NCBI GenBank assembly: GCA_944321715.1 | Contig: CALUMJ010000022.1 | Location: 1 to 43,329 of the forward strand | Source: an uncultured Muribaculaceae bacterium | GTDB lineage: Bacteria > Bacteroidota > Bacteroidia > Bacteroidales > Muribaculaceae | Reading direction: 5' to 3' | Length of the DNA: 43,329 nt | Shown here: piece by piece, positions 1-43,329 of the stretch | Layout of the letters: the number at the start of each line of letters is the position of its first letter | How positions within the stretch are numbered: the first letter of the stretch is position 1 | Position numbers and translations under genes: made by a program | Notes under the pieces: generated by a model | Told to the model about the DNA's origin: nothing | What the model saw: only the letters and a program-made list of their open reading frames with translations | Database searches by the model: none

Positions 1-134
1 CGTAGCCAAGCGACCGGGGCGACAACGATTCGCGGTGATTGCCGTTAGATGCGGCAATCACCGCGCTGGCACAAACAATTGCAGCGCAGTGAAAAAGAGG
101 CGGCGAAGCCGTCCAACCATGACGTAACCGGCGG
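1..134. other. GC-rich segment with perfect hairpin at window start
   Basis: This stretch is clearly richer in G+C (82 of 134 bases by hand count) than the sequence that follows. It contains a perfect 14-bp inverted repeat, 31-44 pairing with 52-65 around a 7-nt loop (TTAGATG), and a smaller CGGC-GAA-GCCG hairpin at 101-111. No reading frame here matches the N-terminal part expected for the adjoining reductase gene. It may be the end of a repeat or mobile element, or a chimeric contig end. The sequence alone does not decide between these. Confidence 0.5.
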
Positions 135-155
135 AGTTATGAATATGAAGCGGGT

Positions 156-743
156 GTGCTTGGCCCGAAGTATGCCGCCGCAAATGGAATGGGCTTGGCC
201 GTGATGAAACCAGTCCGCACAGGATTTCTTGCAAATCTACCGCAAACAATGCACGATGCACTTGCGTCAACAGGTATTCACAAGCCAGATGCAGAATGGG
301 CATTGGACTACCTTTGGGATATTCCCGAGGTCAGTGTGGCGGTGAGTGGCATGGGAAGTATGGCAGATGTGGAGGAGAATCTGAAGTATGCAGCCAAGGC
401 ACGTCCAAATATGCTTACTCCAGCAGAGCGCGAAGCATTGGGTGTGGCTATTTATGCCTACCGCCACGCTGCCGGTCACATAGATTGCACGGGCTGTTAT
501 CAATGCATTCCTTGCCCGCATAATGTCGCCATCGGTTATATTTTTGCATACGTGTACAATAACTACCTGCTACATAAAAATAAAGACAGAGCCATGGCGG
601 ATTATACAGTTTCAATGTCGCCAATCCAACGGGGCGACCCGGCATCGTCGTGCGTCGGCTGCGGAGCATGTTTGGCTAAGTGTCCGCAACATTTGGATAT
701 TCCAAACTTGCTGGCGAAAGTTAAAGAAACAATGGGCAAATGA
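156..743 (+). CDS. Aldo/keto reductase with C-terminal 4Fe-4S domain, 5'-truncated
   Basis: This is the C-terminal half of a COG1453-type predicted oxidoreductase: the end of an aldo/keto reductase barrel (VSVAVSGMGSMADVEENL is the typical late-barrel segment) followed by a ferredoxin-like tail. Two cysteine clusters are visible, CTGCYQCIPCP near residues 112-122 and CVGCGACLAKCP near 167-178, as expected for two 4Fe-4S clusters. The family is normally about 370-400 aa and only about 195 are present. The frame is open upstream only to a stop at 120-122, and similarity to the family fades around 138, so the GTG at 156 is merely the first usable start. The catalytic Asp/Tyr/Lys/His part is missing. 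This is either a gene remnant cut by rearrangement or an artefact of the contig end. A functional product is unlikely. Confidence 0.75.
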   Translation: MLGPKYAAANGMGLAVMKPVRTGFLANLPQTMHDALASTGIHKPDAEWALDYLWDIPEVSVAVSGMGSMADVEENLKYAAKARPNMLTPAEREALGVAIYAYRHAAGHIDCTGCYQCIPCPHNVAIGYIFAYVYNNYLLHKNKDRAMADYTVSMSPIQRGDPASSCVGCGACLAKCPQHLDIPNLLAKVKETMGK

Positions 744-849
744 GTCCTTTTCATTAGAAAACTGTTTGATGGATATTCATGGAGCATGGCAGTTTTTGTT
801 TTGCTGTTTGTTTTTATATCTTCGTATATGATTTATAGATAAAAGATAT

Positions 850-1497
850 ATGGATATAAAAATACGTTTGGAACAACCGGCAGATTACCACGAGGTTGAA
901 ATGGTAATGCGAGAGGCGTTTTGGAATCGGTATATGCCTGGCTGCATGGAACATTATTTGGCACACATCATGCGTCGTTCGCCCGATTTTGTGCATGAGC
1001 TGGATTTTGTAGCGGAAGTGAACGATAGAATTATCGGGTCGGTCATGTTCATGAAATCGTTTATTTTGGGCGATGACGGTTGTCGCCATGAAACGTTAAG
1101 CATGGGGCCGATTGCAGTGCTGCCTTCTTTCCAATGCAAAGGCGTGGGGCGGATGTTGATAGAACGGGCAAGGACTGAGGCAACCAACAATGGCTACCAT
1201 GCAATTCTGTTGTGTGGTAACCTCGATTATTATCAAAAAGTAGGCTTTGTGGAAGCAGAGCATTTCGGCATTCGTACATCTGAAAACAAATATTTAGCAG
1301 CATTGCATATTTGTCTGTTGCGCCAAGGTGCTTCACGGGAGTTGTCGGGATGCTATTGTGAAAATGACATATATTATATGGTGAACGAAGCGGAAGTAGA
1401 AGCTTTTGACAGGCAATTTCCGTACAAGGAAAAAATTGCTGATACACCCTCGCAATTACGTTTCAAGGAAGTGTGCGCCATGCAGAAAGATTATTAG
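850..1497 (+). CDS. GNAT family N-acetyltransferase (YhbS-like)
   Basis: A 215-aa protein with a GNAT fold at the N-terminal two thirds. The acetyl-CoA pyrophosphate-binding motif is seen near residue 97 (LPSFQCKGVGRMLI, the Q-x-x-G-x-G signature), preceded by the beta-4 strand MGPIAVLP and followed by LLCGNLDYYQKVGF, the typical YhbS/COG3153 ending of the fold. The remaining C-terminal segment of about 70 residues is not recognised. The substrate cannot be read from sequence. It stands alone between the truncated reductase and the MITE-like repeat, in the same direction as the redox genes downstream but separated from them by 353 bp. Confidence 0.85.
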   Translation: MDIKIRLEQPADYHEVEMVMREAFWNRYMPGCMEHYLAHIMRRSPDFVHELDFVAEVNDRIIGSVMFMKSFILGDDGCRHETLSMGPIAVLPSFQCKGVGRMLIERARTEATNNGYHAILLCGNLDYYQKVGFVEAEHFGIRTSENKYLAALHICLLRQGASRELSGCYCENDIYYMVNEAEVEAFDRQFPYKEKIADTPSQLRFKEVCAMQKDY

Positions 1498-1532
1498 GCA
1501 CGTTGCTGATTATGTCATACCGAGTGATAATA

Positions 1533-1709
1533 AAGGTGTATCAAAATGTAGATTTGCGCAATTTTGTAGGGACGCACGGCTCGTGCGTCCGCCGTGTAAT
1601 TAGTTGTATATTATATTGATTCACAAATGATTAACAGAGCTTTACGGCACACGGACGCACGAGCCGTGCGTCCCTACGAACCAGATTGATGCTAATTTTG
1701 ATACACCTT
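1533..1709. repeat. MITE-like inverted-repeat element
   Basis: The ends are a perfect 15-bp terminal inverted repeat: AAGGTGTATCAAAAT at 1533-1547 and its complement at 1695-1709. Inside, a 26-bp segment at 1566-1591 (starting GTAGGGACGCACGGCTCGTG) is exactly repeated in inverted orientation at 1652-1677. Each copy is itself a palindrome, GGACGCACG-GCT-CGTGCGTCC. The element encodes nothing. The nested symmetry fits a small non-autonomous transposable element or a REP/BIME-like unit. I recall similar GGACGCACG palindromes as dispersed repeats in Bacteroidales genomes but cannot confirm copies here. An RNA copy could fold into a long hairpin and act as a terminator. Confidence 0.8.
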
Positions 1710-1817
1710 CTTTATAACATGTGGTTACATTTTCAAATGAGGGTAAAAAAGGACTTTTTCAGTAAATTCGTTAAAACACTCCGTAACTCGGGTATATTAT
1801 GGTGCATGCTTGTGTTG

Positions 1818-1825
1818 TAATTTTG
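1818..1825 (+). promoter_or_regulatory. Bacteroidetes -7 box of left redox operon
   Basis: TAATTTTG matches the TAnnTTTG consensus and lies 25 nt before the ATG at 1851. No TTTG is found about 20 nt upstream, which fits a promoter that depends on an activator. The surrounding TGTAATTTTGTAT is identical to that at 7261-7273. Confidence 0.6.
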
Positions 1826-1850
1826 TATTGTTAGATAAGCAATAGAGATT

Positions 1851-2417
1851 ATGGAAGATATTTTCAGGAAAGACTTGTCAGGCGCGATGGTATCGCCAAA
1901 TGAGCCAGGATATGACCAACTTATAAGTTCGATTTTTGCCACTATGAAGTTGGCATACGAATTAAACACTGGTTACCATACTCCTGAAGAAGTTCACGAT
2001 TATCTATGCCGTATTACAGGAAAAGAGATAGACCCGTCAACCACTTTATTGCCCCCATTCTATGTGGATTTTGGCAAAAACATAAGTATTGGTAAAAGGT
2101 GCTGGATTCAGCAAGGTTGTACTTTTTTCGACCGTGGAGGCATTACTATCGGCAACGATGTGTTCATTGCGCCGAAGGTGAACCTTATTACAATCAATCA
2201 TGACCCGAACCCCGACAATCGCAGTGCGACGTATGGTCGTCCTATAATCATTGAAGATAAAGTGTGGATAGGCATTAATTCAACGATTCTGCCCGGTGTG
2301 CGTATTGGTTATGGTGCCATAGTGGGGGCTAACAGCGTGGTAACGCATGATGTAGAGCCAATGACGGTGGTGGGTGGCAATCCCGCTAAGTTTATAAAAA
2401 AGATAGAAACGAAGTAA
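1851..2417 (+). CDS. Sugar O-acetyltransferase (maltose/galactoside acetyltransferase type)
   Basis: A 188-aa left-handed beta-helix acetyltransferase. An N-terminal alpha-helical cap (about residues 1-60, including the LAYELNTGYHTPEEV segment) precedes hexapeptide repeats from about residue 70 (ISIGKRCWIQQG, ITIGNDVFIAPKV, IIIEDKVWIGINSTILPGVRIGYGAIVGANSVV). The catalytic His is in TINHDPNPDNR. It would move acetyl from acetyl-CoA to a sugar or other hydroxyl in the cytoplasm. The ATG follows a TAATTTTG box by 25 nt and opens a five-gene run ending with the amidohydrolase at 6275. Such acetyltransferases often accompany AraC-controlled reductase clusters, but the link to the neighbouring oxidoreductases is inferred. 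Confidence 0.88.
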   Translation: MEDIFRKDLSGAMVSPNEPGYDQLISSIFATMKLAYELNTGYHTPEEVHDYLCRITGKEIDPSTTLLPPFYVDFGKNISIGKRCWIQQGCTFFDRGGITIGNDVFIAPKVNLITINHDPNPDNRSATYGRPIIIEDKVWIGINSTILPGVRIGYGAIVGANSVVTHDVEPMTVVGGNPAKFIKKIETK

Positions 2418-2431
2418 TAACTTAAAACCAA

Positions 2432-3619
2432 ATGATAATGGATACAAATCTTAATTACGACATGTATGTTCCTACCCGAGTTATGTTTGGGGCTGGAATG
2501 TTGAACAAATTGAGTGAACAACCAATGCCGGGTAAACGAGCTCTCATTGTTATTTCCAACGGAAAATCGACCCGAGCTAATGGATACTTGGCTCGCACCG
2601 AAGAGCAGTTGCATAAAGCAGGTGTGGCAACTGTTGTGTTTGACGGCGTAATGCCTAACCCAACGGTCGGCAATGTGAATGCTGGAGCAAAAGCAGCACG
2701 TGAGAATGGTTGCGATTTTCTCGTAGCCCTTGGGGGCGGTAGTGTAATGGATTGTACAAAAGCAATCGCAGTAATGGCTACAAATGATGGAGAACTTTGG
2801 GATTATGTACCTATTGGTTCGGGAAAGGGGCAACCGATAGCAGTAAAGCCTCTGCCAATTGTCGCTATTACTACCACGGCGGGAACAGGTTCGGAAACCG
2901 ACAATTCGGGCGTAATCACCAAGGAAGACACTTTTGAGAAGGCTTTTGTGGGTGATGCATCTTTATTCCCTGTCCTTTCCATTGTTGACCCCGAACTTAT
3001 GGCAAGTGTGCCGCCAACGTTCACGGCATATCAAGGTTTTGACGCATTATTCCACAGTACCGAGGGGTATATAGCAAAAGGTGCCAACCTGATGAGCGAC
3101 ATGTATGCGCTTACGGCCATTGAGAATTTGGCTAAATACCTGCCAAGGGCTGTGAAAAACGGCAAAGACATGGAAGCCCGTACACATGTCGCATGGGGCA
3201 ATACGCTTTCGGGCGTAGTAATGTGCCTCACGTTGATTACGAGCGAACATGCCTTGGAACACGCCCTATCGGCTTATCATCCAGCTTTGCCTCATGGTGC
3301 AGGCCTTATTATGGTCAGCAAGGCATATTATAAGTATTTTATTGAGCACCATGCTTGCGACGACCGCTTCGTCCGTATGGCGCAAGCGATGGGTATGCCC
3401 GAAGCCACAAAGCCCGAAGACTTTTTAACTGCTCTTGGTCGCTTGCAGGAGGCCTGTGGCGTGGCAGACCTGAAGATGTCGGACTATGGAATCACTCCTG
3501 ACGAATTTGAAACGCTGATGCGCAATACTCGTGAAGTAATGGGCGTGATGTTTACCAGTGACCGTGTGGCGATGACCGATGAGGACATTGTCAATGTATA
3601 TAAAGACTCATATAAGTAA
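2432..3619 (+). CDS. Iron-containing alcohol dehydrogenase
   Basis: A 395-aa group III (Fe-ADH) dehydrogenase that reduces aldehydes to alcohols, or the reverse, with NAD(P)H. The N-terminal Rossmann-like half carries GGGS (LGGGSVMDCTKAIA, about residue 100) and TTAGTGSETDNSGVI (about 148). The C-terminal helical half carries the metal site: Asp in GFDALFHSTEGY and His residues in SEHALEHALSAYHPALPHGAGL. Overall order and length fit YqhD/BdhA-like enzymes. The start is ATGATAATG, so initiation at 2432 or 2438 is possible. It follows the acetyltransferase by 14 nt. In E. coli an AraC regulator (YqhC) controls a Fe-ADH and an aldo/keto reductase against toxic aldehydes, and the gene content here recalls that arrangement. 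Confidence 0.93.
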   Translation: MIMDTNLNYDMYVPTRVMFGAGMLNKLSEQPMPGKRALIVISNGKSTRANGYLARTEEQLHKAGVATVVFDGVMPNPTVGNVNAGAKAARENGCDFLVALGGGSVMDCTKAIAVMATNDGELWDYVPIGSGKGQPIAVKPLPIVAITTTAGTGSETDNSGVITKEDTFEKAFVGDASLFPVLSIVDPELMASVPPTFTAYQGFDALFHSTEGYIAKGANLMSDMYALTAIENLAKYLPRAVKNGKDMEARTHVAWGNTLSGVVMCLTLITSEHALEHALSAYHPALPHGAGLIMVSKAYYKYFIEHHACDDRFVRMAQAMGMPEATKPEDFLTALGRLQEACGVADLKMSDYGITPDEFETLMRNTREVMGVMFTSDRVAMTDEDIVNVYKDSYK

Positions 3620-3640
3620 TCGATAAATCATTAACAAAAG

Positions 3641-3690
3641 ATGGGAACAAGGCTTGTTTGTGTGTGAGATGAGTTTTGTTCCCATTGTTA
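3641..3690 (+). terminator. Intercistronic hairpin
   Basis: ATGGGAACAA (3641-3650) pairs perfectly with TTGTTCCCAT (3676-3685), and TGTTATTT follows. The T stretch is poor, so it may be a partial terminator or an RNA-stabilising hairpin between the dehydrogenase and DUF362 genes. Confidence 0.45.
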
Positions 3691-3730
3691 TTTGGATAAA
3701 GATATTACTGACGATAAACAAATAGATAAT

Positions 3731-4723
3731 ATGATACGGACTTTATTTTCGGCTATGGCATTAGCTTTATCGTCTGTTGCAATGGCTGCTTGTTCAAGCA
3801 GTAATGAAAAGGGAGAAGTGCAGACTGAAACAGGCAAAACTACCACTTCTACCGCAGAACCGGCCAAAGTGTATATGACGCACGACATCACACCCGAAGG
3901 TTTGATAGCAGTTTATGAAGCATTGGGTCGTGAAGCGATTGGAAAGGTGGCGGTAAAATTGTCAACTGGCGAGCCAGGCGGGCATAATTATCTTCAACCT
4001 GCATTGATTAAAGACCTTGTGCAGCGTGTAAATGGAACTATCGTGGAATGCAATACGGCATACGGGGGCGGACGTTCCAGCACTGCCGCCCATCTTGAGG
4101 CGGCAAACGAACATGGGTTCACAGCCATTGCGCAAGTGGATATTATGGATGCGGACGGGGAAATCCGGCTTCCGGTGGAAGGTGGACGGCACATAGACTA
4201 TGACATTGTAGGCTCACATTATGCGGACTATGATTTCACTGTTGTCCTGTCGCACTTCAAAGGCCATGCAATGGCTGGATTCGGTGGCGCAATAAAGAAC
4301 ATATCAATAGGCATTGCGTCGGCAAATGGGAAACGTTGGATACATTCGGGTGGTGCAAGCACATCGAGCTGGGGGAATCCTTCACAAGAGGATTTTCTTG
4401 AAACGATGGCAGAAGCTGCAAAAGCAGTTGCAGACCATTGTGGCGATAAAATTTTGTACATCAACGTGGCAAATAATCTTTCGGTTGATTGTGATTGTGA
4501 TTCGTCGCCCGAAGACCCCCGAATGAATGATATTGGCATTCTTGCATCACTTGACCCCGTGGCACTTGACAAGGCTTGTACGGATTTGGTGCGGTCGTCT
4601 GACGATCATGGGAAAATACACTTGATAGAGCGAATCGATTCCCGACAAGGCATGCACACATTAGATTATGCCGAACAAATCGGGTTGGGTACACAGCAAT
4701 ATGAATTGATTAGTTTGGATTAA
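3731..4723 (+). CDS. DUF362 domain lipoprotein
   Basis: About 330 aa. The first residues form a lipoprotein signal peptide ending in SVAMAAC, so the mature protein is predicted to be lipid-anchored at a Cys near residue 20. The rest is a DUF362 domain: KVAVKLSTGEPGGHNYL, then ECNTAYGGGRSSTAAHL, then VVLSHFKGHAMAGFGGAIKNISIG and LASLDPVALDKACTDL. DUF362 proteins are often Fe-S proteins of unknown reaction, but here no ferredoxin motif is present, only CDCDSS. An upstream in-frame TTG at 3692 would add 13 polar residues and spoil the signal peptide, so I chose the ATG at 3731. It lies third in the left redox run, 15 nt before the cyclophilin-like gene. Confidence 0.85.
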   Translation: MIRTLFSAMALALSSVAMAACSSSNEKGEVQTETGKTTTSTAEPAKVYMTHDITPEGLIAVYEALGREAIGKVAVKLSTGEPGGHNYLQPALIKDLVQRVNGTIVECNTAYGGGRSSTAAHLEAANEHGFTAIAQVDIMDADGEIRLPVEGGRHIDYDIVGSHYADYDFTVVLSHFKGHAMAGFGGAIKNISIGIASANGKRWIHSGGASTSSWGNPSQEDFLETMAEAAKAVADHCGDKILYINVANNLSVDCDCDSSPEDPRMNDIGILASLDPVALDKACTDLVRSSDDHGKIHLIERIDSRQGMHTLDYAEQIGLGTQQYELISLD

Positions 4724-4738
4724 ACCAATTTATTTATA

Positions 4739-5221
4739 ATGGATATTGCCATGATAGTCAATCGTATATGTTTTATCCTTTTTTCGCTGTTTACCACCTT
4801 CATGGTAGTGGCTCAGGAACAACAAGGAGTTTCAAACAATCAAAATAATACGCAGATGGAAAATAATACTATAAAATTAACAATCGAAGGCGGCAAGACT
4901 TTCACCGCCACATTGGTGGAAAACTCTTCTACACGAGCTTTGAAAGAGCAACTTGCCAAAGGTGATATAATCGTTGAGATGGAAGATTATGCCAATATGG
5001 AGAAAGTGGGGTCGCTTGGCATTAAACTGCCACGAAACGACCGTCAAACCACGACTGGACCTGGCGACATTATCCTTTATCAAGGACATAATTTAGTAAT
5101 ATATTACGACACCAATTCGTGGAATTTCACTAAGTTGGGGAAAATAGACAATGTGTCGCAGTCCGATTTGAAAGCTGCATTAGGCAAAGGCGATGTAAGG
5201 GTGACATTGTCGTTGGAGTAA
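4739..5221 (+). CDS. Secreted cyclophilin-like fold protein
   Basis: A 160-aa protein. The N-terminal signal peptide (hydrophobic ICFILFSLFTTFMVV, cleavage probably near VAQ) and an Asn/Gln-rich linker are followed by a domain of about 120 aa beginning NTIKLTIEGGKTFTATLVEN. It contains the markers of the cyclophilin-like family found beside flavodoxins and reductases: LKEQLAKGDIIVEMEDYANMEKVG, then PGDIILYQGHNLVIYYD. No prolyl isomerase activity can be assumed. An internal ATG at 4856 falls exactly at the start of the domain, which is where cytoplasmic homologues begin. The start could be 4739 or 4751. Neighbours are the DUF362 lipoprotein (15 nt) and the amidohydrolase (13 nt). Confidence 0.82.
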   Translation: MDIAMIVNRICFILFSLFTTFMVVAQEQQGVSNNQNNTQMENNTIKLTIEGGKTFTATLVENSSTRALKEQLAKGDIIVEMEDYANMEKVGSLGIKLPRNDRQTTTGPGDIILYQGHNLVIYYDTNSWNFTKLGKIDNVSQSDLKAALGKGDVRVTLSLE

Positions 5222-5234
5222 TCGTTGCCATATA

Positions 5235-6275
5235 ATGAAAAAACTATTGATTGCAAGTTTGCTGTGGGCTTCTATTGGTGGCACAATGGAAGCCCAACAG
5301 GCAATAGATGTCCATACCCACATTATCGTGCCAGAATATATTGAGGTGTTGAAAGAGCATGGTGCAGAATTGGAAGAAACTTTTCCGTTGCCACAATGGA
5401 GTGTTGAAAGGCATTTGTCGTTTATGGATAGTGCGGATATACGTACAGCTGTATTAACAATGCCAGCTCCACAACCCTATTATGGTGATGCAGAGGAAAG
5501 TCGCCGCTGCATACGTCGGGTTAATGAAATTTCGGCAAAAGTGAAGCAGGAACATCCTGACAGGTTTAAGTTTTGTGCCGCTTTACCGTTACCCGATGTC
5601 GATGCTGCTATACGTGAGGCTATTTATGCGCTTGACACATTAAGGGCCGATGGAGTGAAGTTGGCAACTAATAGTCGAGGACAATATTTGGGTGATGAAG
5701 AGCTTGAACCGCTTATGAAGGTATTAAACGAGCGAAATGCGGTCATAATCATTCATCCTCATCGTCCGACACCATATTCCGAAGAAATAATTGCGGCAAC
5801 GCCGCTTGCCATGTATGAATATCCAGCCGAGACTACACGTGCCGTGGTGAATATGTTGGCACATAACGTACTTGCTCGTTATCCAAATCTGAAAGTTGTT
5901 GTACCACATTGCGGGTCATTTCTGCCGTTGGCTATTCCACGCATGAAATCTATTCTTCCTGCAATGGTGAAGCAGAGCTATATGAAACCGATAGACTGGG
6001 AAGCGAACTTGTCGCAATTGTATTTTGATTTAGCAGGGAGTCCTACAATAGAAGTGATTAGGTCGTTGTTGACAATTACTACTCCCGAACATATCCTTTA
6101 CGGTTCAGATTATCCTTATTTGCCAGATGAGGTATTACAGGCCAACAAGCAAAAATTGAAGGAAGCGTTGGCTGCCGACGAAGAACTCGTGGGATATGCA
6201 GATATGTTTATGTTTGAAAATGCCGAGAAGCTGTTTACCGAGAATGAAGGTTCTTGCAATATTCCGATGGAGTGA
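5235..6275 (+). CDS. Exported amidohydrolase-2 family hydrolase/decarboxylase
   Basis: A 346-aa TIM-barrel metal-dependent hydrolase of the Amidohydro_2/ACMSD type. A short signal peptide (LLIASLLWASIGGTMEAQ) comes before the first metal motif IDVHTHIIVPEY near residue 26. Further ligands are seen in IIIHPHRPTPYS (about 173), VVVPHCGSFLP (about 222) and the late Asp in YGSDYPYLPD (about 290). The family includes aminocarboxymuconate-semialdehyde and 6-methylsalicylate decarboxylases as well as hydrolases, and the substrate here is unknown. Export of such an enzyme is unusual. It is the last gene of the left redox run and ends 40 nt from the 3' end of the convergent AraC gene, which leaves little room for a terminator. 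Confidence 0.85.
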   Translation: MKKLLIASLLWASIGGTMEAQQAIDVHTHIIVPEYIEVLKEHGAELEETFPLPQWSVERHLSFMDSADIRTAVLTMPAPQPYYGDAEESRRCIRRVNEISAKVKQEHPDRFKFCAALPLPDVDAAIREAIYALDTLRADGVKLATNSRGQYLGDEELEPLMKVLNERNAVIIIHPHRPTPYSEEIIAATPLAMYEYPAETTRAVVNMLAHNVLARYPNLKVVVPHCGSFLPLAIPRMKSILPAMVKQSYMKPIDWEANLSQLYFDLAGSPTIEVIRSLLTITTPEHILYGSDYPYLPDEVLQANKQKLKEALAADEELVGYADMFMFENAEKLFTENEGSCNIPME

Positions 6276-7136
6276 TGCCTTCTATTTTCTTGAACATACG
6301 GCTGAAGTGTTGAGAATATTCAAAGCCGAGCCTATCGGATACTTGCGTTATGCTTTCTCCAGCTGCAAGACTGTTTTTGGCGAGTTGGATTATATACAGG
6401 CGAATGTAGTTGCTGGCAGTGTCACCAGTGGTCTTTTTATCACATCGCCAAAATAATTTGGCGACATGCACAGCTTATCGGCGCAATATTGGACGGTAGG
6501 CAAGCCGTTGTCAATTTGTAAGTTTTCTTCGAAATAGTTGCGAAGCAACCTGTCGAACCTGACAAGTATGTCGGAATTTTCAATTTTACGAGTTATGAAT
6601 TGTCGGTTATAAAAACGCTGGCAAAAATTAAGGGTCAGTTCAATATAGTTTACAATAATGGCATCTTGAAGGCCGTCGGCGTTTTTACCAAGTTCCTCAC
6701 TGATTTGGCGCATCAGCGATGTGAGAATGTCGTGTTCCTCGTCGGTCATGTGGAGGGCTTCGTTGACCCTGTAGTCAAAAAACGAATAATCTTTAATATG
6801 TTTCTCTAATGCAGTGCCGTGCAACAGGTCGGTATGGAACAGTAGAGCCCAACCTGTGATTGATGCCAACTCTCCGTTATCTTCCTTGCCACCAATCTGA
6901 CCGGGAGCCACACATAGCAAAGTACCCTTTTTATAATCATATTTGCCACAGCCATAGTCGAGTTCCACCTCGGCATCATCACGCAGGGAAAGTCCGTACA
7001 CGCTATAGTTATTAAGGCTATGGCGAATGGGTGAAACCTCGGCGTAATTGATGGCGCAGACCAAAGGATGTTGTGCTGGATGCCCAAGGTATCGACTATA
7101 ATCATTGACATTGCGAACCTTTAATATTTTGCTCAT
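6235..7136 (-). pseudogene. AraC-family transcriptional regulator, frameshifted
   Basis: Two overlapping minus-strand frames together encode one AraC-type regulator of about 300 aa. The first frame (7136 down to about 6434) has an N-terminal effector-like domain (about residues 1-180) and the first helix-turn-helix, reading into LCMSPNYFGDVIK. The second frame continues as KTTGDTASNYIRLYIIQLAK, with the second helix-turn-helix ITQVSDRLGFEYSQHFSRMF and ending at 6235. The break is at the run of five A residues (TTTTT at 6434-6438 on the plus strand). One more A would restore a perfect protein. As written the first frame ends 13 residues after the break and lacks half of the DNA-binding domain. 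It lies between the two redox runs and is divergent from the right one, so it is their likely regulator. The shift could be a real mutation, phase variation or a sequencing error. Confidence 0.88.
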
Positions 7137-7158
7137 CGTTAAGTTATAGTTTGTTATG

Positions 7159-7166
7159 CAAAGATA
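7159..7166 (-). promoter_or_regulatory. -7 box of the AraC gene
   Basis: On the minus strand the sequence reads TATCTTTG, matching TAnnTTTG, about 22 nt before the ATG at 7136. No -33 TTTG at the usual distance was seen. Confidence 0.5.
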
Positions 7167-7203
7167 TAGTAATTTATGGATAATGATTTAGGCATCTGGC
7201 AAA

Positions 7204-7270
7204 TTCAGTAAAAATGGTACAGTTTGCCAACTTATGGTTACATGTATAAACACTCGTCATTGTAATTTTG
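7204..7270 (+). promoter_or_regulatory. Promoter and candidate AraC operator of right redox operon
   Basis: A -7 box TAATTTTG at 7263-7270 lies 18 nt before the ATG at 7289. Upstream are two similar direct repeats, ATGGTACA (7214-7221) and ATGGTTACA (7234-7242), with starts 20 bp apart, about two helical turns, as is usual for AraC-family half-sites. A TTCAGTAAA motif at 7204-7212 lies at nearly the same distance from the -7 box as in front of the gene at 1851 (57 against 58 nt, measured to the TGTAATTTTG). The assignment to the neighbouring AraC regulator is inferred. Confidence 0.5.
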
Positions 7271-7288
7271 TATAGGTAAAGAAAAACA

Positions 7289-7531
7289 ATGGAATCACAG
7301 ATGGATATTGACGAAACATTATATACAGATGAGGCCGTATGCTTCATTGCAGACCGACATGGTGTCACGCCTCGGCAACTGTTGAGTTGCTTTCTTGTTG
7401 GCGCGTCACCTTTTTCGACCGTAATTGTCACCTCCGATAATATTCTTGCGGTTTTAGAACCCAATGAGGTAGAAATATTAAAAGGCTTGGTTTGTCAAGC
7501 GCAATTAATGAATACTAATGAAATCATTTAA
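7289..7531 (+). CDS. Small hypothetical protein, first gene of right redox operon
   Basis: 80 aa, not recognised with confidence. It is acidic at the N-terminus (MDIDETLYTDEAVCFIADRH) and has a helical-looking HGVTPRQLLSCFL segment and a C-terminal EVEILKGLVCQAQLM helix. It has no signal peptide or membrane segment. It lies 18 nt after a TAATTTTG box and 9 nt before the flavin reductase-like gene, so it is surely co-transcribed with it. Two Cys residues (in VCFIAD and LLSCFL) are the only obvious reactive residues. A small regulator or partner protein is possible, but nothing supports a function. Confidence 0.6.
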   Translation: MESQMDIDETLYTDEAVCFIADRHGVTPRQLLSCFLVGASPFSTVIVTSDNILAVLEPNEVEILKGLVCQAQLMNTNEII

Positions 7532-7540
7532 GATATAACT

Positions 7541-9111
<1,571 letters not shown>

Positions 9112-9112
9112 T

Positions 9113-9766
9113 ATGGAACGGCGTGAATTCTTAAAGAGGTCGTCACTTGCGGCCTTAGGAACCGTAGTTGCAGGCTCGGGATTGATACAGGCCATTAATC
9201 ATATAGGTAATAACGAATTAAAAAACAACAAAATGAAGATAGTAGTATTGACAGGTAGCCCTCGAAAAAATGGCAACTCTGCTTATTTGGCAGAACAATT
9301 TATTAAAGGGGCAGAAGAACAGGGGCATGAGATATTCCGTTTCGATTGTGCGTTCAAGCAAGTAGAACCTTGTCGGGCTTGCAACCGGTGTGGTATGAAT
9401 GGTCCATGCATATTGAATGACGATTTTCAAGAACTTCGCCAACACCTTGTCGAAGCCGACATGGTGGTATTTGCCACACCGATGTATTATTTCGGCGTAT
9501 CGGCCCAAATGAAACGAGTAATAGACCGCTTTTATGCTATCAATGGACAAATTAAAGGCGCACGGAAAAAGGCTGCTTTTTTGATGACATACGCCGATAC
9601 AGCAAGTAAAGAGGCCGAACCGATGCTTGTGCATTATCGTACTCTGTTAGATTACCTCGGCTGGAAAAGCGTAGGAGAAGTGGTGGCATCTGGCGTATGG
9701 ACGGCGGGCAGTGTCCGTAATACCGACTACCCGCAGCAAGCCTATCAATTAGGTAAAAGTTTGTAA
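9113..9766 (+). CDS. Tat-exported NADPH-dependent FMN reductase / flavodoxin-fold protein
   Basis: A 217-aa protein. The N-terminus MERREFLKRSSLAALGTVV is a twin-arginine (Tat) signal: RR, FLK, then a weakly hydrophobic stretch. After an Asn/Lys linker the flavodoxin-like domain begins with KIVVLTGSPRKNGNSAYLAE, the FMN phosphate-binding loop, then PCRACNRCGMNGPCILNDDF, a Cys-rich loop common in this iron-sulfur flavoprotein-like family, and VFATPMYYFGVSAQMK. Tat export suits a protein that takes up FMN before crossing the membrane. An internal ATG at 9233 marks the start of the cytoplasmic-type domain. The TatA gene at the end of the same operon fits its export. Confidence 0.87.
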   Translation: MERREFLKRSSLAALGTVVAGSGLIQAINHIGNNELKNNKMKIVVLTGSPRKNGNSAYLAEQFIKGAEEQGHEIFRFDCAFKQVEPCRACNRCGMNGPCILNDDFQELRQHLVEADMVVFATPMYYFGVSAQMKRVIDRFYAINGQIKGARKKAAFLMTYADTASKEAEPMLVHYRTLLDYLGWKSVGEVVASGVWTAGSVRNTDYPQQAYQLGKSL

Positions 9767-9799
9767 CTATGAGTATTCTAATCTAATTATTCAGATGAT

Positions 9800-10948
9800 A
9801 TGAAGAAGGTTGTATGGATATTTACTTTTATGTTGGCAACATGTTTGCCGATATTGGCACAGACCACAGATGAAATAGGCAGGATTGACGTGTGCAAGGA
9901 AAATTATCGTACACTTTTTGGAGGAGAAGCTCTTACGGGTAAAGGAACTGACCCTGAGATGATGTATATTCTTCAGAAATTTATTTTTGGCGAAGTATTT
10001 GTTACAGGCGACTTGGACTTGAAACAGAGAGAAATGATAACCTGCATAACACTTGCCACAATGCAAACACTGCCACAATTGAAAGCCCATGCCGGAGCTG
10101 CTTTAAATGTTGGCGTCACTCCTGTTGAACTTAGGGAGGTTATGTATTTAACAGCTCCTTTTATAGGATTCCCGAAGATGCTGAATGCCGTAGCTGCTGT
10201 GAATGAAGTATTCAAAGAACGTGGTATTTCTTTGCCATTGGAAGAGCAAGGCACAGTAACAGAAGAAACGCGCCACGAAACAGGCAAGGCTATCCAAGAC
10301 CGACTTTATCCGGGTGGCATAACTTCGGTGATGGATGGGATGCCCGATGATTTAGGAAAGGATGTGGAGCGATTTTTGACCGATTATTTTTTCGGTGAAA
10401 TATATAGCCGCGGTGCACTCGATTTGAAAACTCGAGAACTATTGGGATATTGTGTGTTGACAACTTTGGAGGCAGAAAGCCAGCTTAGGTCGCACTATCA
10501 TGGCTGTATCAAAGCTGGCAATACTCCCGAGAAGTTAGCAGCAGCCGTTATCCAGACATTGCCATATATTGGGTTTCCTGCAGCTATCAAGGCTTTGCGT
10601 ATCATCAAGGAGGAGTGTTTAGCGTCAGTATCGGCCAGCAACAATCTGGTTCGTCTTTCCAAAATAACTATTGACCCGGCGCAATTAGATAACTATAATG
10701 CCTTTTTGAAAGAAGAAATTGAGGCATCGATGAAACTTGAGCCAGGCGTACTCACACTTTATGCAACAGCCGAGAAAGATGCTCCGCACAAAGTGACAAT
10801 TCTTGAAATCTATGCCGACCAGTCGGCTTATGAAAGTCATTTGCAGACACCACATTTCAAAAAGTATAAACAAGGTACAATTGAAATGGTGAAAGAATTG
10901 GAATTGGTGGACGTTACTCCACTAATTCCCGGATTAAAAATTAAATAA
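9800..10948 (+). CDS. Exported double carboxymuconolactone decarboxylase with monooxygenase-like tail
   Basis: A 382-aa three-domain protein. A Sec signal peptide (VVWIFTFMLATCLPILAQ) is followed by two carboxymuconolactone decarboxylase (AhpD-like) domains, about residues 30-135 (LKQREMITCITLATMQTLP, then HAGAALNVGVTPVELREV) and about 160-270 (TRELLGYCVLTTLEAESQLR, then HYHGCIKAGNTPEKLAAAV). The C-terminal 95 residues (NLVRLSKITIDPAQLDNY, then VTILEIYADQSAYESHLQT) resemble an antibiotic-biosynthesis-monooxygenase (YgiN-like) ferredoxin-fold domain. Such families handle quinones, lactones or peroxides. No CxxC as in AhpD is present, so peroxidase partner activity is doubtful. It lies in the right redox operon, 33 nt after the Tat protein. 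Confidence 0.85.
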   Translation: MKKVVWIFTFMLATCLPILAQTTDEIGRIDVCKENYRTLFGGEALTGKGTDPEMMYILQKFIFGEVFVTGDLDLKQREMITCITLATMQTLPQLKAHAGAALNVGVTPVELREVMYLTAPFIGFPKMLNAVAAVNEVFKERGISLPLEEQGTVTEETRHETGKAIQDRLYPGGITSVMDGMPDDLGKDVERFLTDYFFGEIYSRGALDLKTRELLGYCVLTTLEAESQLRSHYHGCIKAGNTPEKLAAAVIQTLPYIGFPAAIKALRIIKEECLASVSASNNLVRLSKITIDPAQLDNYNAFLKEEIEASMKLEPGVLTLYATAEKDAPHKVTILEIYADQSAYESHLQTPHFKKYKQGTIEMVKELELVDVTPLIPGLKIK

Positions 10949-10963
10949 TTAATCAATCGACAC

Positions 10964-11539
10964 ATGAAAAAAGTTTTATTAATTGTCGCAGCAGTAATGG
11001 GATTATGCCTTATGGCGTGCGCACAGAACAAAGAGAAACAGCAAATGAAAACAAACAACAATGTATTAGTAGCTTATTTTTCTGCTACTGGCAATACTGC
11101 TAAAGTTGCCCAACGCATTGCTGAAATATCGGGAGGCACATTATATGAAATTGTGCCACAAGAAGCATATACTTCGGCCGACCTTAACTGGCATAACCAG
11201 CAGTCGCGTAGCTCGGTAGAAATGAACGATTCAAAAGCTCGCCCTGCTTTAAAATCGGGCAATGAAGATTTTAGTGCTTATGATGTGATATTTATAGGCT
11301 ATCCAATTTGGTGGGACCAAGCCCTGCGTGTCATCAATACGTTTATAGAAAGTTATGACCTGAAAGGCAAAGCAATTGTTCCGTTTGCCACATCGGGTGG
11401 AAGCGGTATTGGCAATAGTGTTGCAGTGTTGAGAAAAGAATATCCCAGCTTGAATTGGCATGAAGGGAAGCTGTTGAACAGGGCAAGTGACAGCTCCATC
11501 GAAGATTGGATTAATGATATAACGAAAAAGCAGAAATGA
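10964..11539 (+). CDS. Flavodoxin lipoprotein
   Basis: A 191-aa protein. The N-terminus is a lipoprotein signal with lipobox LMAC (Cys 19), then a Lys/Gln linker, then a flavodoxin domain: NVLVAYFSATGNTAKVAQRI (FMN phosphate loop, SATGNT), IGYPIWWDQALRVINTFIE (the PIWW ring-stacking loop) and PFATSGGSGIGNSV. It would be a one-electron/hydride carrier or a flavodoxin-like quinone reductase. Anchoring a flavodoxin by a Sec-type lipoprotein signal is odd because FMN is normally inserted in the cytoplasm. An internal ATG at 11045, preceded by AAAGAGAAA, could give a cytoplasmic form. Its TGA shares a base with the start of tatA. Confidence 0.88.
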   Translation: MKKVLLIVAAVMGLCLMACAQNKEKQQMKTNNNVLVAYFSATGNTAKVAQRIAEISGGTLYEIVPQEAYTSADLNWHNQQSRSSVEMNDSKARPALKSGNEDFSAYDVIFIGYPIWWDQALRVINTFIESYDLKGKAIVPFATSGGSGIGNSVAVLRKEYPSLNWHEGKLLNRASDSSIEDWINDITKKQK

Positions 11540-11715
11540 TGTTTGGAATAGGAACTCAGGAAATAATTTTCATCGTACTGATTGTACTGCTATTCTTCGG
11601 CGGCAAAAAAATTCCCGAATTGATGAAAGGAGTTGGCAAAGGGGTACGCAGTTTCAAAGATGCCATGAACGGTATTGATGACTCCCCTGAAAAAACAAAT
11701 CGTGAAGTTCAATAA
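11539..11715 (+). CDS. tatA: Sec-independent protein translocase TatA
   Basis: A short 58-aa gene. Translation begins MFGIGTQEIIFIVLIVLLFF and continues GGKKIPELMKGVGKGVRSF, then an acidic/polar tail ending NREVQ. This is the complete TatA plan: a short N-terminus, one membrane helix, the FGGKKIPE hinge and an amphipathic helix with LMKGVGKG. TatA forms the pore-like part of the twin-arginine translocase. TatC is not in the window. The ATG overlaps the flavodoxin stop by one base (ATGATG), so it is the last gene of the right redox operon, which also encodes a protein with a twin-arginine signal. A terminator follows. Confidence 0.9.
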   Translation: MFGIGTQEIIFIVLIVLLFFGGKKIPELMKGVGKGVRSFKDAMNGIDDSPEKTNREVQ

Positions 11716-11763
11716 CAAACAGGTTATAATTATCGCAGTCTGATAAAAATATTGGAAGGCATA

Positions 11764-11806
11764 AAAATAGGGCAGATTTCATTTGCGAAGCCTGCCCATT
11801 TTATTT
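11764..11806 (+). terminator. Rho-independent terminator of right redox operon
   Basis: GGGCAG (11770-11775) pairs with CTGCCC (11792-11797), with a further short TTC/GAA pairing inside, followed by ATTTTATTT. It lies about 50 nt after tatA. Confidence 0.6.
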
Positions 11807-11928
11807 GAATCCTGTTGCTAAACAATCCAAAATTCTACAGAAGTGAAGGCTATGATTGATTGACCAATTTGGACTCTCTGATTTGTTATTGGAAGGTAAA
11901 TTCACATCGGCAAGAAATTCTGAAGTGG

Positions 11929-11960
11929 TTTGGAGTTTTTTTGTGAAAAATGTATCTTTG
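11929..11960 (+). promoter_or_regulatory. Promoter of the DUF4923 gene
   Basis: TTTG (11929-11932) and TATCTTTG (11953-11960) are separated by exactly 20 nt, the Bacteroidetes primary sigma-factor arrangement. Transcription would start near 11967, about 140 nt before the ATG. Confidence 0.65.
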
Positions 11961-12105
11961 CAAGTGCAAGAAATTGTTTTGTCGTTGCGCGCTAAGCACG
12001 GTATCCAATGTTAGTCCATGTGCTGCACGTTTCTTCGCTCAACAATTTATAATTTATTTTCTACAATAATCTATAAAACTTAATGATAGAAAGGATTCAT
12101 TAATT

Positions 12106-12768
12106 ATGAAGAAGTTTAATATCTTATTGTTGATTTCAGTGATGTATTTTGTCGGAGCTATGCACGCATTTGCTTTTGATTGGGGCAGTGTGCTTGGCGG
12201 TATGCTGAATAATAGTGGTAATTCTACCGATTCCACTTCTTCAACTTCTGGCTCATCGGCACTTGGTAGTATATTAGGTGGAATGTTACAGATCGATGAC
12301 CTCGATGTGGCAGATATTGCAGGGAAGTGGACAGCAACAGGGCCTGCAATACAGTTTAAAAGCGATAATCTCCTACAACAAGCTGGCGGAGCTGCTGCTG
12401 CAACGGCAATAGAGGAAAAAGTGCGTCCATACTACGACAAATTGGGGCTTGATGGCATGACGCTCGAAATAACATCGGACGGAAATGTAACTGCAACGCT
12501 CAAAAGTGGAAAATCTTTTTCAGGCACTATAAAAAAAGGCGAAAACAAAGGGGAAATGGTGATTAGTTTTAGTAAATTATCAATTGGCAATATTACTGTT
12601 GAAGTTTCCAAATCGGTATCAACTCTAAACCTCATGGCCGATGTTTCAAAACTTAAATCATTACTTACCGCTGTTGCTGAAAAACTTAATATTTCGCAAC
12701 TATCAACAATAACCGATTTGCTTGAAAATTACGATGGCATATATGCCGGGCTGAAATTGTCAAAGTAG
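12106..12768 (+). CDS. DUF4923 family exported protein
   Basis: A 220-aa protein with a Sec signal peptide (FNILLLISVMYFVGAMHAFA) followed by a low-complexity Ser/Thr/Gly linker (NSTDSTSSTSGSSALGS) and the DUF4923 domain. The family signature is visible: IAGKWTATGPAIQFKSDNLL, QQAGGAAAATAIEEKVRPYY, and a beta-rich end. Such proteins are common in Bacteroidales, probably periplasmic or outer-membrane associated, and their function is unknown. It has its own promoter and is separated by about 390 bp from genes on both sides. Confidence 0.85.
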   Translation: MKKFNILLLISVMYFVGAMHAFAFDWGSVLGGMLNNSGNSTDSTSSTSGSSALGSILGGMLQIDDLDVADIAGKWTATGPAIQFKSDNLLQQAGGAAAATAIEEKVRPYYDKLGLDGMTLEITSDGNVTATLKSGKSFSGTIKKGENKGEMVISFSKLSIGNITVEVSKSVSTLNLMADVSKLKSLLTAVAEKLNISQLSTITDLLENYDGIYAGLKLSK

Positions 12769-12918
12769 TTGAACTGAGGCTATAGATAAAGTCGTGATGC
12801 ACTAAGTTCAGAAAGTTGGTGCACCACTATTTTCATATATGTACACCAAATAATGCCTCTATGTATAAAGCGTTGTTTTGATATTGTTGCAGTGTTGTAG
12901 AATATGTTTCACATAGGA

Positions 12919-12950
12919 TTTGCGGAATGGTGCGGAAAATTGTAATTTTG
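12919..12950 (+). promoter_or_regulatory. Promoter of the lysO leader
   Basis: TTTG (12919-12922), 20 nt, then TAATTTTG (12943-12950). The implied start near 12957 gives a leader of about 200 nt before the first lysO gene. Confidence 0.7.
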
Positions 12951-12971
12951 CAAACCGAAAAAACACGAAAG

Positions 12972-13073
12972 ATGAAAATCTCTTGTATAAACATACCATT
13001 TGCTGCTGTGGGCGAGATGCTTTATAAGGCAGTATATATGCATTGGTTCAGTGGATTTTCCCAATGCGTTTGA
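12972..13073 (+). other. Possible upstream open reading frame in lysO leader
   Basis: ATG at 12972, preceded by an AAAGATG context, opens a 33-codon frame (MKISCINIPFAAVGEMLYKA, then VYMHWFSGFSQCV) ending at 13073. It begins about 15 nt after the predicted transcription start and runs through the first arms of both RNA stems. It has only two Lys codons, so a classical lysine attenuator peptide is not supported. It may be chance. Confidence 0.2.
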
Positions 13074-13109
13074 GGTATTTGCAATAAAGCATCTGCCATA
13101 TAATATGGC
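13015..13109 (+). promoter_or_regulatory. Nested stem structure and palindrome upstream of lysO
   Basis: AGATGCTTTAT (13015-13025) is perfectly complementary to ATAAAGCATCT (13084-13094). Within it GCATTGG (13040-13046) pairs with CCAATGC (13061-13067). Directly after comes GCCATAT-A-ATATGGC (13095-13109), a near-perfect palindrome suited to a DNA-binding dimer or a small hairpin. It does not match the lysine riboswitch core as I know it. It is a candidate regulatory RNA leader or operator for the lysine exporter genes. Confidence 0.5.
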
Positions 13110-13158
13110 GCGAGAATCAACATAATTTCATTTAGACTTTCACAATTAGTTTTTATTT

Positions 13159-13446
13159 ATGCTTATTTTGGTTATTATCCTTGCTGGGATAACAGCTGGC
13201 TATTTGTTGCGTGGTATTAGTGCGTTTAGATGCGTGGACCGCACTATTTCAGTAACGATTTGTATTTTATTGTTTATCTTGGGGGTTACTGTCGGTGGTA
13301 ACCATGAAATGCTCAGCAACATAGGTATTTATGGAGGACAAGCACTAATAATATGTTGTGCCGGCCTTGTTGGTAGCATTTTATTTACATATATAGTTAG
13401 TACATTATTTTTCAAAGATTTCAAGAATGAAAACAATAATAAATAA
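13159..13446 (+). CDS. LysO-type lysine exporter, N-terminal subunit
   Basis: A 95-aa membrane protein with three predicted helices (LILVIILAGITAGYLL, ISVTICILLFILGVTVGG, ALIICCAGLVGSILFTYIV). It corresponds to the N-terminal part of the single-chain lysine exporter LysO/YbjE (about 300 aa in E. coli), including the conserved LFILGVTVGGN segment. Together with the next gene it makes one full transporter, as in other Bacteroidetes where the family is split. Its last 20 nt overlap the next gene, so translation is probably coupled. Confidence 0.85.
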   Translation: MLILVIILAGITAGYLLRGISAFRCVDRTISVTICILLFILGVTVGGNHEMLSNIGIYGGQALIICCAGLVGSILFTYIVSTLFFKDFKNENNNK

Positions 13447-14068
13447 TCTTTTTGTGCCAACTGTTTTTGCTCTTGGTTGCATTGTGGGCTATTTTCTTGA
13501 CGGTGCTACATTGCAACTTCCGGAGCTCAATGACGCTTCAATATATGTCCTTTATGCGTTAATGCTGCAAGTGGGGTTCAGCGTCGGCTATAGCGATAAT
13601 TTTGCAAAAATATTACATACGCTCCGCCCGAAATATTTACTTATTCCATTGGCAACGGTCTGTGGCACGTTATTGTTCTCAGCTGCCGTAAGTTTACTGC
13701 TTAGTCATTGGAGTGTTGCAGAATGTCTTGCCGTTGGTAGCGGAATGGGATACTATTCTTTGTCGTCAATATTGATTGTTCAACTTAAAACGCCATCTCT
13801 CGGCATACAACTTGCAACTGAACTTGGCACAATAGCACTTCTTGCAAACATATTTCGTGAACTTTTTGCACTTGTTGGAGCACCGTTGTTCCGTCGTTTC
13901 TTTGGTAAACTTGCTCCTATTACGGTTGCTGGGGTTACATCGGTCGATGTCGCTTTGCCGTCTATCATGCGAGCTTCGGGTAAAGAAATGATTCCAATAG
14001 CCATTTTCCATGGGATTCTCATAGACATGAGTGTGCCTTTCTTTATTTCATTTTTTTGCTCTCTATAA
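13427..14068 (+). CDS. LysO-type lysine exporter, C-terminal subunit
   Basis: A 213-aa membrane protein equivalent to the C-terminal two thirds of LysO, with about six predicted helices. Family segments are visible: LMLQVGFSVGYSDNF, then VGSGMGYYSLSSILI, then ATELGTIALLANIFRELFA, and VTSVDVALPSIMRASG and FHGILIDMSVPFFISFF near the end. The acidic residues in GTIALLANIFRE and SVDVALP are typical of the family. It would export L-lysine or toxic analogues by proton antiport at the inner membrane. It overlaps the preceding gene by 20 nt and is followed by a strong terminator. Confidence 0.88.
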   Translation: MKTIINNLFVPTVFALGCIVGYFLDGATLQLPELNDASIYVLYALMLQVGFSVGYSDNFAKILHTLRPKYLLIPLATVCGTLLFSAAVSLLLSHWSVAECLAVGSGMGYYSLSSILIVQLKTPSLGIQLATELGTIALLANIFRELFALVGAPLFRRFFGKLAPITVAGVTSVDVALPSIMRASGKEMIPIAIFHGILIDMSVPFFISFFCSL

Positions 14069-14112
14069 TTGTACGAAGCAATTGTCGTTTCTATAAACAG
14101 CAATTGGGTATT

Positions 14113-14156
14113 AGGATTTCTCGTTGTCATATGGCAGAGAGAAATCCTTTATTTTT
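14113..14156 (+). terminator. Rho-independent terminator after lysO genes
   Basis: AGGATTTCTC (14113-14122) pairs perfectly with GAGAAATCCT (14139-14148), followed by TTATTTTT. It lies 45 nt after the second lysO gene. Confidence 0.75.
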
Positions 14157-14473
14157 CCCAAAAAGTGCAAGAAAAGTTGTTTAGTTTTCAACGACTTTGT
14201 CTAATACGAAAATCCTTGTCTTTTTCCTAAAAAATAATTTAGTTGACGCAGCCACTCATAACGCGTATCGACAAAATCGGGGATATACGTTTTGTCTATT
14301 TACTTGAGCAGGTAGTGAGGGTGGAAACGCAACTTGTGGGAGATGCAAGGAAATATAGTTTGGCTTTCACTCGGAATGTGCTAATTGCTATTTTGGTGTG
14401 TTTGCTTCTTTGTGCAATGTGCCGCTAATGAATATGAATAGTTTTTAATTATAACTAATGGCAATATGTCGTC

Positions 14474-14504
14474 TTAGTTAAGTGTGGCAATGTATGTAAA
14501 TTTG
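14474..14504 (+). promoter_or_regulatory. Candidate promoter of the receptor gene
   Basis: TAAATTTG (14497-14504) fits the -7 consensus, and TTAG (14474-14477) 19 nt upstream is an imperfect -33 box. The leader to the ATG at 14632 would be about 120 nt. Confidence 0.4.
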
Positions 14505-14631
14505 TATGCTTCTATATGAAACCGAGTCAAAGTCTTTAGGAAATCTGCAATCTATGCTAAAGAATGTTTGATAGAAGCGGTTTAAATGATAGTACGAAGA
14601 ATTGGGATCTATAAAATATTTAGGTTTATTG

Positions 14632-17082
14632 ATGAATAAGAAAAGTATGGCTGTCATGGCAGCCACAATGTTGTCCATCATATTTCAGGCGAGAGCTGGC
14701 ATCATAAGCGGGAAAGTGGTTGATTCGTCAACAGATGAGCCAATGGAATATGTTAATGTCACTATAAGCAATAAAAATACGGGGAAGGAGTTGCCTGTCG
14801 GAACAATGTCGGGTGGTGATGGCTCGTTTAAGCTCGATGGCCTTCCAGCCGGAAGTTATAAAGTAAAGTTGTCGTATGTCGGTTACAACGCTGCGTTTGT
14901 AGATGCCGTGATACGTTCGTCAAACGAATCGCTAAACCTCAATGTCGTAGAATTGAGTGAGAATGCTCATATACTTGATGAGGTGGAAGTGGTGGGAATG
15001 AAAGCTCAAATGCGCTTTGAACTTGACAAGAAAGTGTTCAACGTTGACCAAAATATTGCTGCTGCAGGCGCTTCGGCAAGTGAGATACTTGAAACAGTGC
15101 CGTCGGTAGAAGTGGATGAAGATGGTGAAGTGTCGTTGCGTGGCAATACATCGGTCACAATATGGATAAATGGTCGTCCGTCGGGATTAACTTCTGATAA
15201 TCGTGGACAAATATTGGAGCAAATTCCTGCCGAAACCATCGAAAAAATAGAAGTAATAACAAACCCGTCGGCCAAGTATAGCCCAGAAGGAACTTCGGGC
15301 ATAATCAATATAGTGCTGAAACGCAATCGGCAGGCTGGCTATTTCGGTGGTGCTCAAGCTGGAGCCAACACTTTAGGACATTTCAACGTTGGTGGTAATA
15401 TAAATGTAAATGTAGGACAATGGGACACTTATGCCAACATAGGTGTGCGTGGACGACATAACGATGGATATAACAATACTTATCGCACATATAATGATGG
15501 AACATATCTAAATTCGCTTGGGGAAACGGAACGGCGCAACACGTCATTTTTCTTCCGTGCCGGTACTACTTACCATATTACAAAAGCAGATGCTTTGTCG
15601 CTCGGTGGCTTTGGAATGGTCGGTGGGGGTTGGAATCGCAATCGTACAACGTATGACAGCGATGTTCAAGATAGCTTCACATCGGGCTTTAGCAATAGCG
15701 ACAGTAACAATGATGGCCGAGGAGGGAATGTGTCGCTTGATTATGTTCATGAGTTTAGCGATACTCACGACCTTATGGCATCGGTTTCGTTTAACTTGTG
15801 GCGAATGCCCAGTGAAGTGGTTTATCAGCGACAATATGATTACCCTGATTCGACCGACACATATTGGCAACGGCAAGAAACAGACATTAAAGTGAATAAC
15901 TGGGAGTTCCAATTGGACTATACAAATCAATTAAATGAAAAATTTAAGATAGAAGCTGGCTATAAAGGCACATTAAGCCACGAAGACAGCCCGATGGAAA
16001 CGTGGACGGGTGTAAATCAAGAAAATATGCCTGCCGATGAGGATTTGTGGAACCGTTTCATCTACGACCAAAATATTCAGGCACTTTATGCCACATTTGG
16101 CGGAAGAATTGAGGATTTTAGTTTTTCGGCCGGTTTAAGAGGCGAATACTGGAGGAATGAAGTCAAGTCGATTGGCTATGGCGAAGCTGAGAGTGCTGTC
16201 GCACCGTTTGTCAGCCGCAAGTTTGCATTGTTTCCAAGTGCATTTTTGTCATATTCATTGCCGAAGGATAACGAGGTCCAGATAAACTATACCCGACGCA
16301 TACGCCGTCCATGGGGAGGACAGCTAAATCCGTTTGTCAATATCAGTGACCCTACTAACATATCATACGGAAATCCCGAATTACAACCACAGTATGCCAA
16401 TGCTTTTGAGCTTAATTACATAAAGAGTTGGACAAATCATACGGTTTCGGTGTCGGGTTATTACCGCACGACCAACGATGTGATACAGCGCATCAGTTTC
16501 ATGCGTGATGGTGTCATGAACAGTACCAACGAAAATGTATCGAAATCGCTTGAATCGGGTGTGGAATTTGTTGTGCAGAATAACTTGTTTAAACGGCTGA
16601 ACTTGACTTCGACGGTAAACTTGTATTATAATAAACTCGACGGTTTCAGTTTCTTACCCGAAGGAATGACAAATCCTGTGACAGGAGAGGAGGAAAGTAA
16701 TTTTACATGGAATATCAATATGATGGCATCAATTCGGCTTCCGTGGGATATGAACTTGCAACTTAATGGGCGTTACCATTCGCGTCAAATACTTGCGCAG
16801 GGGTCGCGCGACCCTCGCTATCGTGTCGATTGTGGCATAAAAAAGTCATTGGGCAATTGGTCGATGTCGGTGAATGTGCGTGACCTGCTTGATTCCCGCA
16901 AATGGGAACAAGAAACATTTGGCACCGATTTCGTACAGTATTCCGAGCGGCGTGGAGGTGGACGGCAAGTCAGGTTTACAGTGTCGTATAGTTTCGGAAA
17001 TGCCAAGCCCACCAAACCAACAAAGCATCGCCCTGGAGGCGATGCTGCTGGAGGTGGCTATGGTGGCGAATCGGATTATTAA
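14632..17082 (+). CDS. TonB-dependent receptor-like outer membrane beta-barrel protein
   Basis: An 816-aa protein. A signal peptide (SMAVMAATMLSIIFQARA) precedes a carboxypeptidase-regulatory-like beta-sandwich (about residues 22-105, GIISGKVVDSSTDEPMEYVN to LNLNVVELSENA), a plug-like domain (about 115-225: ASEILETVPSVEVDEDGEV, SLRGNTSVTIWINGRPSG, IEVITNPSAKYSPEGTSGII) and an OMP_b-brl_3 type barrel to the C-terminus. The tail is Gly-rich (PGGDAAGGGYGGESDY) instead of ending in the usual aromatic barrel strand. Such proteins import or secrete unknown ligands, and no SusD partner lies nearby. An in-frame TTG at 14602 would add ten residues before the signal peptide, so I prefer the ATG at 14632. 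The neighbour on the right is convergent, 34 nt away. Confidence 0.88.
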   Translation: MNKKSMAVMAATMLSIIFQARAGIISGKVVDSSTDEPMEYVNVTISNKNTGKELPVGTMSGGDGSFKLDGLPAGSYKVKLSYVGYNAAFVDAVIRSSNESLNLNVVELSENAHILDEVEVVGMKAQMRFELDKKVFNVDQNIAAAGASASEILETVPSVEVDEDGEVSLRGNTSVTIWINGRPSGLTSDNRGQILEQIPAETIEKIEVITNPSAKYSPEGTSGIINIVLKRNRQAGYFGGAQAGANTLGHFNVGGNINVNVGQWDTYANIGVRGRHNDGYNNTYRTYNDGTYLNSLGETERRNTSFFFRAGTTYHITKADALSLGGFGMVGGGWNRNRTTYDSDVQDSFTSGFSNSDSNNDGRGGNVSLDYVHEFSDTHDLMASVSFNLWRMPSEVVYQRQYDYPDSTDTYWQRQETDIKVNNWEFQLDYTNQLNEKFKIEAGYKGTLSHEDSPMETWTGVNQENMPADEDLWNRFIYDQNIQALYATFGGRIEDFSFSAGLRGEYWRNEVKSIGYGEAESAVAPFVSRKFALFPSAFLSYSLPKDNEVQINYTRRIRRPWGGQLNPFVNISDPTNISYGNPELQPQYANAFELNYIKSWTNHTVSVSGYYRTTNDVIQRISFMRDGVMNSTNENVSKSLESGVEFVVQNNLFKRLNLTSTVNLYYNKLDGFSFLPEGMTNPVTGEEESNFTWNINMMASIRLPWDMNLQLNGRYHSRQILAQGSRDPRYRVDCGIKKSLGNWSMSVNVRDLLDSRKWEQETFGTDFVQYSERRGGGRQVRFTVSYSFGNAKPTKPTKHRPGGDAAGGGYGGESDY

Positions 17083-17116
17083 CCATTCGCCATGTTTTAT
17101 TGAAGCAAGTGGTGGG

Positions 17117-18217
17117 CTATCTCACAATCACTTTTTGAGAAAATATATGGCTGTCTATGTCGAACTTGACGATATAGCACCCTGCATTGGCAGTGATTGT
17201 TGTTTGTCCTGTGCTACTGCATGGCAACGACTCGACAAGAGTGCCAGTCATATTATAGATGGCAGCTCTGTCGTATGTGCCATTTATCAAGATTTTGCCT
17301 TGTGAGCCAAGTGCATTAGCCGTTTCGGATATTTGCTTAGGTGCTATTGAGGTTTGCCCATCGCTATTGGTATAAACAGCAATAGCAGTTAGGCATGATT
17401 GTCCGTCTGTGGGAGGGGTCAGTTCCACTTTGTCGGAGGAGCCTGTCCACGAGGCGATTTCCTCGGCAGTTTCCTCGCCATTTATAAAAATAGTTCTTCC
17501 GAGGAAATGGGTTGCTACATCGACTTTGGTAATGTTGGGTGCTGTAATTGTTATGCACCCATCGTCTTGAAGTGATGCGTAGAAGAGCGACGAAATATAT
17601 TGGGCTGTACCAGTAAATGCTGTTTGAACCTCACCGGTTTTCAATGTTGTCCAAGACAAACCGGCATCGTCGCCACCAAAGAAGTTTTTTAATATGAAGG
17701 CTGTGACATTGTCTTCGCCTTTAGGACGTTCTTCGTATGTAATGGTGATGCTGCTGACATAGACATTGTTGGCAAACATGCTTATGCAATAGTTGGTGTC
17801 ATCGATGGGGAAAGGATATTCGGCATTGTTCTCAAAGACGATTTCCCTCCTTGAGGTAACAGCACTGGTATTTTTGTATAAGTTGCTTTGCAGCATTTCG
17901 CCCGTTGGCGATTCAAAATATAATGTAAAATCGGTGTTTCGGTCAATTTTTTCAACCCACACGCTTATTCTCGTTACCTTGTAGAATATCGGAGAAGACA
18001 GTATATAATCATAGGTCGAACCGCCGCGTATTCCAAAGAAAAGGCAGTTTATGTCGTTTATGGCTTTAAAGTCAACTTTGTTTCCTTTCACCCAGCCGTC
18101 GGGCAGGGATTGGGTGCTTGTAAAATCCATTACATATTGCTTGGATTCGCAAAAAGCCATAGTGGGTAGCACCATGTATGATATGATGCACACAAAAAAT
18201 GAAAGAAGGTTCCTCAT
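17117..18217 (-). CDS. Secreted protein with T9SS-like C-terminal sorting domain
   Basis: A 366-aa exported protein. The signal peptide (LLSFFVCIISYMVLPTMAFC) is followed by a beta-rich region of about 270 aa with no family I recognise. An early FTSTQSLPDGWVKGNKVDF segment resembles carbohydrate-binding or cleaved-adhesin-type beta-sandwiches. The last 60 residues (AAIYNMTGTLVESL, then NAGCYIVKFDIDSH, then FSQKVIVR) have the shape of the type IX secretion type A sorting domain: IYN-x-x-G, aGxYivk, KvivR. In gut Bacteroidales these domains occur even where T9SS is uncertain. It is monocistronic in appearance, with 69 nt to the ftsE end. Confidence 0.75.
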   Translation of the reverse strand: MRNLLSFFVCIISYMVLPTMAFCESKQYVMDFTSTQSLPDGWVKGNKVDFKAINDINCLFFGIRGGSTYDYILSSPIFYKVTRISVWVEKIDRNTDFTLYFESPTGEMLQSNLYKNTSAVTSRREIVFENNAEYPFPIDDTNYCISMFANNVYVSSITITYEERPKGEDNVTAFILKNFFGGDDAGLSWTTLKTGEVQTAFTGTAQYISSLFYASLQDDGCITITAPNITKVDVATHFLGRTIFINGEETAEEIASWTGSSDKVELTPPTDGQSCLTAIAVYTNSDGQTSIAPKQISETANALGSQGKILINGTYDRAAIYNMTGTLVESLPCSSTGQTTITANAGCYIVKFDIDSHIFSQKVIVR

Positions 18218-18286
18218 AGTCTAATGAATGTTTATGTTAAGGGTTTTGTTGTATGTGGAGAGATGACCTCGCGTGTACCGCGTGGT

Positions 18287-18964
18287 TTATATCCCGTTGG
18301 GAACTTCGATGAGTTGCTTGCCCTCACAACGAAAAACTCTGCCAGGGAAGCCTTCGATAAGTTTCAGATTATGCGTTGCCATAATCACAGAAGTACCGTT
18401 GTCGGCTATTTCATACAGTAGCGACACGATTTGCCGGCCTGTTTCAGGGTCGAGGTTGCCAGTCGGTTCATCGGCGAGTATTAACTCGGGGCTATTGAGC
18501 AGAGCCCGGGCAATAACAATGCGCTGTTGTTCTCCACCCGATAATTCATGTGGCATTTTGTATGACTTGTTTGCCATTTCCACGCTGTCTAAGGTTTCAT
18601 CAATGCGGTCGTTAATTTCACCTTTCCCTTTCCAGCCTGTAGCTTGTAGCACAAACTTTAAGTTGTCATATACCGACCTGTCGGTAAGCAGTTGGAAATC
18701 TTGGAATACTATGCCCATTTTTCGGCGGAGCATTGGAATGTCGCGTCGTTTGATTGAAGTAAGGTCATAGTCGAGTACCGATGCCTCACCTTCGGAGATT
18801 GGAATTTCGGCATACATGGATTTTAACAAACTGCTTTTTCCACTGCCGACACGTCCTACGAGGTAGGAAAATTCACCTTTCGCAATGCTGAAAGTCACGT
18901 TTTTCAGGACAACGTATTCTTTACGCAGTATCTCTACATCGTTGTAGTCAACAATTCTTGTCAT
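18287..18964 (-). CDS. ftsE: FtsE-like ABC transporter ATP-binding protein
   Basis: A 225-aa ABC ATPase resembling the cell-division protein FtsE. Motifs in order are Walker A VGRVGSGKSSLLKSMY (about residue 36), Q-loop VFQDFQLLTDRSVYDN (about 88), signature LSGGEQQRIVIARAL (about 140), Walker B LILADEPTGNLDP (about 160) and switch His in VIMATHNLKLIE (about 195). FtsE works with the membrane protein FtsX, which is absent here. LolD/MacB-type ATPases are an alternative, but FQDFQLL and the lack of transporter partners favour FtsE. A longer frame starts at 19018, but the ATG at 18964 fits the family start (RIVDYNDVEILR). It overlaps the end of hisIE by 17 nt. Confidence 0.85.
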   Translation of the reverse strand: MTRIVDYNDVEILRKEYVVLKNVTFSIAKGEFSYLVGRVGSGKSSLLKSMYAEIPISEGEASVLDYDLTSIKRRDIPMLRRKMGIVFQDFQLLTDRSVYDNLKFVLQATGWKGKGEINDRIDETLDSVEMANKSYKMPHELSGGEQQRIVIARALLNSPELILADEPTGNLDPETGRQIVSLLYEIADNGTSVIMATHNLKLIEGFPGRVFRCEGKQLIEVPNGI

Positions 18965-19571
18965 AATCGGCTTTCTTTTTATTATGTCTGTGATATAGAG
19001 CTTCGGCGAGGTCTTCAATACGTCGGCCTTTGGCTGTCAATAGCACGATGAGGTGGTAGAGTAGGTCGGCACCTTCATACACAAGCCTTCCATCAGTGCC
19101 GTTTGTTGCCTCGATAACTGTTTCTACGGCTTCTTCGCCAACTTTTTGTGCAATGGAGTTTATGCCGGCGTTGAACAATGATGTAGTGTAAGACCCTTCG
19201 GGCATTTCTTCGTGACGCTGGGCTATAAAGTCCTGCAAGATACTCAGAAACTCTATGCCAGGTGTATTTTCTGAGCCAAAGCATGTTTCTGTGCCAAGGT
19301 GGCATACTGGTCCATCGGGTATGGCTTTGATTAATAGTGTGTCTTCATCACAGTCTTTCTCTATAGAAACAACGTGTAGGAAATTGCCGCTTGTTTCGCC
19401 CTTTGTCCACAGGCGTTGTTTGGTACGGCTGAAGAAAGTTACTTTCCCTGTTTCAACAGTTTTCCGATAAGCCTCTTCGTTCATAAATCCGAGCATCAAC
19501 ACATTTCGAGTGTGTGCATCTTGTATTATAGCAGGGAGAAGTCCTCCCATTTTGTCAAATTTCAGAGCCAT
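18948..19571 (-). CDS. hisIE: Bifunctional phosphoribosyl-AMP cyclohydrolase / phosphoribosyl-ATP pyrophosphatase
   Basis: A 207-aa enzyme catalysing steps 2 and 3 of histidine biosynthesis in the cytoplasm. The N-terminal HisI domain (residues about 1-105) shows LMLGFMNEEAYRKTVETG, TFFSRTKQRLWTKGETSGN, and metal-binding Cys residues in KDCDEDTLLIKA, VCHLGTETCF. The C-terminal HisE domain (about 110-200) shows SIAQKVGEEAVETVIEA and YEGADLLYHLIVLL. Length and domain order match other HisIE proteins. No other his gene is in the window, so the histidine genes are dispersed or this one is separated from the main operon. Its end overlaps ftsE. Confidence 0.95.
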   Translation of the reverse strand: MALKFDKMGGLLPAIIQDAHTRNVLMLGFMNEEAYRKTVETGKVTFFSRTKQRLWTKGETSGNFLHVVSIEKDCDEDTLLIKAIPDGPVCHLGTETCFGSENTPGIEFLSILQDFIAQRHEEMPEGSYTTSLFNAGINSIAQKVGEEAVETVIEATNGTDGRLVYEGADLLYHLIVLLTAKGRRIEDLAEALYHRHNKKKADYDKNC

Positions 19572-19600
19572 TTTATGTTGTTTGAATGTTCACATCTATG

Positions 19601-19608
19601 CAAAGATA
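19601..19608 (-). promoter_or_regulatory. -7 box of hisIE-ftsE
   Basis: On the minus strand TATCTTTG lies 29 nt before the hisIE ATG at 19571. No -33 box at the usual distance. Confidence 0.5.
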
Positions 19609-19744
19609 TATTTTTTCTTGTAAAAATTCTATGATTAAAGCAGGAATGTATTAAGAAGCTGTCTTGAATTTTTACAGAAATAATTTTATGGGTAGTTCTT
19701 TGTTCATGTTTGAGCGCTTTTTGTCGTTTCCCGAAATTGAGATT

Positions 19745-21616
19745 TTATTTTTTTCTGGAATATTTGTGTGCGTGTTGTTTCTTTATGGCATTGTTGCCAA
19801 ATAGGGCAGTGGCAATGTCACGGCGGCCAAGACGGCACAGTGAATTATATATGTCGTTTCTGTATTCGGGTTCGTACCAGAAGAAGTATTTACGTTGAGC
19901 CAACTTTTCGTCGCGGGAGGTTGCTGTGAATACTGGCTCCAGTGTGTAGGGATTAAACCCAGTGTAATACATTTCGGTTGACAAAGTCATCGGAGTCGGT
20001 GTGAAATCTTGCACCTGTTCGAGGTGGAAATTCAGTTTTTTTGTCTTTACAGCGAGTTCTGCCATGTCAACCTCGCGGCATCCGGGGTGCGAAGATATGA
20101 AGTAGGGTATGAGTTGCAACCGCAATCCTTCTCGTTCGTTCACTGAGTCGAAAATGCGCTTGAATGTTTCAAACAAGTTGAACGATGGTTTGCGCATTAG
20201 TTTCAGCACGTTATCTGACGTGTGTTCGGGGGCGACTTTCAGGCGACCAGAAACATGCCGAGTGATTAATTCTTCGATGTATCGGCGATTGATTTCATTG
20301 ATGTCGTTTCTGGCATTGTGGTGCATGGCAAGGTCGTAGCGCACTCCGCTGCCGATAAATGATTTTTTTACGCCTGGTATTGCATCTACAGCGTGATAGA
20401 TGTCGAGCAGTGGAGCATGGTTATTGTTTAGGTTCGGGCAAGGTGCCGGGTGCAGGCACGATGGTCGAGTGCACTGGTGGCACCTGTCGGTATCAACGCC
20501 CGACATCATATACATATTGGCAGATGGTCCACCAAGGTCGGAAATATAGCCTTTGAAGTCGTCCATTTGTGTCACTTGGCGCACTTCTCTCATTATTGAT
20601 TGTTTGCTGCGCGAGGCTATAAATTTGCCTTGATGAGCCGAAATGGTGCAAAATGCGCAGCCACCGAAACAGCCGCGATGCAGGTTCACAGAGTGCCGTA
20701 TCATTTCGTATGCAGGGATGCGTTTGCCATTGTATCGTGGGTGTGGCAACCGTGTGTATGGCAAATCAAACGAAGCGTCGATTTCGGATGTAGTCATTGG
20801 CGGATAGGCGCGGTTCACTTTTATTGCTACATTGCCGGCTCGTTGCCATATATCTCTGCCATTGAACCGGTTAGACTCAATTTCTATGTGTTTGAAATTT
20901 TCGGCATGGCGGCGCTTGTCGGCAAGAGCCTCTTCGTAGCTCGAAAGTGTAATGTGTTTATCGCTCTCCCGTTCTGAGGGCATTGCTGCAATTGGCTGGA
21001 TTAATGCCGTCTGCGGAATGCAGGTGAGCTGCTTAATGTTTTTACCTGAAGCCAATTCGTTGGCAATTTCAACGACAGTTTTCTCTCCCATACCATACAC
21101 AAGCAGGTCGATGGGGCAATCCATCAATATGGATGGACGTAGGCGGTCTTGCCAGTAATCATAGTGCGCCAGCCTTCGCAATGAAGCTTCGATGCCACCT
21201 GCTATGATTGGTACGTCGGGATATAGGCGGCGGAGAATTTGGGAATATACGATGGTGGGGTAGTCTGGGCGCAGGCCGGCACGCCCACCTGGTGAATAGG
21301 CATCGTCGCTTCGCCTACGTCGATTGGCCGTGTAATGGTTTACCATTGAATCCATTGCTCCAGCCGATATGCCGAAAAACAGACGAGGTTTGCCGAGTTT
21401 GCGGAAATCACGTAAATCGTCTTTCCACCCTGGCTGCGGCACTATTGCCACCCTGTAGCCATGAGCTTCAAGTGTGCGCCCTATTACTGCAGCACCCATT
21501 GAAGGGTGGTCGATGTAGGCATCACCAGAGAATAAAATTATATCGATGTAATCCCAACCGAGATGTTCAATCTCTTTTTTGGATGTTGGCAACCATTGTT
21601 TTTCTATTTTGTTCAT
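19745..21616 (-). CDS. YgiQ family radical SAM protein
   Basis: A 623-aa radical SAM enzyme of the YgiQ (UPF0313) family. The N-terminal domain is B12-binding-like (DIILFSGDAYIDHPSMGAAV, with GRTLEAHGYRVAIVPQPG). The SAM domain has the cluster motif GCFGGCAFCTISAHQG (C-x3-C-x2-C) near residue 317, and further family segments SRSKQSIMREVRQV and SDLGGPSANMY. A Cys-rich segment (CHQCTRPSCLHPAPC) follows. The C-terminus has YFISSHPGC and FTPTPMTLSTEMYYTGFNP. The biochemical role is unknown. The ATG overlaps the uvrB stop by 4 nt, so the two are co-transcribed. Confidence 0.92.
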   Translation of the reverse strand: MNKIEKQWLPTSKKEIEHLGWDYIDIILFSGDAYIDHPSMGAAVIGRTLEAHGYRVAIVPQPGWKDDLRDFRKLGKPRLFFGISAGAMDSMVNHYTANRRRRSDDAYSPGGRAGLRPDYPTIVYSQILRRLYPDVPIIAGGIEASLRRLAHYDYWQDRLRPSILMDCPIDLLVYGMGEKTVVEIANELASGKNIKQLTCIPQTALIQPIAAMPSERESDKHITLSSYEEALADKRRHAENFKHIEIESNRFNGRDIWQRAGNVAIKVNRAYPPMTTSEIDASFDLPYTRLPHPRYNGKRIPAYEMIRHSVNLHRGCFGGCAFCTISAHQGKFIASRSKQSIMREVRQVTQMDDFKGYISDLGGPSANMYMMSGVDTDRCHQCTRPSCLHPAPCPNLNNNHAPLLDIYHAVDAIPGVKKSFIGSGVRYDLAMHHNARNDINEINRRYIEELITRHVSGRLKVAPEHTSDNVLKLMRKPSFNLFETFKRIFDSVNEREGLRLQLIPYFISSHPGCREVDMAELAVKTKKLNFHLEQVQDFTPTPMTLSTEMYYTGFNPYTLEPVFTATSRDEKLAQRKYFFWYEPEYRNDIYNSLCRLGRRDIATALFGNNAIKKQHAHKYSRKK

Positions 21617-23736
21617 TTTGTAGTGTTCTGTTGTGAAAGTAATGCCTCGATTTCAAGCAGTTGGTCGCGCAATTGTGCAGCTTCTAAGAAATCCATTCTT
21701 TTTGCGGCTGCAACCATGTCGTTGCGCAGACGGTCGGCAGCACTTTGCAAGTCGTCCCGAGCCATGTATTTCACAACAGGGTCGGCAGCCAAACCTGTGT
21801 TCGGAGAGAATTCGGCTTCGCATTGCCGCATGATTTCTTCGGGGAGTTGCTGCTGTTTGCTGCGAGTGTATTCATATTTCTTGTTCTTGCCGCCTTTACC
21901 ACGAACTTGTTTGTTGTCGTTGTCGATATAGACTTCGTCAACTTCTTTGCCGATAATTAAATTACGGGCTTTGATGATGGCCTGAGGCGTGATGCCATGT
22001 TCTTCGTTATATTTCAACTGTGCTGAACGGCGACGCTCTGTTTCATCGATAGTGCGTTTCATCGAATCGGTGATTTTGTCGGCATACATTATAACAAGTC
22101 CATTGAGGTTGCGAGCGGCACGTCCTGCCATCTGAGTCAATGAGCGGTGAGAGCGCAAGAACCCCTCTTTATCGGCATCAATGATTGCCATGAGCGACAC
22201 TTCGGGTAGGTCAAGACCTTCGCGGAGCAAGTTTACGCCAATCAGCACGTCTATTTCACCAGCCCGTAGGTCGTCGAGGATTTTTATGCGGTCCATTGTT
22301 TCGACATCACTGTGCATATATGCGCAATTGATGTCAAGTTTTGCAAGGTATGCTGCCAGTTCTTCGGCCATTCGTTTTGTCAGCGTTGACACGAGAGTGC
22401 GCTCTTTGGCTTCAATGCGCTTTTGTATTTCTTCAATAAGGTCGTCTATTTGCCCCTTCGACGGGCGGACGGATATCACAGGGTCGAGCAGTCCGGTCGG
22501 TCTGATTATTTGTTCGGTCACTACACCTTCGGATTTTGCAAGTTCATAATCGTCGGGGGTTGCACTCACGTATATGGTTTGATGGGTAAGTGCTTCAAAT
22601 TCTTCGAATCGCAGAGGACGGTTGTCGGCTGCAGCTTGTAGCCTGAAGCCATAGTTAATCAGATTGGCTTTACGCGACTGGTCGCCACCATACATGGCAC
22701 GGATTTGAGGAATCGTCACGTGGCTCTCGTCAATGATGGTTAGAAAATCGTCGGGGAAATAGTCGAGCAGGCAGAATGGTCTTGTACCGGGTTTGCGCCC
22801 GTCGAAGTACCGTGAATAATTTTCTATACCACTACAATATCCCATTTCACGAATCATTTCGATGTCGTAAGATACGCGTTCCTGTAGCCTTTTGGCTTCG
22901 GCAATGCGTCCTTCCTTATTGAACATTTCCACTTCGGTGCCCAAGTCGAGTTCTATCTGTGCAAGAGCTTGAGCCATTCGACTTTTCGATGTGACAAATA
23001 TGTTGGCTGGATAGATGTTGAATTCTTCGACATTCTCTTGAGGTAGCTGGGAAATAGTATCGAGAATCTGGATGCTTTCAATTTCGTTTCCCCAAAAGAT
23101 TACACGAACCATTATTTCCTCGTAGGCCAATGACACGTCCACAGTGTCGCCTTTTACACGGAATGTGCCTCGCTCGGGAGTCACTTCGTTGCGAGAATAA
23201 AGCGATGCCACTAATGTCCGCAAAAATTCGTCACGACCAATATTCATGCCGCAGGCTATGTGTATCATGTTTTGCCTGAATTCTTCGGGGTTACCCATGC
23301 CATACAGGCAGGATACCGATGAAACCACGACAATATCGCGCCGTTCGGATAGCAATGCCGTTGTTGTGGCGAGCCGCAAACGGTCGATTTCATCGTTTAT
23401 CATGAGGTCTTTTTCGATATATTTATCAGATGAAGGAATATAGGCCTCTGGTTGGTAGTAGTCGTAATATGAAACAAAGTAATGGACGGAGTTTTCAGGA
23501 AAGAAAGTTTTAAATTCCGAGTACAGTTGTGCAGCAAGAGTCTTGTTGTGTGACAATACGAGTGTGGGGCGTTGCACATTGGCGATAACATTGGCCATTG
23601 TGAAAGTCTTTCCCGAGCCTGTTACCCCGAGCAATACTTGATAGGGAGTGCCATTGTTAACGCCTTCGGAGAGTTCCCGTATGGCATTGGGCTGGTCGCC
23701 AGTGGGCTTGTAATCTGAATGTAATTTAAACTCCAT
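21613..23736 (-). CDS. uvrB: Excinuclease ABC subunit B
   Basis: A 707-aa DNA-repair helicase-like subunit of UvrABC. Visible parts in order are Walker A GVTGSGKTFTMANVI (about residue 38), the beta-hairpin YYDYYQPEAYIPSSDKYIEK (about 92-111), Walker B DEIDRLRL region and IIDESHVTIPQ (about 335), helicase motifs LVSTLTKRMAEELAAYL and GVNLLREGLDLPEVSLM, MAGRAARNLNG, and a C-terminal UVR motif (LRNDMVAAAKRMDFLEAAQLRDQL) that contacts UvrC. A longer frame from 23775 adds 13 residues unlike UvrB, so the ATG at 23736 (MEFKLHSDYKPTGDQP) is chosen. It is coupled to ygiQ. Confidence 0.97.
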   Translation of the reverse strand: MEFKLHSDYKPTGDQPNAIRELSEGVNNGTPYQVLLGVTGSGKTFTMANVIANVQRPTLVLSHNKTLAAQLYSEFKTFFPENSVHYFVSYYDYYQPEAYIPSSDKYIEKDLMINDEIDRLRLATTTALLSERRDIVVVSSVSCLYGMGNPEEFRQNMIHIACGMNIGRDEFLRTLVASLYSRNEVTPERGTFRVKGDTVDVSLAYEEIMVRVIFWGNEIESIQILDTISQLPQENVEEFNIYPANIFVTSKSRMAQALAQIELDLGTEVEMFNKEGRIAEAKRLQERVSYDIEMIREMGYCSGIENYSRYFDGRKPGTRPFCLLDYFPDDFLTIIDESHVTIPQIRAMYGGDQSRKANLINYGFRLQAAADNRPLRFEEFEALTHQTIYVSATPDDYELAKSEGVVTEQIIRPTGLLDPVISVRPSKGQIDDLIEEIQKRIEAKERTLVSTLTKRMAEELAAYLAKLDINCAYMHSDVETMDRIKILDDLRAGEIDVLIGVNLLREGLDLPEVSLMAIIDADKEGFLRSHRSLTQMAGRAARNLNGLVIMYADKITDSMKRTIDETERRRSAQLKYNEEHGITPQAIIKARNLIIGKEVDEVYIDNDNKQVRGKGGKNKKYEYTRSKQQQLPEEIMRQCEAEFSPNTGLAADPVVKYMARDDLQSAADRLRNDMVAAAKRMDFLEAAQLRDQLLEIEALLSQQNTTK

Positions 23737-23790
23737 CTGTATGATATGAATTGAGGTTGGCAAATAATCAACCAACGTCTTATTTTCTTA

Positions 23791-23798
23791 CAAAGTTA
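23791..23798 (-). promoter_or_regulatory. -7 box of uvrB-ygiQ
   Basis: On the minus strand TAACTTTG, 54 nt before the uvrB ATG at 23736. Confidence 0.5.
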
Positions 23799-23874
23799 AT
23801 AAATCCAATGCAATTGTAACTTGTGGCGCGTATAAATTCGCCGAAACCAGGTGTGATTGTTTCTAAACTTGTGC

Positions 23875-23882
23875 TACCTTTG
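23875..23882 (+). promoter_or_regulatory. -7 box of the DUF3109 gene
   Basis: TACCTTTG fits TAnnTTTG. The predicted transcription start near 23889 lies downstream of the TTG at 23857 and upstream of the ATG at 23920, which helps decide the start of the gene. Confidence 0.5.
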
Positions 23883-23919
23883 TGCAAATAAATTAATTGA
23901 TGTGGATATAGAAGAAACA

Positions 23920-24507
23920 ATGCTACAAATAAAGGATACGATAGTCAGCCTCGATATAGTAGAAAAGTTTTTTTTGTGCGACCTTGATGCTTGTCTTGGT
24001 GAATGTTGCATAGATGGTGATGCAGGAGCTCCCATAACAAAGGAGGAATACAACAAAATCAAGGAATTGCTACCTCAAGTATGGAATGACTTGCTACCCC
24101 GTGCGCAGGAAGAGATTAAGGAAAATGGCGTGGGATATATCGACGAAGAAGGTGATTTAGTAACGCAAATCGTAGATGGGAAAAATTGCGTTTTTTCGTG
24201 CTACGGGAAGGGCGGTATGTGCTTGTGTGCATTTGAAAAGGCCTACAAAGAGGGGCGTATAGATTTTTATAAGCCGATTTCCTGCCACTTATATCCATTG
24301 CGTCTTAAAAGGTATCCCGATTTCATAGCAATATCGTACCACCGGTGGAAGATATGCAAGGCCGCCGAAGTGCTTGGGCGGGCAAAGGGCGTAAGGCTTT
24401 ATCAATTCTTGCGCGAACCACTAATCAGACGTTTCGGCGAGCAATGGTATGCCGAACTTGTAACGGCTTGTGAATTGTATATTAATGAATATTTGAAGGA
24501 TAGTTGA
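23920..24507 (+). CDS. DUF3109 family protein
   Basis: A 195-aa protein of the DUF3109 family, common in Bacteroidetes. The start LQIKDTIVSLDIVEKFFLCD is followed by Cys-rich segments DACLGECCIDGDAGAP (about residue 25), GKNCVFSCYGKGGMCLCAFE (about 85) and a C-terminal CHLYPLR and YHRWKICKAA. The Cys pattern (three clusters) suggests a metal or Fe-S cluster, as in the YkgJ-like zinc/iron-chelating families, but the function is unknown. The frame extends upstream to a TTG at 23857, but that lies before the -7 box. The ATG at 23920 gives the usual family start. It is divergent from uvrB. Confidence 0.87.
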   Translation: MLQIKDTIVSLDIVEKFFLCDLDACLGECCIDGDAGAPITKEEYNKIKELLPQVWNDLLPRAQEEIKENGVGYIDEEGDLVTQIVDGKNCVFSCYGKGGMCLCAFEKAYKEGRIDFYKPISCHLYPLRLKRYPDFIAISYHRWKICKAAEVLGRAKGVRLYQFLREPLIRRFGEQWYAELVTACELYINEYLKDS

Positions 24508-24578
24508 TAGCTTGTTTTTCTCTCGTTGGAATCATAGATTTTTACATATATTTTGCAGCAAGGTGACGGAATAAGCAT

Positions 24579-24586
24579 TAACTTTG
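24579..24586 (+). promoter_or_regulatory. -7 box of gpmI
   Basis: TAACTTTG, 34 nt before the gpmI ATG. A TTTG at 24552-24555 is 23 nt upstream, slightly more than the usual spacing. Confidence 0.5.
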
Positions 24587-24620
24587 TAGTCGAGAAAACA
24601 ACATAAAAATTATTATAGTT

Positions 24621-26138
24621 ATGGCAAAAAAAGCATTGTTGATTATTTTGGATGGCTGGGGAATAGGCAACCATACCAAATCGGATGTAATCTATTCTAC
24701 ACCAACTCCCTACTGGGATAGCCTGTTGGCTAATTATCCTCATTCACAACTACAAGCAAGTGGAGAAAATGTAGGTTTGCCTGATGGACAAATGGGCAAC
24801 TCGGAAGTTGGTCACCTGAACATTGGCGCAGGCCGTGTGCTGTATCAAGATTTGGTTAAAATCAATAAGGCCATAAAAGACGGGTCGATACTTGATAACC
24901 CCGAAGTAAAGTCGGCATTCTCGTATGCACAAAAGACTGGAAAAGGAATGCACTTCATGGGATTGACCTCGACAGGTGGTGTACATAGCTCGTTTGACCA
25001 TATATTAGCTCTTTGCGACATAGCCAAGGAATATGGGTTGAAAAATGTATTTCTGCACTGCTTCATGGACGGACGTGACACAGACCCGAAAAGTGGCAAA
25101 GGGTTCATACATGATTTGCAAGAGCATTGCAGCAAAAGTGCAGGAGTGATTGCATCGATAATCGGGCGTTATTATGCAATGGACCGTGACAAACGTTGGG
25201 ACCGCATCAAAGTTGCATACGACCAATTGGTTAACGGGATTGGTGAAAAGGCTACTGATATGGTTGCTGCGATGCAAGAATCGTATGACAACAATGTTAC
25301 CGATGAGTTTGTTAAGCCAATCGTGAATGCCAATGTGGACGGTCGCATCAAGGAAGGTGATGTGGTTATATTCTTTAACTACCGAAATGACCGTGCCAAG
25401 GAGATTACAACCGTGCTCACGCAGCAAGATATGCCAGAACAAGGGATGGCTACAATCAAGGATTTGCAGTATTACTGCATGACACCGTATGATGCTTCGT
25501 TCAAGGGCGTTCATATCCTCTTTGATAAGGAAAATGTAACAAATACGCTGGGCGAATATTTGTCGTCGCTTGGTAAGAAACAATTGCATATAGCTGAAAC
25601 CGAGAAGTATGCACACGTTACATTCTTCTTCAACGGTGGGCGTGAAACTCCATATAACGGAGAAGACCGCATACTTGTTCCTTCGCCAAAGGTTGCCACA
25701 TACGACTTGAAACCCGAGATGAGCGCATACGAGGTTAAAGACAAATTGGTTGAGGCAATTGGTACGGAGAAATATGACTTTATAGTAGTTAACTATGCCA
25801 ATGGCGACATGGTGGGGCATACAGGTGTGTATGAAGCGATTGAGAAAGCTGTGGTAGCTATTGATGCTTGTGTGAAAGCCACTGTTGAAGCTGCTAAGGC
25901 TCATGGTTATGAAGTGATAATTATTGCCGACCATGGTAATGCCGACCATGCCCTGAACGACGATGGCACTCCAAACACTGCACACTCGCTCAATCCTGTG
26001 CCATGTGTGTATGTGACTGAGAATAAGGCTGCGAAAATCGGGAATGGCATACTTGCCGATGTCGCTCCTACATTGTTGCATATAATGGGGCTGTCTCAAC
26101 CTTCTGAAATGACAGGTAAACAGCTGATAGAAGATTGA
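24621..26138 (+). CDS. gpmI: 2,3-bisphosphoglycerate-independent phosphoglycerate mutase
   Basis: A 505-aa cytoplasmic glycolytic enzyme interconverting 3- and 2-phosphoglycerate, Mn-dependent, of the alkaline phosphatase superfamily. Seen are the N-terminal metal site [12 protein letters not shown] (Asp at residue about 11), the phosphorylated Ser in [15 protein letters not shown] (about residue 61), [18 protein letters not shown] (about 122-140), [13 protein letters not shown] (about 255), and the C-terminal metal site [15 protein letters not shown] and [13 protein letters not shown]. Length is normal. It is monocistronic with its own promoter and a strong terminator. Confidence 0.98.
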
Positions 26139-26157
26139 TAAATGTTTTTAATATTAT

Positions 26158-26199
26158 AAAAAATCGGGCGTTCAAATCATTGAGCGTCCGATTTTTTTA
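26158..26199. terminator. Bidirectional terminator between gpmI and the DUF1232 gene
   Basis: AATCGGGCG...(G)CGTCCGATT around the loop at about 26171-26181, with A-rich sequence on the left and TTTTTTT on the right. It serves gpmI on the plus strand and, read in reverse, the minus-strand operon ending at 26225. Confidence 0.75.
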
Positions 26200-26224
26200 T
26201 TGTTATAGTGTCTTAGTAAATAAT

Positions 26225-26527
26225 TTATGCGGCCCAAATCAATACAGGAGAATAAGCGAGTATGACTATCCACAGTATTGCCAATACTAAAAATGAGATG
26301 GAGAATGTGTAAAGTTGGCGTCGAACCAGCTTGTTGACTTTCTTGGAAAATTGTGAAAACGTGAAGCAAAATGCCGACATGAATACAAAAAAGTCGTCGA
26401 TGAAGCCGATAATCGGGCCGTCGTAATCAATTGGCATGACAAGGTAGGCAATTGCTGCGAGAATGAATAGCACAGCAAGCCAACGAAAGGTAGTGTTTTT
26501 ATGTTGTTTATCGGTGATAGGTTCCAT
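26225..26527 (-). CDS. DUF1232 (YkvA-like) membrane protein
   Basis: A 100-aa protein with two or three hydrophobic segments (WLAVLFILAAIAYLVMPID, FFVFMSAFCFTF and FSISFLVLAILWIVILAY). The DUF1232 core is visible as AYLVMPIDYDGPIIGFIDDF, equivalent to the family pattern of Asp/Pro followed by G-x-x-DD. Function unknown. It is the last gene of the five-gene minus-strand run, 12 nt after folK. Confidence 0.75.
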   Translation of the reverse strand: MEPITDKQHKNTTFRWLAVLFILAAIAYLVMPIDYDGPIIGFIDDFFVFMSAFCFTFSQFSKKVNKLVRRQLYTFSISFLVLAILWIVILAYSPVLIWAA

Positions 26528-26539
26528 AACATTGAATTT

Positions 26540-26914
26540 TCATTCTTCCTTGATTTCGTTCCATCCCGTTTGAAAATATTCCTTTTTAAAGTCGTTAGGA
26601 CGAATGATTTCGCCGTTCCATATTATTATGTCCAAATCCATAGGTACGTTCCCTTCTAATTTGCTTGCAGGGGTTCGTCCGCAGACACTTTCGTATTCTT
26701 TCACTTTTTTATGAATGGCATCAAAATCGAGTTTGCATTCTCCGGCCAAAACTGCATTCAGATAGTCGGGGTCGCGGTGGTTGTCGGCCTCGGAATTGTA
26801 GATTGAGGAAACTCTGGTGCTGCTAAGGAACTTATTAAGCCATTCAATGGCGTGTTCCACTTGCCATTGTCGGTCGCGGCTGTTGCTTCCAATAGTAATT
26901 ACAATGCTGTTCAT
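26540..26914 (-). CDS. folK: 2-amino-4-hydroxy-6-hydroxymethyldihydropteridine pyrophosphokinase
   Basis: A 124-aa HPPK-like protein transferring pyrophosphate from ATP to hydroxymethyl-dihydropterin in folate synthesis. It begins IVITIGSNSRDRQWQVEHAI, has SSIYNSEADNHRDPDYLNAV, and the catalytic region CGRTPASKLEGNVPMDLDII, where the paired Asp residues bind Mg. It is shorter than E. coli FolK (about 159 aa) because the C-terminal part is missing, although the catalytic part is present. Such short versions are seen in Bacteroidales. It follows tex by 2 nt. Confidence 0.85.
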   Translation of the reverse strand: MNSIVITIGSNSRDRQWQVEHAIEWLNKFLSSTRVSSIYNSEADNHRDPDYLNAVLAGECKLDFDAIHKKVKEYESVCGRTPASKLEGNVPMDLDIIIWNGEIIRPNDFKKEYFQTGWNEIKEE

Positions 26915-26916
26915 AA

Positions 26917-29040
26917 TTATAAGCCTTTCATTGATAAGGAAATTCTATTTCGTTGTTTGTCGATACCAATGACTTTTACGGTAACCTGGTCGTTGATATT
27001 GACAATTTCTGACGGATGGGAAATGTATCGGTCGCTCATTTCGGAAATGTGTATAAGTCCGTTAATATGTACGCCTATATCAACGAATGTGCCGAATTGA
27101 GTGATGTTAGTCACCACTCCGTTAAGGACCATGCCTATTGCGATGTCATCGATTGATTGTATTTTATCGTCAAACTGCACCTGTGAGAAATCGGCACGAG
27201 GGTCTCGCCCCGGTTTTTCAAGCTCTGCCATGATATCGTTTAGTGTGGGCATTCCGATGTCATCTGAAACATATTTCTGGAGGTCGATTTTGTTACGAAT
27301 TTCGGCATTACCTATTAATTGTGCTACCGAGCAGTTGCAGTCGGTGGCCATTTTCCCTACGATGGCATATCGTTCGGGATGAACGGCTGAATTATCGAGG
27401 GGATTTTCTCCAGAAGGAATGCGCAGGAAACCAGCCGACAGTTTAAAGGCTTTTTCTCCCATGCGTGGCACTTTAAGCAACTCATTGCGTGAAGAGAAGT
27501 CGCCATGTTCGGAACGGTAACGGACTATGTTCCGAGCAAGGACTGGCCCTAAACCTGAAACGTAGGACAACAGTTGGACTGAGGCTGTATTGACATTGAC
27601 ACCCACACTGTTGACACAGCTTTCGACTACAAACTCTAAAGCCTTGCGCAATTTCACTTGGTCCACATCATGCTGGTATTGTCCTACTCCGATTGATTTT
27701 GGGTCTATTTTGACAAGTTCGGCAAGTGGGTCGAGCAAGCGGCGTCCTATCGACACTGCGCCTCGCACTGTCACGTCTTTGTCGGGAAATTCATCTCGTG
27801 CTACTTGTGAAGCCGAGTATATCGACGCTCCGTTTTCGTTCACGACATATATTTTTACATCTCGGTCGAAATGAATTTTTCTGAGAAACGCTTCTGTTTC
27901 ACGGCTTGCTGTTCCATTGCCAAGAGAAATTACATCAATGTTAAATTTCTTGACTAAGTTGGAAATTGTAGTGGTTGCCGCTTGTGTATCGTTATGCGGT
28001 GGGGTAGGATATATGACACAGTCGTGCAGCAAGTTCCCTTGTTGGTCGAGGCACACTACTTTGCATCCTGTGCGAAATCCTGGGTCAATGGCGAGCACAC
28101 GTTTTGCCCCAAGAGGAGGTGCGAAAAGTAGCTGTCTGACATTTTGTGCGAATAATGCTATTGCGTCATCGTCGGACCGGCTTTTGGCTTCGGCCATGAA
28201 TTCTGTTTCAATTGATGGGCGTATGAGGCGCTTGTAACTGTCTTCTACGGCATGTTCCACAATTGAAGAGGCTTGGTTGTCGCCTTTTATGAAGATGCGT
28301 TTTATGTTTTCAATTGCACGTTCATTATCGTTGGATACTGATAATTTCAAGAAACCCTCTTTTTCACCACGCAACATTGCAAGCAGTCGGTGTGATGAAA
28401 TTCGTGGCAGAAAATCAGAAAAGTCGAAATAATTTTCATATTTTACACCTTCAGTTTCCTTGCCTTTTACTACCGATGAAGAAATGCTGGAGGTAGTGCG
28501 AAATGAAGCTCTGGTGCAATTACGTGCGCGCTTGTCTTCGGCAATCCATTCGGCTATTATATCGCATGCTCCCTTAATTGCAGCATCGCTGTCGGGAATT
28601 TCGGGTTTGATGAAAGTCTTTGCTTTGGCGGCTATGTTGTCGGAGTGCTGCGCCATAATGATTCGAGCAAGAGGTTCGAGTCCTAATGAACGAGCTATTT
28701 CGGCACGCGTCCGCCGTTTGGGTTTAAAAGGCAGGTATAAGTCTTCAAGCTCGTTTGAACTGAAGCAGTTGTCTAATTTTGTAGCCAGCTCGGGTGTCAA
28801 CGCCCCTGCATTTTCGATAGCATTTCTTATAAATTCCTTTCGTTTAAGCAGTTCTTCAAGAGAGGCTTTCTTTTCGGCAATAAGTTGGATTTGTACTTCG
28901 TCAAGTCCGCCAGTCGCTTCTTTGCGGTATCGGCTAATAAAAGGAATTGTAGCGCCTTCTTCGAGAAGTTTGATGGTGTTTGTTACCGCCTTCTCGGGTA
29001 GGTTTGTATCGGTGGATATTATGTGGGGTATGTTGTTCAC
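26917..29040 (-). CDS. tex: Tex-like RNA-binding transcription accessory protein
   Basis: A 707-aa Tex family protein. The N-terminal helical part begins IPHIISTDTNLPEKAVTNTI and LLEEGATIPFISRYRKEATGG, the hallmark of the family. A YqgF-like RNase H fold is near residue 320 (RVLAIDPGFRTGCKVVCLD), helix-hairpin-helix motifs near 495-550 (NTASVQLLSYVSGLGPVLA and LLKVPRMGEKAFKLSAGFL) and a C-terminal S1 domain (GMVLNGVVTNITQFGTFVDI). It is thought to act on RNA or transcription complexes. The gene lies 1 nt after the phosphoesterase gene and 2 nt before folK. Confidence 0.96.
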   Translation of the reverse strand: MNNIPHIISTDTNLPEKAVTNTIKLLEEGATIPFISRYRKEATGGLDEVQIQLIAEKKASLEELLKRKEFIRNAIENAGALTPELATKLDNCFSSNELEDLYLPFKPKRRTRAEIARSLGLEPLARIIMAQHSDNIAAKAKTFIKPEIPDSDAAIKGACDIIAEWIAEDKRARNCTRASFRTTSSISSSVVKGKETEGVKYENYFDFSDFLPRISSHRLLAMLRGEKEGFLKLSVSNDNERAIENIKRIFIKGDNQASSIVEHAVEDSYKRLIRPSIETEFMAEAKSRSDDDAIALFAQNVRQLLFAPPLGAKRVLAIDPGFRTGCKVVCLDQQGNLLHDCVIYPTPPHNDTQAATTTISNLVKKFNIDVISLGNGTASRETEAFLRKIHFDRDVKIYVVNENGASIYSASQVARDEFPDKDVTVRGAVSIGRRLLDPLAELVKIDPKSIGVGQYQHDVDQVKLRKALEFVVESCVNSVGVNVNTASVQLLSYVSGLGPVLARNIVRYRSEHGDFSSRNELLKVPRMGEKAFKLSAGFLRIPSGENPLDNSAVHPERYAIVGKMATDCNCSVAQLIGNAEIRNKIDLQKYVSDDIGMPTLNDIMAELEKPGRDPRADFSQVQFDDKIQSIDDIAIGMVLNGVVTNITQFGTFVDIGVHINGLIHISEMSDRYISHPSEIVNINDQVTVKVIGIDKQRNRISLSMKGL

Positions 29041-29041
29041 G

Positions 29042-30238
29042 TTATTGCTGCTGTTTCTTTTTTAATGTGAAAACTGTGATTTCGGGAGTTGCGCCTAATC
29101 GCATTGGCATTGCAACCTCGCCGATGCCTATGTTGACATATAAAATTTGTCCATTTTCACAATATGTTCCGCCCCATTCGGGATATATCCATGCGGCAGG
29201 TGACAATTTTAATCCAAATAAGTTGACCATGATTTGCATGGCATGTGTGTGGCCCGACAATGTAAGGTCGATATTTGATAATGGCAACACTTCGCTGCGC
29301 CAATGTTTCGGGTTATGCGACAATAAAATTTTGAAATTGTCGTCATTCAGGTTGGAATGTGCTTTTTTGAGGTCGCCGTATTGTGAAAATGGCGGTTCTC
29401 CCCAGTTTTCCACGCCGATAATTGTTATGCTTTCGTTGCCGCGAGTTATCACAGTGTCACAATTATTCATTAATAACCACCCCATTTGAGTTTGCAATTG
29501 AGCCATATATTCGTTGTTTCGGGCTTTAGCTTCGGGTGATGGCCATTCCATGTAGTCGCCGTAGTCGTGGTTGCCGAGTATGGAATATACGCCATCGTGG
29601 GCATTTAGCCGGCTAAGGATAGGTGTGAATGGTTCGGCTTCGCTTGTTTGCCTGTTCACAAGGTCGCCAGTGAAAAATATCATGTCGGACTGCTGCTCGT
29701 TGATGACTTTGACGAGTCTTGCGACGTAAGTAGTGTCGGAGGCATAACTCCCGACATGCAGGTCGGAGAATTGTGTGATGCGGTATCCGTCGAAATTACT
29801 TGGCAAGTTGTCGAACTGCAGGGTTACTTCTTTTATCTCATAGTCGTAACGTGTTATAAGTACTCCCCACCACATGCAAATGAATATGAAAATCCCCACC
29901 ACCGATGAGGCGATTGCAGGGATTTTTGATTTTTTCTTGCGTATGCGGCAAGGAATTTGACATATCCAATATATTATGATTGCAAGATATTTAGGAACAT
30001 AGAATGTGAAATAGCTATATAGCATCCACATTATTGCAACCAATCCATCATTGTCGATTGACCTTCTTGGTAAAGCGACAGCGATTACGATATATACAAA
30101 CAACAGGCCCGATAAGGCACAATGCGACCATTTTATCCATTGCTGCTTGAAAGTTTTAGCCAACTTTTGGAAAATATAATAATCGGCAGCAATGTTTAAA
30201 ATGAGTGCTATGATTAGTGGTATCCATTGCATTCTCAT
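29042..30238 (-). CDS. Membrane-anchored metallophosphoesterase
   Basis: A 398-aa protein. Four hydrophobic segments in the first 140 residues (for example IPLIIALILNIAADYYIF, ALSGLLFVYIVIAVAL and AIASSVVGIFIFICMWW) precede a YkuE/YaeI-like calcineurin-type domain. Metal-site motifs are ITQFSDLHVGSY (D-x-H, about residue 152), FFTGDLVNRQ (GD, about 182), LGNHDYGDY (GNHD, about 217), ILLSHNPKHW (about 310) and LTLSGHTHAMQ (GHTH, about 330). Members cleave phosphate esters such as lipid A or UDP-diacylglucosamine intermediates, but the substrate here is unknown. It sits 13 nt after the acyltransferase, so a lipid substrate is plausible. Confidence 0.92.
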   Translation of the reverse strand: MRMQWIPLIIALILNIAADYYIFQKLAKTFKQQWIKWSHCALSGLLFVYIVIAVALPRRSIDNDGLVAIMWMLYSYFTFYVPKYLAIIIYWICQIPCRIRKKKSKIPAIASSVVGIFIFICMWWGVLITRYDYEIKEVTLQFDNLPSNFDGYRITQFSDLHVGSYASDTTYVARLVKVINEQQSDMIFFTGDLVNRQTSEAEPFTPILSRLNAHDGVYSILGNHDYGDYMEWPSPEAKARNNEYMAQLQTQMGWLLMNNCDTVITRGNESITIIGVENWGEPPFSQYGDLKKAHSNLNDDNFKILLSHNPKHWRSEVLPLSNIDLTLSGHTHAMQIMVNLFGLKLSPAAWIYPEWGGTYCENGQILYVNIGIGEVAMPMRLGATPEITVFTLKKKQQQ

Positions 30239-30251
30239 AGGCCGTGCGTTT

Positions 30252-31445
30252 TCATTGTTGAACTATTCCTTTTGCGGTAAGTTGGTTCGCCAGTGGGTTG
30301 GCATACATGATTAGCATCATGTGTCTGACATAATTTATATCGTCATCGCTGAGAGCAAGGTCTATTTTGCTTATCTGTGAATCGATGTATGCTATAAAAT
30401 TCTTTTTGTCATCGTCTGAATATTGCTCAGAAAAGTGTGCTACATCATTGGCCAAATCATAGGCTATGTAGTTGTTTTTATAGATATAGTAGTTTGAATG
30501 AATGGCTTTATCAATGATGTTGCAAATGTGGTGGGCGGCCTCATTTTTATCGCAATCGACAGGGATGTTTTGTAACTGGTTGTTGATGCAAGGGCAGAAG
30601 TGGAAATGGGCACGACCTTTGTTTTGCAATAGGCCGGTTTCCATGCTGAGCAAGTCGTCGTGTTGCGATTTCTTGAAATCGGGGTCTTTTTTTCTGAGCA
30701 AAAATTCTTTAGCTTTCAGATAATCGTTTGGGTCATATTCGTAGCTGATGGAAACAGGCATCATATTCAGCGGTTTAATGCCGTTCACAATGTTGGTGTC
30801 TCCAGCAAGGGCGAGCATTTTCACCAAACTCTCTTGTGTGCGGTCGTCGCTATCCTTGGCGCGACCTTGTCGTTGAGCAATCCACACTGATTGGTGCTTT
30901 TTCTCGATGGCGAAGTGTATGTATGCCGACAAGTGACAGGCGGCTTCCAATGCGTGACGTTTGCTGCTATCGCGTTTTACGATGAAACTTTTGTTTAGTC
31001 TTACAAGCGAGTCAATCCACGGGTATATTAGCAAGTTGTTTCCGATTGCGATTTCGGTGGTTGGCTTGCCGTGTAATGTCAAGCATAGGTTCAAGAACGA
31101 AGCATCGAGTACGATGTCTCGATGGTTTGAAATACACACATTCGGTGTATTGTCTATGATATTTTCCATTCCACTGGCTGTTACCCCACTTGTGGTTTCT
31201 TTTTCGAGCTGTCTGAGGAATGGCAACATGATTTGTAATTGGAAATCATGCTTATTGTGTATTTGTTGTAGTTGCTGGCAGAATGCTTTGTAATCAACCT
31301 CGGGCATTACATATCTCACGGCGTGTTCAAAGCCTGGCTCTTTAACGAGTTTGGCAATTTCCCGAGGGAAATCCTCGTCGTTGTATGGACATATATCTGA
31401 AAATTCTTCCGGGGTCTTAATCTCTTCGCAATCCATATTTGTCAA
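30252..31445 (-). CDS. PlsC-like acyltransferase
   Basis: A 397-aa protein with a central glycerophospholipid acyltransferase domain: NVCISNHRDIVLDASFLNLC (catalytic His/Asp region, about residue 98), KSFIVKRDSSKRHALEA (about 150) and VWIAQRQGRAKDSDDRTQES (about 184-203, the acyl-acceptor EGxxR-like block). The catalytic motif reads H-R-D rather than the common H-x4-D with Ser, so the exact catalytic Asp is uncertain. No clear membrane helix. It heads the five-gene minus-strand run. It likely acylates glycerol phosphate, lysophosphatidate or an ornithine/other lipid precursor. Confidence 0.8.
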   Translation of the reverse strand: MTNMDCEEIKTPEEFSDICPYNDEDFPREIAKLVKEPGFEHAVRYVMPEVDYKAFCQQLQQIHNKHDFQLQIMLPFLRQLEKETTSGVTASGMENIIDNTPNVCISNHRDIVLDASFLNLCLTLHGKPTTEIAIGNNLLIYPWIDSLVRLNKSFIVKRDSSKRHALEAACHLSAYIHFAIEKKHQSVWIAQRQGRAKDSDDRTQESLVKMLALAGDTNIVNGIKPLNMMPVSISYEYDPNDYLKAKEFLLRKKDPDFKKSQHDDLLSMETGLLQNKGRAHFHFCPCINNQLQNIPVDCDKNEAAHHICNIIDKAIHSNYYIYKNNYIAYDLANDVAHFSEQYSDDDKKNFIAYIDSQISKIDLALSDDDINYVRHMMLIMYANPLANQLTAKGIVQQ

Positions 31446-31481
31446 TCGTTGAATTCAAGTGTTCTTATTGTATATACTTTT

Positions 31482-31489
31482 CAAAGTTA
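31482..31489 (-). promoter_or_regulatory. -7 box of acyltransferase-tex-folK run
   Basis: On the minus strand TAACTTTG, 36 nt before the ATG at 31445. Confidence 0.5.
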
Positions 31490-31664
31490 AACATAAATGT
31501 TTAATTATTAAAATGTACAGGATATAATTTTCGCTGTTTTACTTATGTTAAGGATATTTGTTGCAGCCGCAGAGTTCCATCAAAGGAAAGTGAAACAGAT
31601 GGAAGTGTGGCGTATTATTCCACAATGGCTTCATCATTTTGTTCCAGTTCTGGGAAGAAGTGTG

Positions 31665-33545
31665 CTATGTAAAACGTTTGCGCATTTCTAATTCTTCTTT
31701 AGTATATGACTCTATCAATTTAAAGCCGCCATCAAATTGATAAAACGAAGTTGTATCTCCTTTTTGGGCTTTGATGCCTAAATATGTATATCCAAATCTT
31801 GGACCCGGTATGTTGTATATGTTTATTTCAGTGATGTTCTCGTAATATTCAGGAAGGAAGCGGTTCATTGGCGATTGTGGCGATGTAATATTCCATCTTT
31901 TCTTAGCCCTTATTTTGTATAGTCCAAAGCCAATTGGTTGTATTTCATCGACTCTTTCTTGCGTATATGGAACATCAAACCAGCCATTTTCGCTATAAAT
32001 AGATGTAGGTCTGTCGCATACCAGTTGGAAGTCGAAATATCCTGCCAATGCGGCAAAGGAAAAAGAATTGATTTCGATGTTTTTAATGTCGCCAGTATTG
32101 CAATCGGTATATTTAAAGCTGCTATCTTGTGTAGAATAATATAATGTGCCAATTATGTTGTCAAAAATGCCTGAATTTGTGAATCTAAGTTCCTTTTTTT
32201 CGGCAATTCTGAATGGCAAGCCAGTACATCGTTCCAATTGTTGCGTTATATATAGTATGTTACGGATTGTTTTTTGAGGTGGAATCCCATCGGTGTTACC
32301 ACTTAGTAATAATGGGTAAACCCACTGCCAGGTTTTGTCGCATAGCGACATCAACGGATAGCTCACAACGGTTTCGGAATCGTACTCCGAATATATGATT
32401 TGGTTGTTGTGTCCTATTATCTGCATGTGTTTTATTAATTCACGGATTTCCTGTTTTTTATTTTCTGAACAACTATCATTCCAGCGTATTTGCAAACCGT
32501 TGCATTTTTCAAGTATAGGTATGGTGGGGGTAGCACTTTGTTCCGACTGTTTGAGTGGCGTTGTAACTGTTTGGGGATGCTTGTTTTGTGATGCAGTTGG
32601 CAATAGTCGCTTGACTTCGGATAGGAATTCCTCTACGCTTTGGGGGCGTTTGGCCTTCATTGGTTCCATAGCCCACGATGTGAGCTGTATTATGTTGTCA
32701 TTTATGCCCATTTTTCTCATTATGTCTGTGGGAAAGCCATCATTGAATATTTCAGATGCTTCGGGTGGTATTGTGCCTGTCAATATTTTGAAAAGCGTAG
32801 CACCTAAAGCGTAAATATCTAATGTGGCAGGGAAGCCGTTTCCTTTTCGGTAGTTGGCCTGTTCTATCGGAGCATACCCTATTGTTCCTCCACCGATGTG
32901 CGTACTTGACTCGGGTTCGCCGTTTATGTCAAACTGTTTTGAGAGGCCAAAGTCTATCAGCACCAATTCGCCGTTTCTACGGCGCATGATGTTTTGCGGC
33001 TTCAAGTCTAAATGTAATATTTTATTGCGGTGCATCAACGATAATGCTTCTCCTATTTGCAAGATTGCTTTCAGTGCTTCATGGTCGGATAAGTCGCCAT
33101 TATTTTTGATAAAATCGTTTAGATTTCCACCTTCAATAAATTCCATGGCGAAGTAAGCGGTGTCATTCTCCTCGAATGTTTCCAACACTTTAACGATGTG
33201 TGGATGGTTAAATTTGCTTAGATTTTGGGCTTCTCGGAAAAATCGGTGTTTATAGTTGTAGTAGATGCCTGCATTACTTCCGCATGTTACTCTATTGCCT
33301 TCTCGGCCGTTGATGTCATGCATGAAGAACTCTTTGATAGCCACCTGTATGGTTGTTTCAACTTCTCCTAATGCACCAACTAACTTAATTCGTGTATTGG
33401 CTAAATATGTGATACCGAACGTGCCATTTCCTAATTTCTTTTCAATGGTGTATGTATAAGAATGCCCTCGCAATATGGTGTTTGGCTTTAGTGCATTATC
33501 ATTAGGATTATTCATATAAGCTATTGTTTCTTGTATTTCCGACAT
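31665..33545 (-). CDS. Serine/threonine protein kinase with unrecognised C-terminal half
   Basis: 626 aa. The N-terminal Hanks-type kinase domain (about residues 30-310) has the glycine loop LGNGTFGITYLA, Lys in IQVAIKEF, the catalytic loop LHLDLKPQNIM (HLD instead of HRD), IDFGLSK (DFG intact) and YAPIEQ. The catalytic Lys, Asp and Asn are all present, so activity is expected. A Pro/Thr/Gln-rich linker leads to about 280 residues I cannot assign with confidence. One stretch, TQQLERCTGLPFRIAEKKEL, recalls the LPTEAEWE block of sulfatase-modifying-factor-like domains, but degenerate. No membrane helix is visible, so it is probably cytoplasmic. The neighbouring terminator separates it from ackA. 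A possible one-base indel near its end is noted in the findings. Confidence 0.85.
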   Translation of the reverse strand: MSEIQETIAYMNNPNDNALKPNTILRGHSYTYTIEKKLGNGTFGITYLANTRIKLVGALGEVETTIQVAIKEFFMHDINGREGNRVTCGSNAGIYYNYKHRFFREAQNLSKFNHPHIVKVLETFEENDTAYFAMEFIEGGNLNDFIKNNGDLSDHEALKAILQIGEALSLMHRNKILHLDLKPQNIMRRRNGELVLIDFGLSKQFDINGEPESSTHIGGGTIGYAPIEQANYRKGNGFPATLDIYALGATLFKILTGTIPPEASEIFNDGFPTDIMRKMGINDNIIQLTSWAMEPMKAKRPQSVEEFLSEVKRLLPTASQNKHPQTVTTPLKQSEQSATPTIPILEKCNGLQIRWNDSCSENKKQEIRELIKHMQIIGHNNQIIYSEYDSETVVSYPLMSLCDKTWQWVYPLLLSGNTDGIPPQKTIRNILYITQQLERCTGLPFRIAEKKELRFTNSGIFDNIIGTLYYSTQDSSFKYTDCNTGDIKNIEINSFSFAALAGYFDFQLVCDRPTSIYSENGWFDVPYTQERVDEIQPIGFGLYKIRAKKRWNITSPQSPMNRFLPEYYENITEINIYNIPGPRFGYTYLGIKAQKGDTTSFYQFDGGFKLIESYTKEELEMRKRFT

Positions 33546-33558
33546 TTATATGAAACGC

Positions 33559-33598
33559 AAAGAGGATGTGTTGTTCCTTTTTACACATCCTCTTTTGC
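33559..33598 (-). terminator. Terminator after ackA
   Basis: AAAGAGGATGTGT (33559-33571) is complementary to ACACATCCTCTTT (33583-33595), a 13-bp stem just after the ackA stop and just before the kinase start. The T tract on the minus strand is short (GCGTTTC). Confidence 0.65.
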
Positions 33599-33618
33599 TG
33601 TTATGTGGAAGTATGTGA

Positions 33619-34830
33619 TTAATTTATTTCGCGACCTTCGACTATGGCTTCGGTGTCGCGGGCTATCATGTATTCTTCGTCGGTGGGGATTACTACAACT
33701 TTCACCTTGGATTCGGGTGTTGAAATGACAGCTTCGGTGCCACGGACTTTGGAGTTGATGGCAGTTTCGATTTCTACGCCTAAGAAGCCAAGAGTCTTGC
33801 ATACGTTATAGCGTGTGGCTTGCTGGTTTTCGCCTACACCGCCAGTGAACACAATAATGTCAACACCTCCCATTTCGGCAGCGTATGCACCTATGTACTT
33901 GGTTATGCGTTGTTCATACATTTCCAAGGCAAGTTTCGCGCGCTGGTTGCCTTTGGCAATGGCATCGTCAATTTCGCGCATATCGGAAGATATTTCGGAG
34001 AAACCAGCTACTCCACTTTTCTTGTTTATGATATTTTGCATGTCTGCGGCCGACAAATGATGCTTTTCCATTAGGAAAGTCAATGCTCCAGGGTCAACAT
34101 CGCCACAACGGGTACCCATCATCAAACCTTCGACTGGTGTGAGCCCCATAGAAGTGTCGATGCTCTTTCCGTTCATCACTGCGGTAATACTGCCACCATT
34201 ACCTATGTGGCAAGTGATTATCTTTTGGGTGGCGTATTCGACGCCAAGGAACTCGCACACTCGGCGTGAAACATATCGGTGGCTTGTTCCATGGAAGCCG
34301 TAACGCCTTACGCCATCACGTTCGTAATATTCGTAGGGGAGGGCATACATGTATGACTTGGCTGGCATGGTCTGGTGGAATGCGGTATCGAATACTGCAA
34401 CTTGTGGAACATCGGGCAGGATACTTGTAATGGCATCAATGCCAGCCATGTTCACAGGGTTGTGCAGTGGTGCGATGGCATAGCATTCTTTAATCATCTT
34501 GATGACTTCATCGTCGATGAGTACGCTTTTATTAAATTTCTCGCCGCCGTGTACCACTCTGTGTCCTACGGCATTGATTTCGTTAAATGATTTGATGCAG
34601 CCATATTCTTCACTTGTGAGCAAGTCAAGTATCGACTTGATTGCGCCGTTGTGGTCCGAAATGTTGAGGTTGATGATTTTTTTCGACCCATCGGCCAATT
34701 TGAATTTGATAAATGCGTCGTGGAGTCCGATTTTTTCCACGCCACCCTCGGCCAATACTTTATTGGCCTTGATTTCAATAAGTTTGTACTTAACGGAACT
34801 GCTTCCGCAATTAAGCACTAATATATTCAT
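33619..34830 (-). CDS. ackA: Acetate kinase
   Basis: A 403-aa cytoplasmic enzyme making ATP and acetate from acetyl phosphate. Family signatures are MNILVLNCGSSSVKYKLIE at the N-terminus (phosphate loop), VAVFDTAFHQTMP (about residue 145), RRYGFHGTSHRYVS (about 175), ITCHIGNGGSITAV (about 207), EGLMMGTRCGDVDPG (about 235) and FTGGVGENQQATR (about 330). Length is normal. It follows pta by 25 nt on the same strand, the usual Pta-AckA overflow and energy pathway of fermenting Bacteroidales. Confidence 0.98.
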   Translation of the reverse strand: MNILVLNCGSSSVKYKLIEIKANKVLAEGGVEKIGLHDAFIKFKLADGSKKIINLNISDHNGAIKSILDLLTSEEYGCIKSFNEINAVGHRVVHGGEKFNKSVLIDDEVIKMIKECYAIAPLHNPVNMAGIDAITSILPDVPQVAVFDTAFHQTMPAKSYMYALPYEYYERDGVRRYGFHGTSHRYVSRRVCEFLGVEYATQKIITCHIGNGGSITAVMNGKSIDTSMGLTPVEGLMMGTRCGDVDPGALTFLMEKHHLSAADMQNIINKKSGVAGFSEISSDMREIDDAIAKGNQRAKLALEMYEQRITKYIGAYAAEMGGVDIIVFTGGVGENQQATRYNVCKTLGFLGVEIETAINSKVRGTEAVISTPESKVKVVVIPTDEEYMIARDTEAIVEGREIN

Positions 34831-34855
34831 AACGTTTTTAGTGTGTTATAATAAG

Positions 34856-35866
34856 TTATTTTTTCATTTTGTTTGCTTGGTTGCAAGTGATGATGATTGT
34901 CTTGTATATGTCTTCGGGACTGCAACCTCTCGAAAGGTCGTTTACCGGACGAGCAAGACCTTGCAAGATTGGTCCGACAGCTTGGGCGTTGCCTATGCGT
35001 TGAACCAGCTTATAAGAAATGTTGCCGACATCAAGAGATGGGAATACAAGGACATTGGCATGACCAGCGATTTTGCTTCCAGGAGCTTTGCTTAATCCTA
35101 CAGAAGGAACGAGTGCTGCATCGGCCTGCAGTTCACCATCGATGGAAAGTTGGGGATTGATTTCTTTTGCGAGTTTTGTGGCTTCAACCACTTTATCGAC
35201 ATTCTCATGTGAAGCACTTCCCTTGGTCGAGAAACTTAACATTGCCACGCGAGGCTCGATGTTGGCAATATCACGTGCAGTTTTTGCGGTGGCTATGGCG
35301 ATTTGAGCCAGTTCTGGAGCCGTTGGATTGGGAACGACAGCGCAATCAGCAAAAACCAGTATGCCATCGGTACCATAAGGCGACCCGGCAGGAAGCAGCA
35401 TCAAGAATGCTCCAGACACAACGCTAATTCCTGGTTGTGTCTTTATGACTTGGAATGCAGCTCTTAATACATTGCCAGTAGTGTTTTTGGCACCAGCTAC
35501 CTGTCCGTCGGCTTCTCCCGATTTAATTAGCAAGCAGCCAAGATACAATGGGTCTTTTGCTTTTTTTCGGGCATCTTCTATTGTTATGCCTTTGGATTTG
35601 CGAAGTTCGTAAAATAGTTGGGCATATTTTTCGGTGAACTCATCGTTGTTCGGGTCAATGATTGTAGCTTCATGGATGTGGGTGAGATTCAAGTCATTAG
35701 CTTCTTTCATGACCTCGTCGGGATTGCCTATTAAGATAATATTGGCTACGCCATCGGCAATCACTTGGTTGGCAGCTTGCAGAGTCCGCGGCTCGGTGCC
35801 TTCAGGTAGCACGATGCGTTGCCTGTCGGCTATTGCCCTGTCTTTAAGAGTGTTGAATAGTCCCAT
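34856..35866 (-). CDS. pta: Phosphate acetyltransferase
   Basis: A 336-aa enzyme of the short, single-domain type (PTA_PTB), lacking the N-terminal DRTGG extension of E. coli Pta. It converts acetyl-CoA and phosphate to acetyl phosphate. Visible segments are RIVLPEGTEPRTLQAANQVI, YLGCLLIKSGEADGQVAGA (about residue 117), SVVSGAFLMLLP (about 155), AMLSFSTKGSASHENVDKV (about 220), DGELQADAALVPSVG and VLVFPSLDVGNISYKLVQR (about 285). It is the first gene of the pta-ackA operon and divergent from the START-like gene. Confidence 0.97.
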   Translation of the reverse strand: MGLFNTLKDRAIADRQRIVLPEGTEPRTLQAANQVIADGVANIILIGNPDEVMKEANDLNLTHIHEATIIDPNNDEFTEKYAQLFYELRKSKGITIEDARKKAKDPLYLGCLLIKSGEADGQVAGAKNTTGNVLRAAFQVIKTQPGISVVSGAFLMLLPAGSPYGTDGILVFADCAVVPNPTAPELAQIAIATAKTARDIANIEPRVAMLSFSTKGSASHENVDKVVEATKLAKEINPQLSIDGELQADAALVPSVGLSKAPGSKIAGHANVLVFPSLDVGNISYKLVQRIGNAQAVGPILQGLARPVNDLSRGCSPEDIYKTIIITCNQANKMKK

Positions 35867-35890
35867 AATTGTGATTTGTTAAGTTTTTTA

Positions 35891-35898
35891 CAAAATTA
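35891..35898 (-). promoter_or_regulatory. -7 box of pta-ackA
   Basis: On the minus strand TAATTTTG, 24 nt before the pta ATG at 35866. No -33 TTTG at the usual distance. Confidence 0.5.
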
Positions 35899-36096
35899 TA
35901 ATTAAAAACAATAAGCATGGGATAAAAAGAGTGAAAAAGTAATCAAAAAAACAAAATGGCATAAATGTGTCTGTCGGTGGTGAAAACCGTTGTGGATATA
36001 AAAGTTTTTATGCAATATGTTGTGATTATCGCATGAATGTATTTAATTAGCGCACTAATTTCGGAAAATAGATAAACTCTTATATAAGGCAATATT

Positions 36097-36486
36097 ATGG
36101 AAAAAGTGAAATACAGCATGGAATTTTCGATGAAGAGTGTTCCTATAGCTTTGTTATGGAATTACTTATCGACACCGCACGGGCTGGAACATTGGTTTTG
36201 TGATACAGTGAAGCAGCAAGGCAAACGTTTCACGTTCGGCTGGAGCGGTAGCGAGCAAGACGCTTTGCTTGTGGCTGTTCGCACATATAGCTATTTGCGC
36301 TTTCACTGGGTTGATGAAAAAGATAAGAGTTTTTTTGAGTTAAAAATATCAATTTCAGAACTTGATGATAGCATCGACCTTGTAGTGACGGATTTTTCGA
36401 CTCCTGAAGAACTGGAGGAATCGCGTGACGTGTGGCATAATCAAGTTGAAGCGTTGCAACGTCAATTGGGGTGTGTTGTGGCTTGA
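36097..36486 (+). CDS. START-like (SRPBCC/AHSA1-type) domain protein
   Basis: A 129-aa single-domain protein of the Bacteroidetes START-like family. Seen are KYSMEFSMKSVPIALLWNYL, STPHGLEHWFCDTVKQQG, FTFGWSGSEQDALLVA and the C-terminal helix RDVWHNQVEALQRQLG, the pattern of a helix-grip hydrophobic pocket. No signal peptide. The ligand is unknown. It lies upstream of and in the same direction as the LptF/LptG-like permease, an arrangement I believe is common in Bacteroidales, although the permease also has its own promoter between the genes. Confidence 0.8.
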   Translation: MEKVKYSMEFSMKSVPIALLWNYLSTPHGLEHWFCDTVKQQGKRFTFGWSGSEQDALLVAVRTYSYLRFHWVDEKDKSFFELKISISELDDSIDLVVTDFSTPEELEESRDVWHNQVEALQRQLGCVVA

Positions 36487-36489
36487 AAA

Positions 36490-36521
36490 TTTGTAGCAGT
36501 AGGAATAAATCGTTAATTTTG
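36490..36521 (+). promoter_or_regulatory. Promoter of the LptF/LptG-like gene
   Basis: TTTG (36490-36493), 20 nt, TAATTTTG (36514-36521): a complete Bacteroidetes promoter just after the START-like gene. The leader to the ATG at 36635 would be about 107 nt. Confidence 0.65.
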
Positions 36522-36634
36522 CATTGATTTAAGTGCCGTGCTTGCGCATACACGCCTTGTAAGGCAATGAAGCGGACCGGCATGTATTATTGACAAAAAC
36601 AAATGGCTTATATTGTAAGCACCCGATATTCGTG

Positions 36635-38587
36635 ATGTTTAAGTTTAAGATAAAAAGGCTATACTTATTTGTATTGCAGACATTCTTGCCATTATTTGTA
36701 ATGACATTTTTTATATGTCTTTTTATCGTATTGATGCAGTTTTTATGGCGGTATATTGACGACCTTGTTGGCAAGGGGCTTGATGTCGCCGTTATAGCCG
36801 AATTGTTCTTTTATGCAGCCTTGACTATGGTGCCATTGGCATTGCCGCTTGCAATTTTGTTAGCTTCGTTAATGGCATTTGGTAACCTTGGCGAGCATTT
36901 CGAATTGACGGCGATGAAATCGGCCGGTGTTTCGTTAATCAAGGTGATGAGTCCGCTGATAATTTTTTTGGCATTTGTTTCGGTGGGTGCATTCTTTTTC
37001 CAAAACAACGTATTGCCAAAGGCTCAAGTGAAAATGTGGAGTTTGCTATTCTCGATGCGGCAAAAATCGCCTGAATTGGATATTCCCGAAGGTGCATTTT
37101 ATGACCAGATAACGGGCTATAATTTGTATGTCAAGCAGAAAGACCGCGAAACTGGCATGTTGCATGGAATGATGATATATGATGTGTCGAACGGGTATGG
37201 CTATGCCAATATTATTGTCGCTGATTCGGGCAAATTGAGCATGACCACCGACCGTAAGCACCTCGTATTGCAACTGTTCAGTGGTGAGTCGTTTGAAGAC
37301 CTCAAGGATAACAGCACTCCCCAAGCCCGACGCAATGCTGGAATGCTTTACCGCCGAGAATCGTTTAAGACAAAGGAGATTTTAATCCCGTTTGATGCTA
37401 CATTCAACCGAATGGGCGATGAATCGATGAGTAACCAATATATAGGGAAAGATTATACCGAATTGCGGCACACTATAGATTCGCTTACCGTCAAGGCCGA
37501 CTCAATAGGGGCTGGCTTGGCCGACAAACTCCGTGACGAGCCAATATGCGGTGTGGCACAGCGCAAAATTATATACAAGGATAAAAAACGTTACACCGAG
37601 CCGATACCTCCGGTAGTATTGCCGAAAGCAATTGATGTGGACTCGATTATAAATTCCATGTCGGTCAATGACAAACGTAATGTCATAGAAATGGCAAAAA
37701 ACAAGGCCGTGAGGATAAAGCAAGAAATGCAATTTAAGGGATATGCCCTTGAGGATAACCTTGCTGTCATGCGGCGGCATGAAATAGAGTTGCAAAAGAA
37801 GTTCACGCTATCGTTTGCCTGCCTGATATTCTTTTTTATCGGTGCGCCATTGGGGGCGATAATCCGGAAAGGTGGCCTCGGTGTGCCAATTGTAATATCG
37901 GTATTTTTGTTCATTGTTTATTACATTATCGACAATACAGGCTACAAACTTGCTCGTGACGGGCATTGGGCAGTATGGGAAGGAATATGGCTCAGTAGCG
38001 AAGTGTTGCTGCCGCTTGGCATATTTCTCACGTATAAGGCCGTTAACGATTCTGCGGTATTTAATCCTGATGCTTACTTGAACTTCTTTAAACGCATAAC
38101 TGGGCAGCAACAGGTGCGCCATATTCAGATGAAAGATATTGTAATGAATGATGTCGCTGCTGATGTGGCAATTGCTAAGCTCGAACAATTGAAAGCCAAT
38201 TGCGAGAAGTTCTTATCGCGTTATCGCAAGCGACAAAATTATCTGGCTTATTGGACTATAGGATATGATAAAGATGCGATACGTGGTTTGTCGCAAGAAT
38301 TAGAGAGCACCGTGGAATATTTGGAAAATTCAACCGTCGTATTGGTGATTAACAAACTGATGGATTTTCCTATTTTACGCCAACTTTATACCTATAATCC
38401 TGTTGGTAATAAGAAAGTGGGTATTCCAGTAGCGTGCCTTTTGCCCATTGGCTTGTTAGGGTATATTATAGGTTCGATGCACCAGAAAAATCTTAAACGT
38501 GACATTAACTTGGTCGTCAAGGTGTGTGACGAGTTAATTACGCTTATAAAGGAGAATGGTGTGGTCAAGGTTGACGACAATAATTAA
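36635..38587 (+). CDS. LptF/LptG family (YjgP/YjgQ) permease
   Basis: A 650-aa inner-membrane protein of the lipopolysaccharide transport permease family. The N-terminal helices (RLYLFVLQTFLPLFVMTFFI and FFYAALTMVPLALPLAILLA), the conserved GNLGEHFELTAMKSAGVSL, a periplasmic jellyroll-like part, and C-terminal helices (FTLSFACLIFFFIGAPLGAI and GGLGVPIVISVFLFIVYYII) are present. It is almost twice the length of E. coli LptF/G because of a long insert (about residues 230-370) and a C-terminal extension of about 170 aa with coiled-coil-like segments and a last hydrophobic stretch (VACLLPIGLLGYIIGSM). A TTG at 36590 extends the frame, but the ATG at 36635 begins the usual KRLYLFVL segment. Confidence 0.9.
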   Translation: MFKFKIKRLYLFVLQTFLPLFVMTFFICLFIVLMQFLWRYIDDLVGKGLDVAVIAELFFYAALTMVPLALPLAILLASLMAFGNLGEHFELTAMKSAGVSLIKVMSPLIIFLAFVSVGAFFFQNNVLPKAQVKMWSLLFSMRQKSPELDIPEGAFYDQITGYNLYVKQKDRETGMLHGMMIYDVSNGYGYANIIVADSGKLSMTTDRKHLVLQLFSGESFEDLKDNSTPQARRNAGMLYRRESFKTKEILIPFDATFNRMGDESMSNQYIGKDYTELRHTIDSLTVKADSIGAGLADKLRDEPICGVAQRKIIYKDKKRYTEPIPPVVLPKAIDVDSIINSMSVNDKRNVIEMAKNKAVRIKQEMQFKGYALEDNLAVMRRHEIELQKKFTLSFACLIFFFIGAPLGAIIRKGGLGVPIVISVFLFIVYYIIDNTGYKLARDGHWAVWEGIWLSSEVLLPLGIFLTYKAVNDSAVFNPDAYLNFFKRITGQQQVRHIQMKDIVMNDVAADVAIAKLEQLKANCEKFLSRYRKRQNYLAYWTIGYDKDAIRGLSQELESTVEYLENSTVVLVINKLMDFPILRQLYTYNPVGNKKVGIPVACLLPIGLLGYIIGSMHQKNLKRDINLVVKVCDELITLIKENGVVKVDDNN

Positions 38588-38614
38588 GACTGGATAGAAA
38601 TTAAGACTGGATAG
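38582..38614. repeat. 17-bp tandem duplication at end of the permease gene
   Basis: ATTAAGACTGGATAGA occurs at 38582-38597 and again at 38599-38614 (period 17). The first copy includes the stop codon of the permease gene. The second lies in the leader of ribBA. It looks like a recent slippage duplication. Confidence 0.85.
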
Positions 38615-38630
38615 ATTAAACAAATAATAT

Positions 38631-39848
38631 ATGGACGAAGAAATAAAATTAAATAGTATTGATGAGGCAATAGCACAAATCAAAGCTGGAGGCTTTATCA
38701 TAGTCGTGGACGATGAGGACCGCGAGAACGAGGGCGATTTCATAATCGCAGCAGAGAAAATTACCGAAGATAAAGTGAATTTCATGCTCCGTGAGGGTCG
38801 TGGAGTGCTGTGTGCACCGTTGACTTCACAACGCTGTCATGAACTCGACCTCAATATGCAAGTTGAGGAAAACACTTCGATGCTCGGCACTCCGTTCACT
38901 GTTACTGTCGATTTGCTCGAAGGTTGCACTACTGGCGTTTCGATGCATGACCGTGCAGAAACTATCAAGGCACTTGCCAACCCGTCGCTGAAACCAAGTG
39001 ACCTTGGTCGCCCTGGTCATATTAATCCATTGCGGGCGCAAGACCGTGGGGTGCTTGTCCGTGCAGGCCATACCGAAGCCGCTATTGACATTACAAAACT
39101 AGCCGGACTTTATCCGGCAGCGGCATTGATTGAAATCATCAATCCTGATGGCTCGATGGCTCGTTTGCCGCAATTGAAGAAAGTTTCGGAAAAGTTCAAC
39201 ATACCGATTATTTCGATAAAAGACCTTATTGCCTATCGTTTGCGTACCGAAACGGTTGTTGAGGTGGGTGAAGAGGTGGATATGCCCACCGAGTACGGCC
39301 ATTTCCGCCTTATTCCTTTCCGTCAATTGTCAAATGGGTTGGAACATATAGCATTGATTAAGGGAAGCTGGGAGCCTGATGAACCAATATTGGTAAGGGT
39401 GCATTCATCATGTGTCACGGGCGATATTTTTGGCTCGTTGAGATGCGAGTGTGGCGAACAGTTGCACCTTGCCATGAAGGAAATTGAGGCAGCTGGCAAA
39501 GGTGTAGTAGTGTATATGAACCAAGAGGGTCGAGGCATTGGACTTATGAATAAAATCAAGGCTTATAAGTTGCAAGAAAACGGCTATGACACGGTTGATG
39601 CCAATATCCACCTCGGGTTTAAGCCCGACGAGCGTGACTATGGTGTCGGGGCAAACATTTTGCGCCTGCTCGGGGTTCGTAAAATGCGCCTGTTGACTAA
39701 TAATCCAGTGAAACGCGTAGGCCTTGAAAGTTACGGCCTCGAAGTGGTGGAGAATGTGCCGATAGAAATAGAGCCGAACAAATACAACCGCTTCTATATG
39801 CACACCAAAAAAGCCCGCATGGGCCACAATCTGCACAACGTGGATTGA
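38631..39848 (+). CDS. ribBA: 3,4-dihydroxy-2-butanone-4-phosphate synthase / GTP cyclohydrolase II
   Basis: A 405-aa bifunctional enzyme starting both branches of riboflavin synthesis. The N-terminal RibB domain (about 1-205) has [59 protein letters not shown] and [14 protein letters not shown]. The C-terminal RibA domain (about 210-400) has the zinc site [20 protein letters not shown], then [19 protein letters not shown] and [20 protein letters not shown]. Length is normal. It follows the permease by 43 nt, and no FMN riboswitch fits in that space. It ends at a perfect terminator shared with cvfB. Confidence 0.97.
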
Positions 39849-39868
39849 AAATTGAGCTTTAAAATTCG

Positions 39869-39918
39869 GCCCAAGATTATTGAATACATTGCAGCATCAA
39901 TAATCTTGGGCATTTTAT
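39869..39918. terminator. Bidirectional terminator between ribBA and cvfB
   Basis: A perfect 15-bp stem, GCCCAAGATTATTGA (39869-39883) with TCAATAATCTTGGGC (39897-39911), followed by ATTTTAT on the plus strand and preceded by TTTAAAATT, so it can work for both convergent genes. Confidence 0.85.
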
Positions 39919-39943
39919 ATGTGCATTTAGAGCTATTTATGCT

Positions 39944-40774
39944 CTATAACATTATGATGTCGTTGTCATTAAGGACGATGAGTTTCTTTTTGTAGAGGTG
40001 GCCGATGGCTTTTTTGAAGTCTTTCTTGCTGCACTCGAAAGTGGTTTTTATGATTTCGGGCGACGCCTTGTCGGTGATAGCCATGCGGCGGCCATGGTTC
40101 ATGAGGTAAAGCAGAATCTTGTCGGCAAGTTCAAGGATGCGGCGGTCGATTCGGTCGGCAAGTGTCACGTCAATTTTGCCATCCTCGCGCACGTTCTTGA
40201 TGAATGCTTCCATGCGGTCGCCGATTTTGATTTCTTTGAATATTTCGTTGTGGTAGATTATGCCAGAGTGCAGATTATCAATAATTACAAGGTAGCCTAT
40301 ATTAGTGCGCCGTGCCACTATAATCTCGACTGGGTCGCCGGCCTTGTATGTTGCTGGTCGGTTATCGAGAAATTTGTCGATTTTGGCTGATGCTACAATC
40401 CTGTCGGAATTATAATCGACAAAAACATATACAATATATGAACGTCCCACTTCCATGGTCACTTTTTGTTCACGGAATGGCACTAATAAATCTTTTTGCA
40501 ATCCCCAGTCAAGGAATGCTCCGACACGTGATACCGAAACCACTCGCATAAGGGCAAATTCACCTACTTGTGCTTTTGGCGTTTCGGTGGTTGCTACAAT
40601 GCGGTCTTCGGAATCTTTGTAAACAAACACCTCGATGTCATCGCCGATGTGCATGTCGTGCGTCACGTAGCGTCGTGGCAATAATATCTCATTGCCTTCG
40701 CTATCGGTTAGATACAATCCGAAATCGGTTTTGCGCGCGATTTTGAGCAGGTTTGTTTTGCCTAATTGTGCCAT
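39944..40774 (-). CDS. CvfB-like S1 RNA-binding protein
   Basis: A 276-aa protein of the CvfB/YitL family, with tandem S1-like domains and a C-terminal winged-helix part. Visible are LKIARKTDFGLYLTDSEGNE with ILLPRRYV (first domain), RVVSVSRVGAFLDWGLQKDL with LVPFREQ (second, about residues 75-105), DPVEIIVARRTNIGYLVII (third) and FECSKKDFKKAIGHLYKKK at the end. Homologues in firmicutes affect virulence gene expression and bind RNA, but the role in Bacteroidetes is not settled. It is transcribed alone, convergent with ribBA. Confidence 0.9.
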   Translation of the reverse strand: MAQLGKTNLLKIARKTDFGLYLTDSEGNEILLPRRYVTHDMHIGDDIEVFVYKDSEDRIVATTETPKAQVGEFALMRVVSVSRVGAFLDWGLQKDLLVPFREQKVTMEVGRSYIVYVFVDYNSDRIVASAKIDKFLDNRPATYKAGDPVEIIVARRTNIGYLVIIDNLHSGIIYHNEIFKEIKIGDRMEAFIKNVREDGKIDVTLADRIDRRILELADKILLYLMNHGRRMAITDKASPEIIKTTFECSKKDFKKAIGHLYKKKLIVLNDNDIIML

Positions 40775-40932
40775 ATCTTATGGAACATTGAATGATTTTG
40801 TGAATAATAATGCGAAAATGGCAGCTGTTATGTCGAGCCGTTTGCTGTTCGGTCTGTGAAACAGGTCTGCTCATGAATAATGCGGGTGCTAATTTCGGAA
40901 AAATATTTATTATATGAAATTTTTACGTTTAA

Positions 40933-40940
40933 TAATTTTG
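40933..40940 (+). promoter_or_regulatory. -7 box of DUF3298-rsmG run
   Basis: TAATTTTG, 31 nt before the ATG at 40972. No clear -33 box. The sequence CTAATTTCGGAAAA at 40889-40902 also occurs upstream of the START-like gene. Confidence 0.5.
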
Positions 40941-40971
40941 TATTACTTTTATATTTCAAAAAACGATTGAT

Positions 40972-41832
40972 ATGGATAAGAATTTGCGTTATGTAGCCGT
41001 ATGTCTGTTGGTGATGCAGCTTGCTGTGGCGAGTTGTAACATTAATGGTTTACAGGGAGATGAAGCTGCCGAGAGCTTAAAAATAGAACGCATAAATAAA
41101 GTCGATTCTACGGCATTCAGTCATGGTGACAGCAAGGTGTGTAATGTAGAAGCGTCGGTAAATGCCGAATATCCAGTTTTTTATCTTAATGATACTTTGA
41201 CACGTCAGTTGCAGGCATTGTATGCGGTCGAAGTGCTTGGATTGCCTGGGGGTGAATATGGTGGTGGCCAATCTATGGCTTCGGTGTTTGATGAAGTTAC
41301 GGCAGCCTTGACACGTCAATTCGGCGACACTGAAGATGAAATCCTATATGGAGTGTTGCCTGATAAACAAATTTTACGCTATGCGGTATCTTTGGATGTG
41401 GCAATGCTGCAGAATCAGAATGGCATTGTTTCATTTTGCCGCCATGAAGAGGTGTACAAGAATGGTGAACTGACAGCCGACAGCCATCATTATGTCAATG
41501 TCGATTTGCAACGAATGCGCAAAATTGACATATATAATCTTTTCAGCGAGGAGGTTTTACCCGAAGTGTCAAATATGTTGAAGAACAGGCTGTTGAGGCA
41601 GAAAAACGTCCGAAATGAGGAAGAATTGATAGGTATGGGATATTTTAATCTTGATAACATTACGGCAAATAGTAATTTTTATTTCGATGCCAATGGTGTT
41701 ACTTGGAATTATGTGACTTATGAAATAGCATGTTATAGTGTAGGCGAAACGCAGATTACACTTGATTATGCTTCGCTCGCACCGTATATTACGGAAGATT
41801 CGATACTGTATGGATTTTTAAAGACAACTTAA
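40972..41832 (+). CDS. DUF3298 family lipoprotein (RsiV-like)
   Basis: A 286-aa lipoprotein with signal peptide and lipobox AVASC (Cys near residue 22). The rest fits the DUF4163/DUF3298 layout seen in RsiV-type proteins: an N-terminal part with VEASVNAEYPVFYLNDTLT, a middle VSLDVAMLQNQNGIVSF, and a C-terminal DUF3298 domain, FNLDNITANSNFYFDANGVT then EIACYSVGETQITLDYASLA, ending with YGFLKTT. Function unknown. It is not next to a sigma factor. The stop is immediately followed by the rsmG ATG, so the genes are co-transcribed. Confidence 0.83.
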   Translation: MDKNLRYVAVCLLVMQLAVASCNINGLQGDEAAESLKIERINKVDSTAFSHGDSKVCNVEASVNAEYPVFYLNDTLTRQLQALYAVEVLGLPGGEYGGGQSMASVFDEVTAALTRQFGDTEDEILYGVLPDKQILRYAVSLDVAMLQNQNGIVSFCRHEEVYKNGELTADSHHYVNVDLQRMRKIDIYNLFSEEVLPEVSNMLKNRLLRQKNVRNEEELIGMGYFNLDNITANSNFYFDANGVTWNYVTYEIACYSVGETQITLDYASLAPYITEDSILYGFLKTT

Positions 41833-42456
41833 ATGATAGATGTAATTCTAAAATATTTCAAAGGCCTAACTGCCAAGCAACAAGAACAATATCAAGCGTT
41901 GGGCGAATTGTATCCTGAATGGAACGAGAAGATAAATGTAATATCGCGCAAGGATATTGACAATTTATATGTCAATCACATATTGCATTCTCTTGCTATA
42001 GCCCGTTTCCTGGATTTCAAGGATGGCAGCAAGATACTTGACCTTGGGACGGGGGGCGGTTTGCCGGGAATACCATTGGCAATAATGTTTCCAAAGGCAG
42101 GATTTCATCTTGTCGATAGAGTTGGAAAAAAGTTGAAAGTCGTTGCCGATATTGCCCAGAAGTTAGAATTGGAAAATGTTACTTTCCAGCATGGTGATGT
42201 GGGCGAAGTCAAAGGGAAATTTGATTTTGTGGTGAGCCGGGCGGTGATGGACTTGAATGATATGGTTCCATTGGTAAAAAGGCTTATTGCCAAAGAATGC
42301 ATCAATGCAATGCCCAATGGGCTGATATGCCTAAAAGGTGGCGATGTCAGCCGCGAAATTAGCCGGTATAAGAATGTGGCACTGGTGGCAGACATAAAAG
42401 ATTATTTTAATGAGGATTATTTTGCTACCAAGAAAGTAATATATGTGCAAATATGA
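41833..42456 (+). CDS. rsmG: 16S rRNA (guanine-527-N7)-methyltransferase
   Basis: A 207-aa cytoplasmic methyltransferase modifying G527 of 16S rRNA with SAM. The N-terminal helix YPEWNEKINVISRKDIDNLY is typical (W-N-x-x-x-N-x-I-S). The SAM site is KILDLGTGGGLPGIPLAIMF (about residue 65), then LVDRVGKKLKVVADIAQKL and FDFVVSRAVMDLNDMVPLVK. The end has CLKGGDVSREI. Length is normal. It directly abuts the DUF3298 gene and overlaps the next gene by 4 nt. Confidence 0.95.
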   Translation: MIDVILKYFKGLTAKQQEQYQALGELYPEWNEKINVISRKDIDNLYVNHILHSLAIARFLDFKDGSKILDLGTGGGLPGIPLAIMFPKAGFHLVDRVGKKLKVVADIAQKLELENVTFQHGDVGEVKGKFDFVVSRAVMDLNDMVPLVKRLIAKECINAMPNGLICLKGGDVSREISRYKNVALVADIKDYFNEDYFATKKVIYVQI

Positions 42457-43094
42457 AAATATCGAAGTTCATAGTTAATCCGATAGAGGAGAATACCTAT
42501 ATATTATGGAATGAGAAAGGTGGCGAGGCTGCAATCGTTGACCCAGGAATGATGTATGCAAATGAAAGAAAAGCCGTGGATGAATTTGTCGCTAAAAATG
42601 AATTGACGGTAAAAATGGTGTTGATGACGCATCTTCATTTCGACCACGCTGCGTCGGCGCGTTATGTTGCCGACCGCTACGGAGTTAAGGTTTTTGCCAA
42701 TATCGGTGACGCACACCTTGGCGAAGCATTGTCAACTCAAGCAAGAATGTTTGGCATGGATTTGGAGATTAAGCCGCTTGTCATAGATGCGCTTTTGAAT
42801 GACAACGATACATTGAAACTTGCCGATGAGAAAATAGATGTGCTTGCTGTTCCCGGGCATTCGGCTGGAAGTGTGGCTTTTTATTTGCCTGCGAGTGGGG
42901 TAGTGCTTGTCGGTGATACCTTGTTTTGCCAAGGGATAGGTAGAACCGACCTTCCTGGGGGAAATTACAAAAAAATAGTAGAAAGCATTAAAGAAAAATT
43001 GTTTGCATTGCCAGGTGAGACGGTCGTATTACCCGGACATGGAAGCAGCACGACGATTGACGACGAGAAGAGTTATAATCCATATATAAGATGA
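42453..43094 (+). CDS. MBL fold metallo-hydrolase (glyoxalase II-like)
   Basis: A 213-aa metallo-beta-lactamase fold enzyme. Metal-binding motifs are VLMTHLHFDHAASARYVAD (H-x-H-x-D-H, about residue 57-62), VLAVPGHSAGSVAFYLP (His, about 135), VLVGDTLFCQGIGRTDLPG (Asp, about 153) and VVLPGHGSSTTIDDEK (His, about 197). The order and length match YcbL/GloB-like hydrolases acting on thioesters, but the substrate is not proven. It overlaps rsmG and the following gene by 4 nt each. Confidence 0.92.
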   Translation: MKISKFIVNPIEENTYILWNEKGGEAAIVDPGMMYANERKAVDEFVAKNELTVKMVLMTHLHFDHAASARYVADRYGVKVFANIGDAHLGEALSTQARMFGMDLEIKPLVIDALLNDNDTLKLADEKIDVLAVPGHSAGSVAFYLPASGVVLVGDTLFCQGIGRTDLPGGNYKKIVESIKEKLFALPGETVVLPGHGSSTTIDDEKSYNPYIR

Positions 43095-43329
43095 ATATGC
43101 TTGAATATCTTAATGAAGTCGATACACAATTGCTCCTATTCCTTAACGGGGCGCATAATGCCTACTTCGATGAGCTATTTTGGTTGGTGACAGGAAAGTT
43201 TGCATGGGTTCCGATGATTTTGGTTCTGCTTTTCTGTTCATTTCGCAAGAATTGGAAAGTTGGCGTCTCAATGGTGCTTGCTATAGCCGTTGTTATAACA
43301 TTGTGTGACCAAGTTTCATCAGGCATAAT
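43091..43329 (+). CDS. PAP2 family phosphatase, cut by window end
   Basis: Only the first 79 residues are in the window. The protein begins NMLEYLNEVDTQLLLFLNGA and continues HNAYFDELFWLVTGKFAWVP with hydrophobic helices (MILVLLFCSFRK and VSMVLAIAVVITLCDQVS). This is the usual start of Bacteroidales membrane PAP2 (phosphatidic-acid-phosphatase-like) proteins, which dephosphorylate lipid phosphates such as undecaprenyl pyrophosphate or lipid A. The catalytic motifs lie beyond the window. The ATG overlaps the stop of the MBL gene (ATGA). Confidence 0.8.
   Translation, partial: MNMLEYLNEVDTQLLLFLNGAHNAYFDELFWLVTGKFAWVPMILVLLFCSFRKNWKVGVSMVLAIAVVITLCDQVSSGI

Follow-up and report, generated by a model that had tools for sequence, protein, structure and literature searches.

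An AraC-associated redox module with export signals fused at or near old start codons, an Isf-like protein with a Tat-type signal and predicted dual products in an uncultured Muribaculaceae bacterium

We analysed a window of 43,329 nucleotides (contig CALUMJ010000022.1 of assembly GCA_944321715.1) from an uncultured Muribaculaceae bacterium. A preliminary description of the sequence had placed two gene runs around one AraC-type gene in it, and family and profile matches showed that both runs are present with the families named. The genes are given below; counts over 80 relative loci (L numbers) refer to relatives above identity thresholds chosen per family.

1851-2417, + strand: hexapeptide acetyltransferase, no signal; near the module in just 3 of 80 relative loci
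2432-3619, + strand: iron-containing alcohol dehydrogenase (Fe-ADH), no signal; 16 of 80 relative loci
3731-4723, + strand: DUF362 protein, lipoprotein-like N-terminus (by eye); 2 of 80 loci
4739-5221, + strand: cyclophilin-like PF18050 protein, Sec-type signal and polar linker
5235-6275, + strand: amidohydrolase (Amidohydro_2), Sec-type signal
6390-7136, - strand: AraC-type regulator gene whose frame is interrupted ahead of the C-terminal HTH
7289-7531, + strand: small ORF that separates the AraC gene from the second run; 26 of 80 loci have related ORFs
7541-8104, + strand: flavin reductase-like protein, no signal
8101-9111, + strand: aldo/keto reductase (AKR), no signal
9113-9766, + strand: FMN_red protein, RR (Tat-type) signal and CX2CX2CX5C motif
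9800-10948, + strand: CMD-CMD-ABM protein, 382 residues, Sec-type signal
10964-11539, + strand: flavodoxin of the PRK07116 subfamily, lipoprotein-type signal
11536-11715, + strand: TatA, overlapping the flavodoxin stop; the genome's second TatA (PF02416, 51.6 bits)

The start of the DUF362 protein was taken as ATG 3731, and the listed ORF opens at TTG 3692. The small ORF at 7289-7531 gave no match in a Pfam search. The flavodoxin exceeded the PRK07116 cut-off (233.2 bits versus 198), and TatA passed the tatAE model TIGR01411 (56.5 bits, cut-off 53.9). The preliminary description covered the tatA gene that closes the second run and left it unnamed. In 4 of the 80 loci a module-type tatA gene of at least 75% identity was no farther than 10.5 kb from CMD, and in L063 and L065 tatA immediately followed the flavodoxin. 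Gene content differed from locus to locus, gene lists were read for 6 of the 80, and no membrane electron donor was seen among the run's 13 genes. The AraC regulator was present as a gene, although its reading frame was broken near the C-terminus. Its relatives have longer open frames than the window copy, and that of L009 gave an HTH_18 match of 61.1 bits; the window product gave no convincing family match in two profile scans.

Export signals on ordinarily cytosolic redox domains had been proposed for this locus, and our comparisons, with signals called by eye and by simple rules, support them, as they recur in relatives. RRxF was found in 28 of 30 FMN_red relatives, and inspection by eye gave a signal in all 13 aligned PF18050 proteins (12 of 13 PF18050 relatives and the window protein) and in 25 of 26 flavodoxins, the window again counted in. 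The Tat model TIGR01409 (cut-off 16.7) scored the window FMN_red protein at 18.7 bits when the genome was scanned and at 16.2 in the protein scan; of two FMN_red relatives scanned, that from L087 passed with 18.3, and that from L034 was absent from the matches at E 0.1. AKR and Fe-ADH, previously assigned to the cytoplasm, indeed showed no signal. Homologous clusters lacking export signals were found as exceptions only (L058, L059, L079 and L008): the flavodoxins of L058 and L059 and the FMN_red protein of L058 are signal-less, and the signal is out of frame in the FMN_red gene of L079 and the flavodoxin gene of L008. The amidohydrolase (5235-6275) has a signal, with linker and boundary Met absent. 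The term "graft" is appropriate, because distant signal-less FMN_red relatives (33-53% identity; e.g. L117, L120, L122-L124, L128, L129, L132 and L133) start at the boundary Met.

The FMN_red protein contains an FMN_red/flavodoxin-like domain (PF03358, 92.1 bits) and the compact cysteine motif CRACNRCGMNGPC. The corresponding motif of the iron-sulfur flavoprotein Isf is defined as CX2CX2CX5-7C in the excerpted text of PMC3164229, and it was kept in 30 of 30 FMN_red relatives.

The in-frame ATGs reported at 4856, 9233 and 11045, at the beginning of each enzyme domain, were all confirmed. They are listed with their A-richness (A) and openness (dG).

4856-4858, + strand: boundary ATG of the PF18050 protein (Met40), invariant in 13 aligned proteins; A 0.55, dG 0.0
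9233-9235, + strand: boundary ATG of the FMN_red protein (Met41), 0 changes on a 30-protein tree; A 0.70, dG 0.0
11045-11047, + strand: boundary ATG of the flavodoxin; A 0.65, dG 0.0

The unchanged FMN_red Met column compares with 8-16 changes in the linker columns (n=30, leaving out L054, L079, L058 and L115). The PF18050 Met column had 1 change versus 5-10 in linker columns (n=15), leaving out L089, L122, L090, L094, L095, L093 and L092 as duplicates, fusions or long unrelated N-termini. The FMN_red boundary Met lies in the conserved first strand, which may give a structural reason for its retention; no solved relative of the PF18050 protein was found at E 0.01. Conservation was looser in the other two families. 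The boundary Met was missing from 4 of 26 close flavodoxins, with GTT, GTA or ACG in its place and no counterpart in L049, so that a substitute start codon, GTG or TTG, could be rejected at this position. The cultured carrier Bacteroides sp. ET71 (L012) has the boundary Met in its flavodoxin as well as in its FMN_red protein. Among wider flavodoxins, the linker Met was missing by eye in 10 of 22 readable loci out of 29 (30 of 46 matches examined, the window's own included); the script scored M in 16, of which 12 were accepted as linker Mets, and L153-L155 and L173 were discounted with a Met inside the signal. The window CMD protein has Ile at the position where most readable relatives have Met, and the Met was missing in 17 of the 68 relatives, out of 80 loci, readable by script. 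By eye, several of the remaining 12 loci had it (e.g. L053, L058, L064 and L086) and some did not (L041 and L080).

The boundary ATGs also have a start-like context, which is new here, the internal Met having been seen previously as a fusion mark only. None of the 78 other in-frame ATGs in nine genes of the window matched any boundary ATG on A-richness and openness jointly. Across relatives, the boundary ATGs (29 dereplicated; A 0.58, dG -1.8) resemble 26 true starts (A 0.55, dG -1.25), unlike 42 control linkers (A 0.34, dG -6.7), whose genes were chosen by rule, uncurated, and may include false ones; 21 other linker Mets gave A 0.38 and dG -7.0. The excerpted text of a study in Flavobacterium reports that positions -3, -6, -12 and -13 tune initiation (PMC6847099). 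The proportions of A at these positions were 0.77, 0.74, 0.71 and 0.83 for 65 boundary ATGs, 0.66, 0.79, 0.79 and 0.66 after dereplication, and 0.81, 0.73, 0.81 and 0.92 for true starts. Within the window, A at -3 was found only at 9233, and at 11045 just one of the four positions, -13, is an A. The synonymous excess was weak once dereplicated (66/91 versus 62/109, p=0.027), and control exported linkers leaned to GAA as well. The first context test counted related sequences as independent, and the controls and dereplication were added afterwards; only copies having the boundary Met were used, with the exclusions of the Met-column counts, and L008 and L077 were further left out of the flavodoxin set.

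The comparisons above establish the predicted signals, the fusion point, their conservation and the second tatA that ends the run. The reading that we favour, with a probability of roughly 0.55, is an AraC-associated redox module with signals fused at or near old starts, a Tat-exported Isf-like protein and probable dual products. Such a module would be patchily distributed among gut Bacteroidales, and several ordinarily cytosolic flavin/redox enzymes would have been joined in frame to Sec, lipoprotein or Tat signals at or near the old start codon. The Isf-like protein would take up FMN and a 4Fe-4S cluster on folding, and Tat, aided by the extra TatA, would export it. The exported flavodoxin, CMD and PF18050 proteins would act with it in the envelope, and AKR, Fe-ADH and the flavin reductase inside the cell. 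Judged from family names only, the module is probably directed against electrophiles or oxidants, and a periplasmic carbonyl/quinone reduction pathway as its function is a guess. Since the boundary ATGs resemble Bacteroidota start sites, exported and cytosolic products are predicted, with part of the FMN_red, PF18050 and flavodoxin output probably signal-less; one gene may then supply two compartments. The fullest version, one regulon in which several enzymes each have a long exported and a short cytosolic form from start sites still in use, and in which TatA is dedicated to a folded iron-sulfur flavoprotein, appears doubtful to us.

It is quite conceivable, if short of probable, that only the exported forms exist and that the boundary Mets and A-rich linkers are fusion relics, comprising the old start and its A-rich leader, kept as a useful polar, unstructured linker. 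The loss of the Met from several flavodoxins without a replacement start codon is consistent with this, as are the GAA lean of the control linkers and the retention of the Met at flavodoxin-PF18050 junctions (L090, L094 and L095). However, the Met and its start-like context persist in the FMN_red proteins although the linker columns have diverged (8-16 changes), and other linker Mets of the same loci on average lack the context. We also see some possibility of a catabolic module for one dietary or host compound, partly periplasmic and without a stress response, which would fit either reading of the internal starts. The amidohydrolase, CMD-ABM, Fe-ADH and acetyltransferase would suit such a pathway, relatives also carry CMD-cupin, DUF6282 and ferredoxin-type AKR proteins, and content varies between loci; yet no transporter or substrate-binding gene was found among the run's 13 genes, and the flanks examined in L077 showed CMD and flavodoxin together without other members. 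That the signals are false and every protein is cytosolic is very improbable: the calls are simple and the Tat model is borderline for the window FMN_red protein, but almost every close relative that could be read has the signals despite sequence divergence, a tatA lies within the run, and the match to 4ici, a solved relative, begins at flavodoxin residue 21, a hint that its construct lacked the signal.

If the module with dual products is real, fusing a signal upstream and keeping the old start would be a simple route to dual-compartment enzymes in bacteria not relying on Shine-Dalgarno sequences. Other Bacteroidota could be searched for the signature, a start-like context where the domain of an exported enzyme begins, and the locus would present a module-borne TatA beside a putative folded iron-sulfur flavoprotein.

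The YqhC-YqhD-DkgA system of E. coli combines an AraC-type regulator, an Fe-ADH and an AKR in one neighbourhood, and to our knowledge it has no exported flavoproteins. In the preliminary interpretation, the grafting of signals on cytosolic domains holds, whereas identity with this system was rejected because neither enzyme scores anywhere near its NCBIfam cut-off: 132.8 bits versus 645 for Fe-ADH with PRK15138, which we take to be the YqhD model, and 49.4 versus 425 for AKR with the DkgA model PRK11565. The best NCBIfam match of the AKR was YdjG-type (156.3 bits, cut-off 550). The PDB matches 4ici, 4j8p and 3klb, known as structures only, are close to the window flavodoxin in sequence, and their matches begin at query residues 21, 29 and 32, past the signal.

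RclR is a regulator of the AraC type. According to the excerpted text of PMC7950407, RclX of Pseudomonas aeruginosa is a CMD-family, AhpD-like protein with CXXC, and RclR-RclX is needed against HOCl and HOSCN. The window similarly has a regulator adjoining a CMD-family protein, a likeness of gene neighbourhood, but this protein has a signal and a CMD-CMD-ABM make-up, and the CXXC of the RclX-type peroxidase motif is absent from all 382 residues of 9800-10948. No description of this gene set was found in the titles and abstracts listed by literature searches, and the iron-stimulon paper, in the part available, treats FldA and other loci (PMC10434189).

The window FMN_red protein shares the FMN_red domain and compact cysteine motif with Isf and differs in its Tat-type signal; its FMN and 4Fe-4S cofactors are putative. 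The excerpt of PMC2907840 describes HBP35 of Porphyromonas gingivalis, of the same order, as a signal-peptide protein whose internal AUGs yield signal-less cytosolic forms. The window genes likewise have internal in-frame ATGs, with a start-like context. As far as that excerpt goes, HBP35 is a single gene, with loss of a thioredoxin domain, whereas in the window the ATG stands at the domain start in several redox enzymes belonging to one module, and their dual products are sequence-based predictions.

The two gene runs around an AraC-type gene that the preliminary description had reported are indeed present in the window. The following genes are considered here:

4739-5221, plus strand, PF18050 cyclophilin-like protein
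6390-7136, minus strand, AraC-type gene, frame broken before the C-terminal HTH
9113-9766, plus strand, FMN_red protein
9800-10948, plus strand, CMD protein (CMD-CMD-ABM)
10964-11539, plus strand, flavodoxin
11536-11715, TatA of 59 residues (TIGR01411), last gene of the second run

The AraC product of the window (248 residues) gave no match at E 0.001, and NCBIfam gave none except a chance match. Its relative in L009 (L-numbers denote loci in other genomes carrying relatives of the window genes) has 299 residues and matches HTH_18, and in five loci that were read gene by gene the relatives are 299-302 residues long. The broken frame is either a sequencing or assembly error or a real lesion. 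TatA scored 56.5 bits against TIGR01411, above the cut-off of 53.9, and a search of the genome (92.9% complete) found one further TatA, adjoining the sole TatC found, on another contig (C2). Immediately upstream of the module lies a 179-base palindromic element (1534-1712) whose inner arms (1563-1591 and 1652-1680) are 97% complementary. The element occurs in many copies: of 172 candidate places in the genome, 40 were scored and showed 81-100% identity, most of them near full length. It looks like a miniature transposable element.

The export grafts are a real and conserved feature. RRxF was present in 28 of the 30 FMN_red relatives, the exceptions being L058, without an RR signal, and L079, with the RR signal out of frame. 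All 30, as well as the window protein, contain CX2CX2CX5C, and CX2CX2CX5-7C is described as the motif of iron-sulfur flavoproteins (Isf) (PMC3164229). Signals were seen by eye in all 13 aligned PF18050 proteins and in 25 of 26 flavodoxins, the window included in both sets; the L008 flavodoxin has its signal out of frame, and the distant flavodoxins of L058 (49%) and L059 (47%) have none. Of 393 genomes sampled from the order, 41 contained a match to the flavodoxin family at E 1e-35, and among 29 wider loci looked at, the 22 that were readable showed a signal by eye. The word "grafted" is correct for FMN_red, since signal-less relatives with 33-53% identity (for example L117, L120, L122, L123, L124, L128, L129, L132 and L133) start at the Met that comes directly after the linker in the window protein. 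PF18050 is preceded at about the same point by N-termini that differ across loci (a short Sec signal, a long lipoprotein linker or a whole flavodoxin domain), which suggests that this fusion happened repeatedly. A lipoprotein-like flavodoxin-PF18050 fusion was also observed inside a related module (L009:4280-5302), and open frames resembling it in make-up occur in L090 and L094-L099.

Using the CMD protein as query against species genomes, 128 stretches were confirmed and the best 80 kept; going by genome titles, all of these best 80 belong to Bacteroidales but L059 (Verrucomicrobia) and L080. Within ~10.5 kb of the CMD gene, at identity thresholds that we set, the neighbours were FMN_red (33), AKR (32), flavin reductase (29), AraC, a small ORF and flavodoxin (26 each), amidohydrolase (25), Fe-ADH (16), PF18050 (13), TatA (4), acetyltransferase (3) and DUF362 (2), counts that are lower bounds, with many loci stopping at contig edges. 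TatA lies directly 3' of flavodoxin in L063 and L065, and in L052 it lies 7.5 kb from CMD, close to DUF362; the copy in L019 (14503-14688), counted among the four, is degenerate. Together with a further degenerate copy under the identity threshold (L085:3133-3267), it suggests that module-type tatA is in the process of loss in some lineages. Between DUF362 and module-type tatA, L052 encodes a 169-residue membrane-like protein with no Pfam match (17042-17548). Reading six loci gene by gene revealed extra members: a CMD-cupin protein, a DUF6282 protein with a Tat signal, an AKR with a ferredoxin domain and a flavodoxin-PF18050 fusion. The CMD gene was found in 5 of 9 genomes of the window's genus (its own counted), 0 of 28 of other genera in the family and 1 of 24 further genomes of the order. 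CMD identity was 79-84% within the genus and 82-83% to isolates titled Bacteroides sp. ET71, Mediterranea massiliensis and Leyella lascolaii. We infer that the module probably spread horizontally.

In-frame ATGs stand between signal plus linker and enzyme domain at 4856 (PF18050), 9233 (FMN_red) and 11045 (flavodoxin). On the tree of 30 FMN_red proteins, this boundary Met showed 0 changes and the linker columns 8 to 16, which is not clean evidence because the Met opens a conserved first strand. Among 15 PF18050 proteins, the Met changed once (L091), the linker columns 5 to 10 times and the four columns following the Met 3 to 7 times. Of 26 close flavodoxins 22 have the Met, as do 12 of 22 in the wider set (by eye) and 51 of 68 readable CMD relatives; the window CMD protein lacks it. 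In the L079 FMN_red and L008 flavodoxin genes, from metagenome-type isolates by title, the signals are broken and the frame is open from the Met, which would fit a short form that is useful, or else plain decay. A Met likewise closes the polar linker in an exported family starting ...LTQEWDK (L058, L059, L084) and in a flavin reductase-like exported protein of L062.

Initiation that does without Shine-Dalgarno sites is helped in Flavobacterium johnsoniae by an A at -3 and at -6 and by low structure between -20 and +20; positions -12 and -13 are discussed there as well (PMC6847099). The boundary ATGs of the window have an A content over the 20 upstream bases of 0.55 (4856), 0.70 (9233) and 0.65 (11045) and a local folding energy (dG) of 0.0 at all three. 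For the 78 other in-frame ATGs of nine window genes the averages are 0.27 and -7.5; no more than two of them equal a boundary ATG on A content, one on energy and none on both. The signal starts of FMN_red (0.40 and -6.8) and PF18050 (0.45 and -5.9) score worse than the boundary ATGs of these two genes. The Kozak-like positions are uneven across the three sites, with A at all four of -3, -6, -12 and -13 at 9233, the last three at 4856 and only -13 at 11045. At these positions, in order, A frequencies were 0.77, 0.74, 0.71 and 0.83 in 65 boundary ATGs of relatives, 0.66, 0.79, 0.79 and 0.66 in 29 dereplicated ones, and 0.81, 0.73, 0.81 and 0.92 in a set of 26 AKR, flavin reductase and Fe-ADH starts that had not been dereplicated. 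The dereplicated boundary ATGs had an A content of 0.58 and a dG of -1.8, compared to 0.34 and -6.7 in the 42 exported linkers taken as controls (rank tests, 8e-9 for energy and 2e-11 for A), whose genes were picked by rule and may include false genes. Another 21 exported proteins with a linker Met gave 0.38 and -7.0, and the 12 wider flavodoxins with one gave 0.50-0.65 and 0 to -2.4. Among K/E/Q codons, 66 of 91 in the linkers had A as their last base, versus 62 of 109 in controls (p = 0.027) and 30 of 59 in the set with other linker Mets; thus, residue choice carries much of the start-like effect. CMD copies with the Met (51) had a dG of -2.2 versus -7.6 for those without it (16), a contrast that may also reflect ancestry.

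The gene families of the module would fit the reduction of electrophiles or oxidants, or some catabolic conversion; the carbonyl/quinone reduction pathway named in the preliminary description finds no support past these families. No membrane electron donor for the exported flavoproteins was seen among the genes of the run, and the periplasm is not expected to contain NAD(P)H. We propose that the long forms would be exported, with Tat as the route of the Isf-like protein since its cofactors require folding in the cytosol, and that some ribosomes would initiate at the old ATG, so that a cytosolic form remains. This dual-start reading is the new part and is open to experiment. HBP35 of Porphyromonas gingivalis, from the same order, is a tested case (PMC2907840). 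The HBP35 paper cites PilB of Neisseria (PMC2907840), and N-terminal proteoforms losing a signal have been reported in Salmonella (PMC11005335). With respect to the reduction of electrophiles or oxidants, the module may be compared with RclR-RclX (PMC7950407).
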